DNA from: Candidatus Kuenenia stuttgartensis
Lineage (GTDB): Bacteria > Pseudomonadota > Alphaproteobacteria > SMXS01
Reading direction: 5' to 3'
Assembly (NCBI GenBank): GCA_943329845.2
Contig: CALQFM020000026.1
Span: 1 to 51,412, forward strand
Length of the DNA stretch: 51,412 bases
Below the pieces are notes generated by a model. The model ran no database searches. It had not been told where the DNA came from and was given only the letters and a program-made list of their open reading frames with translations. Below are positions 1-51,412 of the stretch, one piece after another; position 1 is the first letter of the stretch, and every line of letters begins with the position of its first letter. Made by a program: the position numbers and the translations under genes.

Positions 1-1278
1 CTGCGTGATCCCAACGCGGCGCCGGTTCCGCTGGTCACCGAGCAGTATCAGTTCATCGGCGACGCGGACATTCCGTTCGACCGCTATACGTCGCGGGAAT
101 TCCACGACCTGGAGATGAAGAAGCTCTGGCCGAAGGTGTGGCAGTGGGTGTGCCGCGAGGAGCACATTCCCGAGGCCGGCGACCACATGGTCTATGAGAT
201 CGGCGACTACTCGTTCATCATCACCCGCACGGACAGCGGCGAGGTGAAGGCGTTCTACAACTCGTGCCTGCACCGCGGCACGCAGTTGCGCCCTGGCCGG
301 GACGAGGAAGGCTATGCGCTGTCGGGCAATGATTTCCGCTGCCCGTTCCATGCCTGGATCTGGAACATGGACGGCACCTTGAAGGACCTGCCCTGCGACT
401 GGGACTTCCCGCATCTGGACAAGGAAAAGCTGTGCTTGCCAGAGGCCAAGGTCGGTCTTTGGGGCGGCTTCGTGTTCATCAACATGGACCCCGACGCCAA
501 GCCTCTCGAAGAGCACCTCGAGGTGCTGCCCGAGCACTTCAAGCACTTCTTCCCGCTGGACCGCCGCTACATCGAGGTGCATTTGCGCCGGACGCTGCCG
601 TGCAACTGGAAGGCCGGCATGGAGGCGTTCCTCGAAGCGTACCATTCGCGCGAGACGCATATGGGCGGCACGACGATCGGCAACGCCTGCACCAACGCCC
701 AGTACGACATCTTCGGCGACAACGTGAACCGGTTCATCCACACCATCGGCTATCCGACGCCGACTTGGCCGGAGCCGGAGACCGAGGAAGACATCGCCAA
801 CGCTATGGCCGAGCGCATCATGGCGGCCCAGGCCAACCGTGACCGGCTGGAGCCGAAATACGGCGTCGACATGAGCCGGTTCTCGGAAAGCGAGATGCTC
901 GATTCCATCGAGTATTTCCTGTTCCCGAACATGTTCATCTTCCCGGGCATCACCCTGCCGATGATCTACCGCTTCCGGCCGGCCGGGAACGACGTCGACA
1001 GCTGCTGGTTCGACCTGCTGTTCCTGCGGCCTCTCAAAGACGGCGCGGAACACCCCGAGCCGCCGCGCGTGGTGAAGCTGGGCCTGACCGAGACCTACGA
1101 CAGGGTTCCGAACATGGACCCGGGCCTTGCCGCCATCTATGAGCAGGACACGTCGAACCTGGAGCGCCAGCAACGCGGCTTCAAGGCCTCGGGCAAGCGC
1201 GCCCAGTCGCTGGCCAACTACCAGGAAGCCCGTATCCGTCAGGTGCACGCCACCCTGGACAAGTACCTGAAGGCGTAG
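1..1278 (+). CDS. Rieske aromatic-ring-hydroxylating oxygenase, alpha subunit (5' partial)
   Basis: The frame is open from base 1. The residues before the first ATG (115) read ...FDRYTSREFHDLEMKKLW, which is normal conserved N-terminal sequence of this family, so the gene begins left of the window and ATG 115 is internal. A Rieske [2Fe-2S] motif is visible as CLH then CPFH, with a longer spacer (22 residues) than in the other Rieske proteins here (16-17). A mononuclear iron site follows as AYHSRETH (His-x4-His). Such enzymes use electrons from a ferredoxin to hydroxylate or demethylate aromatic and alicyclic substrates in the cytoplasm. No beta subunit, ferredoxin or reductase lies nearby. 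The substrate cannot be read from the sequence. Confidence 0.9.
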   Translation: MRDPNAAPVPLVTEQYQFIGDADIPFDRYTSREFHDLEMKKLWPKVWQWVCREEHIPEAGDHMVYEIGDYSFIITRTDSGEVKAFYNSCLHRGTQLRPGRDEEGYALSGNDFRCPFHAWIWNMDGTLKDLPCDWDFPHLDKEKLCLPEAKVGLWGGFVFINMDPDAKPLEEHLEVLPEHFKHFFPLDRRYIEVHLRRTLPCNWKAGMEAFLEAYHSRETHMGGTTIGNACTNAQYDIFGDNVNRFIHTIGYPTPTWPEPETEEDIANAMAERIMAAQANRDRLEPKYGVDMSRFSESEMLDSIEYFLFPNMFIFPGITLPMIYRFRPAGNDVDSCWFDLLFLRPLKDGAEHPEPPRVVKLGLTETYDRVPNMDPGLAAIYEQDTSNLERQQRGFKASGKRAQSLANYQEARIRQVHATLDKYLKA

Positions 1279-1483
1279 AGCGCCCGCATTGTGGATTGCA
1301 TGAGCCCGAGCAGGTGCGGCGCTCTGGGTGTCAGTCTGCTTTCCGTTCCGCTGCATGATTTCGACAATCCTGCTTGCAACAAGGCGTGCGCGGCGTGAAA
1401 GATGCGCACGTTCACCCGGTCTGGCCGCGTGAATTTTAGAGGCACAAGGGCCGCGTAAAAGGCCCGGACAACGGGGAACACGA

Positions 1484-3445
1484 ATGAAGCTGAATGGCAT
1501 TTTTGCCTGCTTGATGCTGGCTGGCCTGGCAATGTCCCAGACCGCCTTGGCGGCGATGGACACGCCCGCTCCCGGCGAGCAGGAGAAGTCCACGCCGGCG
1601 GTGGCGGCGGGCGGCAAGACGTCGGCCGATCAGGCCTATCGGCGCGGTGGCGACTTTGCCGAACTGGACGCGGCGGCCGCGGGCAAGGGCGGCGAGGTCT
1701 ATAACGGCCTGTGCGGCACCTGCCACGAAAAGGGCCTGAACCGGGCGCCGCAGCGCGCCATGCTGTCGCTGATGACGCCGGAATCCATCTATCGCGCGCT
1801 GACGACCGGCGTGATGAAGGAACAGGCCGAGGCGGCCGAGCTGACCGACGACGACAGAAAGGCCGTCGCCGAATTCCTGGCCAAGCGCAAGCTGGGCGGC
1901 AAGGATACCGTGGCGCCGCCGCTGATGTGCGCCGCCGATACCTCGAAATTCGACGTGGGCGAGCCGCCGGTGTTCGACGGCTGGGGCCTCGACAAGCGCA
2001 ACTCCCACTTCATCGACACCAAGACCGCGGGCATCGACCGGAACAACGTCGGCAAGCTGAAGCTGAAATGGTCGCTGGCATTCCCCAACGCCGTCCGTTC
2101 GCGCTCTCAGCCTGCGCTGGCCGCCGGTGCGATTTTCGTCGGCAGCCATGACGGCACCGTGTTCGCGCTGGACCGGGCAACCGGCTGTTCGCGCTGGACC
2201 TTCCACGCCGGCGCCGAAGTGCGCACCGGCATCGTCGTCGCGCCCTGGACCAAGGGCGACGCCGCGGCCGACCCGCTGGTGTATTTCGGCGACCTGATCG
2301 GCAATGTCTACGCCATCAAGGCGCGCACGGGCGAGCAGGTCTGGCGGATCCGGCCGGGCGATCATCCGAACCTGACGATTACCGCCGCGCCGGTGCTCTA
2401 CAAGGACAAGCTGATCGTGCCGATCTCGTCGCTGGAAGAGGCGCGTATCGACCCGAAATACGAATGCTGCACGTTCCGCGGCTCGATCGTGGCGCTCAAC
2501 CCCGCGACCGGCGCCGAAATTTGGCGCACCTGGATGGTGCCCGAACCGCAGCAGACGGGCGTCAACGCCGCGGGGGCGAAACAGTTCGGACCGTCGGGCA
2601 TCGCCCTGTGGAATACGCCAGCCATCGACGAAAAGCGCAACCGCATCATCATTGCTACCGGCGACAACTATTCGACGCCCGCCACCGAGTTGAGCGACGC
2701 GGTCGTCGCCTTCGATCTCGATACAGGAAAGATCGTCTGGCATCATCAGGTGCTGCAGGACGACGCCTGGAATGGCGCATGCGAGGCCGCCGACAAGGCC
2801 AACTGCCCCAAGGAAGACGGACCGGACTTCGACTTCGGCGCCGGCCCGATCCTGGCAACCCAGGACGGCCGGGACTATGTGCTGGCCGGGCAGAAGTCCA
2901 GCATCATGTACGGCTTCGACGCCGAGGACGGCAAGCTGGTGTGGAAGAACAAGGTGGGCCGCGGTGGCGTGGTCGCCGGCATCCATTTCGGCATCGCCGC
3001 GTCGGGTGGCACGGTGTTCGCGCCGGTCTCCGACGTGCCGGACGGCAATAAATATGCCGAGGGCGACGATCCACGGCCCGGCATGTACGCGCTCGACATC
3101 AAGACCGGCGAATACAAGTGGCAGGCGCCCTCGCTGGACGTCTGCGGCGGCAAGGATTTCTGCCACCCGGGCTACTCGGGCGCGATCACGGCCACGCCGG
3201 ACCTGCTGCTCGCGGGCGCCAATGACGGCTACATCCGGATCTTCGACACGGCCACCGGCAAGGTGTTGTGGGAGTTCGACACGGTGAAGAGCTTCACCAC
3301 CGTGAACGGCACCGTGGCCAAGGGCGGCTCCATGGGCGGCGGCACGGCGCCGATCGCCTATGATGGCCTTCTGATCGTGAACTCGGGCTATGGGTTCGCG
3401 GGCAAGATGCCTGGCAACGTGCTGCTGGTGTTCGAGGCCGAATAG
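1484..3445 (+). CDS. Secreted cytochrome c-PQQ dehydrogenase, polyvinyl-alcohol-dehydrogenase type
   Basis: 653 aa. The Sec signal peptide (residues 1-23, ending ALA) implies a periplasmic enzyme. A cytochrome c domain follows with the haem motif CGTCH (C77, C80, H81). The rest is a beta-propeller with repeated blades of the PQQ type (ALDRATG, ALNPATG, FDTATGKVLW). An N-terminal haem domain before the propeller and a length near 650 aa match quinohaemoprotein polyvinyl alcohol dehydrogenases, which oxidise secondary alcohols and pass electrons to the haem. The start is supported by GGGGAA six bases upstream. The gene ends at a strong bidirectional terminator. The exact substrate is inferred; another secondary alcohol is possible. 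Confidence 0.8.
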   Translation: MKLNGIFACLMLAGLAMSQTALAAMDTPAPGEQEKSTPAVAAGGKTSADQAYRRGGDFAELDAAAAGKGGEVYNGLCGTCHEKGLNRAPQRAMLSLMTPESIYRALTTGVMKEQAEAAELTDDDRKAVAEFLAKRKLGGKDTVAPPLMCAADTSKFDVGEPPVFDGWGLDKRNSHFIDTKTAGIDRNNVGKLKLKWSLAFPNAVRSRSQPALAAGAIFVGSHDGTVFALDRATGCSRWTFHAGAEVRTGIVVAPWTKGDAAADPLVYFGDLIGNVYAIKARTGEQVWRIRPGDHPNLTITAAPVLYKDKLIVPISSLEEARIDPKYECCTFRGSIVALNPATGAEIWRTWMVPEPQQTGVNAAGAKQFGPSGIALWNTPAIDEKRNRIIIATGDNYSTPATELSDAVVAFDLDTGKIVWHHQVLQDDAWNGACEAADKANCPKEDGPDFDFGAGPILATQDGRDYVLAGQKSSIMYGFDAEDGKLVWKNKVGRGGVVAGIHFGIAASGGTVFAPVSDVPDGNKYAEGDDPRPGMYALDIKTGEYKWQAPSLDVCGGKDFCHPGYSGAITATPDLLLAGANDGYIRIFDTATGKVLWEFDTVKSFTTVNGTVAKGGSMGGGTAPIAYDGLLIVNSGYGFAGKMPGNVLLVFEAE

Positions 3446-3456
3446 CAGTCGACGAC

Positions 3457-3499
3457 AAAAAAAGGGGCGCGGACCGAGAGGTCCGCGCCCCTTCCTTTT
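3457..3499. terminator. Bidirectional rho-independent terminator
   Basis: A perfect 14-bp stem (3462-3475 with 3480-3493, GC-rich, GAGA loop) has an A-run on its left (3457-3463) and TTCCTTTT on its right, so it can stop transcription from both sides. It lies between the convergent dehydrogenase (plus) and flavin oxidoreductase (minus). Confidence 0.9.
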
Positions 3500-3506
3500 G
3501 GAAGCG

Positions 3507-5459
3507 TCAGATCGCCCGCGCCAGCTCGGCCGCCTCGTGGATCGCGGTCATCATGCTGTTGCGGCCCTTCACGTCGCCGATCATGTGGACCTTGACGTTG
3601 GAGAAACGGGCGGTGAGCTCGTTCGCCAGGTCGCGGTTGGGCTCGTTGAAGCTGACCAAAACGACGGTCTTGGCCGGAAGCGTGCGCACCCGGTCGGTGA
3701 ACAGCACGCCGATCTCCACCGAATCCGGCGTGATCTTGCGGAGATAGTGGCCGCCAACGAAGTCGAAGTCGGCCGACATCAGGCGCTCGCGCGCCGCGCC
3801 GACCGTGACCGGCGGGAACGGCACGTTCTGTCCGAGCTGCTCCATGCGCGAGACCATGGTGACGTGGACGCCGGCCTTCAGCAGCACGTCGGCCACCGAG
3901 ATCGCCTCGAAGGTGCCGGTGTCGTCGAACACGACCGCCGGACCCTGGATGTCGACCTGGCCGCCGACGCCGAACATCTCCCACGAGTTGTGGACATGCG
4001 GCAGGTCGAAGCCCGGGATCGGCACCGACGGCGTCGACACCTGGAAGCCGTCGTAGCGCGGCGTGGTGCCGGTGGCGATGATCACCTCGTCGGGCGCGAT
4101 CTCCGCCACCATGTCGGCGTCGACCATGGAGTTGAGATGCACCTCGACGCCCAGATTGTCGATCTCGTCGGACAGCCAGCGGGTGATCGTGCCGACATCG
4201 GCCCGGTGCGGCGCGTCGGCCGCCAGCGCCACCTGGCCGCCGAGACGGCGCATGGCTTCGTGCAGCACGACCTTGTGGCCACGCATGGCGGCGGTGCGCG
4301 CCGCCTCGAGGCCGGCCGGGCCGCCGCCGACGATCAGCAGCGTCTTGGGCTGGGCGACCTTGTCCTCGGGATCGTGGGTGACATGGGCTTCCTGCGCGGC
4401 GGCCACGTTGACCACGCAGCTGATCACGCCGCGGGTCATCAGCTGGCCGACGCAGCCCATGTTGGTGCCGATGCAGGGGCGGATCTTGTGCTCCTCCAGC
4501 CGGCGCGCCTTGTTGGGCATCTCCGGATCGGCGATCAGCGCGCGGACCATGGAGACCATATCCGCCTCGCCATTGGCGATGATCGAGCTGGCGTGGTCGA
4601 TGGTCATGATGCGGCCGACGACGATGGTCGGCTTGGTCACCACCTTGGTGATGACGCTGTTGGGCTTCATCTCGACGCCCAGCGGATCGTCGGACGGCGC
4701 GATCAGCTTGTGGAACCGCCAGTAGGCGCCCATGTGCAGCGACACATAGTCCACATGCGGATCGACCAGCGCGGCGATGGCGGCGTTCTCGGCGGCGTCG
4801 AGGCCACCCGGGACGTAATCCTCGTTGGGCAGGCGGACGCCCACGGCGATGTCGCTGCCCACTTCAGCGCGGATCGCGGCGATCACTTCCATCATGAACC
4901 GCATCCGGTTCTCGCGGCTGCCGCCGTAGTCGTCCTCGCGCTTGTTGAGCGCCGGCGACAGGAACTCGTGGATCAGGTAGCCGGACGAGGCGTGGATATC
5001 GACGCCGTCCAGGCCGCCGTCGCGGACGCGGCGCGCCGCCTTGGCGAACGCGTCCACGAGGTCGTCGATCTGCATCTTGGTCAGCACGAAGGGCATGACC
5101 TGGATCAACGGATTGGGGACGCCGCTGACCGACCAGGAGTCTGGCGTGCCGCCGCCGCTCGCGCCGGAGTGGTAGATCTGCTGGAACAGCTTCATGCCGT
5201 GCTTGTGCACCCGGCTGCTGATCTGTTCGTAGAACGGCAGGATGGCGTCCGAGTGGAGCGGCAGGTGCGTCTTGGCGCTGTGGTGTACGCCGGTCGCCTC
5301 GAGCGTCGACATGCCAACGCCGCCCCTGGCCCGCGCCTCGTGATAGGCGATCAGGTCCTCGCCGCCCAGATGGGTGCCGTGGGCCGACCGCACGATGCGG
5401 TTCGGGATGGTCACCGGGCCGACCTTGATCGGCTCGAACAGATTGTCGTAAAGCGCCAT
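3507..5459 (-). CDS. NADH:flavin oxidoreductase, 2,4-dienoyl-CoA reductase / TMADH-like
   Basis: 650 aa from ATG 5459 (MALYDNLFEP), chosen over ATG 5477 because GGAG precedes it and the family normally starts there. Residues 1-320 form an old-yellow-enzyme FMN barrel (DGVDIHASSGYLIHEFLSP, with the typical NKREDDYGGS). The C-terminal half carries a dinucleotide fold (LLIVGGGPAGLEAA). Between them is the [4Fe-4S] region, usually C-x2-C-x3-C-x11-C. Here it reads CIGTNMGC...C: C329, T332, C336, C348, so one ligand is Thr. Family members reduce enoyl groups or demethylate amines in the cytoplasm. The substrate is unknown. Confidence 0.88.
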   Translation of the reverse strand: MALYDNLFEPIKVGPVTIPNRIVRSAHGTHLGGEDLIAYHEARARGGVGMSTLEATGVHHSAKTHLPLHSDAILPFYEQISSRVHKHGMKLFQQIYHSGASGGGTPDSWSVSGVPNPLIQVMPFVLTKMQIDDLVDAFAKAARRVRDGGLDGVDIHASSGYLIHEFLSPALNKREDDYGGSRENRMRFMMEVIAAIRAEVGSDIAVGVRLPNEDYVPGGLDAAENAAIAALVDPHVDYVSLHMGAYWRFHKLIAPSDDPLGVEMKPNSVITKVVTKPTIVVGRIMTIDHASSIIANGEADMVSMVRALIADPEMPNKARRLEEHKIRPCIGTNMGCVGQLMTRGVISCVVNVAAAQEAHVTHDPEDKVAQPKTLLIVGGGPAGLEAARTAAMRGHKVVLHEAMRRLGGQVALAADAPHRADVGTITRWLSDEIDNLGVEVHLNSMVDADMVAEIAPDEVIIATGTTPRYDGFQVSTPSVPIPGFDLPHVHNSWEMFGVGGQVDIQGPAVVFDDTGTFEAISVADVLLKAGVHVTMVSRMEQLGQNVPFPPVTVGAARERLMSADFDFVGGHYLRKITPDSVEIGVLFTDRVRTLPAKTVVLVSFNEPNRDLANELTARFSNVKVHMIGDVKGRNSMMTAIHEAAELARAI

Positions 5460-5576
5460 GGCTCCGCGTCTCCCCATCAGCAGAGATTTTATGCACGATT
5501 GCAGAACGGCCGTGAGGCGTCAATGAGGCGGGGCAGATTTTGCGATGCAGCCTTCAGATAAGCGCCAGGCTATTAC

Positions 5577-6044
5577 TCAGGACAAGGCAAGCCGATCCTG
5601 GAAAACCACAACCGGAATCTCGCGGTCGGTCCGCTTCTGGTAGCGGGTGTAGACGGCCATGGCCCGGGTGACGTGATCCCACAGGGCGGCGCGTTCATCG
5701 CCGGCGGCGATGTGCGCCATAACCGGACGGCGCTTGCCGCGGATCGACAGCTCGGCCTCGGGATGGGCGCGCAGATTGGTGACCCAGGCGGGATCGTCCG
5801 GCGCGCCGCCTTTCGAGCCGACCACGATGAAGACCTCGCCCAGCTGGAAATAGGGCAATGCCGCTTCACGCCACTGGCCGGTTTTGGCGCCTTTGGTGGT
5901 GAGGATCAGCATGGGCTGGGGCGTGAAGCCCTGGCGCCTGCCCATCAGGGCGTTGAGCAGCGAGCGGCCGAACAGGCGCACCAGCCACAGGTCGAACGCC
6001 ATGCCCTGCTTGCTCAACAGGAACCTGATCAGCCGCTTTTCCAT
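5577..6044 (-). CDS. Nitroreductase / deazaflavin-dependent oxidoreductase family (DUF385-like)
   Basis: 155 aa. The C-terminal two thirds match the split-barrel DUF385/DDN family: LTTKGAKTGQWREAALPYF, then VVGSKGGAPDDPAWVTNL and HPEAELSI. Members bind F420 or flavin-type cofactors and reduce quinones or nitro compounds; the cofactor used here cannot be told. The hydrophobic N-terminus (residues 5-35) may associate with the membrane. The ATG lies 3 bases after the stop of the small upstream gene at 6048-6245, so the two are probably translated together. Confidence 0.78.
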   Translation of the reverse strand: MEKRLIRFLLSKQGMAFDLWLVRLFGRSLLNALMGRRQGFTPQPMLILTTKGAKTGQWREAALPYFQLGEVFIVVGSKGGAPDDPAWVTNLRAHPEAELSIRGKRRPVMAHIAAGDERAALWDHVTRAMAVYTRYQKRTDREIPVVVFQDRLALS

Positions 6045-6047
6045 GGC

Positions 6048-6245
6048 CTAGAGGAACACGTCGAGCGAGCCGCTGGGCAGATGCATTTGCATTCGCCTCG
6101 GCGGATAGAGGCCGAATACCGACCGGTCCTGCTTCACGCCCGAGAACACGAACGGATCGTGCATCGCCGCAACGAACCCATCCCGCCGCGCCGGATCGAC
6201 CTGATAGCGCGACAGAGAGCGATTGGCGTCATGGATCCATCTCAC
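6048..6245 (-). CDS. Small hypothetical protein (65 aa)
   Basis: Starts with GTG at 6245, preceded by AGGGGAG at a spacing of 8. It ends 3 bases before the start of the nitroreductase-like gene, which argues for a real, co-translated gene. The product is rich in Arg, Met and Pro (PPRRMQMHLPSG) and has no signal peptide, membrane segment or recognised motif. It could also be the degraded remnant of a larger gene. I do not recognise the family. Confidence 0.45.
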   Translation of the reverse strand: MRWIHDANRSLSRYQVDPARRDGFVAAMHDPFVFSGVKQDRSVFGLYPPRRMQMHLPSGSLDVFL

Positions 6246-6310
6246 CGAACCGTCTCCCCTGGGGTTCCGAGACGGTCAGCTTGGCAGAAACCGGCGCCGC
6301 TTTCGATGGC

Positions 6311-6700
6311 CTAGTGACGCGGACCGTACTGGCGAGTCAGATAGCCCAGGATGGTCTCGCGCTCGTCCGGTTCCAGCCGCCGGTATTCGGGATAGGTCTT
6401 CAGCATCCGCTCGACCAGCGCCTCCCATTGCTCGCGGGTCTTGCTGGCGGCCTTGATGCGGGTATCAGAATGACAGGGCGCGCAGAAATAGAAGACTTCC
6501 TCGCGGCCCCGGTCAGGTTTCAGCCCGCCCCAGTCCATGGGCGCAGGGCCGGGACCGATGCGCGGTTCCGCGGGCTTGTTGTCCCACTGGTCGAGCGGCG
6601 TCTTCATGTGGTCCGGTTGACCATTATCGACCTGTGCCGCGGCGGCGCCGCTCCACGCGGCAAGTCCAAGGCCGATAACCAGCATGGGCAGCAATCTCAT
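6311..6700 (-). CDS. Small periplasmic c-type cytochrome
   Basis: 129 aa. A signal peptide (residues 1-22, ending AAAA) precedes a single haem-binding motif CAPCH in the middle, followed by a helical stretch (TREQWEALVERMLKTYPEYRRLEPDERETILGYL) typical of small cytochrome c domains that accompany dehydrogenases. GGGGAG lies before the ATG. It could accept electrons from the PQQ dehydrogenase 3 kb away, but that link is inference. No obvious distal Met ligand stands out besides the Met in VERMLKTY. Confidence 0.8.
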   Translation of the reverse strand: MRLLPMLVIGLGLAAWSGAAAAQVDNGQPDHMKTPLDQWDNKPAEPRIGPGPAPMDWGGLKPDRGREEVFYFCAPCHSDTRIKAASKTREQWEALVERMLKTYPEYRRLEPDERETILGYLTRQYGPRH

Positions 6701-6789
6701 GGCAAACTCCCCGCAGCGCGCGCGGTGGCACGGCGCCGATCCTGGAACCTTGCGTCAGGGCTGGCGGCCGGTCATTGATCTGCCGCAAG

Positions 6790-7380
6790 TCAGGGAGTCT
6801 TCTTCAGGCCTTTGACGATCTCCAGCGCCTTGGCCGCGTGGTCCACGGGTGCGATCTTGTCGTCGGTGGTCGACAGCACCGCGGCGATCTTGCCGTCGCC
6901 GGCGATGACGAAAGTGGTGCGCTCGGTGAAGGCGTGGTCGATATCGGCGCCGCGCGAATCCTTCATGCCGGGCTTTCCCTGCATGGTCTTGAGGTCGAAC
7001 GACTTGCTGATGGCGCCATCCGGGTCGGAGGCGACCGGGAACTTGCCGGCGCAGTATTCCGGGTCGGCCGAGAAATCGTTCAGCCGCTTGATGCTGTCCT
7101 GCGACACGCCGATAATCGTGGCACCGGCCGCCTTGTAGTTGTCCGCTTCCTCGGCGAAGGCATGCGCCTGCACGTTGCAGCCGCCGGTGTAGGCCGACGG
7201 GTAGAAATAGACGACCACCGGGCCCGACTTGCGTGCGTCGGCCAACGAGAACTCGAACTGCTTGCCGGCCAGCGACGCGGGCGCCTTGAAGTCGGGCGCA
7301 GCCGCGCCGGTCTTCAGCGCCGCATGGGCGGGCAGGGCGGCGGCAAGGGCGATGGCGGCGGTCAGCAGCAGGCGGCGCAT
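6790..7380 (-). CDS. Periplasmic peroxiredoxin (AhpC/TSA, BCP-like)
   Basis: 196 aa with a signal peptide (1-20, ending AHA). The thioredoxin-like fold carries the peroxidatic motif PxxxTxxC as PSAYTGGC (P61, T65, C68). A second cysteine in PEYCAGKF could resolve the sulfenate. Export of a BCP-like peroxiredoxin is less common than the cytoplasmic form and suggests peroxide defence in the periplasm, next to the cytochrome gene. A good GGGGAG site stands 8 bases before the ATG. Confidence 0.85.
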   Translation of the reverse strand: MRRLLLTAAIALAAALPAHAALKTGAAAPDFKAPASLAGKQFEFSLADARKSGPVVVYFYPSAYTGGCNVQAHAFAEEADNYKAAGATIIGVSQDSIKRLNDFSADPEYCAGKFPVASDPDGAISKSFDLKTMQGKPGMKDSRGADIDHAFTERTTFVIAGDGKIAAVLSTTDDKIAPVDHAAKALEIVKGLKKTP

Positions 7381-7447
7381 GATGTTACTCCCCGGTTTGG
7401 TTCGGCGCAGAGGATAGCGGATTCATGCGGAGGGAAGAAGATAATGC

Positions 7448-8239
7448 CTACCGCCCCGTGAACTCTGGCGCCCGCTTCTCCCTGAAGCTGGCGACGCCCT
7501 CGGCATAATCCTCGGAGGTGAAGCATTTCTGCTGCTCGTCGTTGGCCATCTGGGTCGCGGCGGCCAGCGACTGGGCATAGCCCATATAGACCTGGCGCTT
7601 GATCAGGCCCATGGCGCGGGGCGACGACAGCGACGCCAGCTCGGCCGCCACGGCGTGCACCGCCTCGGCGAAGCCGTCGCGGGGCAGCATCCTCACCAGG
7701 CCCAGCCGCTCGGCCTCGGCAGCGTCGATGGTGCGGCCTGTCAGCAGCAGGTCCATGGCGTTCATCGTGCCGATCAGCCGCGGCAGCATCCACGCGCTGC
7801 CATGTTCGGCGATCAGGCCGCGGCGCACGAACGCGGTGGTCATCTTGGCGCCCTCGGCCATGTAGCGCATGTCGGCATAGAGCGCGAGGCACAGCCCCAC
7901 ACCGGCGCAGGCGCCGTTGATGCCGGCGACGATGGGTTTCTCCACGCCCAGCATGTAGGAATAGCGCTGACCGAAATCGTCGGCGCTGAACGGCGGTACG
8001 ATGCGCGGTCGCGGTTTTCCGTCCGGCCCGGGCGCCAGGTCGGCCCCGGCGCAGAAGCCCTTGCCCGCGCCGGTCACCACGATGGCGCGGGCGCCATCGT
8101 CGGCGGCGGCCCGGTCGATGGCGGCGCGGAACGCCCGCTCCATGTCCGGACTCCAGGCGTTCATCTTGTCGGGCCGGTTCAGGGTGATGGTGGCGACCTT
8201 ATCGGCCACGTCGTAGAGGATGTCGTCGGTGTCGGTCAT
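7448..8239 (-). CDS. Enoyl-CoA hydratase/isomerase family protein
   Basis: 263 aa, a normal crotonase length. Oxyanion-hole regions are visible (GKGFCAGADL and NGACAGVGL). The RRGLIAEHGSAWMLPRLIG segment holds the usual second catalytic position as Glu. It hydrates or isomerises enoyl-CoA esters in beta-oxidation-type pathways in the cytoplasm. GGAGGG lies ahead of the ATG. The exact acyl-CoA is unknown. Confidence 0.9.
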   Translation of the reverse strand: MTDTDDILYDVADKVATITLNRPDKMNAWSPDMERAFRAAIDRAAADDGARAIVVTGAGKGFCAGADLAPGPDGKPRPRIVPPFSADDFGQRYSYMLGVEKPIVAGINGACAGVGLCLALYADMRYMAEGAKMTTAFVRRGLIAEHGSAWMLPRLIGTMNAMDLLLTGRTIDAAEAERLGLVRMLPRDGFAEAVHAVAAELASLSSPRAMGLIKRQVYMGYAQSLAAATQMANDEQQKCFTSEDYAEGVASFREKRAPEFTGR

Positions 8240-8480
8240 GAATCCCTCCGTTTCCGTTGCGACAGGCTAATCGCAATCGGTGCCGAAGGCAGCATGTTCT
8301 GCTGCGCCGCCAACACCCAAAAGCTGGTCAGGCAACCCAAAAACCGGCGCGAGCGCATATATTTCAAATTTTATAAAAATCTTGATTAACACCTTGGGTT
8401 GTGCTTAAGTCGCGCCATCGTTAGCCGGTTTCCGGCATTTGACACTTCGATGCCGCAGGCATCGCCACTGGAGACATGAC

Positions 8481-8657
8481 ATGCGCAAGGCCCTTCGCGA
8501 ATTCGCTTCCGACGTAACTGGTGTGACCCTGATCGAGTACGGCCTGATCGAGTACGGCCTGATCGCCGCGCTGATCGCGGTCGCGCTGGCGGCCATTCTC
8601 GGCACGGTCGGCACCAACCTCAACACCCTGTTCACCACGGTGTCGCAGAAGGTCTGA
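8481..8657 (+). CDS. flp: Flp/Fap-type IVb pilin with internal duplication
   Basis: 58 aa from ATG 8481, preceded by GGAGA at 8470-8474. A short basic leader ends in Gly14. Cleavage there by a TadV-type prepilin peptidase would leave VTLIEY, which keeps the conserved Glu at mature position 5 and Tyr at 6. The hydrophobic helix and GTNLNTLFTTVS tail are typical of Flp pilins. Five residues (LIEYG) are repeated in tandem, which lengthens the N-terminal helix. No tad genes occur in the window, so this is an orphan pilin locus. A strong terminator follows. Confidence 0.85.
   Translation: MRKALREFASDVTGVTLIEYGLIEYGLIAALIAVALAAILGTVGTNLNTLFTTVSQKV
8529..8558 (+). repeat. 15-bp in-frame tandem duplication inside the pilin gene
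   Basis: CTGATCGAGTACGGC occurs twice without gap (8529-8543 and 8544-8558), followed by seven bases of a third copy (8559-8565). It inserts LIEYG into the pilin helix. The copies are identical, which fits a recent replication-slippage event. Confidence 0.95.
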
Positions 8658-8715
8658 CGGTGCCGCTCCGTCGCCCCGCTCGCGGGCAACGGTCGATAGT
8701 TACAGACTGATATGT

Positions 8716-8753
8716 GCGCGGCCGCTCCGGCAACGGAGCGGCCGCGTCGTTTT
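8716..8753 (+). terminator. Rho-independent terminator after the pilin gene
   Basis: A perfect 12-bp GC stem (8718-8729 with 8734-8745) with a GCAA tetraloop is followed by GTCGTTTT. It lies 60 bp after the pilin stop and insulates it from the P450 gene. Confidence 0.9.
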
Positions 8754-8843
8754 CGGGCCGTGCGCGCCACCCGCTGCGTCTGAACGCTGGTCTTCTCCTC
8801 GACCGAATGGCACCCTGAGGCCTTCGGATACGGGGAGATTCCG

Positions 8844-10088
8844 ATGGACCGGGAAACCGACGACCTCGCGCGCTACAGCCTGATGGACCACGCGGTCCAG
8901 AGCGATCCCTACGGCTTTCACGCCCTGCTGCACGAACGTTGCCCGGTATACCGCATGCCGGAAACCGGCTTCTACGTGGTCACGAAGTACGACGATTTGC
9001 GCAAGGTGCTGATCGACACCAGCACCTTCAGCAACAGCCTGCCCAGCCGCCGTGCGCTCAAGGGCGACCTTGGCGACCTGTACGAGCGGCTGGTGGCCGA
9101 GCGCGGCTGGCGGCACGTGGACACGCTGCAGTCGATCGACCCGCCCGCCCATGCCCGCTACCGCAAGGTGCTCGACGCGGTGTTCTTCGGCAAGCGCATG
9201 AACGCCATGAAGCCTCATGTGGAAGAGGTCACCCACGGTCTGATCGACGACTGGATCGCCGACGGCCGGTGCGACTTCAACGCCCAGTTCGCCATGAAGC
9301 TGCCCGGCATCATCACCGCCGAGCAGATGGGACTGCCGCGCGAGGACATCGGCACCTTCAAGCGCTGGGCCGACAACCTGCTGACCGTCGCCGCCACGCC
9401 CCAGAGCGAGGACGAGGTGCGCCGCAGCGCCGAGACCACGCTGGAGATGCAGCACTTCATCGCCGCCGAGCTGGAGAAGCGCCGCGCCCAGCCGGCCGAC
9501 GACATGCTCTCGGACCTTGTCCAGGCCCACGAAGGCGAGCCGCTGTCCATGGAGGAGCTGCAGAGCGTCATGGGCCAGCTGATCGCCGGCGGCTACGAGA
9601 CGGTGCAGAGTGCGCTCGGCCATGGCATGTGGCAGCTCGTGCGCCACCCGGAATTGCAGAACCGGCTGCGCGGCGATGCCGCCGCCATCAAGAAGTTCTG
9701 CGAGGAGGTGATCCGCATGGAAAGCCCGGTACAGAGCCTGATGCGCCGTGCGACGCGCGACGTGGAGCTGGGCGGCACCCTGATCCCCGAAGGCAGCCTG
9801 ATCCTCGCCCGCTACGGCGCCGCGAACCGCGATCCGGAAAAGTTCGCCTGCCCGCATGCGTTCGACATCGACCGCCCGAACGTGGGCGCCCACCTGGCCT
9901 ATGGTTCCGGCACCCACTTCTGCGTCGGCGCGACCTTGGCCCGGCTGGAGATGAACGTGGCGTTCACGGCGCTGCTGGACCGGCTGGAGACCATCGAACT
10001 GGCGCGCCCGCTGCCCGACCCGGTGCACCGGCAGAGCCTGCACTGGCTGCCGATGCGGGAGTTGGTGATTGGCTTCGAGCAGCGGTAA
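8844..10088 (+). CDS. Cytochrome P450 (bacterial class I type)
   Basis: 414 aa with no membrane anchor. The I-helix oxygen-activation motif is AGGYETVQ, the K-helix ExxR lies in EEVIRMESP, and the haem loop is YGSGTHFCVG with Cys360 as thiolate ligand; the usual first Phe of that loop is Tyr. The enzyme would need a ferredoxin and reductase, and none is encoded in the window. It converges on an EthD-domain gene with only 6 bp between the stops. In the known ether-degradation locus a P450 (EthB) also sits with EthD, so joint action is plausible but inferred. GGGGAG precedes the ATG. Confidence 0.93.
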   Translation: MDRETDDLARYSLMDHAVQSDPYGFHALLHERCPVYRMPETGFYVVTKYDDLRKVLIDTSTFSNSLPSRRALKGDLGDLYERLVAERGWRHVDTLQSIDPPAHARYRKVLDAVFFGKRMNAMKPHVEEVTHGLIDDWIADGRCDFNAQFAMKLPGIITAEQMGLPREDIGTFKRWADNLLTVAATPQSEDEVRRSAETTLEMQHFIAAELEKRRAQPADDMLSDLVQAHEGEPLSMEELQSVMGQLIAGGYETVQSALGHGMWQLVRHPELQNRLRGDAAAIKKFCEEVIRMESPVQSLMRRATRDVELGGTLIPEGSLILARYGAANRDPEKFACPHAFDIDRPNVGAHLAYGSGTHFCVGATLARLEMNVAFTALLDRLETIELARPLPDPVHRQSLHWLPMRELVIGFEQR

Positions 10089-10094
10089 GCCGGG

Positions 10095-10916
10095 TTATCC
10101 CGGGTTGCTGACGGACCTTTCCGGAGCAACCACCAGCGTCTCGTCCACCTCGCGGCAGAACCATGCTCCAGAAGGGAGAAGCTCGAACGCGCCTGCTCGG
10201 ACACCGGCCGCAAGGTGCTCCGGCCCATCGAACCACAGTTCGGCGATGCCGTCCCACCAGCTATAGAATGCCTCCCGCCGCGCGATCCCGGCGGGCGTGA
10301 AGCCTTCGGCGCTGAGGTTGACGAAGCCGGTCAGCACGTCGAGATCGGTGCGGAAGTTGACGATGTGGCCGCGCAGGCCGGGGAGGTGGTTGAACGGCTC
10401 CGCCCATTCGCCGGTCCAGCGGGTGCGAAAGGCCTCGGGCGCCAGGTCCGCCGGGCGCTTGCAGAACAGCGCCAGCTTGAACAGCCGGCGTTCGGGACGG
10501 CTGACCTCCACGGCGATATGCTCGTCGACATGGAACTGCATGGCCGAGCCGGCATAGAGGTACGGGCCGTCGCCGCCAACCTCGGCCACCTTGGGATCGG
10601 CCTCGAGGCCGTTCGGGCCGGCCCGATCCGGCGTCGGATTGCGGGAGTCCAGATAGGCCGGCAGGCCGTCGAACATCAGCTGGCCCCAGCCGTCCCAGGC
10701 ATTGTCGAAGCCTTCCGGCGCGTGCCGGGTCAAGACGGCGGCGGCCTTCGGTCCCACCGCCTGAGCCAGCGGCCGGCTGGCACGCACGTTGAGGACGTAG
10801 CCGCGGATGCCGGTCAGTCGCCGTCCGTAGGAGGCGTGATAGCCGGCATGGGCGGCGCGGTACTCGTCATGGGTCAGGCGCGGGTTGCGCCGGACGAAGC
10901 CGAACACCTTCAGCAT
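10095..10916 (-). CDS. Tandem EthD-domain protein (paralogue 1)
   Basis: 273 aa made of two EthD-like halves. The N-terminal half begins MLKVFGFVRRNPRLTHDEYR and continues AGYHASYGRRLTGIRGYVLNV. The C-terminal half repeats the pattern (LFKLALFCKRPADLAPEAF, then LPGLRGHIVNFR). EthD-type ferredoxin-like domains occur next to oxidative degradation genes and polyketide cyclases; the biochemical role is not settled. Two paralogues lie at 13165-14013 and 14024-14896. Unlike those, this copy lacks the C-terminal PEFYYR. Confidence 0.78.
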   Translation of the reverse strand: MLKVFGFVRRNPRLTHDEYRAAHAGYHASYGRRLTGIRGYVLNVRASRPLAQAVGPKAAAVLTRHAPEGFDNAWDGWGQLMFDGLPAYLDSRNPTPDRAGPNGLEADPKVAEVGGDGPYLYAGSAMQFHVDEHIAVEVSRPERRLFKLALFCKRPADLAPEAFRTRWTGEWAEPFNHLPGLRGHIVNFRTDLDVLTGFVNLSAEGFTPAGIARREAFYSWWDGIAELWFDGPEHLAAGVRAGAFELLPSGAWFCREVDETLVVAPERSVSNPG

Positions 10917-11098
10917 GAAGGTCGTCCCGATCGCGCGGCGGCTTTTTCAAGCAGCCATGACTGTTTGTCTTGTCCTGTTCCCGCCATTGAGGGATAATCG
11001 ATGCATCTGCAAGTGGTCGCAACGTATTCCTGGGGAGAGGGTGCCGCGGACTGACGAGCGATAGCAGGCCTTGGGGGCCTGGAAACGGGAGAAGTCCA

Positions 11099-11188
11099 AT
11101 GCGTCCGATCGTCATGGTGGCCATCGCCACTGCTTTGGTTGTGACCCTGTCCGTCCTGTTGATCTGGGGCCCGCCGCTCGCGGCATAG
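11099..11188 (+). CDS. Possible 29-aa single-pass membrane peptide
   Basis: ATG 11099 follows GGGAGAAG with a 4-base spacer. The frame encodes MRPIVMVAIATALVVTLSVL then LIWGPPLAA and stops at 11188. That is one hydrophobic helix with a basic N-terminus, as in small membrane proteins. A 6-bp hairpin (11065-11081) sits upstream of the ribosome site. The rest of the gap from 10917 to 11254 shows no other gene. Translation is a guess from the ribosome site and composition. Confidence 0.4.
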   Translation: MRPIVMVAIATALVVTLSVLLIWGPPLAA

Positions 11189-11254
11189 GCAACTCGTTCC
11201 TGCACCGGAACTGAGCCAGCAATTTCGGCGCGTTTTGTATCGAGCGTGCCGGCA

Positions 11255-11285
11255 AGAAAATACCCCGCCTTTCATGGCGGGGTAT
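11255..11285 (-). terminator. Rho-independent terminator of the 12370-11310 operon
   Basis: A perfect 10-bp stem (ATACCCCGCC with GGCGGGGTAT, 11260-11269 and 11276-11285) has a 6-base loop. On the minus strand it is followed by a run of T (complement of 11256-11261). It sits 25 bp after the stop of the secreted-protein gene. Confidence 0.88.
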
Positions 11286-11309
11286 CTGGCAGGATCGGAA
11301 GATGGGCGA

Positions 11310-11798
11310 TTACTTCGGCGTCACTTCGTTGCTAGGCGCTACATCCTCTTCCTTGGACAGGAACAGGCTCTTGTCCTTGGTCGCCGGATCGTCGCGCAGG
11401 GCGACGGCGTCAGCGCAGAATTCTGTGAGGTTGTCGGCGTTCTCGGCGGCATAGATGCCAATGGCGCTGCCCAGATGCAACAGCAGCGTGTCGTGCAGGA
11501 ACTTCCGCTGGTCATCGCTCGTCTTGGCATCGCCTGCTGCCGGCAGCAGGGCCTCAAGCGCTTTGCCCAGCTTGGCCTCGTCCACCGTCACCTCGTGGCA
11601 CATGGCGCCTGCGGCGGCGTTGTAGGCGGCCCAGATCAGCTTGGGGCGCTGTGCCTCGGTGAGGGTCGGCGCCATGGCCTGGTCGAGCCACTTCCAGGCC
11701 GCGTCCTCGCGGGGCTGGGCAGATGCGGGTGCGGCAGCGAGAACCGGAGAAGCGAGCATGAGCGTGGCGGCCGCCGCGGTACGTATCGTGCTTTTCAT
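11310..11798 (-). CDS. Secreted hypothetical protein
   Basis: 162 aa from ATG 11798, which has GAGGAG upstream; the TTG 15 bases earlier is part of that ribosome site and is not a start. A signal peptide (ending near ASAQ) is followed by a helical, acidic domain with two cysteines (AMCHEV and EFCADA) that could form a disulphide in the periplasm. The family is not recognised. Its start lies 11 bases after the stop of the upstream secreted protein, so the two form an operon. Confidence 0.7.
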   Translation of the reverse strand: MKSTIRTAAAATLMLASPVLAAAPASAQPREDAAWKWLDQAMAPTLTEAQRPKLIWAAYNAAAGAMCHEVTVDEAKLGKALEALLPAAGDAKTSDDQRKFLHDTLLLHLGSAIGIYAAENADNLTEFCADAVALRDDPATKDKSLFLSKEEDVAPSNEVTPK

Positions 11799-11809
11799 GG
11801 TCTTTCTCC

Positions 11810-12370
11810 TCAATTCCCGAACTCGCGGGCGGTCCAGTTGGGCGCATAGCCCTTGCCGTCCTTGTAGCAGGTCTGCTGCCAGCGGTAGCAGACTACACCG
11901 GGTGCGGGACTGTACTGGCCACCACGGTTGTCATAGGACGGGCGGTCGCGGTAGCGGTATTCGTCATAGTGGTCGTAGTCGCTGGAGTGCTTGTCCGAGG
12001 ACGCGGACGCGACGATAGCGCCCAGCACCAATGCTGTGCCGACCACGGCGGCCGCCTTCGCGCCATCGTTGCCGCCGCCGCCGCCCCGCCAGTTGTCGAT
12101 GTTCACATAGCGGACGCCGCCATTGTTCACCCGGCAGGTGAAATAGGCGCTGCTATTGCCACGGCCCAATGCGGTGCCGGAGACGTTGTACTTGCTGCCG
12201 CCGATCTGGTCGACGCTGACGCCGGTGGTGTCATAGGCGCCCCGCCCGCGGACCGCGTCCTTGCACATCTGCTTCGCGTCCCTGGGACTGTATTGGGCCT
12301 GCGCGGGAGCGCTGCCAATGCCGGCCAAAACCAGCGACGCCATAAGCCCCGCCACGACTGTCTTGCGCAT
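11810..12370 (-). CDS. Secreted Gly/Tyr-rich hypothetical protein
   Basis: 186 aa from ATG 12370 (MRKTVVAG), which has AGGAG upstream. The signal peptide ends at AQA. A small domain (KQMCKDAV ... YFTCRVNNGGVRYVNI) with two cysteines follows, then a Gly run, a hydrophobic segment (AAAVVGTALVLGAIVASA) that may span or touch a membrane, and a charged Tyr/Asp-rich region ending in a CYRWQQTC pair. Family not recognised. Two adjacent hairpins occupy its 5' leader. It is the first gene of an operon with 11310-11798. Confidence 0.7.
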   Translation of the reverse strand: MRKTVVAGLMASLVLAGIGSAPAQAQYSPRDAKQMCKDAVRGRGAYDTTGVSVDQIGGSKYNVSGTALGRGNSSAYFTCRVNNGGVRYVNIDNWRGGGGGNDGAKAAAVVGTALVLGAIVASASSDKHSSDYDHYDEYRYRDRPSYDNRGGQYSPAPGVVCYRWQQTCYKDGKGYAPNWTAREFGN

Positions 12371-12379
12371 GAATTTCTC

Positions 12380-12412
12380 CTGTTTGCCCACAAACAGGAT
12401 ACGTGAGTATCC
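12380..12412 (-). promoter_or_regulatory. Two adjacent perfect hairpins in the 5' leader, next to the ribosome site
   Basis: Reading on the minus strand, GGATAC-TCAC-GTATCC (12412-12397) is directly followed by CTGTTTG-TGGG-CAAACAG (12397-12380). The second hairpin ends in CAG, which runs straight into GAG of the ribosome site of the gene starting at 12370. Folding would hide part of that site, so it may tune translation, or the palindromes may be protein operators. Confidence 0.5.
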
Positions 12413-12515
12413 CCTTACCGGACCATAACGATTTCGTGAAAATCAGGCATGAATGTAACTTTTCGGCGGTGCTGCTGTACCATGTGTCAATTGTACCGAT
12501 CGAGAAGGAAGTTCG

Positions 12516-13160
12516 ATGCGCCTTGCCTTTGCGATTTCATTGCCGGCGTTTGTGCTTTGCGGGACGGTGTTGGCCGCCGATCCGTCATTCGCCGCCCCTC
12601 CGTCTTTCGACTGCGCCAAGGCGGACACTTCGGCGACGCAGCTGGTGTGCAAGGACGACCAGCTCGCAGCGCTGGACCGAGAGGTCACCCGCCTGTTCAC
12701 GCTGGCCCGCGACGGCGCCCATCTCGCCGCCGACCAGCGCAAGCAGCTGCTCGCGGTTCAGCGCGGATGGATCAAGGGACGGGACGATTGCTGGAAGGCC
12801 GGCGACCTGCGCGCCTGCGTGGTGGAGAGCTACGTCACCCGCATTCATCAACTGCGGCAGGGCTATGCGGATGCCCGTTCCCAGGACAAGGCCGGCATCA
12901 GTAAAGGGCCGTTCGCCGCCAAATGCGAGGGACTCGACGCTCTGCTGACCCTCGCCTTCGTCGATATCAAGCCGGCCGCCGCCTATGTGGGCTGGCTGGA
13001 CCAGGCGGTGGTGGTGAACCAGGTGCCGGCGGCGTCCGGTGCCCGCTACCAGGGCGAGAACTATGCCGGCAAGTTCGAATTCTGGCAGCACGGCAAGGAG
13101 ATGACGTTCACCATGCCGGGCGGCAAGCCGATGATCTGCGCACCCGAAGAGACCGGCTGA
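12516..13160 (+). CDS. LprI-MliC fusion: periplasmic lysozyme-inhibitor-like protein
   Basis: 214 aa with a signal peptide (about 1-21). Residues about 30-110 match the LprI/DUF1311 pattern (FDCAKADTSATQLVC, then LAALDREVTRLF and AVQRGWIKGRDDCW). Residues about 150-210 match MliC (YVGWLDQAVVV, ASGARYQGENYAGKFEFWQHG, ending in Cys). Both families inhibit host or predator lysozyme at the cell envelope. AAGGAA stands before the ATG. The domain assignment is by pattern recognition; inhibition is inferred. Confidence 0.8.
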   Translation: MRLAFAISLPAFVLCGTVLAADPSFAAPPSFDCAKADTSATQLVCKDDQLAALDREVTRLFTLARDGAHLAADQRKQLLAVQRGWIKGRDDCWKAGDLRACVVESYVTRIHQLRQGYADARSQDKAGISKGPFAAKCEGLDALLTLAFVDIKPAAAYVGWLDQAVVVNQVPAASGARYQGENYAGKFEFWQHGKEMTFTMPGGKPMICAPEETG

Positions 13161-13164
13161 GCCT

Positions 13165-14013
13165 TTACCGGTAGTAGAACTCCGGCGCCGGCGCCCGGTT
13201 GGGCAGCACGGCGATGGTCTCATCCACCTCCCGGTAGAACACCGACGCGAACAGTTTCTGCTCCAGCGCATCCAGCTTCGGCGACAGGTCCGGATCGGCA
13301 CGGCCGGCGATGAACTGCTCGGGCCGGTCGAACCACAGCTCGGCGATGCCGTCGAAGGTATCGAAGAACGCCTGGCGGCGGATGGCGCCGGCCGGGGTGA
13401 AAGCTTCCGAGCTGGGCGGGAAGAAGCCGGTCATGGCGTCGAGACCGGTGCGGAAATTGACGATGTGGCCGCGCAGTCCAGGGATGGTATTGATGTGCGC
13501 CGCATACCGGCCGGTCCAGATCGCGCGGAACTCCTCGGGCGACATGCCGCCGGGGCGCTTGCCGAGCTGCACTAGCTTGAACAGCTTGCGCTCCGGCCGG
13601 CGCACCGGACGTGCCACATGCTCGTCGATGTGGAACTGGAACGGCGAGCCGTCATAGAGGTAGTCGCCGTCGCCACCGACGTCGCCCACCTTGGGATCGT
13701 CGCCGAGGCCGTTCGGACCGGCACGGTCGCGGGACGGGCTCTTGCCGGCCAGGTATTCGGTAAGGTCGTCGAACATCAGCTGGCCCCAGCCGTCGGTCAT
13801 CGTGTCGAAGCCGGCGGGCTCGTTCCGCGTGATGCGCGCCGCCAGCGGACCAAGGCTCTCGCTCACCGGCGTGTTGGACCAGACATTGAGGATATAACCC
13901 CGGATGCCGGGCAGGCGGCGGCCGTAGGAATTGTGATAGCCCACATGGGCGGCGCGGTACTCGTCGTGGGTGAGCTTGGCGTTGCGCCGGACGAAGCCGA
14001 AGACCTTCAGCAT
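13165..14013 (-). CDS. Tandem EthD-domain protein (paralogue 2)
   Basis: 282 aa with the same two-half architecture as its neighbours: MLKVFGFVRRNAKLTHDEYR, then KLFKLVQLGKRPGGMSPEEF and IPGLRGHIVNFRTGLDAM. It ends in PAPEFYYR, as does the next paralogue. The ATG lies 10 bases after the stop of that gene with AGGAG between, so they form a two-gene operon. The role is unknown beyond the family's association with oxidative catabolism. Confidence 0.8.
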   Translation of the reverse strand: MLKVFGFVRRNAKLTHDEYRAAHVGYHNSYGRRLPGIRGYILNVWSNTPVSESLGPLAARITRNEPAGFDTMTDGWGQLMFDDLTEYLAGKSPSRDRAGPNGLGDDPKVGDVGGDGDYLYDGSPFQFHIDEHVARPVRRPERKLFKLVQLGKRPGGMSPEEFRAIWTGRYAAHINTIPGLRGHIVNFRTGLDAMTGFFPPSSEAFTPAGAIRRQAFFDTFDGIAELWFDRPEQFIAGRADPDLSPKLDALEQKLFASVFYREVDETIAVLPNRAPAPEFYYR

Positions 14014-14023
14014 TCCCGTTCTC

Positions 14024-14896
14024 CTACCGGTAATAGAATTCGGGCGCGGGATTGCGGTTCGGCATGACGATCACGCTCTCGTCTACCTCCACGAGCCAGA
14101 CCGCCTCGAACAGGTGGCGCTCCAGCGCGTCGAGCTCGGGGGCGATGTCCGGGTGGGTGCGGGCAGCCCTGAACGCGTCCAGACTGTCGAACCACAGTTC
14201 GTTGGCGCCGTCCCACAGCGCGCAAAACGCCTCGCTGAAGGCCCGGCCCTCGTCGCTGAAGCGCCAGCTGCCATCGGGGTAGAAGCCGCGGATGGCGGCT
14301 TCCTGGTCCGGATCGCGAAAATTGGCAATGTAGCCGTTCAGACCCTTCATCTTCGCGGCAAGCGGGGCGTGCCGGGTGAGCAGGCCGGCGCGGAAGGCGT
14401 CCTCGGACAGGGCAGGGTTGCGGCGGAAGAACTGCATCAGCTTGGTCTGCTTGTACTCGACCCGCTCGACCGGGAGCATGATGTGCTCTTCCATGTGCAG
14501 ATGGTGCGAGCGGAAGTCGCCGCCTGAGTTCGGGATCTCGTCGAACAGCCAGGGGCCGTCGTCGGGCAGCCGGTCCGGATCGACGGCCAGGCCGTCGGCG
14601 GTGGCGCGGGTTTTCTCGGGTTCGCTCGAGCCGACCCAGGTGGCGTTGCTGTCGAAATGCACGCAGGGGAAGCCGTCCCACTGGTCGAGGAAGCCGGCCG
14701 GCGCGCCGCGGACGATCTGGTCGTGCAGCGGCCCCAGTGCCTGCTTCAGGTCGCGGTTGGCCCAGACATTGACGCAGTAGCCGCGCATGCCCTTCATGCG
14801 CCGCGAATGGCCGGAATGGTAGCCGATGTGACCAGCCCGGTATTCGTCGTGCGTCAGCCGGGCGTTGCGCTTCAGAAACGCGAAAACCTTGAACAT
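14024..14896 (-). CDS. Tandem EthD-domain protein (paralogue 3)
   Basis: 290 aa from ATG 14896, chosen because GGGGAG lies 8 bases upstream and the product then begins MFKVFAFLKR in line with its paralogues; ATG 14902 is an alternative. It has two EthD-like halves (LTHDEYRAGHIGYHSGH and KQTKLMQFFRRNPALSEDAF) and ends in PAPEFYYR. It is more divergent than paralogues 1 and 2. First gene of the operon with 13165-14013. Confidence 0.8.
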   Translation of the reverse strand: MFKVFAFLKRNARLTHDEYRAGHIGYHSGHSRRMKGMRGYCVNVWANRDLKQALGPLHDQIVRGAPAGFLDQWDGFPCVHFDSNATWVGSSEPEKTRATADGLAVDPDRLPDDGPWLFDEIPNSGGDFRSHHLHMEEHIMLPVERVEYKQTKLMQFFRRNPALSEDAFRAGLLTRHAPLAAKMKGLNGYIANFRDPDQEAAIRGFYPDGSWRFSDEGRAFSEAFCALWDGANELWFDSLDAFRAARTHPDIAPELDALERHLFEAVWLVEVDESVIVMPNRNPAPEFYYR

Positions 14897-14953
14897 GACC
14901 ATGTCTCCCCGCCGCAGATCATTCCACAAGCTGGGCGGAGAGGCGAGCGCGAA

Positions 14954-15775
14954 CTATCCCTTGATGAACGCCAGCAGATCCGCGTTGAACTGGTCGGCAT
15001 GGGTGGTCGCCAGGCCATGCGGCGCGCCCGGGTACACCTTCAGCGTGCCCTTCTTCAGCAACTTGATGCTTTCGTGAGCCGACGCACCGATCGGCACGAT
15101 CTGGTCGTCGTCGCCATGGGCGACCAGCACGGGGATGTCGATCTTCTTCAGGTCCTCGGTGAAGTCGCTTTCCGAGAACTGCTCGATGCAGTCGTAGATG
15201 CCCTTGATGCCGCCCAGCATTCCCTGCAGCCAGAACGACTCGCGCGCACCTTCCGAGATTTTCGCGCCGGGCCGGTTGTAGCCGTAGAACGGCATGGTCA
15301 GGTCCTTGAAGAACTGCGACCGATCGTCCTTCGTGCCCTTGCGGATGCCGTCGAACACCTCCATGGGCAGCCCGCCCGGATTGGCCGGGGTCTTCAGCAT
15401 CAGCGGCGGTACGGCGCCCAGCAGCACGGCCTTCCTCACCCGCGACGTACCGTGGCGGCCCAGATAGCGCGCCACCTCGCCGCCGCCGGTCGAATGGCCG
15501 ACCATGACGATGTCCTTCAGGTCGAGCTGTTCGAACAGCTCGGCCAGGTCGTCGGCATACTGGTCCATGTGGTTGCCATCCCAGGTCTGCGCCGAGCGGC
15601 CATGGCTGCGCCGGTCATGGGCGATGACGCGGAAGCCGTTCTGGCCCAGGAACAGCATCTGCGCGTCCCAGGCATCGGCGGTCAGCGGCCAGCCGTGCGA
15701 AAAGGTCACGACCGGACCCGTGCCCCAGTCCTTGTAGAAGATGTCAGTGCCGTCCTTCGTGGTGATGAAGCTCAT
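14954..15775 (-). CDS. Alpha/beta hydrolase, cofactor-free haloperoxidase/arylesterase type
   Basis: 273 aa from ATG 15775 ([10 protein letters not shown]), which has GGGAG upstream. The nucleophile elbow is GHSTGG, the acid lies in [10 protein letters not shown] and the base in [16 protein letters not shown] supplies the oxyanion hole. The overall sequence ([41 protein letters not shown]) is characteristic of non-haem chloroperoxidase-type esterases. No signal peptide. Natural substrate unknown. Confidence 0.9.
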
Positions 15776-15852
15776 GATCCCGCTCCCTTGCCAAGGAAGC
15801 AGGATCATGCGCCAGAAACGTTACCGCCGGAAGGTAGCAGGATGGCGCGGGC

Positions 15853-15872
15853 CGCGTGCGCGAACGCACGCG
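15853..15872 (-). terminator. Hairpin after the Rieske oxygenase gene
   Basis: A perfect 8-bp stem CGCGTGCG / CGCACGCG with a CGAA loop lies 12 bp beyond the stop at 15884. No T-run follows on the minus strand, so it may be only a weak or factor-assisted terminator. Confidence 0.4.
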
Positions 15873-15883
15873 CGAAACGTCCC

Positions 15884-17218
15884 TTATCGCCGCCCTTCGA
15901 GGTAGTCGTTCAGCACTTCGTGCCAACGGCGGACGCGGACTTCCTGGCTGGACAGGTAGGCGTCCTCGTAGCCCTGCGAGCGCCAGCCGCGCTGCTGGCC
16001 CTCGGCCAGGCTCAGGTCCTGGAACACGATCTGGCCGTGCATCTCGGGCACGCCGCGGCCCTTGTCGAACGCCCGGCGCTCGTACTCGGCGTCGGCGACG
16101 ACTCGCGGGCCGTGCATGGTTTCCACATTGGTGATGCCCTCGACCGGGAACACCATGTGCCAGAGGTCGAAGGTGCACTTCTCGGGGTTGTCCGGGTGCG
16201 GCTCGGTGCGGAAGAAGATCACGTCGTCGGGCAGCACCGACAGGGTCACGTTGGGGAACACCACGTTATGCGGGCTGTCGACCAGCTCGCCGTCGACCAG
16301 GTTCTCGTAGTGCAGATAGCCCTTTTCGCGCCACAGCCGCTTCTTGGCCTCGATCAGGTCCTGATAGCCCCGGGTCACCTTGTCCTCATAGGACGTGTAC
16401 TTCGACGGATCGATTCCCCAAGGCGTCAGGAAGGCGTCGAACGGCGCGGCCTCGCCTTCCGGCGGGATGTCGCGCAGCGACGGCCGGCCCGGCTGGACGA
16501 TGCGGCCGTGGCCCATGGGGAACATCTCGAACACGGAGGTCCAGTGGTCCTGGTCGATCCAGGCCGGCACCTGCGGGTGCGCGGTACGGGTGTGGTAGGA
16601 CTCGGAGAAGTTCTCGCTGGCGAACTTCCAGTTGCATTCCATCTCGATGGTCAGGTTGGTGACCCGGACCAGCTTTTCCCAGGGCCAGTTCTTGTAGAGC
16701 TCGGGGATCGGCGCCAGGTACTCCATCAGCGGCGGCGCGTTGGGGTCCATGCTGTACCAGATGAAGCCTCCCCAGGTGTCGCACTGCAGCTCCTTCAGCC
16801 GCATGTCGCCGACGGGATTGCCCTGGGGGAACGTTTCGGGGTCGGGCGCGTCCAGCAGCAGGCCGTCCTTGCCCCAGACCCAGCCGTGATAAGGGCAGGT
16901 GAAGGCTTCCTGGCAACCGTCGTTCCAGACCAGCCGCTGGCCGCGGTGGCGGCAGGCGTTGTAGAAGGCACGGATGGAGCCGTCGTCCTGCAGCGAGCAG
17001 ATCACCGACTCATGCATGAAATCGTGAATGACGTAGTCGCCCGGTTCCTGCAGATGGCTGGTGCGGCCGGCGATGTGCCAGACACGCTTCCACATGTGGT
17101 CCCATTCCTTCTGGGCGAACTCCTTGGACCAGAACCGGTCGCCGGTGATGGGGTCGCCGCGCACGTTGCGGATGTCGCCGCCGTCAAGCGCCATTGGATG
17201 AATGGTCGGAAGTCCCAT
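15884..17218 (-). CDS. Rieske oxygenase alpha subunit
   Basis: 444 aa from ATG 17218 (MGLPTIHPM), which has GGAGAG 5 bases upstream. Rieske ligands are C89, H91, C108 and H111 (CRH, CPYH), and the catalytic iron site is SYHTRTAH. It faces an SDR gene across a short divergent promoter region with a palindrome, which suggests they are co-controlled. Such pairs (oxygenase plus dehydrogenase) often act in sequence, the SDR oxidising the hydroxylated product; that is inference here, especially as the SDR lacks its lysine. Confidence 0.92.
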   Translation of the reverse strand: MGLPTIHPMALDGGDIRNVRGDPITGDRFWSKEFAQKEWDHMWKRVWHIAGRTSHLQEPGDYVIHDFMHESVICSLQDDGSIRAFYNACRHRGQRLVWNDGCQEAFTCPYHGWVWGKDGLLLDAPDPETFPQGNPVGDMRLKELQCDTWGGFIWYSMDPNAPPLMEYLAPIPELYKNWPWEKLVRVTNLTIEMECNWKFASENFSESYHTRTAHPQVPAWIDQDHWTSVFEMFPMGHGRIVQPGRPSLRDIPPEGEAAPFDAFLTPWGIDPSKYTSYEDKVTRGYQDLIEAKKRLWREKGYLHYENLVDGELVDSPHNVVFPNVTLSVLPDDVIFFRTEPHPDNPEKCTFDLWHMVFPVEGITNVETMHGPRVVADAEYERRAFDKGRGVPEMHGQIVFQDLSLAEGQQRGWRSQGYEDAYLSSQEVRVRRWHEVLNDYLEGRR

Positions 17219-17266
17219 GATCTCTCTCCATTTCGGAAAGCAAGGCCGCACGTGTCGCGCGCCAAT

Positions 17267-17284
17267 ACTGACAATTATGTTAGT
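17267..17284. promoter_or_regulatory. Candidate operator between Rieske and SDR genes
   Basis: ACTGACA-ATTA-TGTTAGT is an inverted repeat with 7-bp arms and one mismatch. It sits in the AT-rich part of the 136-bp gap between divergent start codons, where a repressor could control both genes. The cognate regulator is unknown. Confidence 0.5.
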
Positions 17285-17354
17285 TTAAGATTGGAGGCTC
17301 GGCAATGGCGCAGATTTCCCGACCGGTCTAAGCTGGCGGCGGGGAGGATCAATC

Positions 17355-18143
17355 ATGGGCGTTTACGAGAGATTCAGCCTTGCCGGCAAGGTGGCGGTGG
17401 TCACCGGCGGTGGCAGGGGAATCGGCCGGGCCATCGCGCTCGCCTTCGCCGAAGCCGGCGCCGACGTGGCGGTGATGGCGCGGCGCCAGGCCGACGTGGA
17501 TACGGTGGCGGCCGAGATCGCGTTCGCGGGGCGGCGCTCGCTGGGCATCGCCGGCGACCTGACGCTGGAGCGCACCATTCCCGATGCGCTCGACCGGGTA
17601 ATCGCCGAACTCGGCGGCCTCCACATCATGGTCAACAATGCGGGCGGCAACCCGGACGGACTCGCCCATCCGGTGGCGGAGATGTCGCTGGAAAAGTGGG
17701 ACGAGCTGCTCGCCCACAACATGCGCCACAAGTTCTGGGGATCGAACCAGGCGGCGCGGCGCATGGGCGAGGGCGGGCGGATCATCAACGTGGTGTCGCG
17801 CGCGGTCGCCGTGGCGACGCCGGGGAGCGGCGCCTATGCGGCGGGCAACGCCGGTATCGTCGCCATGTCGAAAACCATGGCGGTGGAACTGGGGCCGCGC
17901 AAGATCACGGTGAACTGTATCGCGCCCGGCGTGGTCGAGACCGACTACCTGAAGGCGCACGCGGCGGTGCGGCTCGGCCTTACCGACCTCACGCCCGAGG
18001 GGCTGCAGGCGTTCCAGCCCTTCGCCGCGCCGGCCGGCCGCATCGGCCAGCCGGACGACATCGCCGCGGCGGCGCTCTACCTGGCGTCGCCCGCCGCTGA
18101 ATGGATCACCGGCGAGTGCATCATGGTGTCGGGCGGGCGGTGA
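17355..18143 (+). CDS. SDR family protein with catalytic Lys replaced by Asn
   Basis: 262 aa. The NAD(P) motif TGGGRGIG (17-24), NNAG (94-97) and conserved Asn122 are present. Ser148 and Tyr161 keep the normal 13-residue spacing, but the YxxxK lysine is Asn165 (YAAGN). Later hallmarks (NCIAPGVVETDYL, ITGECIMVSGG) are intact, so the gene is not decaying. Without the lysine, normal hydride-transfer chemistry is doubtful; it may be a weak enzyme, use other chemistry or be a binding protein. GGGGAGG precedes the ATG. Confidence 0.9.
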   Translation: MGVYERFSLAGKVAVVTGGGRGIGRAIALAFAEAGADVAVMARRQADVDTVAAEIAFAGRRSLGIAGDLTLERTIPDALDRVIAELGGLHIMVNNAGGNPDGLAHPVAEMSLEKWDELLAHNMRHKFWGSNQAARRMGEGGRIINVVSRAVAVATPGSGAYAAGNAGIVAMSKTMAVELGPRKITVNCIAPGVVETDYLKAHAAVRLGLTDLTPEGLQAFQPFAAPAGRIGQPDDIAAAALYLASPAAEWITGECIMVSGGR

Positions 18144-18176
18144 CGGTTTCCCGGAACTTCCCGCCGCCTAAATCGA

Positions 18177-18491
18177 TCAGTAGCGCGCCATGCCCGGCTC
18201 GACGGCCTGCGCCCAGGCGTCGATGCCGCCCTTGAGGTTGAGCGCGCCGCCGTAGCCGTTCTGGCGCAGGAAGTTGGTGATCATGCGGCTGCGCCCGCCG
18301 TGATGGCACATGACGACGATGGTGCCGTCCGTGGGCAGTTCGGACAGGCGCTGCGGCACCTGCTGCATCGGGATGTCGACGGAGCCGGCGACCTTGCAGA
18401 TGGCGACCTCGTGCGGCTCGCGCACGTCAAGCAGGGTGTAGCGTTCGCCGCTGTCGCGCATGTCCTTCAGCTTCAGCACGTCGATTTCCAT
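18177..18491 (-). CDS. Single-domain rhodanese-like protein
   Basis: 104 aa from ATG 18491 (MEIDVLKLKDM), which has AAGGAAG upstream. It has the rhodanese signatures LLDVREPHEV and active-site loop CHHGGRS with the catalytic Cys, followed by FLRQNGYGGALNLKGGIDAW. It probably transfers sulfane sulfur in the cytoplasm. It is convergent with the SDR gene, 33 bp apart. Confidence 0.9.
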   Translation of the reverse strand: MEIDVLKLKDMRDSGERYTLLDVREPHEVAICKVAGSVDIPMQQVPQRLSELPTDGTIVVMCHHGGRSRMITNFLRQNGYGGALNLKGGIDAWAQAVEPGMARY

Positions 18492-18604
18492 GGCCGCTTC
18501 CTTTCGTCTCAATTCCCTTGATCTGCCCTGGCCCGTCCTTGACCGGCGGACGCCGATAATGGCGGCGTCGAGTGCGTTGCGCCAGTCGAAGCGCGAGGAC
18601 GGGT

Positions 18605-18618
18605 TTGATCCAGATCAC
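18605..18618. promoter_or_regulatory. FNR/FixK-like box
   Basis: TTGAT-CCAG-ATCAC matches the TTGAT-N4-ATCAA consensus at nine of ten positions. It lies 89 bp before the coiled-coil protein gene and 113 bp before the rhodanese start on the other strand, so either may respond to oxygen or redox state. Confidence 0.5.
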
Positions 18619-18706
18619 AAGGGCGGCCGCCGCGGTCAGCTAGAAGGACAGAAGCGTCGGCGCGGCGGCTCCCCGCCGCACGGCCGCTCAACAGGAGAAT
18701 CGGCAG

Positions 18707-18994
18707 ATGAATAAGAGAGACGACTATGTCGAGAAGCTGAAGTCGCAACTCGACGCCTGGAATGCGGATGTCGACGCGCTCGAGAGCCGCGCGCACAAGG
18801 CCCAAGCCGAGGCGCAGGCCGTCTACCAGGCCCAGGTAGAGGCGCTCCGCGCCAGATCAGAGCAGGCCAGGCTGCAGCTGGACCTGCTGCGCCGGGCCAG
18901 CGAGGACGCGTGGTCGGAGATGCGGTCCGGCATGGAAAAAGCGTGGGACGACATGGGCGAGGCGGTCAAGGCGGCGTCGTCGCGGTTCAAGTAG
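18707..18994 (+). CDS. Small coiled-coil protein
   Basis: 95 aa, almost entirely helical with heptad-like charge patterning (VEKLKSQLDAW, ALESRAHKAQAEAQ, LRRASEDAWSEMRSGMEKAW). No signal peptide or membrane segment. It resembles short helical stress-associated proteins, but I cannot name a function. CAGGAG lies upstream of the ATG, and an FNR-like box lies 89 bp upstream. Confidence 0.75.
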   Translation: MNKRDDYVEKLKSQLDAWNADVDALESRAHKAQAEAQAVYQAQVEALRARSEQARLQLDLLRRASEDAWSEMRSGMEKAWDDMGEAVKAASSRFK

Positions 18995-19092
18995 CTGCCC
19001 CTCGGCAAAGGGTGCCAGATGCGGCGGGCGCTCGACATCCGGTGAAGGCGCGGCATAGGCTCCTTCGGTGACCGGAGGGGAGGCCGTTTCGG

Positions 19093-20757
19093 ATGGATCG
19101 CTATGACTACATCGTGATCGGCGCGGGATCCGCCGGCTGCGTGCTGGCCAACCGGCTGACGCAGGACGGCAAGTCGACGGTCCTGCTGCTCGAGGCGGGC
19201 GGCCGGGACGATTCCCTGCTGGTCCGCATGCCGGCGGGCGCGGGCCAGCTGATCAAGGAAAAAGGGCCATTCAACTGGGGTTTCTGGACCGAACCGGAGC
19301 CGCGCCTGGGCAACCGCAAGCTCTGGTGGCCGCGCGGCAGGGGCTGGGGCGGTTCGTCCTCCATCAACGGCATGATCTATATCCGCGGCCACGCCCGTGA
19401 CTACGACCACTGGCGGCAGATGGGACTTCGCGGCTGGTCCTATGCCGAGGTGCTGCCCTATTTCAAGCGCTCCGAGGCGCTGGAGGGCGGAGGCGACGCC
19501 TATCACGGCACCGATGGCCCGCTGCATATCTCGAACGCCGCGACACCCAACCCGATCTTCCAGGGGTTCATCGCCGCCGGCGAGCAGGCGGGGCACAAAC
19601 GGACCGCCGACTTCAACGGCTACCAGCAGGAAGGCTTCGGGCCGTACCAGCTTACCATCCGCGACGGCCAGCGCTGGAGCGCGTCGGCGGGCTTCCTGCG
19701 CCCGATCCTCGGCAAACGGTCCAACCTGTTCACGCAAACCGACGCGCGCACGACCCGCATCCTGGTCGAGGGCGGCCGCGCCACGGGCGTCGAGTTCGCC
19801 CAGGGCAGGGACCGGCGGCGCCGCGTGGTCCACGCGAACGCCGAGGTGCTGCTCTGCGCCGGCGCGGTGCAGTCGCCGCACATCCTGCAATTGTCGGGCA
19901 TCGGCGACCCGGAGGCGCTCGCTGCCGCGGGCATACCGGTGGTGCATTCGTTGAAGGGAGTCGGGCAGAACCTGCAGGATCACCTCGATGTGATCCTGGC
20001 GTGGGAATGCCCCAGGCCGATCACCGCGTTCACGCATAACCGGGGTCTCGCCAAGCTGGCGACGGGGCTGAACTACCTGCTGCGCGGTCAGGGGCCGGGG
20101 CGGCAGAATTTTCTCGAGGCCGGCGCGTTCCTCAAGTCGCGGCCGGATTTGGAGTTGCCCGACCTGCAGCTTCACTGCGTACTGGCGCTGATGCAGGATC
20201 ACGGTCGGGTGCCCATGGACCGCGACGGCTTCTCGGTCCATGTCTGCCAGCTTCGCCCGGAGAGCCGGGGCAGCGTCGGGCTGCGTTCGCCCGACCCGTT
20301 CGACGATCCGGCGATCCGGGGCAACTACCTGGCGTCGGACAACGACCGCCGGTCCATGCGTGACGGCATTCGCATGGTGCGCCAGGTCGTTGCCCAGCCG
20401 GCCCTCGACGGTCTGCGCGGGCCGGAGCTCAATCCGGGCGCCGACGTCCAGGACGACGACCAGATCGATGCGTGGATCACCAGGGCGGCCGAGACGATCT
20501 ACCATCCTGTCGGCACCTGCCGCATGGGCGTCGCTGGCGATCCGATGGCGGTGGTGGACGACACCTTGAAGGTGATGGGATTGGCCGGCCTTCGGGTGGT
20601 CGATGCGTCGGTCATGCCGACGCTGATCGGCGGCAACACCAATGCGCCGACGATCATGGTCGCGGAAAAGGCCGCCGACATGATCCTGGGCCGCGCGCCG
20701 CCGGCGCCGGAAGAGGTTCCCGTGTTCGGTGATACGCTGGAGCGGCGCAGGGCATGA
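19093..20757 (+). CDS. GMC family FAD oxidoreductase (choline-dehydrogenase-like)
   Basis: 554 aa. An N-terminal FAD motif (VIGAGSAGCVLANRL), the GMC signature region (WPRGRGWGGSSSINGMIYIRG, from about residue 77) and the C-terminal catalytic block (YHPVGTCRMG, then GNTNAPTIMVAEKAADM) are all present. It oxidises primary alcohols. Its stop overlaps the start of the next flavoprotein (ATGA), so the two are translationally coupled and probably act on consecutive steps. Confidence 0.92.
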   Translation: MDRYDYIVIGAGSAGCVLANRLTQDGKSTVLLLEAGGRDDSLLVRMPAGAGQLIKEKGPFNWGFWTEPEPRLGNRKLWWPRGRGWGGSSSINGMIYIRGHARDYDHWRQMGLRGWSYAEVLPYFKRSEALEGGGDAYHGTDGPLHISNAATPNPIFQGFIAAGEQAGHKRTADFNGYQQEGFGPYQLTIRDGQRWSASAGFLRPILGKRSNLFTQTDARTTRILVEGGRATGVEFAQGRDRRRRVVHANAEVLLCAGAVQSPHILQLSGIGDPEALAAAGIPVVHSLKGVGQNLQDHLDVILAWECPRPITAFTHNRGLAKLATGLNYLLRGQGPGRQNFLEAGAFLKSRPDLELPDLQLHCVLALMQDHGRVPMDRDGFSVHVCQLRPESRGSVGLRSPDPFDDPAIRGNYLASDNDRRSMRDGIRMVRQVVAQPALDGLRGPELNPGADVQDDDQIDAWITRAAETIYHPVGTCRMGVAGDPMAVVDDTLKVMGLAGLRVVDASVMPTLIGGNTNAPTIMVAEKAADMILGRAPPAPEEVPVFGDTLERRRA

Positions 20758-21893
20758 CCACATCGGCCGACCTCCTGGTCATCGGCGCCGGCCCGTTCGG
20801 CCTGTCGCTGGCGGCGCATGCTCGCGCGCTGGGATTGTCGACTATCGTTCTTGGCAAGCCCATGGGCTTCTGGAAGGAAAACATGCCCCGGGGCATGTAT
20901 CTGCGTTCGGGCTGCGACTGGCACCTGGACGCGGACGGGCGGCACACCATCGAGGCATTCCTCGCCACCCGGGGCCAGGCGCCGGCCGATGTGGAACCGC
21001 TGTCGCGGGACTTCTACCTGGACTATGCCGACTGGTTCATGCGGCAGGCGGGTATCGAGCCACGTCCCGGCATGGTGCGGGCGCTGGAGCGGACCCCCGG
21101 CGGATTCATTGCCACCTTGGACAACATGTCCTTGATCGAGGCGCGCAACGTGGCTGTCGCCGTCGGCTTCGGCAACTTCGCGAACCTGCCGGTGGAACTG
21201 GCGCGGATGTTGCCGCCCAGCCGCTGGTCGCATACCGGCTACCCTGGCGACCTGGCGAGGTTCAAGGACAAGCGGGTGATGATCGTCGGCGGCCGCCAGA
21301 GCGCGTTCGAATGGGCGGCAATCCTGGCCGACGAAGGCGCGGCTCAGGTCCATGTGTCGCACCGGCATGACTCGCCGGCCTTCGAGGCGTCGGACTGGTC
21401 GTGGGTAAACCCGCTGGTCGATGGCATGGTCGACGATCCGGGCTGGTTTCGTGGCCTGGCGAAGGAAGAGCAGGACGGCCTGGTCAGGCGCCTGTGGATC
21501 GAGGGCCGGTCGAAGGTCGAGCCGTGGCTGGAAAGCCGGGTGATGCGGCCGGGCGTGAGCCTGTGGCCGCGCACCAATCTCGTATCCTCCACGGAAACCG
21601 CCGACGGCCTGGCGGTTACCCTGGACAACGGCACGACGCTGTATGTGGATCATGTGATCCTGGCGACCGGTTACCGGGTGCGTATGGCGCGCGTGCCGTT
21701 TCTCGCGGACCTGCAGGGCGAACTCGATGTCGCGGACGGTTTTCCGGTTCTCGACGAGCAATTCCAGACCAGTGTTCCCGGCCTGTTCATCACCTCCATG
21801 CCGGCGACACGGGATTTCGGACCGTTCTTCGCATTCACCGTTTCGGTTCGCACGTCGGCGCGGCTCATCGTGCGGGCAATAGCCAGTCGCTGA
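20754..21893 (+). CDS. FAD/NAD(P)-binding flavoprotein monooxygenase-like
   Basis: 379 aa. FAD motif VIGAGPFGLSLAAHA at the N-terminus; second dinucleotide motif IVGGRQSAFEWAAIL about residue 185; an ATGYR motif near residue 305, typical of N-hydroxylating and Baeyer-Villiger-type monooxygenases and related NAD(P)-binding flavoproteins. The ATG overlaps the GMC stop by 4 bases. Substrate unknown; an oxidative step after the GMC dehydrogenase is plausible. Confidence 0.82.
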   Translation: MTTSADLLVIGAGPFGLSLAAHARALGLSTIVLGKPMGFWKENMPRGMYLRSGCDWHLDADGRHTIEAFLATRGQAPADVEPLSRDFYLDYADWFMRQAGIEPRPGMVRALERTPGGFIATLDNMSLIEARNVAVAVGFGNFANLPVELARMLPPSRWSHTGYPGDLARFKDKRVMIVGGRQSAFEWAAILADEGAAQVHVSHRHDSPAFEASDWSWVNPLVDGMVDDPGWFRGLAKEEQDGLVRRLWIEGRSKVEPWLESRVMRPGVSLWPRTNLVSSTETADGLAVTLDNGTTLYVDHVILATGYRVRMARVPFLADLQGELDVADGFPVLDEQFQTSVPGLFITSMPATRDFGPFFAFTVSVRTSARLIVRAIASR

Positions 21894-21970
21894 AAAATGA
21901 CCGTTTGTTCAGTTGACCCGCCGGGTACCGCAGGGGCATGGTGAAATCCTGCGAAACGAGGAGAAACCGC

Positions 21971-22426
21971 ATGTCGGAAGAACGCTGGAAGAAGATCGAG
22001 GACCGCCTGGCGCTCGAGGACGTGCTGAGCGCCTATTGCGCCGCCATCGACTCGTTGTCCGACATGGACGGCCTGCTGGCCTGCTTTACCGAAGACGCGG
22101 TCCTCGACCTGGGGGGCATCAATCTGCCGCGCTTCGATGGGCATGCGGGAATCCGCCATTTCTTCACCCAGGTGTTCGATGACATGACCCATCACGCCCA
22201 CTTCGTCAGCAACTTCACGGTGGCCCGGATGGACGGCGACACCGCGACTTGCACCGCCTATGTGATGGGCATGGGCGTGGCCCGCGACGGCCAGAGTGTG
22301 CTGGTCTACGTGAAATATTTCCTCGACTACGTCCGCACAGCGTCGGGCTGGAAGCTGAGCAAGTTCGCCGAGAGCGGCCTGATGCCGCTCCCGGAGTCGC
22401 TCACCGGCATCCACGGTCGAGACTAG
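21971..22426 (+). CDS. SnoaL-like / NTF2-fold protein
   Basis: 151 aa from ATG 21971 (MSEERWKKIEDRLA), which has AGGAGA upstream. The pattern (LEDVLSAYCAAIDSLSDMD, LLACFTEDAVLDL, then HFVSNFTVARMDGDTATC) fits the SnoaL_4 group. The same fold serves as the beta subunit of ring-hydroxylating oxygenases and as small isomerases or dehydratases. It follows the flavoprotein by 77 bp in the same direction. Confidence 0.82.
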   Translation: MSEERWKKIEDRLALEDVLSAYCAAIDSLSDMDGLLACFTEDAVLDLGGINLPRFDGHAGIRHFFTQVFDDMTHHAHFVSNFTVARMDGDTATCTAYVMGMGVARDGQSVLVYVKYFLDYVRTASGWKLSKFAESGLMPLPESLTGIHGRD

Positions 22427-22480
22427 AGCGAAAGCCTGTCAGGTTGGGTCGTCCGGATGGCAAGCCGCTAGCGCGGCTCA

Positions 22481-22602
22481 CCCCTCATCCGCCGCTTCGC
22501 GGCACCTTCTCCCCGGCGGGGAGAAGGGCTTCGTCGGGGCACCAGCCAACTCCCTTCTCCCCGCCGGGGAGAAGGTCAGGATGAGGGGGACCGCGAAGCG
22601 GT
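22481..22602. repeat. REP-like intergenic palindromic element
   Basis: Outer arms CCCCTCATCC (22481-22490) and GGATGAGGGG (22579-22588) enclose two 23-bp palindromes built on CCTTCTCCCC / GGGGAGAAGG (22505-22527 and 22553-22575), with small CCGC-TTC-GCGG type hairpins at the flanks. This arrangement is typical of intergenic repeats dispersed in alphaproteobacterial genomes. It fills most of the gap between two genes that converge here and may stop transcription from both. Confidence 0.8.
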
Positions 22603-22660
22603 TCATGGCGGGCCAGCTGCTCGAATAGCCGTCGGCGAACCAGCCTTCGCGGCTACCGCT

Positions 22661-23626
22661 CTATTTTCCAGTCAGCCTTTCGACAACCGGCGCGAAGCCG
22701 TCGACGCAGCGGTCGAGAATGCTGACATAGGAGAAGCCGTAGAGTTCGCGGCGGCGCTCCAGTTCCTCGCAGATATAGTCGACCGAGCCGACAAGGGCGT
22801 GCGGGAACGACAGGAACGTGTCCGTGTCCATGTCCATTTCCCGCGCCATGGCCTCGGCGGTGCCCCGCTGGTTGTCGGTGACCGCGCCGTAATAGATGCC
22901 GATCTCGATCTCGATGTCGTCGAACCGGTCCCCGGCGCCTTCACGGATCCAGTTGATCTTGTCCATGGTGCCGTCGGCTGTTGAGTAGGCGGCGATGTTG
23001 GTCGAGTCCATCTTTCCCGCCTTGTTGTTGAAGTTCAGGCTGGCGATGTCGGCTTCGCGGCCGGCCAGCCGCAATACGCGGGGCGAGCCGCCGCCGATCA
23101 TGATCGGCACGGGCCCGCGCGGGCGGGGCGTGCCTTCGTAGCCGACGGCCCGGACCTGCTTGCCCTCGACGTTCATGATGCCGCCGGCGCGGTGCGCCTT
23201 GGCGACCTTGATGGTTTCCTCGAGCCGGTCGATGCGGCGGCCGATGGGATCGTAGGGCACGCCCATGGCCTCGTACTCGCCCTCGATCCAGCCGGCGCCC
23301 AGGCCCAGTTCCAGCCGGCCGTTCGACAGGAAGTCGATGGTCATGGCTTCCTTGACCAGCACCGCCGCCGGCCTGTAGCCGGTACAGAACACCCGGCAGC
23401 CGATCTTCAGGGTCGACGTCGCTTCCGCCGCCATGGCCATGGCCGGAACGGCGGCCAGATCCTGGGGCGGATGGCCCGACGCGGCCGGACCGGGGCCGAG
23501 ATAGTGATCGGCCAGATGGAAGGCGGAAAAACCCTGCGCCTCCGCTGTTGTCACCTTGCGGCGCCAATCCTCCGGCGTCTCGGCGTCATAGGCCTGCCAG
23601 GAAAAACGGAACGGCTTCTTGCGCAT
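22661..23626 (-). CDS. LLM class (luciferase-like) flavin-dependent oxidoreductase
   Basis: 321 aa. Luciferase-like barrel signatures: FSAFHLADHYLGPG, LKIGCRVFCTGYRPAAVLVKEA, LSNGRLELGLGAGW, and PIMIGGGSPRVLRLAGREADI. Members use F420 or FMNH2 to oxidise or reduce diverse substrates. It is divergent from the Rieske gene at 23743, with a palindrome between them, so both may answer to one regulator. Confidence 0.9.
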   Translation of the reverse strand: MRKKPFRFSWQAYDAETPEDWRRKVTTAEAQGFSAFHLADHYLGPGPAASGHPPQDLAAVPAMAMAAEATSTLKIGCRVFCTGYRPAAVLVKEAMTIDFLSNGRLELGLGAGWIEGEYEAMGVPYDPIGRRIDRLEETIKVAKAHRAGGIMNVEGKQVRAVGYEGTPRPRGPVPIMIGGGSPRVLRLAGREADIASLNFNNKAGKMDSTNIAAYSTADGTMDKINWIREGAGDRFDDIEIEIGIYYGAVTDNQRGTAEAMAREMDMDTDTFLSFPHALVGSVDYICEELERRRELYGFSYVSILDRCVDGFAPVVERLTGK

Positions 23627-23656
23627 GTGCGACTCTCCCCGGTTTTGTGCAACACT

Positions 23657-23676
23657 TGTTGTCTAGCCGTACAACA
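23657..23676. promoter_or_regulatory. Candidate operator, LLM/Rieske divergent promoter
   Basis: TGTTGT-CTAGCCGT-ACAACA is a perfect 6-bp inverted repeat in the AT-rich region between divergent start codons 23626 and 23743. It is a candidate site for the TetR-type regulator encoded at 25109, downstream of the Rieske gene. Confidence 0.45.
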
Positions 23677-23742
23677 TAGTAAGTGATTATTCTATATTCA
23701 CGAGAACGCCGCAGTCGCGGCGCCGGAATGGGGAACACGGTC

Positions 23743-25029
23743 ATGGTTGCGATCACCCGCGTCAAGGAAAGCATCATCACGCCGGCCGAGAAGGCGCCCG
23801 AGCCCAATCTCGGGTCGGAGCTGATCCCGAAAGAGCGCTACACCTCGCCCGAGTTCATGGCGCTCGAATGGGAGAAGCTGTGGACCAAGGTTTGGCTGGT
23901 TGGCTGCCGCGAGGACGAGATCCCGGAAGCCGGTGACTACCTCACCACCGACATCGGCACCGAGAGCCTGCTGATCGTTCGCGGCGAGGATGGCAAGGCG
24001 CGGACGTTCTACAATGTCTGCAACCACCGCGGAAACCAGGTGAAGTTCGATCACTCCGGCAATTCCCGCACGCTGCAATGCGCCTACCATTTCTGGGAAT
24101 ACGACCTGACCGGCAAGCTGGTGAGCGTGCCCGACGAGCAGGACTTCACCCAGGGCTGCCCCAAGGACCAGCTTAGCCTGAAGACCATCCGCACCGACGT
24201 CTGGGGCGGCTGGGTGTGGTTCAACCTGGATCCGGAAGGCGAGTCGCTGCAGGACTATCTGGGCATCATCCCGCACCACCTGGGCCCCTACCATTTCGAC
24301 CGCATGGCCATGGTGATGAACGTCACCGTGGAGTCCGACTGCAACTGGAAGACCTCGGTCGACGCGTTCAACGAGGTCTATCACGTCCAGTGCATCCATC
24401 CGGAACTGTCCTACACCATCGACGACGTGGACGTGCAGATCGACCTCTATGAGCGGCACAACCGTTACCTCGTGCCGTATCACACCTACAGCCCGCGGCT
24501 GGGCTACGAGCCGCACGAGGTGCCGGAGATCCTGTCGAACCAGCTCAAGGCGGTCGGGATGAACCCGGACGAGTACATCGGCCGGGTCGGCGAGATCCGC
24601 AACGCCATGCAGGTTTACAAGCGCACGAGCCAGCAGGCGCGGGGCGTCGACTATTCGGAGCTGAACGACGACCAGCTCACCGACAATTACCACTACATGA
24701 TCTTCCCCAACCTGACGCTCAACATCTTCTCGGACCGGATGATGCTGTTCCGCCAGCGGCCCCACGAGAGCGATCCGAACAAGATGTATTACGACGTCAC
24801 CGTGCATGTCCGGGTGCCGGACAACCAGCCGCGCCCGCCGATGCCGGATCACGAGCACGTGGCGTTCGGCGAGCGGTCGCTGGGCCTCGTCCTGGATCAG
24901 GATGCGGTCAACCTGCCGCATGTGCAGAAGGGCATGAACTCGGAAGCCTTCACGGGCCTGTGGATCTCCAGCCAGGAGCGCCGCATCCGGCACATGCACC
25001 ATACGCTGATGAAATATATCGAGGCATGA
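23743..25029 (+). CDS. Rieske oxygenase alpha subunit
   Basis: 428 aa from ATG 23743 (MVAITRVKES), chosen for GGGGA 8 bases upstream; ATG 23728 is an in-frame alternative and earlier starts lie in the promoter region. Rieske ligands are C93, H95, C113 and H116 (CNH, CAYH); the usual Gly after the second His is Phe. The catalytic iron site is VYHVQCIH. It is followed by a TetR gene on the same strand. Partner electron-transfer proteins are not in the window. Confidence 0.9.
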   Translation: MVAITRVKESIITPAEKAPEPNLGSELIPKERYTSPEFMALEWEKLWTKVWLVGCREDEIPEAGDYLTTDIGTESLLIVRGEDGKARTFYNVCNHRGNQVKFDHSGNSRTLQCAYHFWEYDLTGKLVSVPDEQDFTQGCPKDQLSLKTIRTDVWGGWVWFNLDPEGESLQDYLGIIPHHLGPYHFDRMAMVMNVTVESDCNWKTSVDAFNEVYHVQCIHPELSYTIDDVDVQIDLYERHNRYLVPYHTYSPRLGYEPHEVPEILSNQLKAVGMNPDEYIGRVGEIRNAMQVYKRTSQQARGVDYSELNDDQLTDNYHYMIFPNLTLNIFSDRMMLFRQRPHESDPNKMYYDVTVHVRVPDNQPRPPMPDHEHVAFGERSLGLVLDQDAVNLPHVQKGMNSEAFTGLWISSQERRIRHMHHTLMKYIEA

Positions 25030-25108
25030 GCGCAGCGCGGGATTGGACCTGCGATGCCGGGCCGGGCAGAATGGGGTTACCGGTGAGTAAACTGGCAGAC
25101 GAGGCGCC

Positions 25109-25780
25109 ATGGGCAAGCCAATGACAGCCAAGCGCGGCGACGACCTTGAGACGACCGCCGGAAGCGAGCGTCCCAAGCGCCGCAAGCGGCTGGCGGCGCC
25201 CGAGCGGCGGGAGCAGATCCTGAAGGCCGCCCAGCGGGTGTTCATCCGCACCGGCCTGGGCGGTTCGCGCACGCGGGAGCTGGCGTTGGAGGCGGGTGTC
25301 AACGAGGCGACGCTGTTCACCCACTTCAAGACCAAGGAAGAGCTGTTCGACGCCGCCGTCGTCGAGCCGCTGGAGCGGCTGGTCGAGAAGGAGATGAACA
25401 TCGACCGCAGCTACCGCAGCGCCACCTCGCAGGAAGAGCAGCAGCGGCTGAACCTCGAAGCGCACCAGCGGCTGCTCGACACCATCCGCGAAATCTATCC
25501 CCTGCTGGTGACCGCGCTGTTCTCGGACAGCGAACGGGGGCGGCAGTTCTACCGGGATCATCTCTATCCCTGGTTCCAGTCGCTGGCGCCGAGCATCCGC
25601 GAATCCTATGGCGGCCGGCGCCGCAACAAGGATCTGGACCCGCAGTTCCTGTCGATGATCGGCGTGGGCGCCTACCTGGCGCTGGTCATGGACCACTCGT
25701 TCCGGGACGCCGAGATCGACGCCGACAAGATGGTCCGCACCGTCGCGACCCTGTTCGCCTCCGGGGCCTACGAGCCCTGA
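25109..25780 (+). CDS. TetR/AcrR family transcriptional regulator
   Basis: 223 aa. After a basic N-terminal tail, residues about 33-80 form the TetR helix-turn-helix (REQILKAAQRVFIRTGLGGS, ELALEAGVNEATLFTHFKTKEELF). The C-terminal domain resembles AcrR-type ligand domains. It lies 79 bp after a Rieske gene, whose promoter carries an inverted repeat, so it is a candidate local repressor. Its sequence is distinct from the three other TetR proteins further right. Confidence 0.9.
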   Translation: MGKPMTAKRGDDLETTAGSERPKRRKRLAAPERREQILKAAQRVFIRTGLGGSRTRELALEAGVNEATLFTHFKTKEELFDAAVVEPLERLVEKEMNIDRSYRSATSQEEQQRLNLEAHQRLLDTIREIYPLLVTALFSDSERGRQFYRDHLYPWFQSLAPSIRESYGGRRRNKDLDPQFLSMIGVGAYLALVMDHSFRDAEIDADKMVRTVATLFASGAYEP

Positions 25781-25781
25781 G

Positions 25782-26078
25782 CTACCACACCTGCTCCAGC
25801 CGGTCGGCCTCGATGCCGCCTTCCAGCAGTTCGACCACCTTCACCGCGGCCTTGGCGCGGTGGTCCGAACTCATGTGCGCCTCGTGGGCGGCCTTGTCGG
25901 CATAGACCTCGATGGCGACGAAGGTATGCGGGTCCGGCGTCCGGTAGGCGCGGTAGAATACGTTGCCCGGCTCCACCGTTTCCACGTTCCGGGCGACGCC
26001 GGTGACCATCTCCTCGAACGCCTTAGCCATGCCCGCCTTCGCGCGCACCTTGGCGATCACCGCGATCATCTTTCCCAT
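25782..26078 (-). CDS. Antibiotic biosynthesis monooxygenase (ABM) domain protein
   Basis: 98 aa from ATG 26078 (MGKMIAVIAKVRAKAG), which has GAGG upstream and starts 8 bases after the stop of the SnoaL-like gene. The dimeric ferredoxin-like ABM fold is suggested by AVIAKVRAKAGMAKAFEEM, NVFYRAYRTPDPHTFVAIEVY and AAHEAHMSSDHRAKA. Such proteins are cofactor-free oxygenases or auxiliary proteins. Operon with 26087-26542. Confidence 0.87.
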   Translation of the reverse strand: MGKMIAVIAKVRAKAGMAKAFEEMVTGVARNVETVEPGNVFYRAYRTPDPHTFVAIEVYADKAAHEAHMSSDHRAKAAVKVVELLEGGIEADRLEQVW

Positions 26079-26086
26079 GACGTGCC

Positions 26087-26542
26087 TCAGATCGGCGTGC
26101 GGAAGCCCTGGTACCGGCGCACCGGCCACAGGAAGTCGTAGCGGGTCTTCTCGAAGAACCATTTGCCGCTGACCTTGCGGTAGACGTCGTCATGCACGCC
26201 GATGACGCTGATGCAGTCGCCGATCTCCTTCTCGGTGGTGTGCAGCGACATGGCGTAGTAGCGGCCGTTCGCCGTGTCCGGCCCGGTGATGCGGATGAAC
26301 GGGTTGGTGGCGATGTGCAGGTGCGCGAACGGCAGGTCGGCGTCTTTGTAGACCTTGGTCCAGTTCTCGAACATCTGGTCGTGGCCGGTCCAGTAGCCGC
26401 CCATGTGCTCGGGCCATTCGGCGACGCCGTCCGGCAGGAACAGGTCGACCATCTTCATGATCTCGCCGCTGTCCAGATAGAGCGCATAGAAGTGGCGCAG
26501 TTGCTTGATCTCTTCGATCTCGAGCAGTTCCTCGATGGTCAT
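26087..26542 (-). CDS. SnoaL-like / NTF2-fold protein
   Basis: 151 aa. Pattern IEEIKQLRHFYALYLDSGE, LFLPDGVAEWP, FAHLHIATNPFIRI and ISVIGVHDDVYRKV, with a hydrophobic, Trp-rich C-terminus, fits the SnoaL_4 group. It heads a two-gene operon with the ABM protein. Its promoter region contains a copy of the operator shared with two Rieske genes and an SDR, which ties it to the same catabolic regulon. Confidence 0.83.
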   Translation of the reverse strand: MTIEELLEIEEIKQLRHFYALYLDSGEIMKMVDLFLPDGVAEWPEHMGGYWTGHDQMFENWTKVYKDADLPFAHLHIATNPFIRITGPDTANGRYYAMSLHTTEKEIGDCISVIGVHDDVYRKVSGKWFFEKTRYDFLWPVRRYQGFRTPI

Positions 26543-26581
26543 GCGATGCTCCCGGTCCGTGGTTTCCCCGCCGACAGGGTG

Positions 26582-26599
26582 TTAGATCGATCGACCAAA
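26582..26599 (-). promoter_or_regulatory. Shared operator copy 1 (SnoaL-like/ABM operon)
   Basis: On the minus strand this reads TTTGGTCG-AT-CGATCTAA, close to the palindrome TTGGTCG-N2-CGACCAA. It lies 40 bp before the SnoaL-like start and just beyond the 3' end of a TetR gene. Related copies are at 27421, 31825 and 37572. Confidence 0.65.
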
Positions 26600-26624
26600 T
26601 TCAATGGATATCGGTCAAGCTGGT

Positions 26625-27278
26625 TCAGGGCCCGGCCAGCTCGCGGAATCCGGCGCCGAAGAACCGCACCATCCGATCCAGCACGCCGGAAAGATCGGTG
26701 GCAGTGAATGCGCCCTGCGAGACTCGCTCGGCCAGGGTGCTCTGCAGCAGGATGTTGGCAAGCGCGGCTTCCAGGAACACGATCGACCAGAACACGTCGG
26801 CCTTGTCGGCTTGCGGGAACAGCAGCAGGAACTCGTTGGTATACCGATCCATGATCGGCTGGTAGGTCTCGACGAACGGCGCGATGAAATTGGCATCCTG
26901 ATGCTGGTGCGAGGCGCGCGACAGCAGCTGGATGTAGTCGCGCCAGCCTTCGCCGCCATTGACGTAGCGGTCGATGATCGGTCTCAGCAGCGCGCGGATG
27001 ACGTCCTCGATGGTGACGGGGTGGCGCTCCTGCTCCTTGAGCAGCGCCTGCAGCGAGGCGGCGATGGCGCTGGCGTGCTCGTCTGCCCGGCGGCGGATCA
27101 CCTGCCGGAACAACTCTTCCTTGGGCCCGAAATGATAGTTCACCAGGCTCATCTGCACGCTCGCCTGTTTGGCGATGTCGCGCAGCGACGCGCCGTAGAA
27201 CCCGCGGCGCGAGAACAGGTGTTCCGCCGCGTCCAGAATCCTGTCAGCAGATGATTGCGTGTGCCTTGATTTCGTCAT
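26625..27278 (-). CDS. TetR/AcrR family transcriptional regulator
   Basis: 217 aa from ATG 27278 (MTKSRHTQSS); a longer frame upstream runs through the divergent promoter region and lacks family sequence. The HTH is DRILDAAEHLFSRRGFYGAS ... QASVQMSLVNYHFGPKEELF. The C-terminal part (INGGEGW-like region YVNGGEGWRDYIQLLSRAS) is like the regulators at 31128 and 35489. A copy of the shared operator stands at each end of this gene, in front of the flanking SnoaL-like and SDR genes, so it is the best candidate repressor for both. Confidence 0.9.
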   Translation of the reverse strand: MTKSRHTQSSADRILDAAEHLFSRRGFYGASLRDIAKQASVQMSLVNYHFGPKEELFRQVIRRRADEHASAIAASLQALLKEQERHPVTIEDVIRALLRPIIDRYVNGGEGWRDYIQLLSRASHQHQDANFIAPFVETYQPIMDRYTNEFLLLFPQADKADVFWSIVFLEAALANILLQSTLAERVSQGAFTATDLSGVLDRMVRFFGAGFRELAGP

Positions 27279-27420
27279 GGCGAAGGTCGTCGATCGGCTC
27301 CCGGCCGGTTCCGCCGGCACGCTTCTTTTAGCAGCTTCGCCGACGGTTTCCGCAAACGTTTCTGATGCTTGACGGACGCCCGCCGTGAGCGTTGCGCGCA
27401 TCACGGAAGATGCCCTAGCA

Positions 27421-27436
27421 TTGGTCGGCAGACCGA
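27421..27436 (+). promoter_or_regulatory. Shared operator copy 2 (SDR gene)
   Basis: TTGGTCG-GC-AGACCGA, 38 bp before the SDR start. It and its immediate flanks match the site at 31825 at 20 of 26 positions. It sits in the divergent gap between the TetR gene (start 27278) and the SDR gene. Confidence 0.65.
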
Positions 27437-27473
27437 TCTATGCATGTACTTATTTTTTTCTGGGGAGGACTCG

Positions 27474-28277
27474 ATGGGACGGCTTGACGGCAAGGCTGCG
27501 ATCATCATCGGCGCGGCCGGCGAGGGCAATATGGGCCAGGCGATCGCACGGCGGTTCCGCAAGGAGGGGGCGGACGTGGTGGTCACCAGCCGTCGCGGCG
27601 CCGAGCTGGAGGCGTTCGCCAGGGAAATCGGCGGTGTTTCGACAGTGTGCGACCTGACCAGGAAGGAGGACGTGTTCGCCCTGGCCGAGTTCACCAGGAA
27701 AAAGTTTGGCAAGGTCGACATCGCGATAAACTCGACCGGCATCGCCGTCGGCGGCCCGTTCGAGCAATTCAGCGAGGAGGATCTGGACAAGCTGATCGCG
27801 CTGCAGTTCAAGGGCTCGTTCTTCTTCCTGCAAGCCATGGTGGGCGCCATGGACAAGGGCGGCTCGATCATCCAGATCAGTTCCGCCACCGCCCAGCGCA
27901 CCGGCACGGTCCAGGGCTATGAAGCCTATGTCGGCACCAAGGCCGGCATCGATCACGTGGTCCGCGCGGTCGCCAACTTCTATGGCCGCAAGGGCATCCG
28001 GGTGAATACGATCTCGGCCGGCCACACCGACACGCCCATGCAAAAGGTTCCGCTGCAGGACTGGCGCAAGGCTGCCTATGCCGACGCCACGCCGATGGGC
28101 CGTTACGGCACCTGCGAGGATGTGGCGGCGGCCTGTGTCTGGCTGGCCAGCGACGAGTGCTTCATGACCGGCGAGGCACTGCAGGTGAACGGCGGACTGA
28201 CGCTGCGCCGCAACCCGCTTCCCGAGGATATCGCACGCTACGAGCGCGAGTGGGGCAAGACCATTCCGCTGAAGTAA
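27474..28277 (+). CDS. SDR family oxidoreductase
   Basis: 267 aa from ATG 27474, which has GGGGAGG upstream. It has a nucleotide-binding Gly-rich loop (GAAGEGNMGQAIA), SSATAQ with the catalytic Ser, and the intact YVGTK catalytic motif, followed by VNTISAGHTDTPM. The C-terminus carries GEALQVNGGLTLRR. Unlike the SDR at 17355 it has the complete catalytic set. Promoter carries shared operator copy 2. Confidence 0.92.
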   Translation: MGRLDGKAAIIIGAAGEGNMGQAIARRFRKEGADVVVTSRRGAELEAFAREIGGVSTVCDLTRKEDVFALAEFTRKKFGKVDIAINSTGIAVGGPFEQFSEEDLDKLIALQFKGSFFFLQAMVGAMDKGGSIIQISSATAQRTGTVQGYEAYVGTKAGIDHVVRAVANFYGRKGIRVNTISAGHTDTPMQKVPLQDWRKAAYADATPMGRYGTCEDVAAACVWLASDECFMTGEALQVNGGLTLRRNPLPEDIARYEREWGKTIPLK

Positions 28278-28306
28278 AAATCGCCGTCAAATCGCCACAA
28301 GATTTG

Positions 28307-28322
28307 TTGACTGTTCTGTCAA
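28307..28322. promoter_or_regulatory. Candidate operator upstream of the TonB receptor
   Basis: TTGACTGTTCTGTCAA is an inverted repeat (TTGAC arms, 12 of 16 positions symmetric). It lies 7 bp upstream of the -35 box of the predicted promoter, so it could bind a regulator. Confidence 0.45.
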
Positions 28323-28329
28323 TCCGGCG

Positions 28330-28358
28330 TTGACGCTGGCGTTCTAAGTGCATTATTA
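28330..28358 (+). promoter_or_regulatory. Sigma70-type promoter of the TonB receptor gene
   Basis: TTGACG (28330-28335), a 17-bp spacer and TTATTA (28353-28358) give a good housekeeping promoter. It would produce a leader of about 135 nt before the ATG at 28501. Confidence 0.6.
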
Positions 28359-28500
28359 GGACGGATGAACAATCAATAAAATTTCCGGAGCAATCGGGAA
28401 AAGAGCGAGCCAGGACTCTCTGGCGCACGGGTAGAACAGGCTTGCAGGCTCCAAACCGCAAAGTCGGGAGGTGCCTAGCCGCTAACAGGGGAGGAACCCT

Positions 28501-30987
28501 ATGAGTTGGTTCAATAACCGCACGGCGTCGCGGCGCGTCGCCCGCCGTGCATTGCAGGGCGTGGCCGCCCTCGCGTTCGCCGGCATGCCGCTTACGGCGC
28601 ATGCGGTGATCGAAGAAGTCCGCGTCGAAGCGCGCGGCGAGGAAGAATCGGTTCGCGACATTCCGGTGGCGATCACCGCCGTGGATGCGAAGACACTGCA
28701 GCAGTTTTCCATGCAGAACCTGAGCGATGTGGCGGCGCATACACCGTCGCTGGAAATCCTCCGCATCCTTAGCGGCACGGGCGCGTCCATCAGCATCCGC
28801 GGCGTATCGTCGTCCGCCGGCTCGCTGGGCATCGAGCAGTCGGTCTCGGTGATCATCGACGGCGTATACTTTCCGCAGGGCCGGGTGATCAACGAAGGCC
28901 TGTTCGACACCAGCCAGGTCGCGATCCTGAAGGGTCCGCAGGCCCTGTACTTCGGCAAGAACGCGACGGCGGGCGTGGTGTCCATCACCACCAACGATCC
29001 CGGCACCGAATTCGAGGCCATGGCCCGCGCCGGCTACGAAGTACGGGCCGACCAGCTCGACGGCGAGGCGATGATTTCCGTCCCGGTCAATGACAAGTGG
29101 GGCTTCCGCATCGCGGCGGCCGGCACCAAGATGTGGGGCGGCTACTTCGAGAACACCGCCGGCGACACGAGCTACAGGACCCTGGACGCCGCGAAGGGTT
29201 TCGCGGCAACCCCTCACTTCAACCCGGCGCCGACCGACAAGAAGTTGCCGGGTGAGGAATCCTGGAAGACCCGCCTGACTCTGAAGGCGACGCCGACCGA
29301 CAACCTGACGATGCGCCTGAAGGCCTCGTACGCCGACGTGCTGACCAATGCGCCAGGCCTGTTCGAGTTGGTCTCGTGCCCGACCTTGAACGGCCAGCCG
29401 CACCGCGTTAGTGGCGTCGCGCCCAATCAGGTCCCCGTGCCGGCCGGTACCGGCGAATGCAACAAGGACTGGAAGACCGGCTTCAACAACGAGCCGCCGG
29501 ACATCGCCGCCACCGGCGGCGGCCCGAATCCCGACAGTCCCGGCCTGAACCGTTTCGGCAATGGCCAGCTCGGCGAAATGTACAAGTCCTTCATCATCTC
29601 GGGCGACGTCGACTGGGACGTGAACTGGGCCGACATCAAGCTGGTGCTGAACTATCACCGTCAGAAGAACGCCTGGGTCGGCGACAATGACGGCGGCGCC
29701 GACACGTCGGTTTTCGCCCAGGAATTCAACACCTTCACCAACTATTCGGCCGAAGCTCGCATGGCGACCAAGTTCGAGGGTCCGGTGAACGCGGTGTTTG
29801 GCTTCTACTATCAGCAGACCCACCGCTACTTCGAACAGAGCGTGCACTTCGCCGGCGCCGAAAACTCGGCCGCCGCGCCCTATGAACGCTATACGGCCTA
29901 TGACAAGTTCTCGGAGACCGACGGCGAAACCGTGTCGCCCTACGCCGAACTGAAATGGGCGATCACCGACGAGTGGACCCTGACCGGTGGCGCGCGCTAC
30001 ATCTGGGAAACCAAGGACTCCTATTTCACCCAGCCTTACGTGAACCCGGCGTTCGCGGGATTGTTCATCGAGGACCGCATCCTCGCGGCAAAGCAGAAGT
30101 TCGACGACATCATCCCGGAAGCCACGCTGACCTGGCAGCCGAACACCGATCTGACGATCTTCGTCGCCTACAAGCAGGGCTACAAGTCGGGCGGTTTCGA
30201 CAACGGCACCATCGACAGCACCCTCAACGTCAAGCCGCTCGACGACATCACCTTCGACCCTGAAAGCGTGGAAGGCTTCGAGGGCGGCATCAAGACGCTG
30301 CTCGCCGGCGGTACCGTCAGCCTCGAGCTCGACGCCTTCATGTACAAGTACAACGATCTGCAGCTGAACTTCTTCAACGCGCCGATCTTCGCCTACAATA
30401 CGCTGAACGGCGACATGCGTACCACGGGCGCGGAACTCCAAGCCACATGGGCACCGGAAAACGTCGAGGGCCTGACCCTGAACGCGGCCCTTGCCTACAA
30501 TGATTCCCACTATACCAACTTCATTGCCCCCTGCTCTGGCGGCCAGTCCATCGCCGAAGGCTGCAACATCGACCTGAACCTTCCGCTCAAGAAACAGGAT
30601 CTGGCGGGCGCGCCCCGCAACCTGGCGCCGAAGTGGGCCGGCAACATGGGCTTCGACTATGAGAGGCCCGTTGGCAACGGCTTCGTCTTCGGCCTGTCGG
30701 GCAATGTGAAGTTCAAGTCGAAGTACTCGCTCAGCGAGTTCATCCCCGAGGCGACGCAGAAAGGCTATGCCCAGCTCGACGCCGCGCTGCGGTTCGGCAC
30801 CGAGGACGGCCGCTGGACCTTCGCGGTCATCGGCAAGAATCTGACCAACGAGTATGTTCTGGTCGGTGTCCGCGACGCGGCGAGCACTGGCGGCAACACG
30901 GGCACGAACAATGCCTTCCGGTCGGATCTGACCGGCTACTCGCTGCCGCCGCGCACGGTGAAGTTCGAACTGACCTACCGCTACTAG
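28501..30987 (+). CDS. TonB-dependent outer-membrane receptor
   Basis: 828 aa. The long basic signal peptide ends near AHA (about residue 36). A TonB-box-like segment (IEEVRVEARG) is followed by a plug domain (VRDIPVAITAVDAKTL, ISIRGVSSS, VAILKGPQALYFGKNATAG) and a 22-strand-type barrel ending in the aromatic FELTYRY. It imports a substrate energised by TonB; the neighbourhood of Rieske oxygenases suggests a hydrophobic or plant-derived compound rather than iron, which is inference. GGGGAGG precedes the ATG. Confidence 0.94.
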   Translation: MSWFNNRTASRRVARRALQGVAALAFAGMPLTAHAVIEEVRVEARGEEESVRDIPVAITAVDAKTLQQFSMQNLSDVAAHTPSLEILRILSGTGASISIRGVSSSAGSLGIEQSVSVIIDGVYFPQGRVINEGLFDTSQVAILKGPQALYFGKNATAGVVSITTNDPGTEFEAMARAGYEVRADQLDGEAMISVPVNDKWGFRIAAAGTKMWGGYFENTAGDTSYRTLDAAKGFAATPHFNPAPTDKKLPGEESWKTRLTLKATPTDNLTMRLKASYADVLTNAPGLFELVSCPTLNGQPHRVSGVAPNQVPVPAGTGECNKDWKTGFNNEPPDIAATGGGPNPDSPGLNRFGNGQLGEMYKSFIISGDVDWDVNWADIKLVLNYHRQKNAWVGDNDGGADTSVFAQEFNTFTNYSAEARMATKFEGPVNAVFGFYYQQTHRYFEQSVHFAGAENSAAAPYERYTAYDKFSETDGETVSPYAELKWAITDEWTLTGGARYIWETKDSYFTQPYVNPAFAGLFIEDRILAAKQKFDDIIPEATLTWQPNTDLTIFVAYKQGYKSGGFDNGTIDSTLNVKPLDDITFDPESVEGFEGGIKTLLAGGTVSLELDAFMYKYNDLQLNFFNAPIFAYNTLNGDMRTTGAELQATWAPENVEGLTLNAALAYNDSHYTNFIAPCSGGQSIAEGCNIDLNLPLKKQDLAGAPRNLAPKWAGNMGFDYERPVGNGFVFGLSGNVKFKSKYSLSEFIPEATQKGYAQLDAALRFGTEDGRWTFAVIGKNLTNEYVLVGVRDAASTGGNTGTNNAFRSDLTGYSLPPRTVKFELTYRY

Positions 30988-30994
30988 GATCGTT

Positions 30995-31026
30995 CGCCCG
31001 GTCCGCGCCGACGCGCGGACCGGGCG
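30995..31026 (+). terminator. Strong hairpin after the TonB receptor
   Basis: Perfect 14-bp GC stem (30995-31008 with 31013-31026) and a CGAC loop, 7 bp after the stop. No T-run follows, so it may protect the mRNA end or pause polymerase rather than terminate alone. Confidence 0.6.
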
Positions 31027-31081
31027 GCCTTCCAACCCGAGTTTCGCGTCCCGGATTCACTCCCCCAGGGGCGCATCTGTG

Positions 31082-31115
31082 GCGCCGGCGGCAGCCAGCC
31101 TCCGGCGCTTTTTTT
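31082..31115 (+). terminator. Rho-independent terminator between the TonB receptor and TetR genes
   Basis: Stem GCGCCGG / CCGGCGC (31082-31088 with 31102-31108) is followed by seven T (31109-31115). It ends 4 bases before the ribosome site of the TetR gene at 31128. Confidence 0.85.
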
Positions 31116-31127
31116 GCCTGGAGGGGC

Positions 31128-31796
31128 ATGGCACGCCGAAAGCTGGATAGTCTGGAAGAGGCCGCGAGCACGAGGGGCAGGATCCTCGATGCGGCCGAGC
31201 GGCTGTTCTCCATACGCGGCTTCGACGCGGCCACGACCCGCGAGATCGCCCGGGAGGCCGACGTTCCCCTCGGCCTGATGAGCTATCACTTCGGGACCAA
31301 GGACGACCTCTACACCGAGGTCATCGGCCGCCGCGCCGAGCAGCATGTCGCCGACATCCTTGCCGCGATGGCCGCCGTTAGGCAGCGCGCCGGCGATGGC
31401 CAGGTCGACGTGCGGGCGCTGGTCGAGGCCTTCTTCCGCCCCATCGTCGACAAGGCGCTGAACGGCGGTCCCGGATGGCGCGCCTATATCAGGCTGCTGT
31501 CGCGCACGGCGAATGAATCGCCGACCCATCCGCATGTGGCGGCCTTCCGGAAAATCTACAACCCGGTGCCGCTGGAATTCATCCGGCTGCTGAAGGAGCG
31601 GTTCCCTGAGGCGCGACCCGAGAACATCTATTGGGCGCATTACGTGATGACTTCGGCCATCATCCACATGCTGGTCGAGAGCCGGACTCTCGAGGATCTT
31701 TCGGATGGCCTCTGCACGGCGTCCGACCTCGACACGGTGGCCGAGAAAATGGCTATATTGTTCGAGGCGGGCATTACCCGCCTGGCAGCGTTGTGA
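31128..31796 (+). CDS. TetR/AcrR family transcriptional regulator
   Basis: 222 aa. HTH: GRILDAAERLFSIRGFDAAT ... READVPLGLMSYHFGTKDDLY. The C-terminal domain contains LNGGPGWRAYIRLLSRTANES, shared with the regulator at 35489, and both proteins have nearly the same recognition helix. It sits just before shared operator copy 3 and the Rieske operon it probably controls. GGAGGGG precedes the ATG, but a terminator ends only 12 bp before the start codon, so its promoter is unclear. Confidence 0.92.
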   Translation: MARRKLDSLEEAASTRGRILDAAERLFSIRGFDAATTREIAREADVPLGLMSYHFGTKDDLYTEVIGRRAEQHVADILAAMAAVRQRAGDGQVDVRALVEAFFRPIVDKALNGGPGWRAYIRLLSRTANESPTHPHVAAFRKIYNPVPLEFIRLLKERFPEARPENIYWAHYVMTSAIIHMLVESRTLEDLSDGLCTASDLDTVAEKMAILFEAGITRLAAL

Positions 31797-31824
31797 CCAG
31801 GCCGCGTACCGGATTTCCATTGCA

Positions 31825-31840
31825 TTGGTCGCTCGACCGA
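31825..31840 (+). promoter_or_regulatory. Shared operator copy 3 (Rieske-CMD-ABM-MFS operon)
   Basis: TTGGTCG-CT-CGACCGA, the most symmetric copy, 49 bp before the Rieske start. It fits between a possible -35 TTGCAT (31820) and -10 TAATGT (31842), the usual place for a TetR repressor site. Confidence 0.7.
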
Positions 31841-31889
31841 TTAATGTAAACGGCCAGGACGAAGCAGTTCAACGACCTACGAGGATGCC

Positions 31890-33218
31890 ATGTCGACCAC
31901 GCTCAACAGGCCGATTTCAGGCGGCGCCAACCTTATCGTGCCGGAGGAGGTCCGCATCACCGGCGACCGCTACACCTCGCGCGAGTTCATGGAGCTCGAG
32001 CTGGACTACATGTGGGCACGGGTCTGGAACATCGGCGGCCGGTCGGCGGAAATCCCCGAGCCGGGCGACTTCGTCGTCCATCCGCTGGGCCGCGACTCGA
32101 TCCTCATGGTGCGCCAGGACGACGGCTCGATCCGCGCCTTCCACAATGTGTGCCCGCACCGCGGCAACCGGCTGACCCAGGCCCGCGAAGGTTCGGTCGA
32201 GGCCTTCGTCTGCTCGTATCACGGCTGGACCTTCGGCCATGACGGCACGCTCATCAAGGTGCAGGACGAGGAGGATTTCCCGAAAGGCAATCCGTGCGGC
32301 AGGCTGAACCTGCCGCAGATCCCCTGCGAGGACTACGCCGGCTTCATCTGGTACAACATGGACGAGCATGCGCCGTCGCTCGAGAGCTTCCTCGGCCCGG
32401 TGAAGGCCTATTTCGACACCCACCAGCTGCAGAACATGACGCGGACCTTCTTCCGGGTCACCGAGGTCGCGTTCAACTGGAAGGCGCTGCACGACAATTT
32501 CTGCGAGTCCTACCACCTGCCGACCGCCCATCCGCAGCTCGCCGACTATTATGACGACGATTACCAGAACACCACCTTCGAGCTGTTCGACGGTCACCAC
32601 AGTCTGATGAAGATGAAGGGCTGCATGCCGTCGGTGCGCGGCAGCGATCCGACCGTCGTCAACGAGACACTGGCCGCCGAGATGCAGCTCTGGGGCCTCG
32701 ACCCCAAGGCGTTCGAGGGGCGCGCCCATGACGTGCGCGAGGCCATGCAGAAGCACAAGCGCACCATCGCCGAGGAGCGCGGCTTCGAGCATTGGCTGCG
32801 GGTCGAGGACAGCTGGCTGACCGATGCCTATCACTTCAACCTGTTCCCGGGCACGTCGATCACGGTGTCGTCGATCGGCGCGTCGCTGCAGCGCTGCGAG
32901 CCCCACCCAACCGACCCGAACCGCAGCATCTACGAGCACTGGCACATGACCATCAAGCCGCTCAAGGACGGCATGGTGTCGAGCCCCGACGGCTGGGTGC
33001 CATTCAAGCAGGCCGAGCGTGACGAGTTCCCCTACGGCACCAAGAGCGTGGGCTTCACCGCCGACCAGGACCTCGCCGTGGCGACCGGCCAGCAGCTCGG
33101 CTTCCAGTCGCGAGGCTTCAAGGGGGCCTATCTGTCGGGCCAGGAGAACCGCATCCAGCAGTTCCACAACGGCATCGACCGGTACATCGCCGAAGGCAAG
33201 GCGCAGAAGAACCGCTAG
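31890..33218 (+). CDS. Rieske oxygenase alpha subunit
   Basis: 442 aa. Rieske ligands C88, H90, C108, H111 (CPH, CSYH); iron-binding H209 and H214 (SYHLPTAH). It is close to the Rieske protein at 36166-37491, with shared stretches such as VRQDDG, HDNFCESYHLPT and NLFPGT/NIFPGT, so the two are probable paralogues. It heads an operon with a CMD protein, an ABM protein and an MFS transporter, a plausible uptake and oxidation module. Confidence 0.93.
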   Translation: MSTTLNRPISGGANLIVPEEVRITGDRYTSREFMELELDYMWARVWNIGGRSAEIPEPGDFVVHPLGRDSILMVRQDDGSIRAFHNVCPHRGNRLTQAREGSVEAFVCSYHGWTFGHDGTLIKVQDEEDFPKGNPCGRLNLPQIPCEDYAGFIWYNMDEHAPSLESFLGPVKAYFDTHQLQNMTRTFFRVTEVAFNWKALHDNFCESYHLPTAHPQLADYYDDDYQNTTFELFDGHHSLMKMKGCMPSVRGSDPTVVNETLAAEMQLWGLDPKAFEGRAHDVREAMQKHKRTIAEERGFEHWLRVEDSWLTDAYHFNLFPGTSITVSSIGASLQRCEPHPTDPNRSIYEHWHMTIKPLKDGMVSSPDGWVPFKQAERDEFPYGTKSVGFTADQDLAVATGQQLGFQSRGFKGAYLSGQENRIQQFHNGIDRYIAEGKAQKNR

Positions 33219-33306
33219 CACGCCAAAGGCGCAGCGAGCCAAGCCGCGACCGGTCCGTCAGGGCCGGCGCAAGCGGCGGTCGCGTCGCCGAAACAGGGGA
33301 AGCACG

Positions 33307-33669
33307 ATGTCAGACGACCGGCGGGAACGCGGCCTGAAACGGCTGCGCGAGTTGCTTGGGCCCAAGGCCAGGCCCGACCTGGACGATCCGCTGATCGCGA
33401 TGGCAGTCGACCATGTGTTCGCCGACGTCTGGACCCGGCCGGGACTGGAACTGCGCGAGCGGTCGATGATCACCTGCGCGGCGCTGGTCGCGCTGGGCAA
33501 GGAGCACGAGTTGCGCCTGCACCTGCGCGGCGCGCTCAATGTCGGCGTCAGCCCCGAGGCCATCGAGGAGATGATGATCCACCTCGCCCACTATTCGGGC
33601 TGGCCGACGGGCGTCACCGGCCTGCGTGTCGCCCGCGAGGTGATCGCCGAGGTCAGCAATCAGCCGTAA
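33307..33669 (+). CDS. Carboxymuconolactone decarboxylase (CMD) family protein
   Basis: 120 aa from ATG 33307 (MSDDRRERGLKRLRELLG), which has AGGGGAAG upstream. The CMD pattern is clear: FADVWTRPGLELRERSMITCAALVALG, EHELRLHLRGALNVGVSPEAIEEMMIHLAHYSGWP in consecutive helices. It lacks the CxxC pair of the AhpD peroxidase branch, so a decarboxylase-like role in aromatic breakdown is more likely. Second gene of the operon. Confidence 0.9.
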   Translation: MSDDRRERGLKRLRELLGPKARPDLDDPLIAMAVDHVFADVWTRPGLELRERSMITCAALVALGKEHELRLHLRGALNVGVSPEAIEEMMIHLAHYSGWPTGVTGLRVAREVIAEVSNQP

Positions 33670-33681
33670 GGAGCAACCCCC

Positions 33682-34005
33682 ATGGCCGAATTCACCCTGA
33701 TGTTCCGGATGACGATCCACGAGGGCAAGGTGGAAAAGTTCCTCGGCATCATGCGCGAGATCACCGAGCACACAAGGCAGGAACCGGGCAATCTGGTTTT
33801 CGAACTGCGCAGCGACCCGCGACAGCCCAATACCTTCATCGGCTTCCATTTCTACCGCGACAAGGCGGCGTTCGACGTGCACTACAACGCCGACTACCAT
33901 CTGGGCAACGGCCCCGGCCTGCGCGAGTGCATCGCCGAGATCGAGACCACCGAGTTGGGCAGCGTCGGCTACTCGGCGGTGCTCATGAACGAAGCCGCCC
34001 GTTAA
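33682..34005 (+). CDS. Antibiotic biosynthesis monooxygenase (ABM) domain protein
   Basis: 107 aa. Ferredoxin-like ABM pattern: EFTLMFRMTIHEGKVEKFLG, GNLVFELRSDPRQPNTFIGF and DKAAFDVHYNADYH. It begins 12 bases after the CMD stop with AAGGAG between. Likely a cofactor-free oxygenase or accessory protein in the same pathway; a related gene is at 25782-26078. Confidence 0.88.
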   Translation: MAEFTLMFRMTIHEGKVEKFLGIMREITEHTRQEPGNLVFELRSDPRQPNTFIGFHFYRDKAAFDVHYNADYHLGNGPGLRECIAEIETTELGSVGYSAVLMNEAAR

Positions 34006-34030
34006 TGGGCCCAGGGACCGCAACCGTCCG

Positions 34031-35371
34031 GTGAGCGCGCCGCCCTATCCGAAGCGGGCCTACGCCTGGTTCGTCGTCGCCGTGCTGGTGCTGGCGTCGC
34101 TGGTCAGCTACGTCGACCGCCAGGTGATCGCGCTGCTGGTCACGCCGATGAAGGCGGATCTGGGCATCAACGACACCCAGATCGGTTCGCTTTCGTCGGC
34201 CTTCGCCCTGTTCTATGCGGTGGCGGGGTTGCCGCTGGCCTGGATGGCCGACCGTTTCAACCGGCGGTGGCTGATCGCGGGGGGCATCTTCCTGTGGAGC
34301 ATCATGACCTGCTGGTGCGGCCTCGCCCGCGGCTTCTGGACGCTGCTGATCGCGCGCGTCGGCGTCGGCGTCGGTGAGGCGACCCTGACGCCCGCCGCGC
34401 ATTCGCTGATCGGCGACTATTTCCCGCGCGAGAAGATCCCGCTGGCCGTCGCCGTGTTCCAGCTGAGCGGCACCCTCGGCACCGGCATCGCCTTTACGGT
34501 GGGCGGCCTGATCGTCCGCTACATCGGCACTCTTCCGCCTGTCGACGCAGGCGTTTTCGGCATCCTCAAGCCGTGGCAGATGGTGTTCATCTGCGTTGGC
34601 GCGCCGGGCGCCCTTGTCATGCTGCTGATGCTGATGGTGCGAGAGCCCCAGCGCCGCAGCGTGGTTCAGGCCTATGCCGGCTCGAGCGGCGGCGCCGGAC
34701 CGCTGGTCGCGTTCTACAGGCGCAACTGGCGCACCCTGCTGGCCCACCATATCGGCTTCGGCGCCGTCGCGCTGGCCGGGTTTTCGTTCGTGTTCTGGAC
34801 GCCTACCTTCTTCCACCGCATCCACGGCGTGGCGCTGGGTGAAGCGGGCATCTGGTACGGCCTCTACTTCCTGACCTTCGCCACCGCCGGCACCTATTTC
34901 GGCGCCTGGATCGGAGGGCGGCTCTACCTCAAGGGGCGGAAGGACTGGCCCATGCGCGGCAGCCTGATCTGGGCCTGGCCGATGGTGCCGCTCGGCCTGC
35001 TCGCGCCGATCGTGCCGTGGGAGTGGTTGGCGTGGGTGCTTTACGCGCCGCTGATGTTCTTCATCAACGTGCCGTTCGGCATGTCCTACGGCGCGTTGCC
35101 GGTGATCGTACCCAATCGCCTGCGCGCGCAGGTCTCGGCGGTCTATCTGATGATGGGCTCGGCCATCGGCACGGGTCTGGGGCCGATCCTCACCGGCGCG
35201 ATCAGCGACAATTTGTTCCCGGAGGCCGACGGCGTTCGCTATTCGCTGATGCTGATGATGGGTGCTTGCGCGCCGATCTGGCTGGGACTGCTGTGGTACG
35301 CGCGGCCGCACTACGCCGCCAATCTGCGCGAGGCCGAGGAACTGGAGTTGAACACCGCGCCCGTCCACTAG
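34031..35371 (+). CDS. MFS transporter (spinster-like)
   Basis: 446 aa with about 12 hydrophobic segments. The first helix pair carries VSYVDRQVIALLVTPMKADLG and the loop MADRFNRRWL matches the MFS signature between helices 2 and 3; GVGEATLTPAAHSLIGDYFP is typical of spinster-type members. It starts with GTG 34031, as no ATG fits. It follows the ABM gene by 25 bp and probably imports the substrate or exports a product of the Rieske operon. Confidence 0.92.
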   Translation: MSAPPYPKRAYAWFVVAVLVLASLVSYVDRQVIALLVTPMKADLGINDTQIGSLSSAFALFYAVAGLPLAWMADRFNRRWLIAGGIFLWSIMTCWCGLARGFWTLLIARVGVGVGEATLTPAAHSLIGDYFPREKIPLAVAVFQLSGTLGTGIAFTVGGLIVRYIGTLPPVDAGVFGILKPWQMVFICVGAPGALVMLLMLMVREPQRRSVVQAYAGSSGGAGPLVAFYRRNWRTLLAHHIGFGAVALAGFSFVFWTPTFFHRIHGVALGEAGIWYGLYFLTFATAGTYFGAWIGGRLYLKGRKDWPMRGSLIWAWPMVPLGLLAPIVPWEWLAWVLYAPLMFFINVPFGMSYGALPVIVPNRLRAQVSAVYLMMGSAIGTGLGPILTGAISDNLFPEADGVRYSLMLMMGACAPIWLGLLWYARPHYAANLREAEELELNTAPVH

Positions 35372-35488
35372 GTCGCTCCGGCGTTTGCGGGGCGCACGGG
35401 CGCCTCCCATAAATGAGTGCCCCGGACCAGCGGGTCGCTGCTAGTATCGGTCGCCGTTCCCCTTCGGTAACTTCCGGGACCGCGACCA

Positions 35489-36169
35489 TTGGCCAGAAAA
35501 TCCAAAGCCGACGCCGCCGCTGAGCCGCAGGCGGCAAGCAGCCAGACCACCAAGGAACGGATCATCGATGCCGCTGAAATGCTGTTCGCGCAGCAGGGCT
35601 ACGAGGGCACGACCACGCGCGCGATCGCGCTGAAGGCCGGCGTCCCGCTGGGACTGATGAGCTACTATTTCGGCACCAAGGGCGATCTCTACTCCGAGGT
35701 GATCATGCGCCGATCGGCCGAGCACGCGGCCGACATCGCCGCCTCGCTGCAGGCGGTTGCCCACCGCGGCAAGGAGGCGAGCATCGCTGACATGGTGATG
35801 GCCTTCGTGATGCCCGTCGTCCGGCGCGTGCTGGACGGTGGCCCCGGCTGGGCCGCCTATGTGAAGCTGCTGTCACTGGCCGCCAACACGCCAGGCTCCG
35901 AGCCCCATACCAAGACCTTCGCGCGGGAATACGCAAAGGTGGTCGAGGAATTCCTCGCCATGCTCCGGTCGAAAATGCCGGGCGCCGCCGAGGAGGACGT
36001 CTACTGGGCGTTCTACATCCTCAATTCCGCGTTCATCCACGTGCTGGTGGAGAACCGCACCATCGACCGCCTGTCGGGCGGCCGGTGCAAGGCGTCGGAC
36101 CTGGAGAAGGTGGCGAAGAAGATGGCGCTGATGTTCGACGCCGGCATCGCACGGCTGGCCAAGGGCTAG
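35489..36169 (+). CDS. TetR/AcrR family transcriptional regulator, TTG start
   Basis: 226 aa. The only usable start is TTG 35489; an in-frame stop lies at 35468 and the next Met is inside the HTH. HTH: ERIIDAAEMLFAQQGYEGTT ... KAGVPLGLMSYYFGTKGDLY, almost the recognition helix of the regulator at 31128. The C-terminal part includes LDGGPGWAAYVKLLSLAANT. It converges on the Rieske gene at 36166, and the two genes share a CTAG at their stops. Candidate regulator of operator copy 4. Confidence 0.9.
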   Translation: MARKSKADAAAEPQAASSQTTKERIIDAAEMLFAQQGYEGTTTRAIALKAGVPLGLMSYYFGTKGDLYSEVIMRRSAEHAADIAASLQAVAHRGKEASIADMVMAFVMPVVRRVLDGGPGWAAYVKLLSLAANTPGSEPHTKTFAREYAKVVEEFLAMLRSKMPGAAEEDVYWAFYILNSAFIHVLVENRTIDRLSGGRCKASDLEKVAKKMALMFDAGIARLAKG

Positions 36170-37491
36170 GGCAGCTTTCCATCCATGTAGTCGTGCAACA
36201 TCTCGTGGAACTGCTGTACCCGGTCCTCCTGGTCGGCCAGGTAGGCGTTGCGGAAGCCGCGCGAATGGAAGCCCAGCTGCTGGCCTGAACAGGCGTAGAG
36301 ATCCTGGTCCGACACGCTGCCCATGCTGCCTTCGCCGAACGGGATCACCTCACGCTCAGCCTCGCGGAACGGAAACACCCCGATCGGCGTCACGATGTCG
36401 CGGCCGTCATGGGTCGGGTGCGAAAAGCGCCAGTGCTCAAAGATGCACTTGTTCGGATCGGTCGGGTGCGGCTCGGCCCGCTGGAAGCCCAGCATCATCG
36501 GCGACTGCATGGTCATCGTGGTGCCGGGGAAGATGTTGAAATGATGGGCGTCGGTCAGCTGGCCGTCCTCCAGATCGAGGAAATGCCCAAGATTCCGCTC
36601 CGGCCCCAGCTTGCGCTTCTGCTGCTGGAGCGCGGCGCGCACGTCGCGCGGATTGTCCTTGAAGTCGGCGGGGTCCAGGTCCCACTGCCGCATCTCGTTG
36701 GCAAGGGTCTCGCTGATGCCGCCGGCATCGCGCATGGAGGGCAGGGCGCCCTTCATCTTCATCAGGTTGTGGCCTTCCCTGAACATGATGAACTGGGTGT
36801 TCCGGTAGTCGTCGTCGACGTAGCTGCCGATCTGCGGATGCAGGGTCGGGAGATGATAGGATTCGCAGAAATTGTCGTGGATGCACTTGTAGTTGAAGGG
36901 CGCTTCCGTGACCCGGTAGAACACCCGCGTCATCTTGTCGATCTGATAGCCATCCAGCTCGGCCTTCACGCCGCCCAGGAACACGTCGAGCGGCTGGCAG
37001 TCCCGGTCCATGTTGTACCAGATGAAACCGGCCCAGACCTCGCACGGCATCTCGACCAGGTTCAGTTTGCCGCAGGGATCGCCGCGGCGGAAATCCTCGC
37101 GGTCCTGCAGCTGGACCAGTTCGCCATCCCGCGCGAAAGTCCAGCCGTGATAGACGCAGCTGAACGTCTCGGCGGATCCGGCGTCGCCATAGACCAGCCG
37201 GTTGCCGCGGTGCTGGCAGACGTTGAAGAATGCCTTCACCGTGCCGTCGTCCTGGCGGACCATCAGGATGGATTCGCGGCCAAGCTGGTGGGTAACGTAG
37301 TCGCCGGGCTCGGGGATTTCGGCGGCGATCCCGCCCACGTTCCAGACCTTGGCCCAGACCATGTCCATCTCGCGGCGCATGAACTCGACCGACGTGTACT
37401 CGTCGCTGGAGATCGGGTCGCCGCGCAGTGTCAGGCCAACTGTCTTGCCGAGCTGTTCATCGCCCGTTGCCAGTGGTTCAAGTCCGTCCAT
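36166..37491 (-). CDS. Rieske oxygenase alpha subunit
   Basis: 441 aa. Rieske ligands C92, H94, C112, H115 (CQH, CVYH) and an iron site SYHLPTLH. AGGAG stands 8 bases before the ATG. It resembles the protein at 31890-33218. Its promoter region holds shared operator copy 4 about 80 bp before the start. Its stop codon overlaps that of the facing TetR gene. Confidence 0.93.
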   Translation of the reverse strand: MDGLEPLATGDEQLGKTVGLTLRGDPISSDEYTSVEFMRREMDMVWAKVWNVGGIAAEIPEPGDYVTHQLGRESILMVRQDDGTVKAFFNVCQHRGNRLVYGDAGSAETFSCVYHGWTFARDGELVQLQDREDFRRGDPCGKLNLVEMPCEVWAGFIWYNMDRDCQPLDVFLGGVKAELDGYQIDKMTRVFYRVTEAPFNYKCIHDNFCESYHLPTLHPQIGSYVDDDYRNTQFIMFREGHNLMKMKGALPSMRDAGGISETLANEMRQWDLDPADFKDNPRDVRAALQQQKRKLGPERNLGHFLDLEDGQLTDAHHFNIFPGTTMTMQSPMMLGFQRAEPHPTDPNKCIFEHWRFSHPTHDGRDIVTPIGVFPFREAEREVIPFGEGSMGSVSDQDLYACSGQQLGFHSRGFRNAYLADQEDRVQQFHEMLHDYMDGKLP

Positions 37492-37571
37492 TCCCGTCTC
37501 CTGCCATTCCCGAGGCTCCGCAAGGCGTACGCCGCACTTTAGCCGACCCGGCCGTTGCCGACAGAAAATAG

Positions 37572-37587
37572 TTGGTCATTTGACAAA
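37572..37587 (-). promoter_or_regulatory. Shared operator copy 4 (divergent form)
   Basis: TTGGTCA-TT-TGACAAA, symmetric at 12 of 16 positions and matching the outer TTGGTC and the TGAC half of the other copies. It lies about 80 bp before the Rieske start on the minus strand, in an AT-rich stretch. Confidence 0.5.
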
Positions 37588-37712
37588 CAACGGCGCCGGC
37601 CACCTCCAGGCAAGGGGAGGCGGCCAAGTTCACCCGGCGATGGAACAACTTGCCAGGACAGGCTTTAGGGAACCGGGCGCCGCGCCACGCGGCGCATCCG
37701 TGGGGGAAGACC

Positions 37713-38042
37713 ATGTTCTGGCGACTGCTGCTATTCACGCGCACGGCAAGACTCGCCCTGCAGGAGATCAGGCCCATCGGCCGCAGGCTCACATTCCGCG
37801 TCATGATGCTGTTCGCGTCCGCCTGCGTCATCGTTGGCGCCATCGCGTCGCTGTTTTGGGCGCTGCACGAGGTTCTGTTCCAGCTGATCGGCCGGGGCTG
37901 GGGCGCGATCGCGACCTCGCTGATTCTCTGGCTGTTTGCCTGGGGCCTGTGGGAAGTGGCCTGGCGCGTTCCGCTCAGGCCGCGTCGTCGCGTCCCTCCG
38001 CGCCGTGCTCCACGCCGGCCTGCAGCTCGATCTCGGCATTGA
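37713..38042 (+). CDS. Small membrane protein overlapping the BrkB gene
   Basis: 109 aa from ATG 37713 (MFWRLLLFTRTARL), preceded by GGGGGAAGACC. Two hydrophobic helices (MLFASACVIVGAIASLFWALHEV and ATSLILWLFAWGLWEVAW) are followed by an Arg/Pro-rich tail that is antisense to the end of the YihY/BrkB gene (67 bp overlap). The tail looks like read-through, so the gene may have lost its native stop. Family not recognised. Confidence 0.5.
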   Translation: MFWRLLLFTRTARLALQEIRPIGRRLTFRVMMLFASACVIVGAIASLFWALHEVLFQLIGRGWGAIATSLILWLFAWGLWEVAWRVPLRPRRRVPPRRAPRRPAARSRH

Positions 38043-38883
38043 GTTCGCCGCCGGCGATCAGCACGGTAATCGACATCCACATCCAGGTCATGAAGCCGAC
38101 CAGCGCACCAAGCGAGCCGTAGGTCTTGTCGTAGGAGCCGAAGTTGGCGGTATACCACGAGAACCCCACTGAAAGCAGCGACACCAGGACCACGGTCGCT
38201 ACCGTGCCGGGCGCGATCCAGCGCAGCGGAGCGCTGTGGCGGCTGGGACCCCAGCGGTAGAGCGCGGTCACCGCCAGGGCGATCAGCATCAGTGCCGTCG
38301 CATAGGTCGCTGCCGCGAGCACCCACGCCAGCGGGCCGTCGAAGCCCAGGCCGCCGATGGCGACGGGCACGGCGACGATGGCGGCGACCAGCACCAGCAG
38401 GACGAGAATGCTTGCGGTGGTGAAGCCCAGGGTTACAAGGGTCAACTCGATGAAGCCGCGGTCCTCGGACTTGTCATAGGCGATGTTCATGGCCTGGAAG
38501 ATCGCCTTCATGCCGGCGTTGGCGCTCCACAACGCAATCAATACCGAAATCGCGAAGGCGAGGCCCAGTTTGGCGGCATTCGCGCCCGCGAGCCGGATCA
38601 CCTGCTCGCGGACGATCTCGATGGCGCCGCCCGGCACCACGTAACTCAGGTGCCTCAGGTGATCGGCGGCACTCGCCACATCGAAGAACAGGCCGTAGAT
38701 CGAAATCAGCGCCGAGAGCGCCGGCACCAGCGCCATGATGGCATAATAGGTGACGCCGGCCGCTGCCAGGAGCACCCGGTCATCCTGCATCTCGGCGTAT
38801 AGCCGTCGCACGCTGGCCTTCCAGCCCTTGAGCGGAATATCGAGCGGCGCCGCGCTATCGGCCTGTCGTTCGGTGAAGTGCAT
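37975..38883 (-). CDS. YihY/virulence factor BrkB family membrane protein
   Basis: 302 aa from ATG 38883 (MHFTERQADS), which has AAGGGG upstream. About six hydrophobic segments and the family signatures AAAGVTYYAIMALVPALSALI, SANAGMKAIFQAMNIAY, YRWGPSRH, and GSLGALVGFMTWMWMSITVLIAGGELNAE identify it. The function of this family is not settled; it has been linked to RNase BN only by early mistake. Inner-membrane location. Confidence 0.92.
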   Translation of the reverse strand: MHFTERQADSAAPLDIPLKGWKASVRRLYAEMQDDRVLLAAAGVTYYAIMALVPALSALISIYGLFFDVASAADHLRHLSYVVPGGAIEIVREQVIRLAGANAAKLGLAFAISVLIALWSANAGMKAIFQAMNIAYDKSEDRGFIELTLVTLGFTTASILVLLVLVAAIVAVPVAIGGLGFDGPLAWVLAAATYATALMLIALAVTALYRWGPSRHSAPLRWIAPGTVATVVLVSLLSVGFSWYTANFGSYDKTYGSLGALVGFMTWMWMSITVLIAGGELNAEIELQAGVEHGAEGRDDAA

Positions 38884-38962
38884 AAGGGCCCCTTGACGGC
38901 GACGGCATGCCGGCCGCATCGGTTTAACAGCCATGCACCCGCTGTTGTTCCGTCTGCGGCCG

Positions 38963-40174
38963 TCAGACCAGCGCGGACTGCGCCTGGCGGGCCGGCAGGT
39001 AGCCGCTGACGATCTGGCCGTCCTTGATCACCGCGACCAGCCGCTCGGGCTTCGACAGCAGCGTGATGTCCGCCGACGGATCGCCGTCGATCACCAGCAT
39101 GTCGGCCAGTTTGCCCGGCGCGATGGTGCCCAGGTCGGCGATGCCGGTCATGGCGCCGCCATTCCTGGTCGCCCAGCGGATTACCTCGAGTGGGCTGATC
39201 CCGGCGTACTCCACGTAGCAGGCCAGTTCTTTCGCGTAGGAGCCGTGCGGGAGTTCGGCCGCGCCGTAGTCGTCGCCCGGCACGAGCTTCACGCCGGCTT
39301 CGATGGCCCGCGCAAGCATGGCGCAGGTGTGGTCCAGTGTCGGCTGGTCGAAATAACCGGAGCCACCCTTGCCGCCGCTCCTGGTCGCGACCCAGGGCAG
39401 GTAAATGCTTGGCACCATGAACGCGCCGGCCTCGGCGATGGCATCAATGCAGGCCTCGTCCAGCCCGTCCGCGTGATCGAGAATATCGACGCCCACCGTC
39501 GCGCACCGCAGCACGTTGTCGCGGCCCGCGACATGGGCGCGCGTGCGCACGCCGTGCTCATGCGCGGAGTCGACGGCGGCGCGCATTTCGGCCTCTGTCA
39601 TGTCGCGGCCGACGAACTGGCCGTGGCCTTCGCCGGCGAAAATCTTGATGACTTTCGCGCCCCGCTCGATCTCGAGCAGCGTGCCGCGGCGGAATGCATC
39701 CGCCCCGTCGCACTGGAGGACATGGGAAATGATCTGTCCACTGTCGTCCTTTACCGTCGGCGACAGCGCCCGGCTGGCCGGCACGAAGCGGGGTCCGAGC
39801 ACGTCGCCCGCATCGATGGCAGCGGCCAGTGTCGCGTCGATGGTGTCGAATGTCGCGGCGCCGACGACGCTGGTCACGCCGGCGCGCAGCGCAACCTGTG
39901 CGTTGCCCAGCGCCCAATAGGCATGCTGGACGGGATCGGCGTCACGCGTGTAACCGGGCTTGCCGTCAGGCCGGCCATAGACCGCGTGGTAATGGCCGGA
40001 GACCATGCCCGGCATCAATGTGCGGCCCCCGAGGTCGATGACCGTGTCTTCGTCACGCGGCGGCACAGGGCCGACCGCTGTGATTCGGTTGCCTTCGATG
40101 ACGACGGTCGCGCCCTTGCGGGCCGGGTTTTCGCCGTCGAGCAGGTTGGCGTTGGTCAAGATCGTGCGGGTCAT
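38963..40174 (-). CDS. Metal-dependent amidohydrolase (imidazolonepropionase-like)
   Basis: 403 aa. Metal ligands are recognisable in order: GHYH (HxH), KVIKIFAGEG, the HV of RTRAHVAG, DHADGL and the Asp of PGDDYG. The N-terminal beta domain begins ILTNANLLDGENPARKGATVVIEGNRI, and the C-terminal part ends GTIAPGKLADMLVIDGDPS. No signal peptide. It hydrolyses cyclic amides or related bonds; substrate unknown. Confidence 0.9.
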   Translation of the reverse strand: MTRTILTNANLLDGENPARKGATVVIEGNRITAVGPVPPRDEDTVIDLGGRTLMPGMVSGHYHAVYGRPDGKPGYTRDADPVQHAYWALGNAQVALRAGVTSVVGAATFDTIDATLAAAIDAGDVLGPRFVPASRALSPTVKDDSGQIISHVLQCDGADAFRRGTLLEIERGAKVIKIFAGEGHGQFVGRDMTEAEMRAAVDSAHEHGVRTRAHVAGRDNVLRCATVGVDILDHADGLDEACIDAIAEAGAFMVPSIYLPWVATRSGGKGGSGYFDQPTLDHTCAMLARAIEAGVKLVPGDDYGAAELPHGSYAKELACYVEYAGISPLEVIRWATRNGGAMTGIADLGTIAPGKLADMLVIDGDPSADITLLSKPERLVAVIKDGQIVSGYLPARQAQSALV

Positions 40175-40360
40175 CGGACATCCCCTCGCGCCGCGCGCAA
40201 GCGGCAGCCGTTTTCAGCGCCCATGCTAGTTTTTTGCCGGCGGGCGCGCAACGCCCGCACGTCAACAAGCGCGGCGACACGGAGATGGCCTTGTGGTTTG
40301 ATGGCCGGCGGACCCATCTTGTCGAGGGCGACATCGCCAACAACCAGGCAGCCGCTTCTC

Positions 40361-41740
40361 ATGCACCACGAACCGCCCGCCATCATCCCGGGAATCGTCT
40401 GGCCGCCGCTGTCCGGCATCGGCGCCCGGTACGCCGCCAGGAACCTGGAGCTGCTTTCCGAGCTGCAATGGCTGTCGCCGGCGGCGCTGCGCGAGGGCCA
40501 GTTCCGCCAGCTGGACCTGCTGCTGCGGCATGCGGCGCGCCACAGCCCCTATTACGCCAGTCAGCTGGCCGACTGCGGCTGGACGGCGTCGGATGAAATC
40601 GGCGCGTTTCCGCTGGAGCGCCTGCCGATCCTCACGCGGGCAGTGCTGCAGGACCGGGGTCCGGAACTGCTCTGCGGCTGGACGCCGCCGGAGCACGGCC
40701 ATCGCTACGAAGCCTCGTCGTCAGGATCGACCGGTCGGCGGGTGACCGTCACCAAGACGGCGTTGGTCGGCGAGCTGTTCAACGTACTCACGCTGCGCGA
40801 CGCGATCTGGCAGAACCGCGACGTGACGGGACGGATCGCCGTCATCCGATACCTCCACGATCCCGACATCGCCCGCGACCCAGGAGGCGCCGTGGCGGAC
40901 AACTGGGGCTCGCCCTTTGTCGAACAGTACCGGACCGGCACCGCCGCCATGCTGGATATCCGGCACGACGTCCAGCTCCAGGCGGAATGGCTGCGACGCC
41001 AGAATCCCGACTACCTGATGACCTTCCCCTCCAACCTGCACGCGCTCGCCCAGCTGTTTCTGGAACGGGGATGGTCGCTTCCCAGGCTCAAGGAAATCCA
41101 GACCCTGAGCGAGGTGCTGTCGCCCTCAATCCGGGCGCTGGCGGCGCAGGCCTGGGGCGCCAGGGTGACGGACATCTACAGCGCCCAGGAAGTGGGCTAT
41201 ATCGCCCTGCAGGCGCCGGATGGTCCTCACTACCTGGTGCAGTCCGAGGCCGTCATCGTCGAAGTGCTGGACGACCAGGGCCGTGCCTGCGGCCCGGGCG
41301 AGACCGGCCGCATCGTCATCACCCAGCTCCACAATTTCGCCACGCCGATCATCCGCTACGACATCGGCGATCTGGGCGAAGTGGGGAACGCCTGCGCCGG
41401 CGGCCGCGGCCTGCCCGTGCTTATCAGCATCGGCGGCCGGGTCCGCAATCTGGTCTGCACGCCGGATGGACGGAAATACTGGCCCGCCGTGCCGCTCGAC
41501 GTCTTCAAGGCCGTGGCGCCGGTGCGTCAGTTCCAGCTGGTCCAGAAGTCGCTGACCCTGATCGAGGCGCGCATGGCGGTCGCGCGAACGCTGTCCGGGG
41601 CTGAGGAAGCCCAAGTGGTGCGGCTGATGCACGAAGAGCTGGGCTACCCGTTCGAGGTCAGCTTCACCTATGTGGACGAGTTGCGGCGCAATCCGTCCAA
41701 TGGGAAATTCGAGGAGTTCAAGTCCGAACTGCTTGAATAG
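40361..41740 (+). CDS. Adenylate-forming ligase, phenylacetate-CoA-ligase (PaaK)-like
   Basis: 459 aa from ATG 40361; the ribosome site is weak and ATG 40301 is an in-frame alternative. The P-loop-like SSSGSTGRR (about 119-127), the DIYSAQEVGYIAL core and PIIRYDIGDLGEV support a PaaK-type AMP-forming ligase. It would activate a carboxylic acid as acyl-AMP and possibly acyl-CoA. The 186 bp before it hold no clear gene. It opens the plus-strand arm of an unusual cluster with lipoyl carriers and 2-oxoacid dehydrogenase E1 genes. Confidence 0.8.
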   Translation: MHHEPPAIIPGIVWPPLSGIGARYAARNLELLSELQWLSPAALREGQFRQLDLLLRHAARHSPYYASQLADCGWTASDEIGAFPLERLPILTRAVLQDRGPELLCGWTPPEHGHRYEASSSGSTGRRVTVTKTALVGELFNVLTLRDAIWQNRDVTGRIAVIRYLHDPDIARDPGGAVADNWGSPFVEQYRTGTAAMLDIRHDVQLQAEWLRRQNPDYLMTFPSNLHALAQLFLERGWSLPRLKEIQTLSEVLSPSIRALAAQAWGARVTDIYSAQEVGYIALQAPDGPHYLVQSEAVIVEVLDDQGRACGPGETGRIVITQLHNFATPIIRYDIGDLGEVGNACAGGRGLPVLISIGGRVRNLVCTPDGRKYWPAVPLDVFKAVAPVRQFQLVQKSLTLIEARMAVARTLSGAEEAQVVRLMHEELGYPFEVSFTYVDELRRNPSNGKFEEFKSELLE

Positions 41741-41868
41741 CGGTCGCTTGCCGATGGCGATTGGCTGAGGGCCGGGAAGGCCGGCGCTGACGCGCTGGTT
41801 GACCGCCCATCGGGCGTCGCGGATAGTTCGATGCTCGTCGATGTCTCCCGCAACCGGACCTTGTCTTC

Positions 41869-42234
41869 ATGATCCTGTCAGTCGCGCTGCCGCAGATGAA
41901 CCCAGATATGCAGTCGGCCATCGTCGAGGCCCTGTACGGCGTCGAGGGCCGCCTGCTTCCTCCGGGCTCCAAGCTGATCGACCTCAAGGTGGACCTGAGC
42001 CTGGCCGTTGCCCATGACTGCCCGCCGGTGACCTATCACCGGATCGCGCTGCGCGACCGGGCCTGGCTGCGCCGGGTGCTGGTGCGAAGGGGCGAGGAGA
42101 TCCCGGTCGGCGCGCCGCTGCTGATCCTCAGTTCCGAGCCGGACGAAGATCCCGACGCGCCCGCCGAACGCGCCGCGCGGACCAGCGTCGCCGGCATCAT
42201 GCCCCAGACCGACTGGTGGGGCATGGAAGGCTGA
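41869..42234 (+). CDS. Stand-alone lipoyl/biotinyl-like carrier protein (divergent)
   Basis: 121 aa. The all-beta pattern resembles a lipoyl domain: ALPQMNPDMQSAIVEALYGV at the start, PPGSKLIDLKVDLS with a candidate modified Lys40, and VRRGEEIPVGAPLLILSSEPDE as the second half. The middle is longer than a normal lipoyl domain and the DKA triad is changed to LKV, so lipoylation is uncertain. Its stop and the next start overlap (TGATG). The call is by pattern and could be wrong. Confidence 0.6.
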   Translation: MILSVALPQMNPDMQSAIVEALYGVEGRLLPPGSKLIDLKVDLSLAVAHDCPPVTYHRIALRDRAWLRRVLVRRGEEIPVGAPLLILSSEPDEDPDAPAERAARTSVAGIMPQTDWWGMEG

Positions 42235-43583
42235 TGCCAAGCCTGACCATGTCGCTGGGGCCGCTCGCGCCCACCGGCTGCATGATCTGGCGGTCCGGCA
42301 TCCAGTGGCTTTGTCACGACGGGCAGATCTGCGCCGCGGGCGACGTGATCGCCTACTGCAATATCGGCGTCGCGCCCGCCGACCGGCCCGCCCGGACGCT
42401 GGAGCCGTTCGCCCGCGAAGCGCGCGATTTCCAGGCGGCCTTCGTGCTGCGTGCCGGCGGCCGGGTCCGTCATGGCCGCGACAGCTCGATGGGCGGCTTC
42501 ATCGACCAGCTCGCGCACTACCTGATCTGGGAGCCGGACTTTGTGTTGGGTACCCTGGAGACCGAGCGGCCGGACGAGGCCGGGCCGCTGCGCGTGCTGC
42601 TCGGCGCGGGCCGCCGGGCTTTCGAGCATGCTGAGGTCCGCGTGGGATTTCTCACCGGCTGGCATGACCGCAGCCGCGTCTGGTGGGCCGACGGCGGCGC
42701 CGTCGAAGGCAGCCTGCTCAGCCTCGGGAGCTGCGAGGCGACCGCCGCGATCCGCGGCAAGCGCCTCGATCTCACGGAAATGCTGACTGGCCTGCCGCGG
42801 CCGGCGCAGGTGGTCATGGTTCCCGACGACGTGCTGGTGCCCAGTGCCAGAGTCGTGCGCGAGCAGATGGCGCGCACGCCGAGGCAGGTCTCGGAAATCG
42901 CCGAGGAGATGGCGGCGAGCTTTCCGCTTTCCTCGCCGTCGACGGCGTCCGCGGACTGGATCTTCGGCGGCGCGTTGCTGGGCGCGCTGACCCGCTCGCC
43001 GGTGACCGAGCCGAACCACGTGCTGACCCGCGCCGGCGTCCAGCGGATCGACCGGCCCGACGCCGTGGTCATGTCGCTGGTCGCCGAGCCGCGCCGGGTT
43101 TTCGTCCACCGTACGCTGGGCTACACACTCAGCCTGCATGATTACCGGATCATGGAAGCCAGTCCGGCGATCCGAGGCTGGCTGCGCGCCCGCTTCGAGC
43201 CGCTCGACCGGGATCCCGGCGACATAAGGCGGGACTACGAGCAGCTGCTCGATGAACTGCCGGACCCGGCAGGCACGCAGCTGCTGGTGATGAACCAGAT
43301 GTCCAGTTCGGGATATGAGGATTTCCTGAGCTACGTGCAGTTCGACCCGCCGATCGGTCTGACTGTCGGCTCGGTGAACGCCAAGGAAAGGAACCTGATG
43401 CTGCACGACCTGGCCGCGGCCCGCGGAATCGCCATCGTCGATGTGGATGCCATCGCCGCGGACATGGGCGCCTCCCGCCACCTGCCGGATGGCGTCCACC
43501 AGAGCGGCGCCATGCAAGCGGAGGTCCGGCGGGAAATCCTCCACATCCTGGCGTCGAGGGGCGTGCCCGGCTTTACCGCCTAG
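42234..43583 (+). CDS. Large protein with lipoyl-like N-terminus and SGNH-like C-terminus
   Basis: 449 aa from ATG 42234, which overlaps the upstream stop (TGATG). Residues about 15-55 (MIWRSGIQWLCHDGQICAAG, VIAYCNIG) look like a lipoyl/biotinyl half domain. A long unassigned middle follows. The C-terminal 120 residues show LLVMNQMSS, VDVDAIAADMG and DGVHQSGAMQAEVRREIL, which resemble the late blocks of SGNH hydrolases (DxxH as DGVH). I do not recognise a named family. It ends on a CTAG shared with the minus-strand operon. Confidence 0.6.
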   Translation: MPSLTMSLGPLAPTGCMIWRSGIQWLCHDGQICAAGDVIAYCNIGVAPADRPARTLEPFAREARDFQAAFVLRAGGRVRHGRDSSMGGFIDQLAHYLIWEPDFVLGTLETERPDEAGPLRVLLGAGRRAFEHAEVRVGFLTGWHDRSRVWWADGGAVEGSLLSLGSCEATAAIRGKRLDLTEMLTGLPRPAQVVMVPDDVLVPSARVVREQMARTPRQVSEIAEEMAASFPLSSPSTASADWIFGGALLGALTRSPVTEPNHVLTRAGVQRIDRPDAVVMSLVAEPRRVFVHRTLGYTLSLHDYRIMEASPAIRGWLRARFEPLDRDPGDIRRDYEQLLDELPDPAGTQLLVMNQMSSSGYEDFLSYVQFDPPIGLTVGSVNAKERNLMLHDLAAARGIAIVDVDAIAADMGASRHLPDGVHQSGAMQAEVRREILHILASRGVPGFTA

Positions 43584-43885
43584 ACGACTTCGAAGCTCAC
43601 GGCCAGCTCGGCCAGTTCGGCGGCATTATCGGGAACGGGCTCGTCGGCGGCATCGCTGAAGACCGCGAGCGGCGCGCCGATCCGCTGCCAGGCTCCTTCC
43701 TTGCACAGGATGGCCCGAAGCGTGCTGGCCCGTCCTGCGCGGACCTCGATGAGCGCCTTGTGCGTCTCGAGCTCCACCACCAGATCGCCGGGCGCAAACG
43801 CCGATCCCGGACCGCCGTGCCATTCGAGGATGCGCACTTCCTCCACATCCTCCACCGGACCCGGAACCAATAGCTGGTAGATCAT
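43580..43885 (-). CDS. Stand-alone lipoyl-domain protein
   Basis: 101 aa. The lipoyl hairpin is well conserved: PGDLVVELETHKALIEVRAG with Lys43 in the place of the lipoylated DKA lysine, then GAWQRIGAPLAVFSDAADE. There is no peripheral-subunit-binding domain or acyltransferase domain, so this is a free carrier, not an E2. AGGGAG precedes the ATG. It is the last gene of the E1 operon, 70 bp after the E1 beta stop. Confidence 0.85.
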   Translation of the reverse strand: MIYQLLVPGPVEDVEEVRILEWHGGPGSAFAPGDLVVELETHKALIEVRAGRASTLRAILCKEGAWQRIGAPLAVFSDAADEPVPDNAAELAELAVSFEVV

Positions 43886-43955
43886 GAGGACTCCCTTTTT
43901 GGGGTGATCTTAAGTGCGGTCAAGACGCGGCCAAAGCGCAAATCCTGCTCGGGTG

Positions 43956-44948
43956 CTAAGGCTTCCCCCGCAGCAGGCGGCAAACCGCGGCGACGATCCT
44001 GTCGGCGTCGGGCACAACCGCCGCTTCCAGCACCGGATTGGATGAGACCGGCGCAGGGGCGGCGCCGACCCGCGCTGCGCGGATTCCGGGCACGGCCTCA
44101 TGCACCCGGAAGGCGATCTCGGCGCCCACGCCGCAAGTGAGTTGCCCTTCCTCGACCGTCACCAGCGCCCCGGTCCTGCCGGCCGACGCACAAAGCGCGG
44201 CCGTGTCGAGTGGCGCCAGGGTGCGGAGGTCGATCACCTCGCAAGAGATTCCCTCGGTCTCCAGCCGGTCCGCCGCCGCCAGCACGGGCACCATCATCCA
44301 GGAATGTCCCACCAGCGTGACATCGCCGCCGGCGCGCTCGACGCGGGCCACGCCCAGCGGTACGCAGGATTCCGACACCGGCACGTGGCCCGCCATCGGA
44401 AACAGCCGCTTGTGGTCGATGTAGAGCACGGGGCCGTCCTCGCGCAGGGCCGACTTCAGCAGACCGTAGGCGTCGGCGGGCGTCGACGGCGCCACGACCT
44501 TCAGGCCCGGCACCCCCATCATCCATGCTTCGATGCACTGGGAGTGCGCGACGCCCTGGCCCTTGGCGCCCGCCGTCGTCTTGACCACCAGGGGCGCGTG
44601 GAGCTGGCCGCCGGTCTTGTAGCGTAGCTTGGCCGCGTAGTTGACCAGCGGGTCCAGGGCCAGCATCAGGAAGTCCATGTAGGTGATGCTGACCAGCGCC
44701 CGGCCGCCCGCCGCCGCATATCCGGCGCCGACGCCGACCATGGCCCCCTCGGCGACCGGCATGTCGCGCACCCGGCCAGAACCGAACCGGGCGTGCAGAC
44801 CGTCGAACTCCCGGTACGGCCCCCCGAACGCGCCGATGTCCTGTCCCATCAGCACCAGGCCCTCGTCGCGGCGCATTTCCTCGCCCAGCGCGCGGACGAT
44901 GGCCTCGCGGAAGAACAGTTTGGTCGTGGCGTCCGGTTCAGCCGACAT
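43956..44948 (-). CDS. 2-oxoacid dehydrogenase E1 component, beta subunit
   Basis: 330 aa, a normal length, from ATG 44948 (MSAEPDATTKLFFREAI), overlapping the E1 alpha end by 11 bp. The transketolase-type pyrimidine domain is clear (GLVLMGQDIGAFGGPYREFDGL, PVAEGAMVGVGAGYAAAGGR, ITYMDFLMLALDPLVNYAAK) and the C-terminal domain holds DLRTLAPLDT and VTVEEGQLTCGVGAEIA. With E1 alpha it should form a thiamine-diphosphate heterotetramer that decarboxylates a 2-oxo acid or splits a ketose. Confidence 0.94.
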   Translation of the reverse strand: MSAEPDATTKLFFREAIVRALGEEMRRDEGLVLMGQDIGAFGGPYREFDGLHARFGSGRVRDMPVAEGAMVGVGAGYAAAGGRALVSITYMDFLMLALDPLVNYAAKLRYKTGGQLHAPLVVKTTAGAKGQGVAHSQCIEAWMMGVPGLKVVAPSTPADAYGLLKSALREDGPVLYIDHKRLFPMAGHVPVSESCVPLGVARVERAGGDVTLVGHSWMMVPVLAAADRLETEGISCEVIDLRTLAPLDTAALCASAGRTGALVTVEEGQLTCGVGAEIAFRVHEAVPGIRAARVGAAPAPVSSNPVLEAAVVPDADRIVAAVCRLLRGKP

Positions 44949-45870
44949 TGAGCAGCACATCCGCGGGCGAGGGAAAGGCCGCGTCGTCGGCGAACCGGTT
45001 GGCCGCCGCGACAACGATGTCGATCTCGCGCGTCATCTCGGCGACCTGCGTCCGATCAACGACGCCCGACCTCATCAGCACCTCGGTATAGCCGCGGATC
45101 GGGCAGCGGTCGCGGGCCGCGGCGACCTCGTCCCTGGGCCGGCTCTCGCGCGATGACGTCGAATGGGCGGTGAAGCCGTAGGACAGGCATTCCAGGAACG
45201 CCGGACCGCCCCCCGCCCTGACCGTCGCCGCCAGGGCCTGCGCCGCGTCCCGCACCGCCTGCACGTCCATGCCGTCGACCGTCATGCCCCGGATGCCGAA
45301 CGGCGCGGCCAGGTCCGACAGACGCGCCGGGGCGAGCGCCGCCGCGCGCGGCGTCGATACCGAATACTGGTTGTTGTCGCACACCAGCAGCAGGGGCAGC
45401 CGCCAGATGGCAGCAATGTTGAGGGTCTCGTGCAGAGCCCCCGATCCGCACGCGCCGTCGCCGAACATGCAGGCCACGAGGCTGGAACGCCCCTCGCCCT
45501 GCAGGCGCAGGGCAACACCAGCCGCGACCGTAAGGTTGCCGCCGACGACGGCATGGGCGCCGAAGAAGCCGCGGGCAGGCGCGGCCATGTGGCCGCGTCC
45601 ACCGCGTCCCGAACAGTATCCCGCTTCCTTGCCCAGCAACTCGGCGAGCACCCGGTTCGGATCGAGCCTTCGGGCCAGCGCCGGGCCGATCGAGCGGCCG
45701 CTGCACAGCAGCTGGTCGTCGGGCTCGAGCGCGGCGCACAGGCCGACCGACACCGCCTCCTGGCCGCTCGACAGCAGCTGGAAGCCGTGATCCTTCCGGG
45801 CCATCAGGCTGGCCTCGAAGGCTCTGATCAGCATCATGGAGCGCAGCAGCGCCGGATCGGGGAGGGTCAT
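44938..45870 (-). CDS. 2-oxoacid dehydrogenase E1 component, alpha subunit
   Basis: 310 aa. The thiamine-diphosphate motif is GDG (137-139) followed by Asn166 in LLLVCDNNQYS. YCSGRGGRGHMA and GAHAVVGGNLTVAAGVALRL are typical of acetoin/pyruvate-type E1 alpha. The ATG overlaps the stop of the upstream SGNH-like gene (ATGA). No E2 acyltransferase or dihydrolipoyl dehydrogenase is encoded here. Confidence 0.94.
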   Translation of the reverse strand: MTLPDPALLRSMMLIRAFEASLMARKDHGFQLLSSGQEAVSVGLCAALEPDDQLLCSGRSIGPALARRLDPNRVLAELLGKEAGYCSGRGGRGHMAAPARGFFGAHAVVGGNLTVAAGVALRLQGEGRSSLVACMFGDGACGSGALHETLNIAAIWRLPLLLVCDNNQYSVSTPRAAALAPARLSDLAAPFGIRGMTVDGMDVQAVRDAAQALAATVRAGGGPAFLECLSYGFTAHSTSSRESRPRDEVAAARDRCPIRGYTEVLMRSGVVDRTQVAEMTREIDIVVAAANRFADDAAFPSPADVLLNVG

Positions 45871-46553
45871 GCCGGCGCCGTCCGCGTGGATGCAAAATGT
45901 TGCTGGAGGCGCCGGGTCAGGCCATCGAGGCCGCCATGCAGCTGCCGCGCCCTCTCCAGCCGGTCCTCGGCGACCAGGTCGTCGAGGCCGGCCCCGAGCA
46001 CCGCGGCGGCGATGATGTCGCCGGCAACCTCCGCCCCCAGCCGGCCTTTCAGCGTGTAGTCCGTTGTCACAAGGTGCGCGCCGAAATGCGCCAGGGTCCG
46101 GTCGATGTCGATGACGTTGGCGCCGGTGGCCTGCGACAGCTCCGCCGCCAGCAGGTTGAGGCGCCGGATGCGTTCCAGCACGCCGTCACGCGTCCAGCCG
46201 GGCGGCGCCGACTCCACGGCCGGGACATTTCGGAATACCGTGCAGAAGAACACCGGACGCGACGTTTCCGCGACGAGCACGGCCGCCTGCCGCCGCCAGC
46301 GCGCGGCAACGGCGGCCCAATCCGCGTGGGCCCGGCCTGCCTCGTTGAGCAGCGAGATGATGATGACGCCCGGTTCTCCGGCGATCTCGCGCAGCTCCAG
46401 CGACTTGCGCAGGTTCAGCCTGATCTGGTGGTTGACGCCTGACGCGGCGCCCAGCAGCTGCGACAGATGCCGCGCCGCGGCCTGGAACGGCGGATGCTCG
46501 GCCGACAGCGGCGCAAGAACGTCGAGGTCGATGCGCGGCTCCACCTCGGTCAT
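45867..46553 (-). CDS. SGNH-like hypothetical protein
   Basis: 228 aa, no signal peptide. Features that recall SGNH hydrolases: a hydrophobic strand followed by Asn (VIIISLLNEAG), a second core strand with Asn (PVFFCTVFRNVPAVE), and ANVIDIDRTLAHFGAH then a long helix (AEVAGDIIAAAVLG). The N-terminal GDS block is not evident and no DxxH is clear, so it may be a non-catalytic relative. It overlaps both neighbours by 4 bp, which ties it to the E1 genes. Confidence 0.5.
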   Translation of the reverse strand: MTEVEPRIDLDVLAPLSAEHPPFQAAARHLSQLLGAASGVNHQIRLNLRKSLELREIAGEPGVIIISLLNEAGRAHADWAAVAARWRRQAAVLVAETSRPVFFCTVFRNVPAVESAPPGWTRDGVLERIRRLNLLAAELSQATGANVIDIDRTLAHFGAHLVTTDYTLKGRLGAEVAGDIIAAAVLGAGLDDLVAEDRLERARQLHGGLDGLTRRLQQHFASTRTAPA

Positions 46554-47605
46554 GCCGCGTCGCCCTGCCAGAATTCCGCGCCCATGGCGCGCGCGCCGAT
46601 GGCGCGCCGGGCAACGTCGTAGTCGAGACCAGTCGCGCCGGCCGCCGCGCGCTTAAGCTCGGGAAGGGAGCGGATGCGGTAGGCTTTTGGGACGGGCGAT
46701 GCGTGCGAAAGGCTCGCCCAGAATACCGTCAGGAGCGCCACGGCCGGATGCGGATGGGACCGCAGGAAGGCGTCCTCCCAGGCGGTGTCCTGCAACGGAT
46801 CTCGCCAGCCGCTGCGGTGGATCATGTGATAGCTGCGCGCACCGGTCCCCGGCACCAGATGGCCGCCCCGCTTTACAAGCCGCAGGGCCAACTCGCGGTG
46901 CTCATTGATGTCGATGGCGTCGTTGAAGCCGCCCGCGTCCAGGAACTCGGCGCGCCGCACGGAAAGATTGCTGCCGCTGGCCGCGCTCCAGAGCACCCCG
47001 CAGTCCGGTGCGTTCGCCAGCGCGTCCATCTCAAGCTCGAACAGCCGCCGCGGGCCGGCACCGGGATAGATGCCACGCTCGGCCCGGCCGTCTATGGCTG
47101 CAAAGCCCAGCCGGACCTGTTCCATGGTGACCCGCATCCGCTCGATTTCCGCCGCCGGGCGGCGGGCGACCGCTTCGGCCTTGTCCGGCCATGGAGCGCC
47201 CGACTCCGGGTCGCGAAACAGCCGGGTGCCGCGCAGGTGCATGGTCTCGCCGCGCACGATGACGCCAGGCGTCCGTGCGTGCAGCGCGGCGTGCACGGCC
47301 AGCGCCGCAGGCCCGAACAGCGTGTCGCCGTCCTGGAACAGCAGCACCTCGCCGCGCGCCGCCCTGGCGCCGGCGTTGGACGCGGCGGAACGGCCTTGCG
47401 CCACCTGATGGCGGACGCCCACGATCGGCAGTGCGCGGGCCATTTCGGCGACGACCTCGGCCGTATGGTCGGACGATCCGTCATCGACCACGACGATCTC
47501 GCAGTCCGCCGCCTGGCATTCCAGCGACGCCAACGTCAGCCGAAGGCGGTCCGCCTCGTCCCTGGACCGGATCACCACGCTGACAAAGGGCGTCCTCGCG
47601 GTCAC
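46550..47605 (-). CDS. Glycosyltransferase family 2
   Basis: 351 aa from GTG 47605, which overlaps the upstream stop (GTGA). GT-A fold signatures: VSVVIRSRDEADRLRLTLAS, VVVDDGSSDHT, AASNAGARAARGEVLLFQDGD (DxD-type), and later GSNLSVRRAEFLDAGGF followed by DINEHRELALRL. A cytoplasmic NDP-sugar transferase is implied. It sits in the middle of the SGNH/E1 operon and converges with nothing; its acceptor is unknown. Confidence 0.9.
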   Translation of the reverse strand: MTARTPFVSVVIRSRDEADRLRLTLASLECQAADCEIVVVDDGSSDHTAEVVAEMARALPIVGVRHQVAQGRSAASNAGARAARGEVLLFQDGDTLFGPAALAVHAALHARTPGVIVRGETMHLRGTRLFRDPESGAPWPDKAEAVARRPAAEIERMRVTMEQVRLGFAAIDGRAERGIYPGAGPRRLFELEMDALANAPDCGVLWSAASGSNLSVRRAEFLDAGGFNDAIDINEHRELALRLVKRGGHLVPGTGARSYHMIHRSGWRDPLQDTAWEDAFLRSHPHPAVALLTVFWASLSHASPVPKAYRIRSLPELKRAAAGATGLDYDVARRAIGARAMGAEFWQGDAA

Positions 47606-48375
47606 TGGACCACACCGAGATCGTGCAGGATCGAGACAACCTCCTCGGCTACCAGCCGGCAGCCATCGGCGTTCAGGTGCAGGGTATCCAACTTGAGGCG
47701 GTCGGAGCCATGACGCGCGACGATGGCGTCCACGTCGACCACGGAAATGCCGGTCTCCTGGGAAAGCTCGATCAGGCCCAGATTGAACCGCCTGATCCGC
47801 GTCGACAGCATGTCGTCCAGGCCGCTATGGCAGTGAACCCGGTCGCCGGGCACAACCGACGAGACGTTGTAGACGAGGATTGGCGCCTCCGACCTGCACC
47901 GCAGCCGCTCGACGATGGTCCTTAAATTTGCCATGGACCGGTCCGCGTCGAGAGGGCGCACCCGCTCGAAGTTCGACCGCAGCCATGCCAGGTCGTCGGG
48001 CGCGCACTCTCCAAGGTCCCCCGGATACAGCAGATAGCCTTGCTCGCGGTGACGCAGCAGGTTGGTGGCGATGTCGGGCTGAATGGACAGGACGGTCGCA
48101 TCGGCTTGCGCATCGAACACCGCCTGGCTGAACTGGGCTTGGGCCGGATAGGCGCCCAGCGTCAGCCGGCGCTCGGCCAGGTCGGCCGGCGTCTCGCCAT
48201 CGGACGCAAGCAGGGCGTCGGATCGGGTCCAGGTTTCATGGTGCAGGCGGATCACCGTGTCCGGGAAGCGTTCGCGCACGATCTCGTTCACGCCGTTCCA
48301 GCGCACCGTTCCGTTCAGGCGCAGCGAGTGCAGCGAGTCCCGGACGTCGAGATTCCCCTTGAGAAACAAGTTCAC
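47602..48375 (-). CDS. SGNH-like protein, first gene of the E1 operon
   Basis: 257 aa from GTG 48375 (product begins with the conserved-looking NLFLKGNLDVRDSLHS). The N-terminal GN.DVRDSLHS may be a variant of the SGNH GDS block. A central ILVYNVSSVVPGD strand carries an Asn, and the C-terminal DTLHLNADGCRLVAEEVVSIL carries a DxxH (DTLH) as in SGNH block V. Cytoplasmic, with no signal peptide. Probably an esterase or acyltransferase; substrate unknown. Confidence 0.6.
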   Translation of the reverse strand: MNLFLKGNLDVRDSLHSLRLNGTVRWNGVNEIVRERFPDTVIRLHHETWTRSDALLASDGETPADLAERRLTLGAYPAQAQFSQAVFDAQADATVLSIQPDIATNLLRHREQGYLLYPGDLGECAPDDLAWLRSNFERVRPLDADRSMANLRTIVERLRCRSEAPILVYNVSSVVPGDRVHCHSGLDDMLSTRIRRFNLGLIELSQETGISVVDVDAIVARHGSDRLKLDTLHLNADGCRLVAEEVVSILHDLGVVQ

Positions 48376-48492
48376 GCGGCGCACAGCTTGGCCTTGCCCG
48401 TTACGTTCCCGAACGAACTGACCATAACAAACCCGCGGCCTCCAGTTAAATCCCGACAAGCCATCATTCGGACAACCTATCCTGCCGGCACC

Positions 48493-49791
48493 ATGAACCG
48501 CTTGGGAACCGCCAACGACCCCGGTACGCGCACCGTCGAGGAAGCGCGGATCGTCGACTTCCTGCTTCTCGGCGGCTGGGCCCACCAGCTCCGGTCTGGC
48601 GGGCGCCAGGCGGCCGAGGGCGAGATCCGGGCGGCGCTGCGGCGCTGGGCTGGCGCCGGGCTGCCCGTGGCGCCAGATTCCGGCGGCGAGGCGCGCTACG
48701 ACCCGGTCGAGGTCCTGAACTTCATGAAGTCCGCCGGTATTGACGGAGGCGATCCGTTCTGGGCGCGACGATATCTGCGCACCGGCAGGCGGTTCATGCT
48801 GGAGCAGGATGCGGACTGGGCGCGGACCGGCGCTCCTGGCGCACCATACACGCTGCCGCCGCGGCGCTTCACCGTCGAATTCCGGCGCACCATCAGCCTG
48901 GCGCCGTTCGAGCCCGGCGCGCCGCTGCGGCTGCGACTTCCCCTGCCGCTGGAAGGGCCGGGCCTGAGCGATCTGCGTCTCGACTTGGACGCGGCCGACG
49001 CGCCCGTGGCGTTCGGCGTGACGCCCGGCCGGCTGGAAGCGAAGCTGCCCGCACCCGAATCACGGCAGTTCACTTTAGGCTACCGCGCCAGCTTCACCGC
49101 GCGGCCCTATGTGCCGGGCGGGCAGGCCGGCCGCCTGGACGCCGCGGAAGCCGATCTCTACACCCGTCCGGCGGAAGGCCTGATCCGCGTCACGCCGCGG
49201 GTGGCCGCGCTCGCCGAGGACCTGGCCGGTCGCCTCGCAGATCCTGAGGACGCGGTCCGGGCCTTCTGGGATCACCTGATGGACCGCATGATGTGCGGCG
49301 CGGTCCACTACCACGACATCGATATGGCCAATCCCATGGACTGGCTGCTGGATCATGGCTGGTACGACTGCGAGATCGGCGCCGCGCTGCTGGTTTCGTT
49401 GTGCCGCTCGCGCGGTATTCCGGCGCGCATCGTCAGCGGCTACATGCTCTATCCACCCGCGCCAACCTATCACTTCTGGGCCGAGATCTGGCTGGACGAC
49501 TGGGTGCCCTTCGACCTGCTCTCGTGGGATCTGTCCAGCGGCGGGCGCGACCCGGCCTGGCGCTACATTTTCGCCGGCGCGCTGGACTACCGCATGCCGG
49601 TGCAGCGGCTTCCCCGGCACTTCGTTGGCCCGATGAGCGTCCGCCTGCCGCCGCGCTGGCACATCCTGGCCAGTGCCTTGCCGCATGGCATCCGCATCGG
49701 CATCCACGACATCGCCTCGGGCGAGGCCGCCTTCAGCGACGACGTCTCGGTGAGCATCTACCAGGCGAGCGAGAACGCCGCGCCGTTGTAG
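48493..49791 (+). CDS. Transglutaminase-like protein (protease-fold) with intact triad
   Basis: 432 aa from ATG 48493; ribosome site weak. Transglutaminase-core motifs: WYDCEIGAALLVSLCRSRGIPARI (Cys293), TYHFWAEIWLDDW (His327) and VPFDLLSW (Asp341). The N-terminal third is unassigned, with a beta-rich region before the core. No signal peptide, so it would act in the cytoplasm as a cysteine amidase, peptidase or acyl-transfer enzyme. It is transcribed away from the SGNH/E1 operon from a 117-bp gap, and its 3' end overlaps the next GT2 gene by 34 bp. Confidence 0.85.
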   Translation: MNRLGTANDPGTRTVEEARIVDFLLLGGWAHQLRSGGRQAAEGEIRAALRRWAGAGLPVAPDSGGEARYDPVEVLNFMKSAGIDGGDPFWARRYLRTGRRFMLEQDADWARTGAPGAPYTLPPRRFTVEFRRTISLAPFEPGAPLRLRLPLPLEGPGLSDLRLDLDAADAPVAFGVTPGRLEAKLPAPESRQFTLGYRASFTARPYVPGGQAGRLDAAEADLYTRPAEGLIRVTPRVAALAEDLAGRLADPEDAVRAFWDHLMDRMMCGAVHYHDIDMANPMDWLLDHGWYDCEIGAALLVSLCRSRGIPARIVSGYMLYPPAPTYHFWAEIWLDDWVPFDLLSWDLSSGGRDPAWRYIFAGALDYRMPVQRLPRHFVGPMSVRLPPRWHILASALPHGIRIGIHDIASGEAAFSDDVSVSIYQASENAAPL

Positions 49792-50543
49792 CCGTGGACG
49801 GCCACCTCGCCCGGACCCAGGTCGAGCGGCGCCATCCCGGCGCGCAGCTCCGCCTCGCGGCGCATCAGCAGGCCCCGGGACAGGGCAAGCCGGCCGGCCA
49901 GCATGCGGTGATGTTCGTCCGGCCACGAATTGCGCCCGTGGCTGACATAGACGTAGAGATGCGGCGCACCGCCCAGGATCTCGACCCGGCAGGTTTCGGC
50001 GAGCTGGCGGGCGACGACCAAATCCTCGCCCAGCCGGGCTTCGTCGCCGCTCTCCGGATAGCGGATGCCAGCCGACACCCGGCACATCAGGCTGCCGGGA
50101 AAAGCCCCGGCCTCGGTGGCCTGCCAGTTGGTGCAGTAGAGCGTCCGCTCGTGCGGGTAGAACTGCATGACCTCGCACAGGAACACGGCGTCGGCGTCCC
50201 GCAGCGCGTCGAGCTGCCGGGCGAGTCGATCCGGATGGTAGATGTCGTCGTCGTCCCACTGGCAGACGATCTCGCCGCGGGCGTGGGCCAAGCTGGCATT
50301 GCGCAGCGCGCCCAGCGGCAGCACGCCGGGCGGCTCGACGATGCGGATGGCCGGGTCGGCCAGCGCCGCCACATGGTCGCGGATACGCGCGGCGATCGCG
50401 CCGTCTCCGCCGTTCAGGACGAGGACCAGTTCCCGGTCGGCGTGGGTCTGACGCCGGAAGCCGTCGATGCTCCGCACGAGCATGGCAAACCGCTCCGCAA
50501 CCGGAAGCGTGACGAGCAGGCAGCTGACCAGAGGGCCGGACAT
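49758..50543 (-). CDS. Glycosyltransferase family 2-like protein
   Basis: 261 aa. GT-A features: VSCLLVTLPVAERFAMLVRS, ELVLVLNGGDGAI, and GEIVCQWDDDDIYHPDRL with the acidic metal-binding cluster. It converges on the transglutaminase gene with a 34-bp overlap. It lacks the canonical DDGS of the other GT2 here and may be a divergent member. The 273 bp after its start hold no recognised gene. Confidence 0.85.
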   Translation of the reverse strand: MSGPLVSCLLVTLPVAERFAMLVRSIDGFRRQTHADRELVLVLNGGDGAIAARIRDHVAALADPAIRIVEPPGVLPLGALRNASLAHARGEIVCQWDDDDIYHPDRLARQLDALRDADAVFLCEVMQFYPHERTLYCTNWQATEAGAFPGSLMCRVSAGIRYPESGDEARLGEDLVVARQLAETCRVEILGGAPHLYVYVSHGRNSWPDEHHRMLAGRLALSRGLLMRREAELRAGMAPLDLGPGEVAVHGYNGAAFSLAW

Positions 50544-50816
50544 GCGCCGATCATAACCTGTGGCCTGCGCCCGGACTTGTGCAAACTCTGCCCGCGATCC
50601 TGCGAAGGGTTCGATGGTTGGCTCGCCTGGAACTTGGCTCCCAGATCAGTCACGACCCAAATCCAGGCAAAATCCCGAACTCAGCGAAAGCGCTCCTGTT
50701 GTCGTTTCTGCGCGGTCGCATCTCCGATACACTCTGATGGCGAGAACGTTGGGGACGGGAGTCCGGAGATTGGGCGAGGGACGCTCATCTGGACGCGCCA
50801 AATCGGGAGGGCATCG

Positions 50817-51314
50817 ATGAAAAAGCTGAAGGTGAACGGGCGCGCTGTCGAGGTCGATGCCGATGGAGACACCCCGCTGCTTTGGGTGCTGCGGGAGCAA
50901 CTTGGCCTTACCGGCACGAAATATGGGTGCGGGGTTGCGCAGTGCGGCGCCTGCACGGTGCACATCGCGGGCAGATCGGTCCGCTCCTGTGTCCAGAAGC
51001 TGGCCACGATCGCCGACGGAGATGAAATCACCACCATCGAAGGCCTGTCGAAAGACAGCCGGCACCCGGTCCAGCAGGCCTGGGCGGAACTGGACATTCC
51101 GCAATGCGGCTATTGCCAGCCCGGGATGATCATGGCCGTCGCCGGCATGCTCAACCACAATCCCGATCCCAGCGACGAGGACATCGACCTGGAGATCACC
51201 AACATTTGCCGGTGCGGCACCCTGGCGCGCGTGCGAAAGGGCATCCACCTGGCCAAGACCAAGATGTGCAGGGCGGTGACAAAACCAGCCACTGGAGCGC
51301 CGGCGTTGTGCTGA
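50817..51314 (+). CDS. [2Fe-2S] small subunit of a molybdenum hydroxylase (IorA/CoxS-like), 3' end altered
   Basis: 165 aa. GGGAGG lies before the ATG. The plant-ferredoxin-type cluster is KYGCGVAQCGACTVHI with a later Cys in VRSCVQKL, and the second cluster is in CGYCQPGM and ICRCGT, so both [2Fe-2S] sites are intact. Family members transfer electrons from a molybdopterin large subunit and are normally followed by its gene. Here the last residues (about KPATGAPALC) and the stop at 51312 appear to come from the left end of an insertion sequence, so the natural C-terminus is replaced and the large subunit gene is displaced. Confidence 0.88.
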   Translation: MKKLKVNGRAVEVDADGDTPLLWVLREQLGLTGTKYGCGVAQCGACTVHIAGRSVRSCVQKLATIADGDEITTIEGLSKDSRHPVQQAWAELDIPQCGYCQPGMIMAVAGMLNHNPDPSDEDIDLEITNICRCGTLARVRKGIHLAKTKMCRAVTKPATGAPALC

Positions 51315-51412
51315 GCGTGGCGGCGTAAAAGCAGGCCAGTGGTTAGGTTGATCCTTTTGGGGGTTGGCCGGGGATGTTTGCTGTGGAAGTGTATGCCGCC
51401 GTTCGGCGCTTC
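51307..51412 (+). mobile_element. Left end of an IS21-type insertion sequence (partial)
   Basis: The start of an IstA-like transposase lies at 51374, and the DNA before it (from about TGTGCTGAG, 51307) has the look of an IS21-family terminus beginning TGT. The exact left end is uncertain; it was placed where the [2Fe-2S] gene loses its family sequence. The element continues past the window. Confidence 0.6.
51374..51412 (+). CDS. istA: IS21-family transposase IstA (first 13 codons only)
   Basis: ATG 51374 opens a frame MFAVEVYAAVRRF that reaches the window edge without a stop. This is the familiar N-terminus of IS21-type transposases (xVEVYAxVRR...). Only 39 bases are visible, so the assignment rests on this short match and on the terminus-like sequence before it. 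Confidence 0.55.
   Translation, partial: MFAVEVYAAVRRF

Follow-up and report, generated by a model that had tools for sequence, protein, structure and literature searches.

The window, by which we mean the whole stretch of 51,412 nucleotides that was analysed, carries at positions 41869-49791 a module of nine genes, SGNH2, GT2a, SGNH1, E1alpha, E1beta, lipo, lipA_noK, lipSGNH and TG (Table 1). Two convergent arms had been described in an initial sequence-only reading, with a ligase, lipA_noK and lipSGNH on the plus strand and SGNH2, GT2a, SGNH1, E1alpha, E1beta and lipo on the minus strand, and this arrangement is indeed present. Its description of the minus arm as mostly overlapping by 4 bp applies to three gene pairs (SGNH2/GT2a, GT2a/SGNH1 and SGNH1/E1alpha), but E1alpha and E1beta overlap by 11 bp, and E1beta is separated from lipo by a gap of 70 bp. 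Neither the frame at 41869 nor the one at 42216 in the window gave a Pfam match.

Table 1. Genes at the locus, with positions given in the numbering of the window.
Feature	Position	Strand	Family match or remark
PaaK-like AMP ligase	40361-41740	+	outside conserved module
lipA_noK, stand-alone lipoyl-fold protein without lipoyl lysine	41869..42234	+	
lipSGNH, SGNH-fold domain with GxC replacing GDS	42234..43583	+	
lipo, free lipoyl carrier, 101 aa	43580..43885	-	PF00364 (Biotin_lipoyl) 2.5e-7
E1beta, ATG at 44948	43956..44948	-	PF02779/PF02780; Transket_pyr 2.2e-35
E1alpha	44938..45870	-	PF00676 (E1_dh) 1.3e-57
SGNH1, degenerate SGNH protein	45867..46553	-	PF13472 (Lipase_GDSL_2) 0.03, below cut-off
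GT2a, family 2 glycosyltransferase	46550..47605	-	PF00535 (Glycos_transf_2) 8.7e-20
SGNH2, 258 aa, start approximate (~48375)	47602..48375	-	PF13472 (Lipase_GDSL_2) 1.2e-7
TG, transglutaminase-like enzyme	48493..49791	+	PF01841 (Transglut_core) 2e-14
GT2b, accessory family 2 glycosyltransferase	49758..50543	-	PF00535 3.5e-13

A single scan of a one-genome-per-species collection comprising 84,980 species yielded 36 related loci. A failure of the neighbouring genes to co-occur had been named beforehand as a refuting outcome, but all nine core genes were found in each of the 17 loci that have enough flanking DNA; as they recur jointly in 17/17 cases, their association goes beyond chance. SGNH1 and GT2a are each present in 29/36 loci and TG in 30/36, and these three as well as SGNH2 are found in 17/17 of the loci with room. 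Note that, with the 50-bit limit applied in the count, lipSGNH frames passed for SGNH2 at a few of the short loci; the 17 loci with room therefore provide the sounder count. The transglutaminase, initially placed in the flank, is thus a core member, and the adenylating ligase, initially taken as part of the system, is absent from all 36 loci (0/36). The second glycosyltransferase, GT2b, likewise considered to flank the cluster, does so in the window and is optional elsewhere (9/36 loci, 5/17 with room). The locus holds up as a conserved cluster that combines E1 with a free lipoyl carrier and lacks both E2 core and E3, and no published description of such a module was found in the literature that was searched. 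In the parts of them available to us, the Lipocone and biohopanoid papers are unrelated to the module.

The module is rare and spread over scattered proteobacteria, with records that we take, from the named taxa, to be Alpha-, Beta- and Gammaproteobacteria; among the holders are Gluconacetobacter, Methylocella, Novosphingobium and Aureimonas. The Gluconacetobacter copy is surrounded by glycosyltransferase, polysaccharide flippase and UbiA genes, and a gene for an NAD-dependent epimerase lies within the Methylocapsa copy. A glycan acceptor is nevertheless not secured, as the DNA seen around the window copy and several others contains no polymerase or flippase gene. In three congeners (L111, L112 and L113) a blastn comparison with the window revealed an empty site that lacks 40258..50690, including the ligase gene, with the flanks spaced by about 831, 258 and 825 bp, respectively. 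Direct repeats of at least 9 bp were not found near the module edges. Searches of plasmids returned no match for lipSGNH or TG and one distant relative of SGNH2, while the E1alpha matches in 615 plasmid records were all less than 60% identical, the best among the matches listed (40 of 615) reaching 42%. Five scans of viral contigs detected no relatives of module proteins. One scan of an even sample of the class or phylum returned the own genome, one FkbH-like match and no other; of two further even-sample scans, in which scoring was confined to the top 4 or 6 candidates of each genome, the second found nothing beyond the own genome and the third a single weak SGNH match.

For all residue counts, rows with query coverage below 80% or scores below 50 bits were left out and the window row was added to the remaining 32 (lipo), 31 (lipA_noK), 32 (lipSGNH), 33 (E1beta), 29 (E1alpha), 15 (SGNH1), 27 (SGNH2), 25 (TG), 27 (GT2a) and 8 (GT2b) rows. 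The Glu, His and GDG..N residues of the ThDP site are present in the E1 pair. In E1beta, Glu67 and His135 are found in 34/34 rows and align with Glu and His of solved pyruvate dehydrogenase E1beta, and in E1alpha His94, His106, Asp138, Asn167, His236 and Ser237 are retained in 30/30 rows; we take these conserved residues to be catalytic. The proposal of free lipoyl carriers was borne out for lipo, whose Lys43 is invariant (33/33 rows), in most rows within the motif VELET[H/Y]KA, and whose frame, in each of the 32 other copies, ends directly behind the lipoyl domain, but the protein at 41869, lipA_noK, lacks the lipoyl lysine. Judged from its sequence, lipo is a free lipoyl carrier with its lysine kept, and its lipoylation is predicted.

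E1 pairs also occur in sugar pathways, and for AviB1/AviB2 of avilamycin an E1-type carboligase that makes a branched sugar has been proposed. By analogy, the module E1 might extend a keto sugar by an acyl anion, with the lipoyl proteins merely scavenging or regulating. A GT2 in 17/17 complete copies and the epimerase gene of the Methylocapsa copy would suit such a role, but a carboligase would not need the lysine that lipo has kept in every row, and we judge this reading to be improbable.

Neither an E2 core nor an E3 was detected in the window or in any of the 36 loci by four queries of E2 and two of E3 type, in agreement with the initial claim; an E2-E3 pair in the locus was the second refuting finding named beforehand, and none turned up. 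In positive controls the E2 queries detected the core in 6/6 E1-E2 operons and the E3 query detected its paralogue in locus L095. A scan of a phylum sample with E1alpha produced ten places in nine other genomes above the limit, all at most 43% identical, and six places from five of the nine genomes all proved to be E1-E2 operons. The six control operons matched the E1 and lipoyl queries and none of the SGNH, GT2 or TG queries. The host genome has four PF00198 (E2 core) matches, all on other contigs (C25, C54, C83 and C12), and its sole lipoamide dehydrogenase above the TIGR01350 cut-off is on C25. An ordinary 2-oxoacid dehydrogenase that borrows E2 core and E3 from other parts of the genome, with the remaining genes as chance neighbours, could draw on these four cores and the one clear E3. 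Nevertheless, the E2s on C25, C83 and C12, three of the four, are each accompanied by their own E1 on the contig, the nine genes stay together in all loci with room, and lipo stops after its lipoyl domain in the other copies, which makes such an arrangement highly improbable.

The lysine-less lipA_noK is present in every complete copy. It matches a lipoyl carrier family at the profile level (probability 97.9, E 4e-13), its AF2 model has a mean pLDDT of 90.5, and the closest solved folds are lipoyl domains of pyruvate dehydrogenase (2q8i_B, Z 11.9, 87 aligned residues, rmsd 2.2). As modelled, the protein has a lipoyl/biotinyl fold without the hairpin lysine. No lysine is found at the lipoyl site in 32/32 rows, and Cys51, which lies within an enlarged hairpin loop as part of a CPP motif, is present in all 32. 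Free lipoyl carriers outside E2 are known, as in the sHdr pathway with its free lipoate-binding proteins, and the invariant cysteine could hint at a similar sulfur or redox chemistry in which E1 serves as electron source. Yet the nine core genes include no Hdr, sulfurtransferase or iron-sulfur family, and recurring families other than the module genes occur in at most six loci each, leaving only a very slight chance for this interpretation.

The AF2 model of lipSGNH has a mean pLDDT of 84.9 and a pTM of 0.87. Residues 156-448 adopt an SGNH fold in the model (4q9a_A, Z 11.7, 182 aligned residues, rmsd 3.2), and PF13472 is detected in 20/32 members; Foldseek, with an E limit of 0.001, found nothing matching in the PDB, and PDB sequence searches with SGNH2, lipSGNH and the lipSGNH N-terminus returned nothing credible. 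At the nucleophile site, where SGNH enzymes have a serine, lipSGNH has a cysteine (Cys167) in 33/33 rows. In the 32 rows printed GxC replaces GDS, so that the serine nucleophile of that motif is absent, and by eye the aspartate of the DxxH motif is missing in 2/32 rows (L067 and L073). The N-terminal part, residues 1-155, may be lipoyl-like: for the whole model Foldseek lists lipoyl domains with probabilities of 0.98-0.99, while the hhalign result for the N-terminus is weak (probability 16.8), as are the matches of Biotin_lipoyl_2 to one of 25 members at E 0.23 and to one of 32 at E 0.005. Note that the structure alignment comprises 31 of the 32 rows plus the window, with L065 left out, and that the set of 25 is drawn from these 32 rows.

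The expectation of SGNH-like enzymes thus finds a candidate nucleophile in the cysteine of lipSGNH, but SGNH1 and SGNH2 lack a nucleophile or a catalytic histidine. SGNH1 has no invariant histidine in 16 rows; SGNH2, with PF13472 as the sole Pfam match in 28/28 members, mostly reads KGNxD in place of GDS and has no serine at the site in 28 rows. SGNH2 relatives turn up in the company of carrier proteins: an FkbH_N-type relative was found in genome G246, and on a Planktothrix plasmid an SGNH2 relative adjoins an AMP-binding protein and an ACP. TG, in turn, has Cys293, His327 and Asp341 in 26/26 rows. New here are the kept lysine of lipo, the conservation of the presumed catalytic residues in E1 and TG, and the exchange of serine for cysteine in lipSGNH, all as read from the alignments. 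The invariant E1 and lipoyl-lysine residues, the lipSGNH cysteine and the GT2 in every complete copy speak in favour of a reading as acyl transfer. We also considered an anti-phage defence system and rejected it, as PADLOC models run against ten proteins produced one short partial match (TG, E 0.0008, 34 residues).

At the level of sequence, the module is likely to generate an acyl group and supply it to a sugar-bearing product. More specifically, and with slightly less than even confidence, we consider it to be a split, E2-less acyl-donor system that decorates a glycoside. E1alpha/E1beta would use ThDP for the decarboxylation of a 2-oxo acid or the cleavage of a related donor and would reductively acylate the lipoyl lysine of lipo. 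From the dihydrolipoyl thioester the acyl group would be passed to a protein thiol, in place of the transfer to CoA that an E2 core performs, with lipSGNH Cys167 and TG Cys293 as the likeliest receivers, and then on to whatever the GT2 makes. A docking or holding of partners might fall to lipA_noK, SGNH1 and SGNH2; for the two SGNH proteins such roles are guesses, as a recognisable nucleophile or histidine is absent. Dihydrolipoamide would be re-oxidised by the housekeeping E3, borrowed by the module. Lipoylation, the acyl transfer and the direction it takes, the nature of the group and of its acceptor, and the recruitment of E3 are inferred. The data are compatible with the original suggestion that E1 loads a free carrier, from which an SGNH enzyme would then acylate a glycan.

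In analogy to the biosynthesis of quinocarcin, naphthyridinomycin and dnacin, the donor could also be a ketose phosphate, from which E1 would take a two-carbon ketol unit so that lipo would carry a glycolyl-type group, with the remaining route unchanged. In the part of the source available to us, the two-component transketolases DinS/DinU, like NapB/NapD, are assigned the conversion of xylulose 5-phosphate to a hydroxyethyl unit for an NRPS pathway (PMC7570522), and the module E1alpha, whose identity with other E1s found in the phylum sample does not exceed 43%, forms a clade of its own (30 rows, support 100/99). On the other hand, the closest PDB sequence matches of the module E1 are pyruvate dehydrogenase E1 chains, no ACP, KASIII or NRPS Pfam family is found among the module proteins of the window, and the substrate cannot be read from sequence; we regard this donor as unlikely.

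If the acyl-donor reading is true, bacteria would use the conversion of a 2-oxo acid to an acyl-lipoyl group, a reaction of central metabolism, as a biosynthetic acyl donor without E2 core, CoA or acyl carrier protein. The lysine-less lipoyl fold and the Cys-type SGNH protein would be given roles, and a glycoside or glycan product would be expected in the genera named above and in others. In a more daring version, which we hold to be rather unlikely, a protein-only thioester relay would replace CoA and ACP and lead from acyl-lipoyl-lysine on lipo via the hairpin cysteine of lipA_noK, a lipoyl fold that would have exchanged its lipoyl-lysine for a cysteine, and/or Cys167 of lipSGNH, which would act as a Cys-type SGNH acyltransferase, to the sugar acceptor. 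Such a relay would represent a new acyl-carrier logic, in which the tasks of E2 are split between a carrier, its paralogue with the cysteine, and an acyltransferase of unrelated fold. As several loci come from named strains, the module is testable.

With the 2-oxoacid dehydrogenase complexes the module shares the E1 families, their active-site letters and the lipoyl-lysine domain, but both E2 core and E3 are missing from its loci, its lipoyl domain is a separate protein and a lysine-less paralogue is added. SGNH2 is a distant relative of the FkbH N-terminal domain (PF21211). FkbH has a HAD domain and an ACP partner, whereas SGNH2 stands alone with no HAD domain fused to it. Like the E1-like pairs of quinocarcin, naphthyridinomycin and dnacin, the module would divert an E1-type enzyme into biosynthesis; in the sections of the source at hand the quinocarcin-type pairs feed an ACP and an NRPS (PMC7570522), while by Pfam the module proteins of the window include no ACP, KASIII or NRPS and comprise SGNH, transglutaminase and GT2 proteins instead. 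The polyoxypeptin genes orf8-10, for an 82-aa E2-annotated protein, E1beta and E1alpha, resemble it in placing an E1 pair beside a very short E2-annotated protein within a biosynthetic cluster, but as far as the accessible part of the publication goes this is a polyketide/NRPS setting with a KSIII and no SGNH, GT2 or TG partner (PMC3943440). SGNH acyltransferases of the PatB/AlgX type, finally, pair with an MBOAT partner according to the portion of the paper available (PMC12148441), and no MBOAT Pfam family is found among the module proteins of the window; lipSGNH shares their fold (PatB 7tjb, Z 11.1, 181 aligned residues, rmsd 3.2), but has a cysteine in place of their serine.

A composite of window segments was compared with a one-genome-per-species collection of 84,980 species and yielded 37 loci. 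L089, a weak match through the transglutaminase (TG) only, was excluded, and as the scan patterns were strict the remaining 36 loci are a floor. The tblastn match spans the E1 segments in 35 of them, while L053 entered through TG. According to record titles they include four species of Gluconacetobacter, Methylocapsa, Methylocella, Aureimonas, Novosphingobium, Acidocella, Caulobacter, Falsiroseomonas, Erythrobacter, Burkholderiales and Nevskia. Seventeen loci have room, with flanking DNA of more than 3 kb on the left and more than 2 kb on the right, and all nine core genes (TG, SGNH2, GT2a, SGNH1, E1alpha, E1beta, lipo, lipSGNH and lipA_noK) are present in each of these, so that the neighbours do co-occur in other genomes. 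The nine genes are a conserved module. Six ordinary E1 operons served as controls: the E1 and lipoyl queries hit them, and the SGNH, GT2 and TG queries hit none of them. As evidenced by the E1alpha tree, the 30 module rows form one clade with support of 100/99 versus twenty ordinary rows.

Genes of the window, their Pfam matches (E-values in brackets) and their number among all 36 loci, many of which are cut by contig ends
Gene	Coordinates	Strand	Pfam match or type	Loci
ligase	40361-41740	+	AMP-binding, PaaK-type, distant	0
lipA_noK (frame 41869)	41869-42234	+	none	31
lipSGNH (frame 42216)	42234-43583	+	none	32
lipo	43580-43885	-	PF00364 (2.5e-7)	32
E1beta	43956-44948	-	PF02779/PF02780	35
E1alpha	44938-45870	-	PF00676 (1.3e-57)	33
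SGNH1	45867-46553	-		29
GT2a	46550-47605	-	recognised	29
SGNH2	47602-~48375	-	PF13472 (1.2e-7)	32
TG	48493-49791	+	recognised	30
GT2b	49758-50543	-		9

The genes listed in the sequence-only reading are all present where it had placed them, with two changes in their standing. The adenylating ligase, counted there as part of the cluster, accompanies none of the loci, including the 17 with room, and of the two genes regarded as flanking, TG belongs to the core instead and the second GT2 (GT2b) occurs in only 5 of the 17. The common order, shared by the window, is SGNH2-GT2a-SGNH1-E1alpha-E1beta-lipo opposing lipSGNH and lipA_noK, and the positions of TG and sometimes GT2a vary between loci; in three of four Gluconacetobacter loci TG, lipA_noK and lipSGNH lie on the same strand some kilobases downstream. 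Note that the module is adjoined by four tandem transglutaminase genes in L059 (185-5792) and has two beside it in both L063 and L080, that L088 combines a single copy with two different lipoyl carrier genes (1256-1615 and 6266-6664), and that in Methylocapsa palsarum (L058, 8569-9522) an NAD-dependent epimerase gene is found between SGNH1 and E1alpha.

Neither the window nor any of the 36 loci gave a match to an E2 core or an E3, in keeping with the proposed E1 with a free lipoyl carrier. As positive controls, the E2 queries detected the core in all six control operons and the E3 query recovered its paralogue at another place in the genome; no E3 lies in the fetched stretch of the control operons either. 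No E2/E3 pair lies just outside the cluster in the window; the four E2 cores and the one clear lipoamide dehydrogenase of the genome are all on other contigs. The lipo frame ends directly past the lipoyl domain in the 32 other copies. In one E1 operon (L050 9724-13359, genome G648) the E2 core match falls in a different frame from the protein that has two lipoyl matches; the lipoyl domain of this operon is the best match to lipo among the six controls and also matches lipA_noK.

Judged by residue conservation, the catalytic parts of the module look alive. Lys43 of lipo is kept in 33/33 rows, Glu67 and His135 of E1beta in 34/34, His94, His106, Asp138, Asn167, His236 and Ser237 of E1alpha in 30/30, and Cys293, His327 and Asp341 of TG in 26/26, the presumed catalytic residues among them. 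In solved PDH E1 chains identical letters align with all of these E1 residues except E1alpha His106, which is opposite an Asn.

The protein at 41869 had been called lipoyl-like, and this holds for its fold. The lipA_noK and lipo family profiles match with a probability of 97.9 (E 4e-13), and a gap opens around the lysine motif. Modelled with a mean pLDDT of 90.5, the protein has its nearest structural neighbours among PDH lipoyl domains (2q8i_B, Z 11.9, 87 residues aligned at rmsd 2.2). With E up to 1, the profile has 12 listed PDB sequences, every one a PDH E2 or X protein (best E 0.056). The lysine at the lipoyl site is absent in 32/32 rows. Cys51 of a CPP motif, in the loop that joins strands 35-42 and 54-61, is invariant in the same 32.

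For lipSGNH, described as lipoyl-like/SGNH-like, the second part stood: in the predicted structure (mean pLDDT 84.9, pTM 0.87) residues 156-449 adopt an SGNH fold (4q9a_A, Z 11.7, 182 aligned, rmsd 3.2), with PatB 7tjb at Z 11.1, matches within 1 Z being tied; Foldseek against the PDB returned nothing at E 0.001 or better. The first block reads GxC instead of GDS in all 32 rows printed, and in the DxxH motif the His is found in 32/32 and the Asp in 30/32. With model residues 158-449 aligned on chain residues 1-192 of 1yzf, and the GDS position of that chain being where we presume it to be, the cysteine would occupy the place of the serine. A further lipoyl-like domain may make up the N-terminal 155 residues: for the model, Foldseek reports lipoyl domains at probability 0.98-0.99, aligned range not printed, but sequence comparison adds little, with hhalign at 7.9 and 16.8%, Pfam Biotin_lipoyl_2 matching 1/32 members (E 0.005) and no PDB sequence matching this part.

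SGNH2 matches PF13472 in 28/28 members and lacks the Ser at the GDS site, SGNH1 lacks an invariant His, and both may be non-catalytic partners. SGNH2 is a distant relative of the N-terminus of an FkbH_N-type protein; its sole relative outside its own genome in one class sample is an FkbH-like protein (FkbH_N, PF21211; L013 1051-2922, genome G246), related in its N-terminal part. On plasmid p3 of Planktothrix agardhii (L052 12226-15535) an AMP-binding protein, an ACP, an FAD oxidoreductase and an annotated methyltransferase follow in a row, within a region that also has sulfotransferase and glycosyltransferase genes. The last protein, in which Pfam detects the methyltransferase only, has an SGNH2-like C-terminal stretch (25.5% identity, E 5e-19). 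The row may represent a further acyl pathway for glycans that relies on carriers, and this setting hints that the SGNH2 subfamily acts with carrier-bound acyl groups.

The module is rare, and its position is not fixed. No further copy was found in a class sample of 384 other genomes (best 4 candidates per genome scored), a phylum sample of 397 gave one weak SGNH hit (best 6 scored), and among 95 relatives the one match was the congener G004, with GT2a, SGNH2, TG and GT2b on one 5.7-kb contig, of which the 3,000 bases that were compared agree with L053. The L053/L115 record is titled Rhizobium sp. Q54 MAG and agrees with contig C180 of G004; its genus name may be doubtful. The window's flanks (38943-40257 and 50691-51264) have 84-87% DNA identity in the congeners G001, G002 and G004, less than 1 kb apart (about 831, 258 and 825 bp) and with no module sequence between them, so either the module was acquired at this site or the other genomes lost it. 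G005 retains the left flank, the right being absent from the fetched stretch, and G003 and G006 have the left gene only as a 54-56% relative.

The product is likely a glycan or glycoside, which may be polymeric, lipid-linked or soluble. In G. diazotrophicus (L081) the module neighbours are a GT1, two GT2, a Polysacc_synt flippase and a UbiA-HAD protein, in G. johannae (L075) additionally a protein with AAA_31 and a sub-cut-off Wzz match, and in Novosphingobium flavum and Erythrobacter the module is followed by a GT2-type relative plus a second protein that is glycosyltransferase-like by eye; the window copy and several others stand alone. We propose, with slightly less than even confidence in the scheme as a whole, that E1 would charge lipo and that the acyl group would pass to a sugar product via cysteine thiols of lipSGNH and/or TG, not via an E2 core. 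Alternatively, the donor might be a ketose phosphate, as PMC7570522 describes for dnacin- and naphthyridinomycin-type pathways, or E1 might act as a carboligase.

In the portions of open-licence papers covered we found no description of a module with E1, lipoyl, GDSL, transglutaminase and glycosyltransferase, and the cluster does look undescribed: as far as we found, this holds for the combination of E1, SGNH proteins, transglutaminase and GT2 as well as for the lysine-less lipoyl paralogue. The polyoxypeptin cluster (PMC3943440) has an E1 pair adjoining a very short E2-annotated protein of 82 aa, so the module may not be alone in having a short carrier next to E1.
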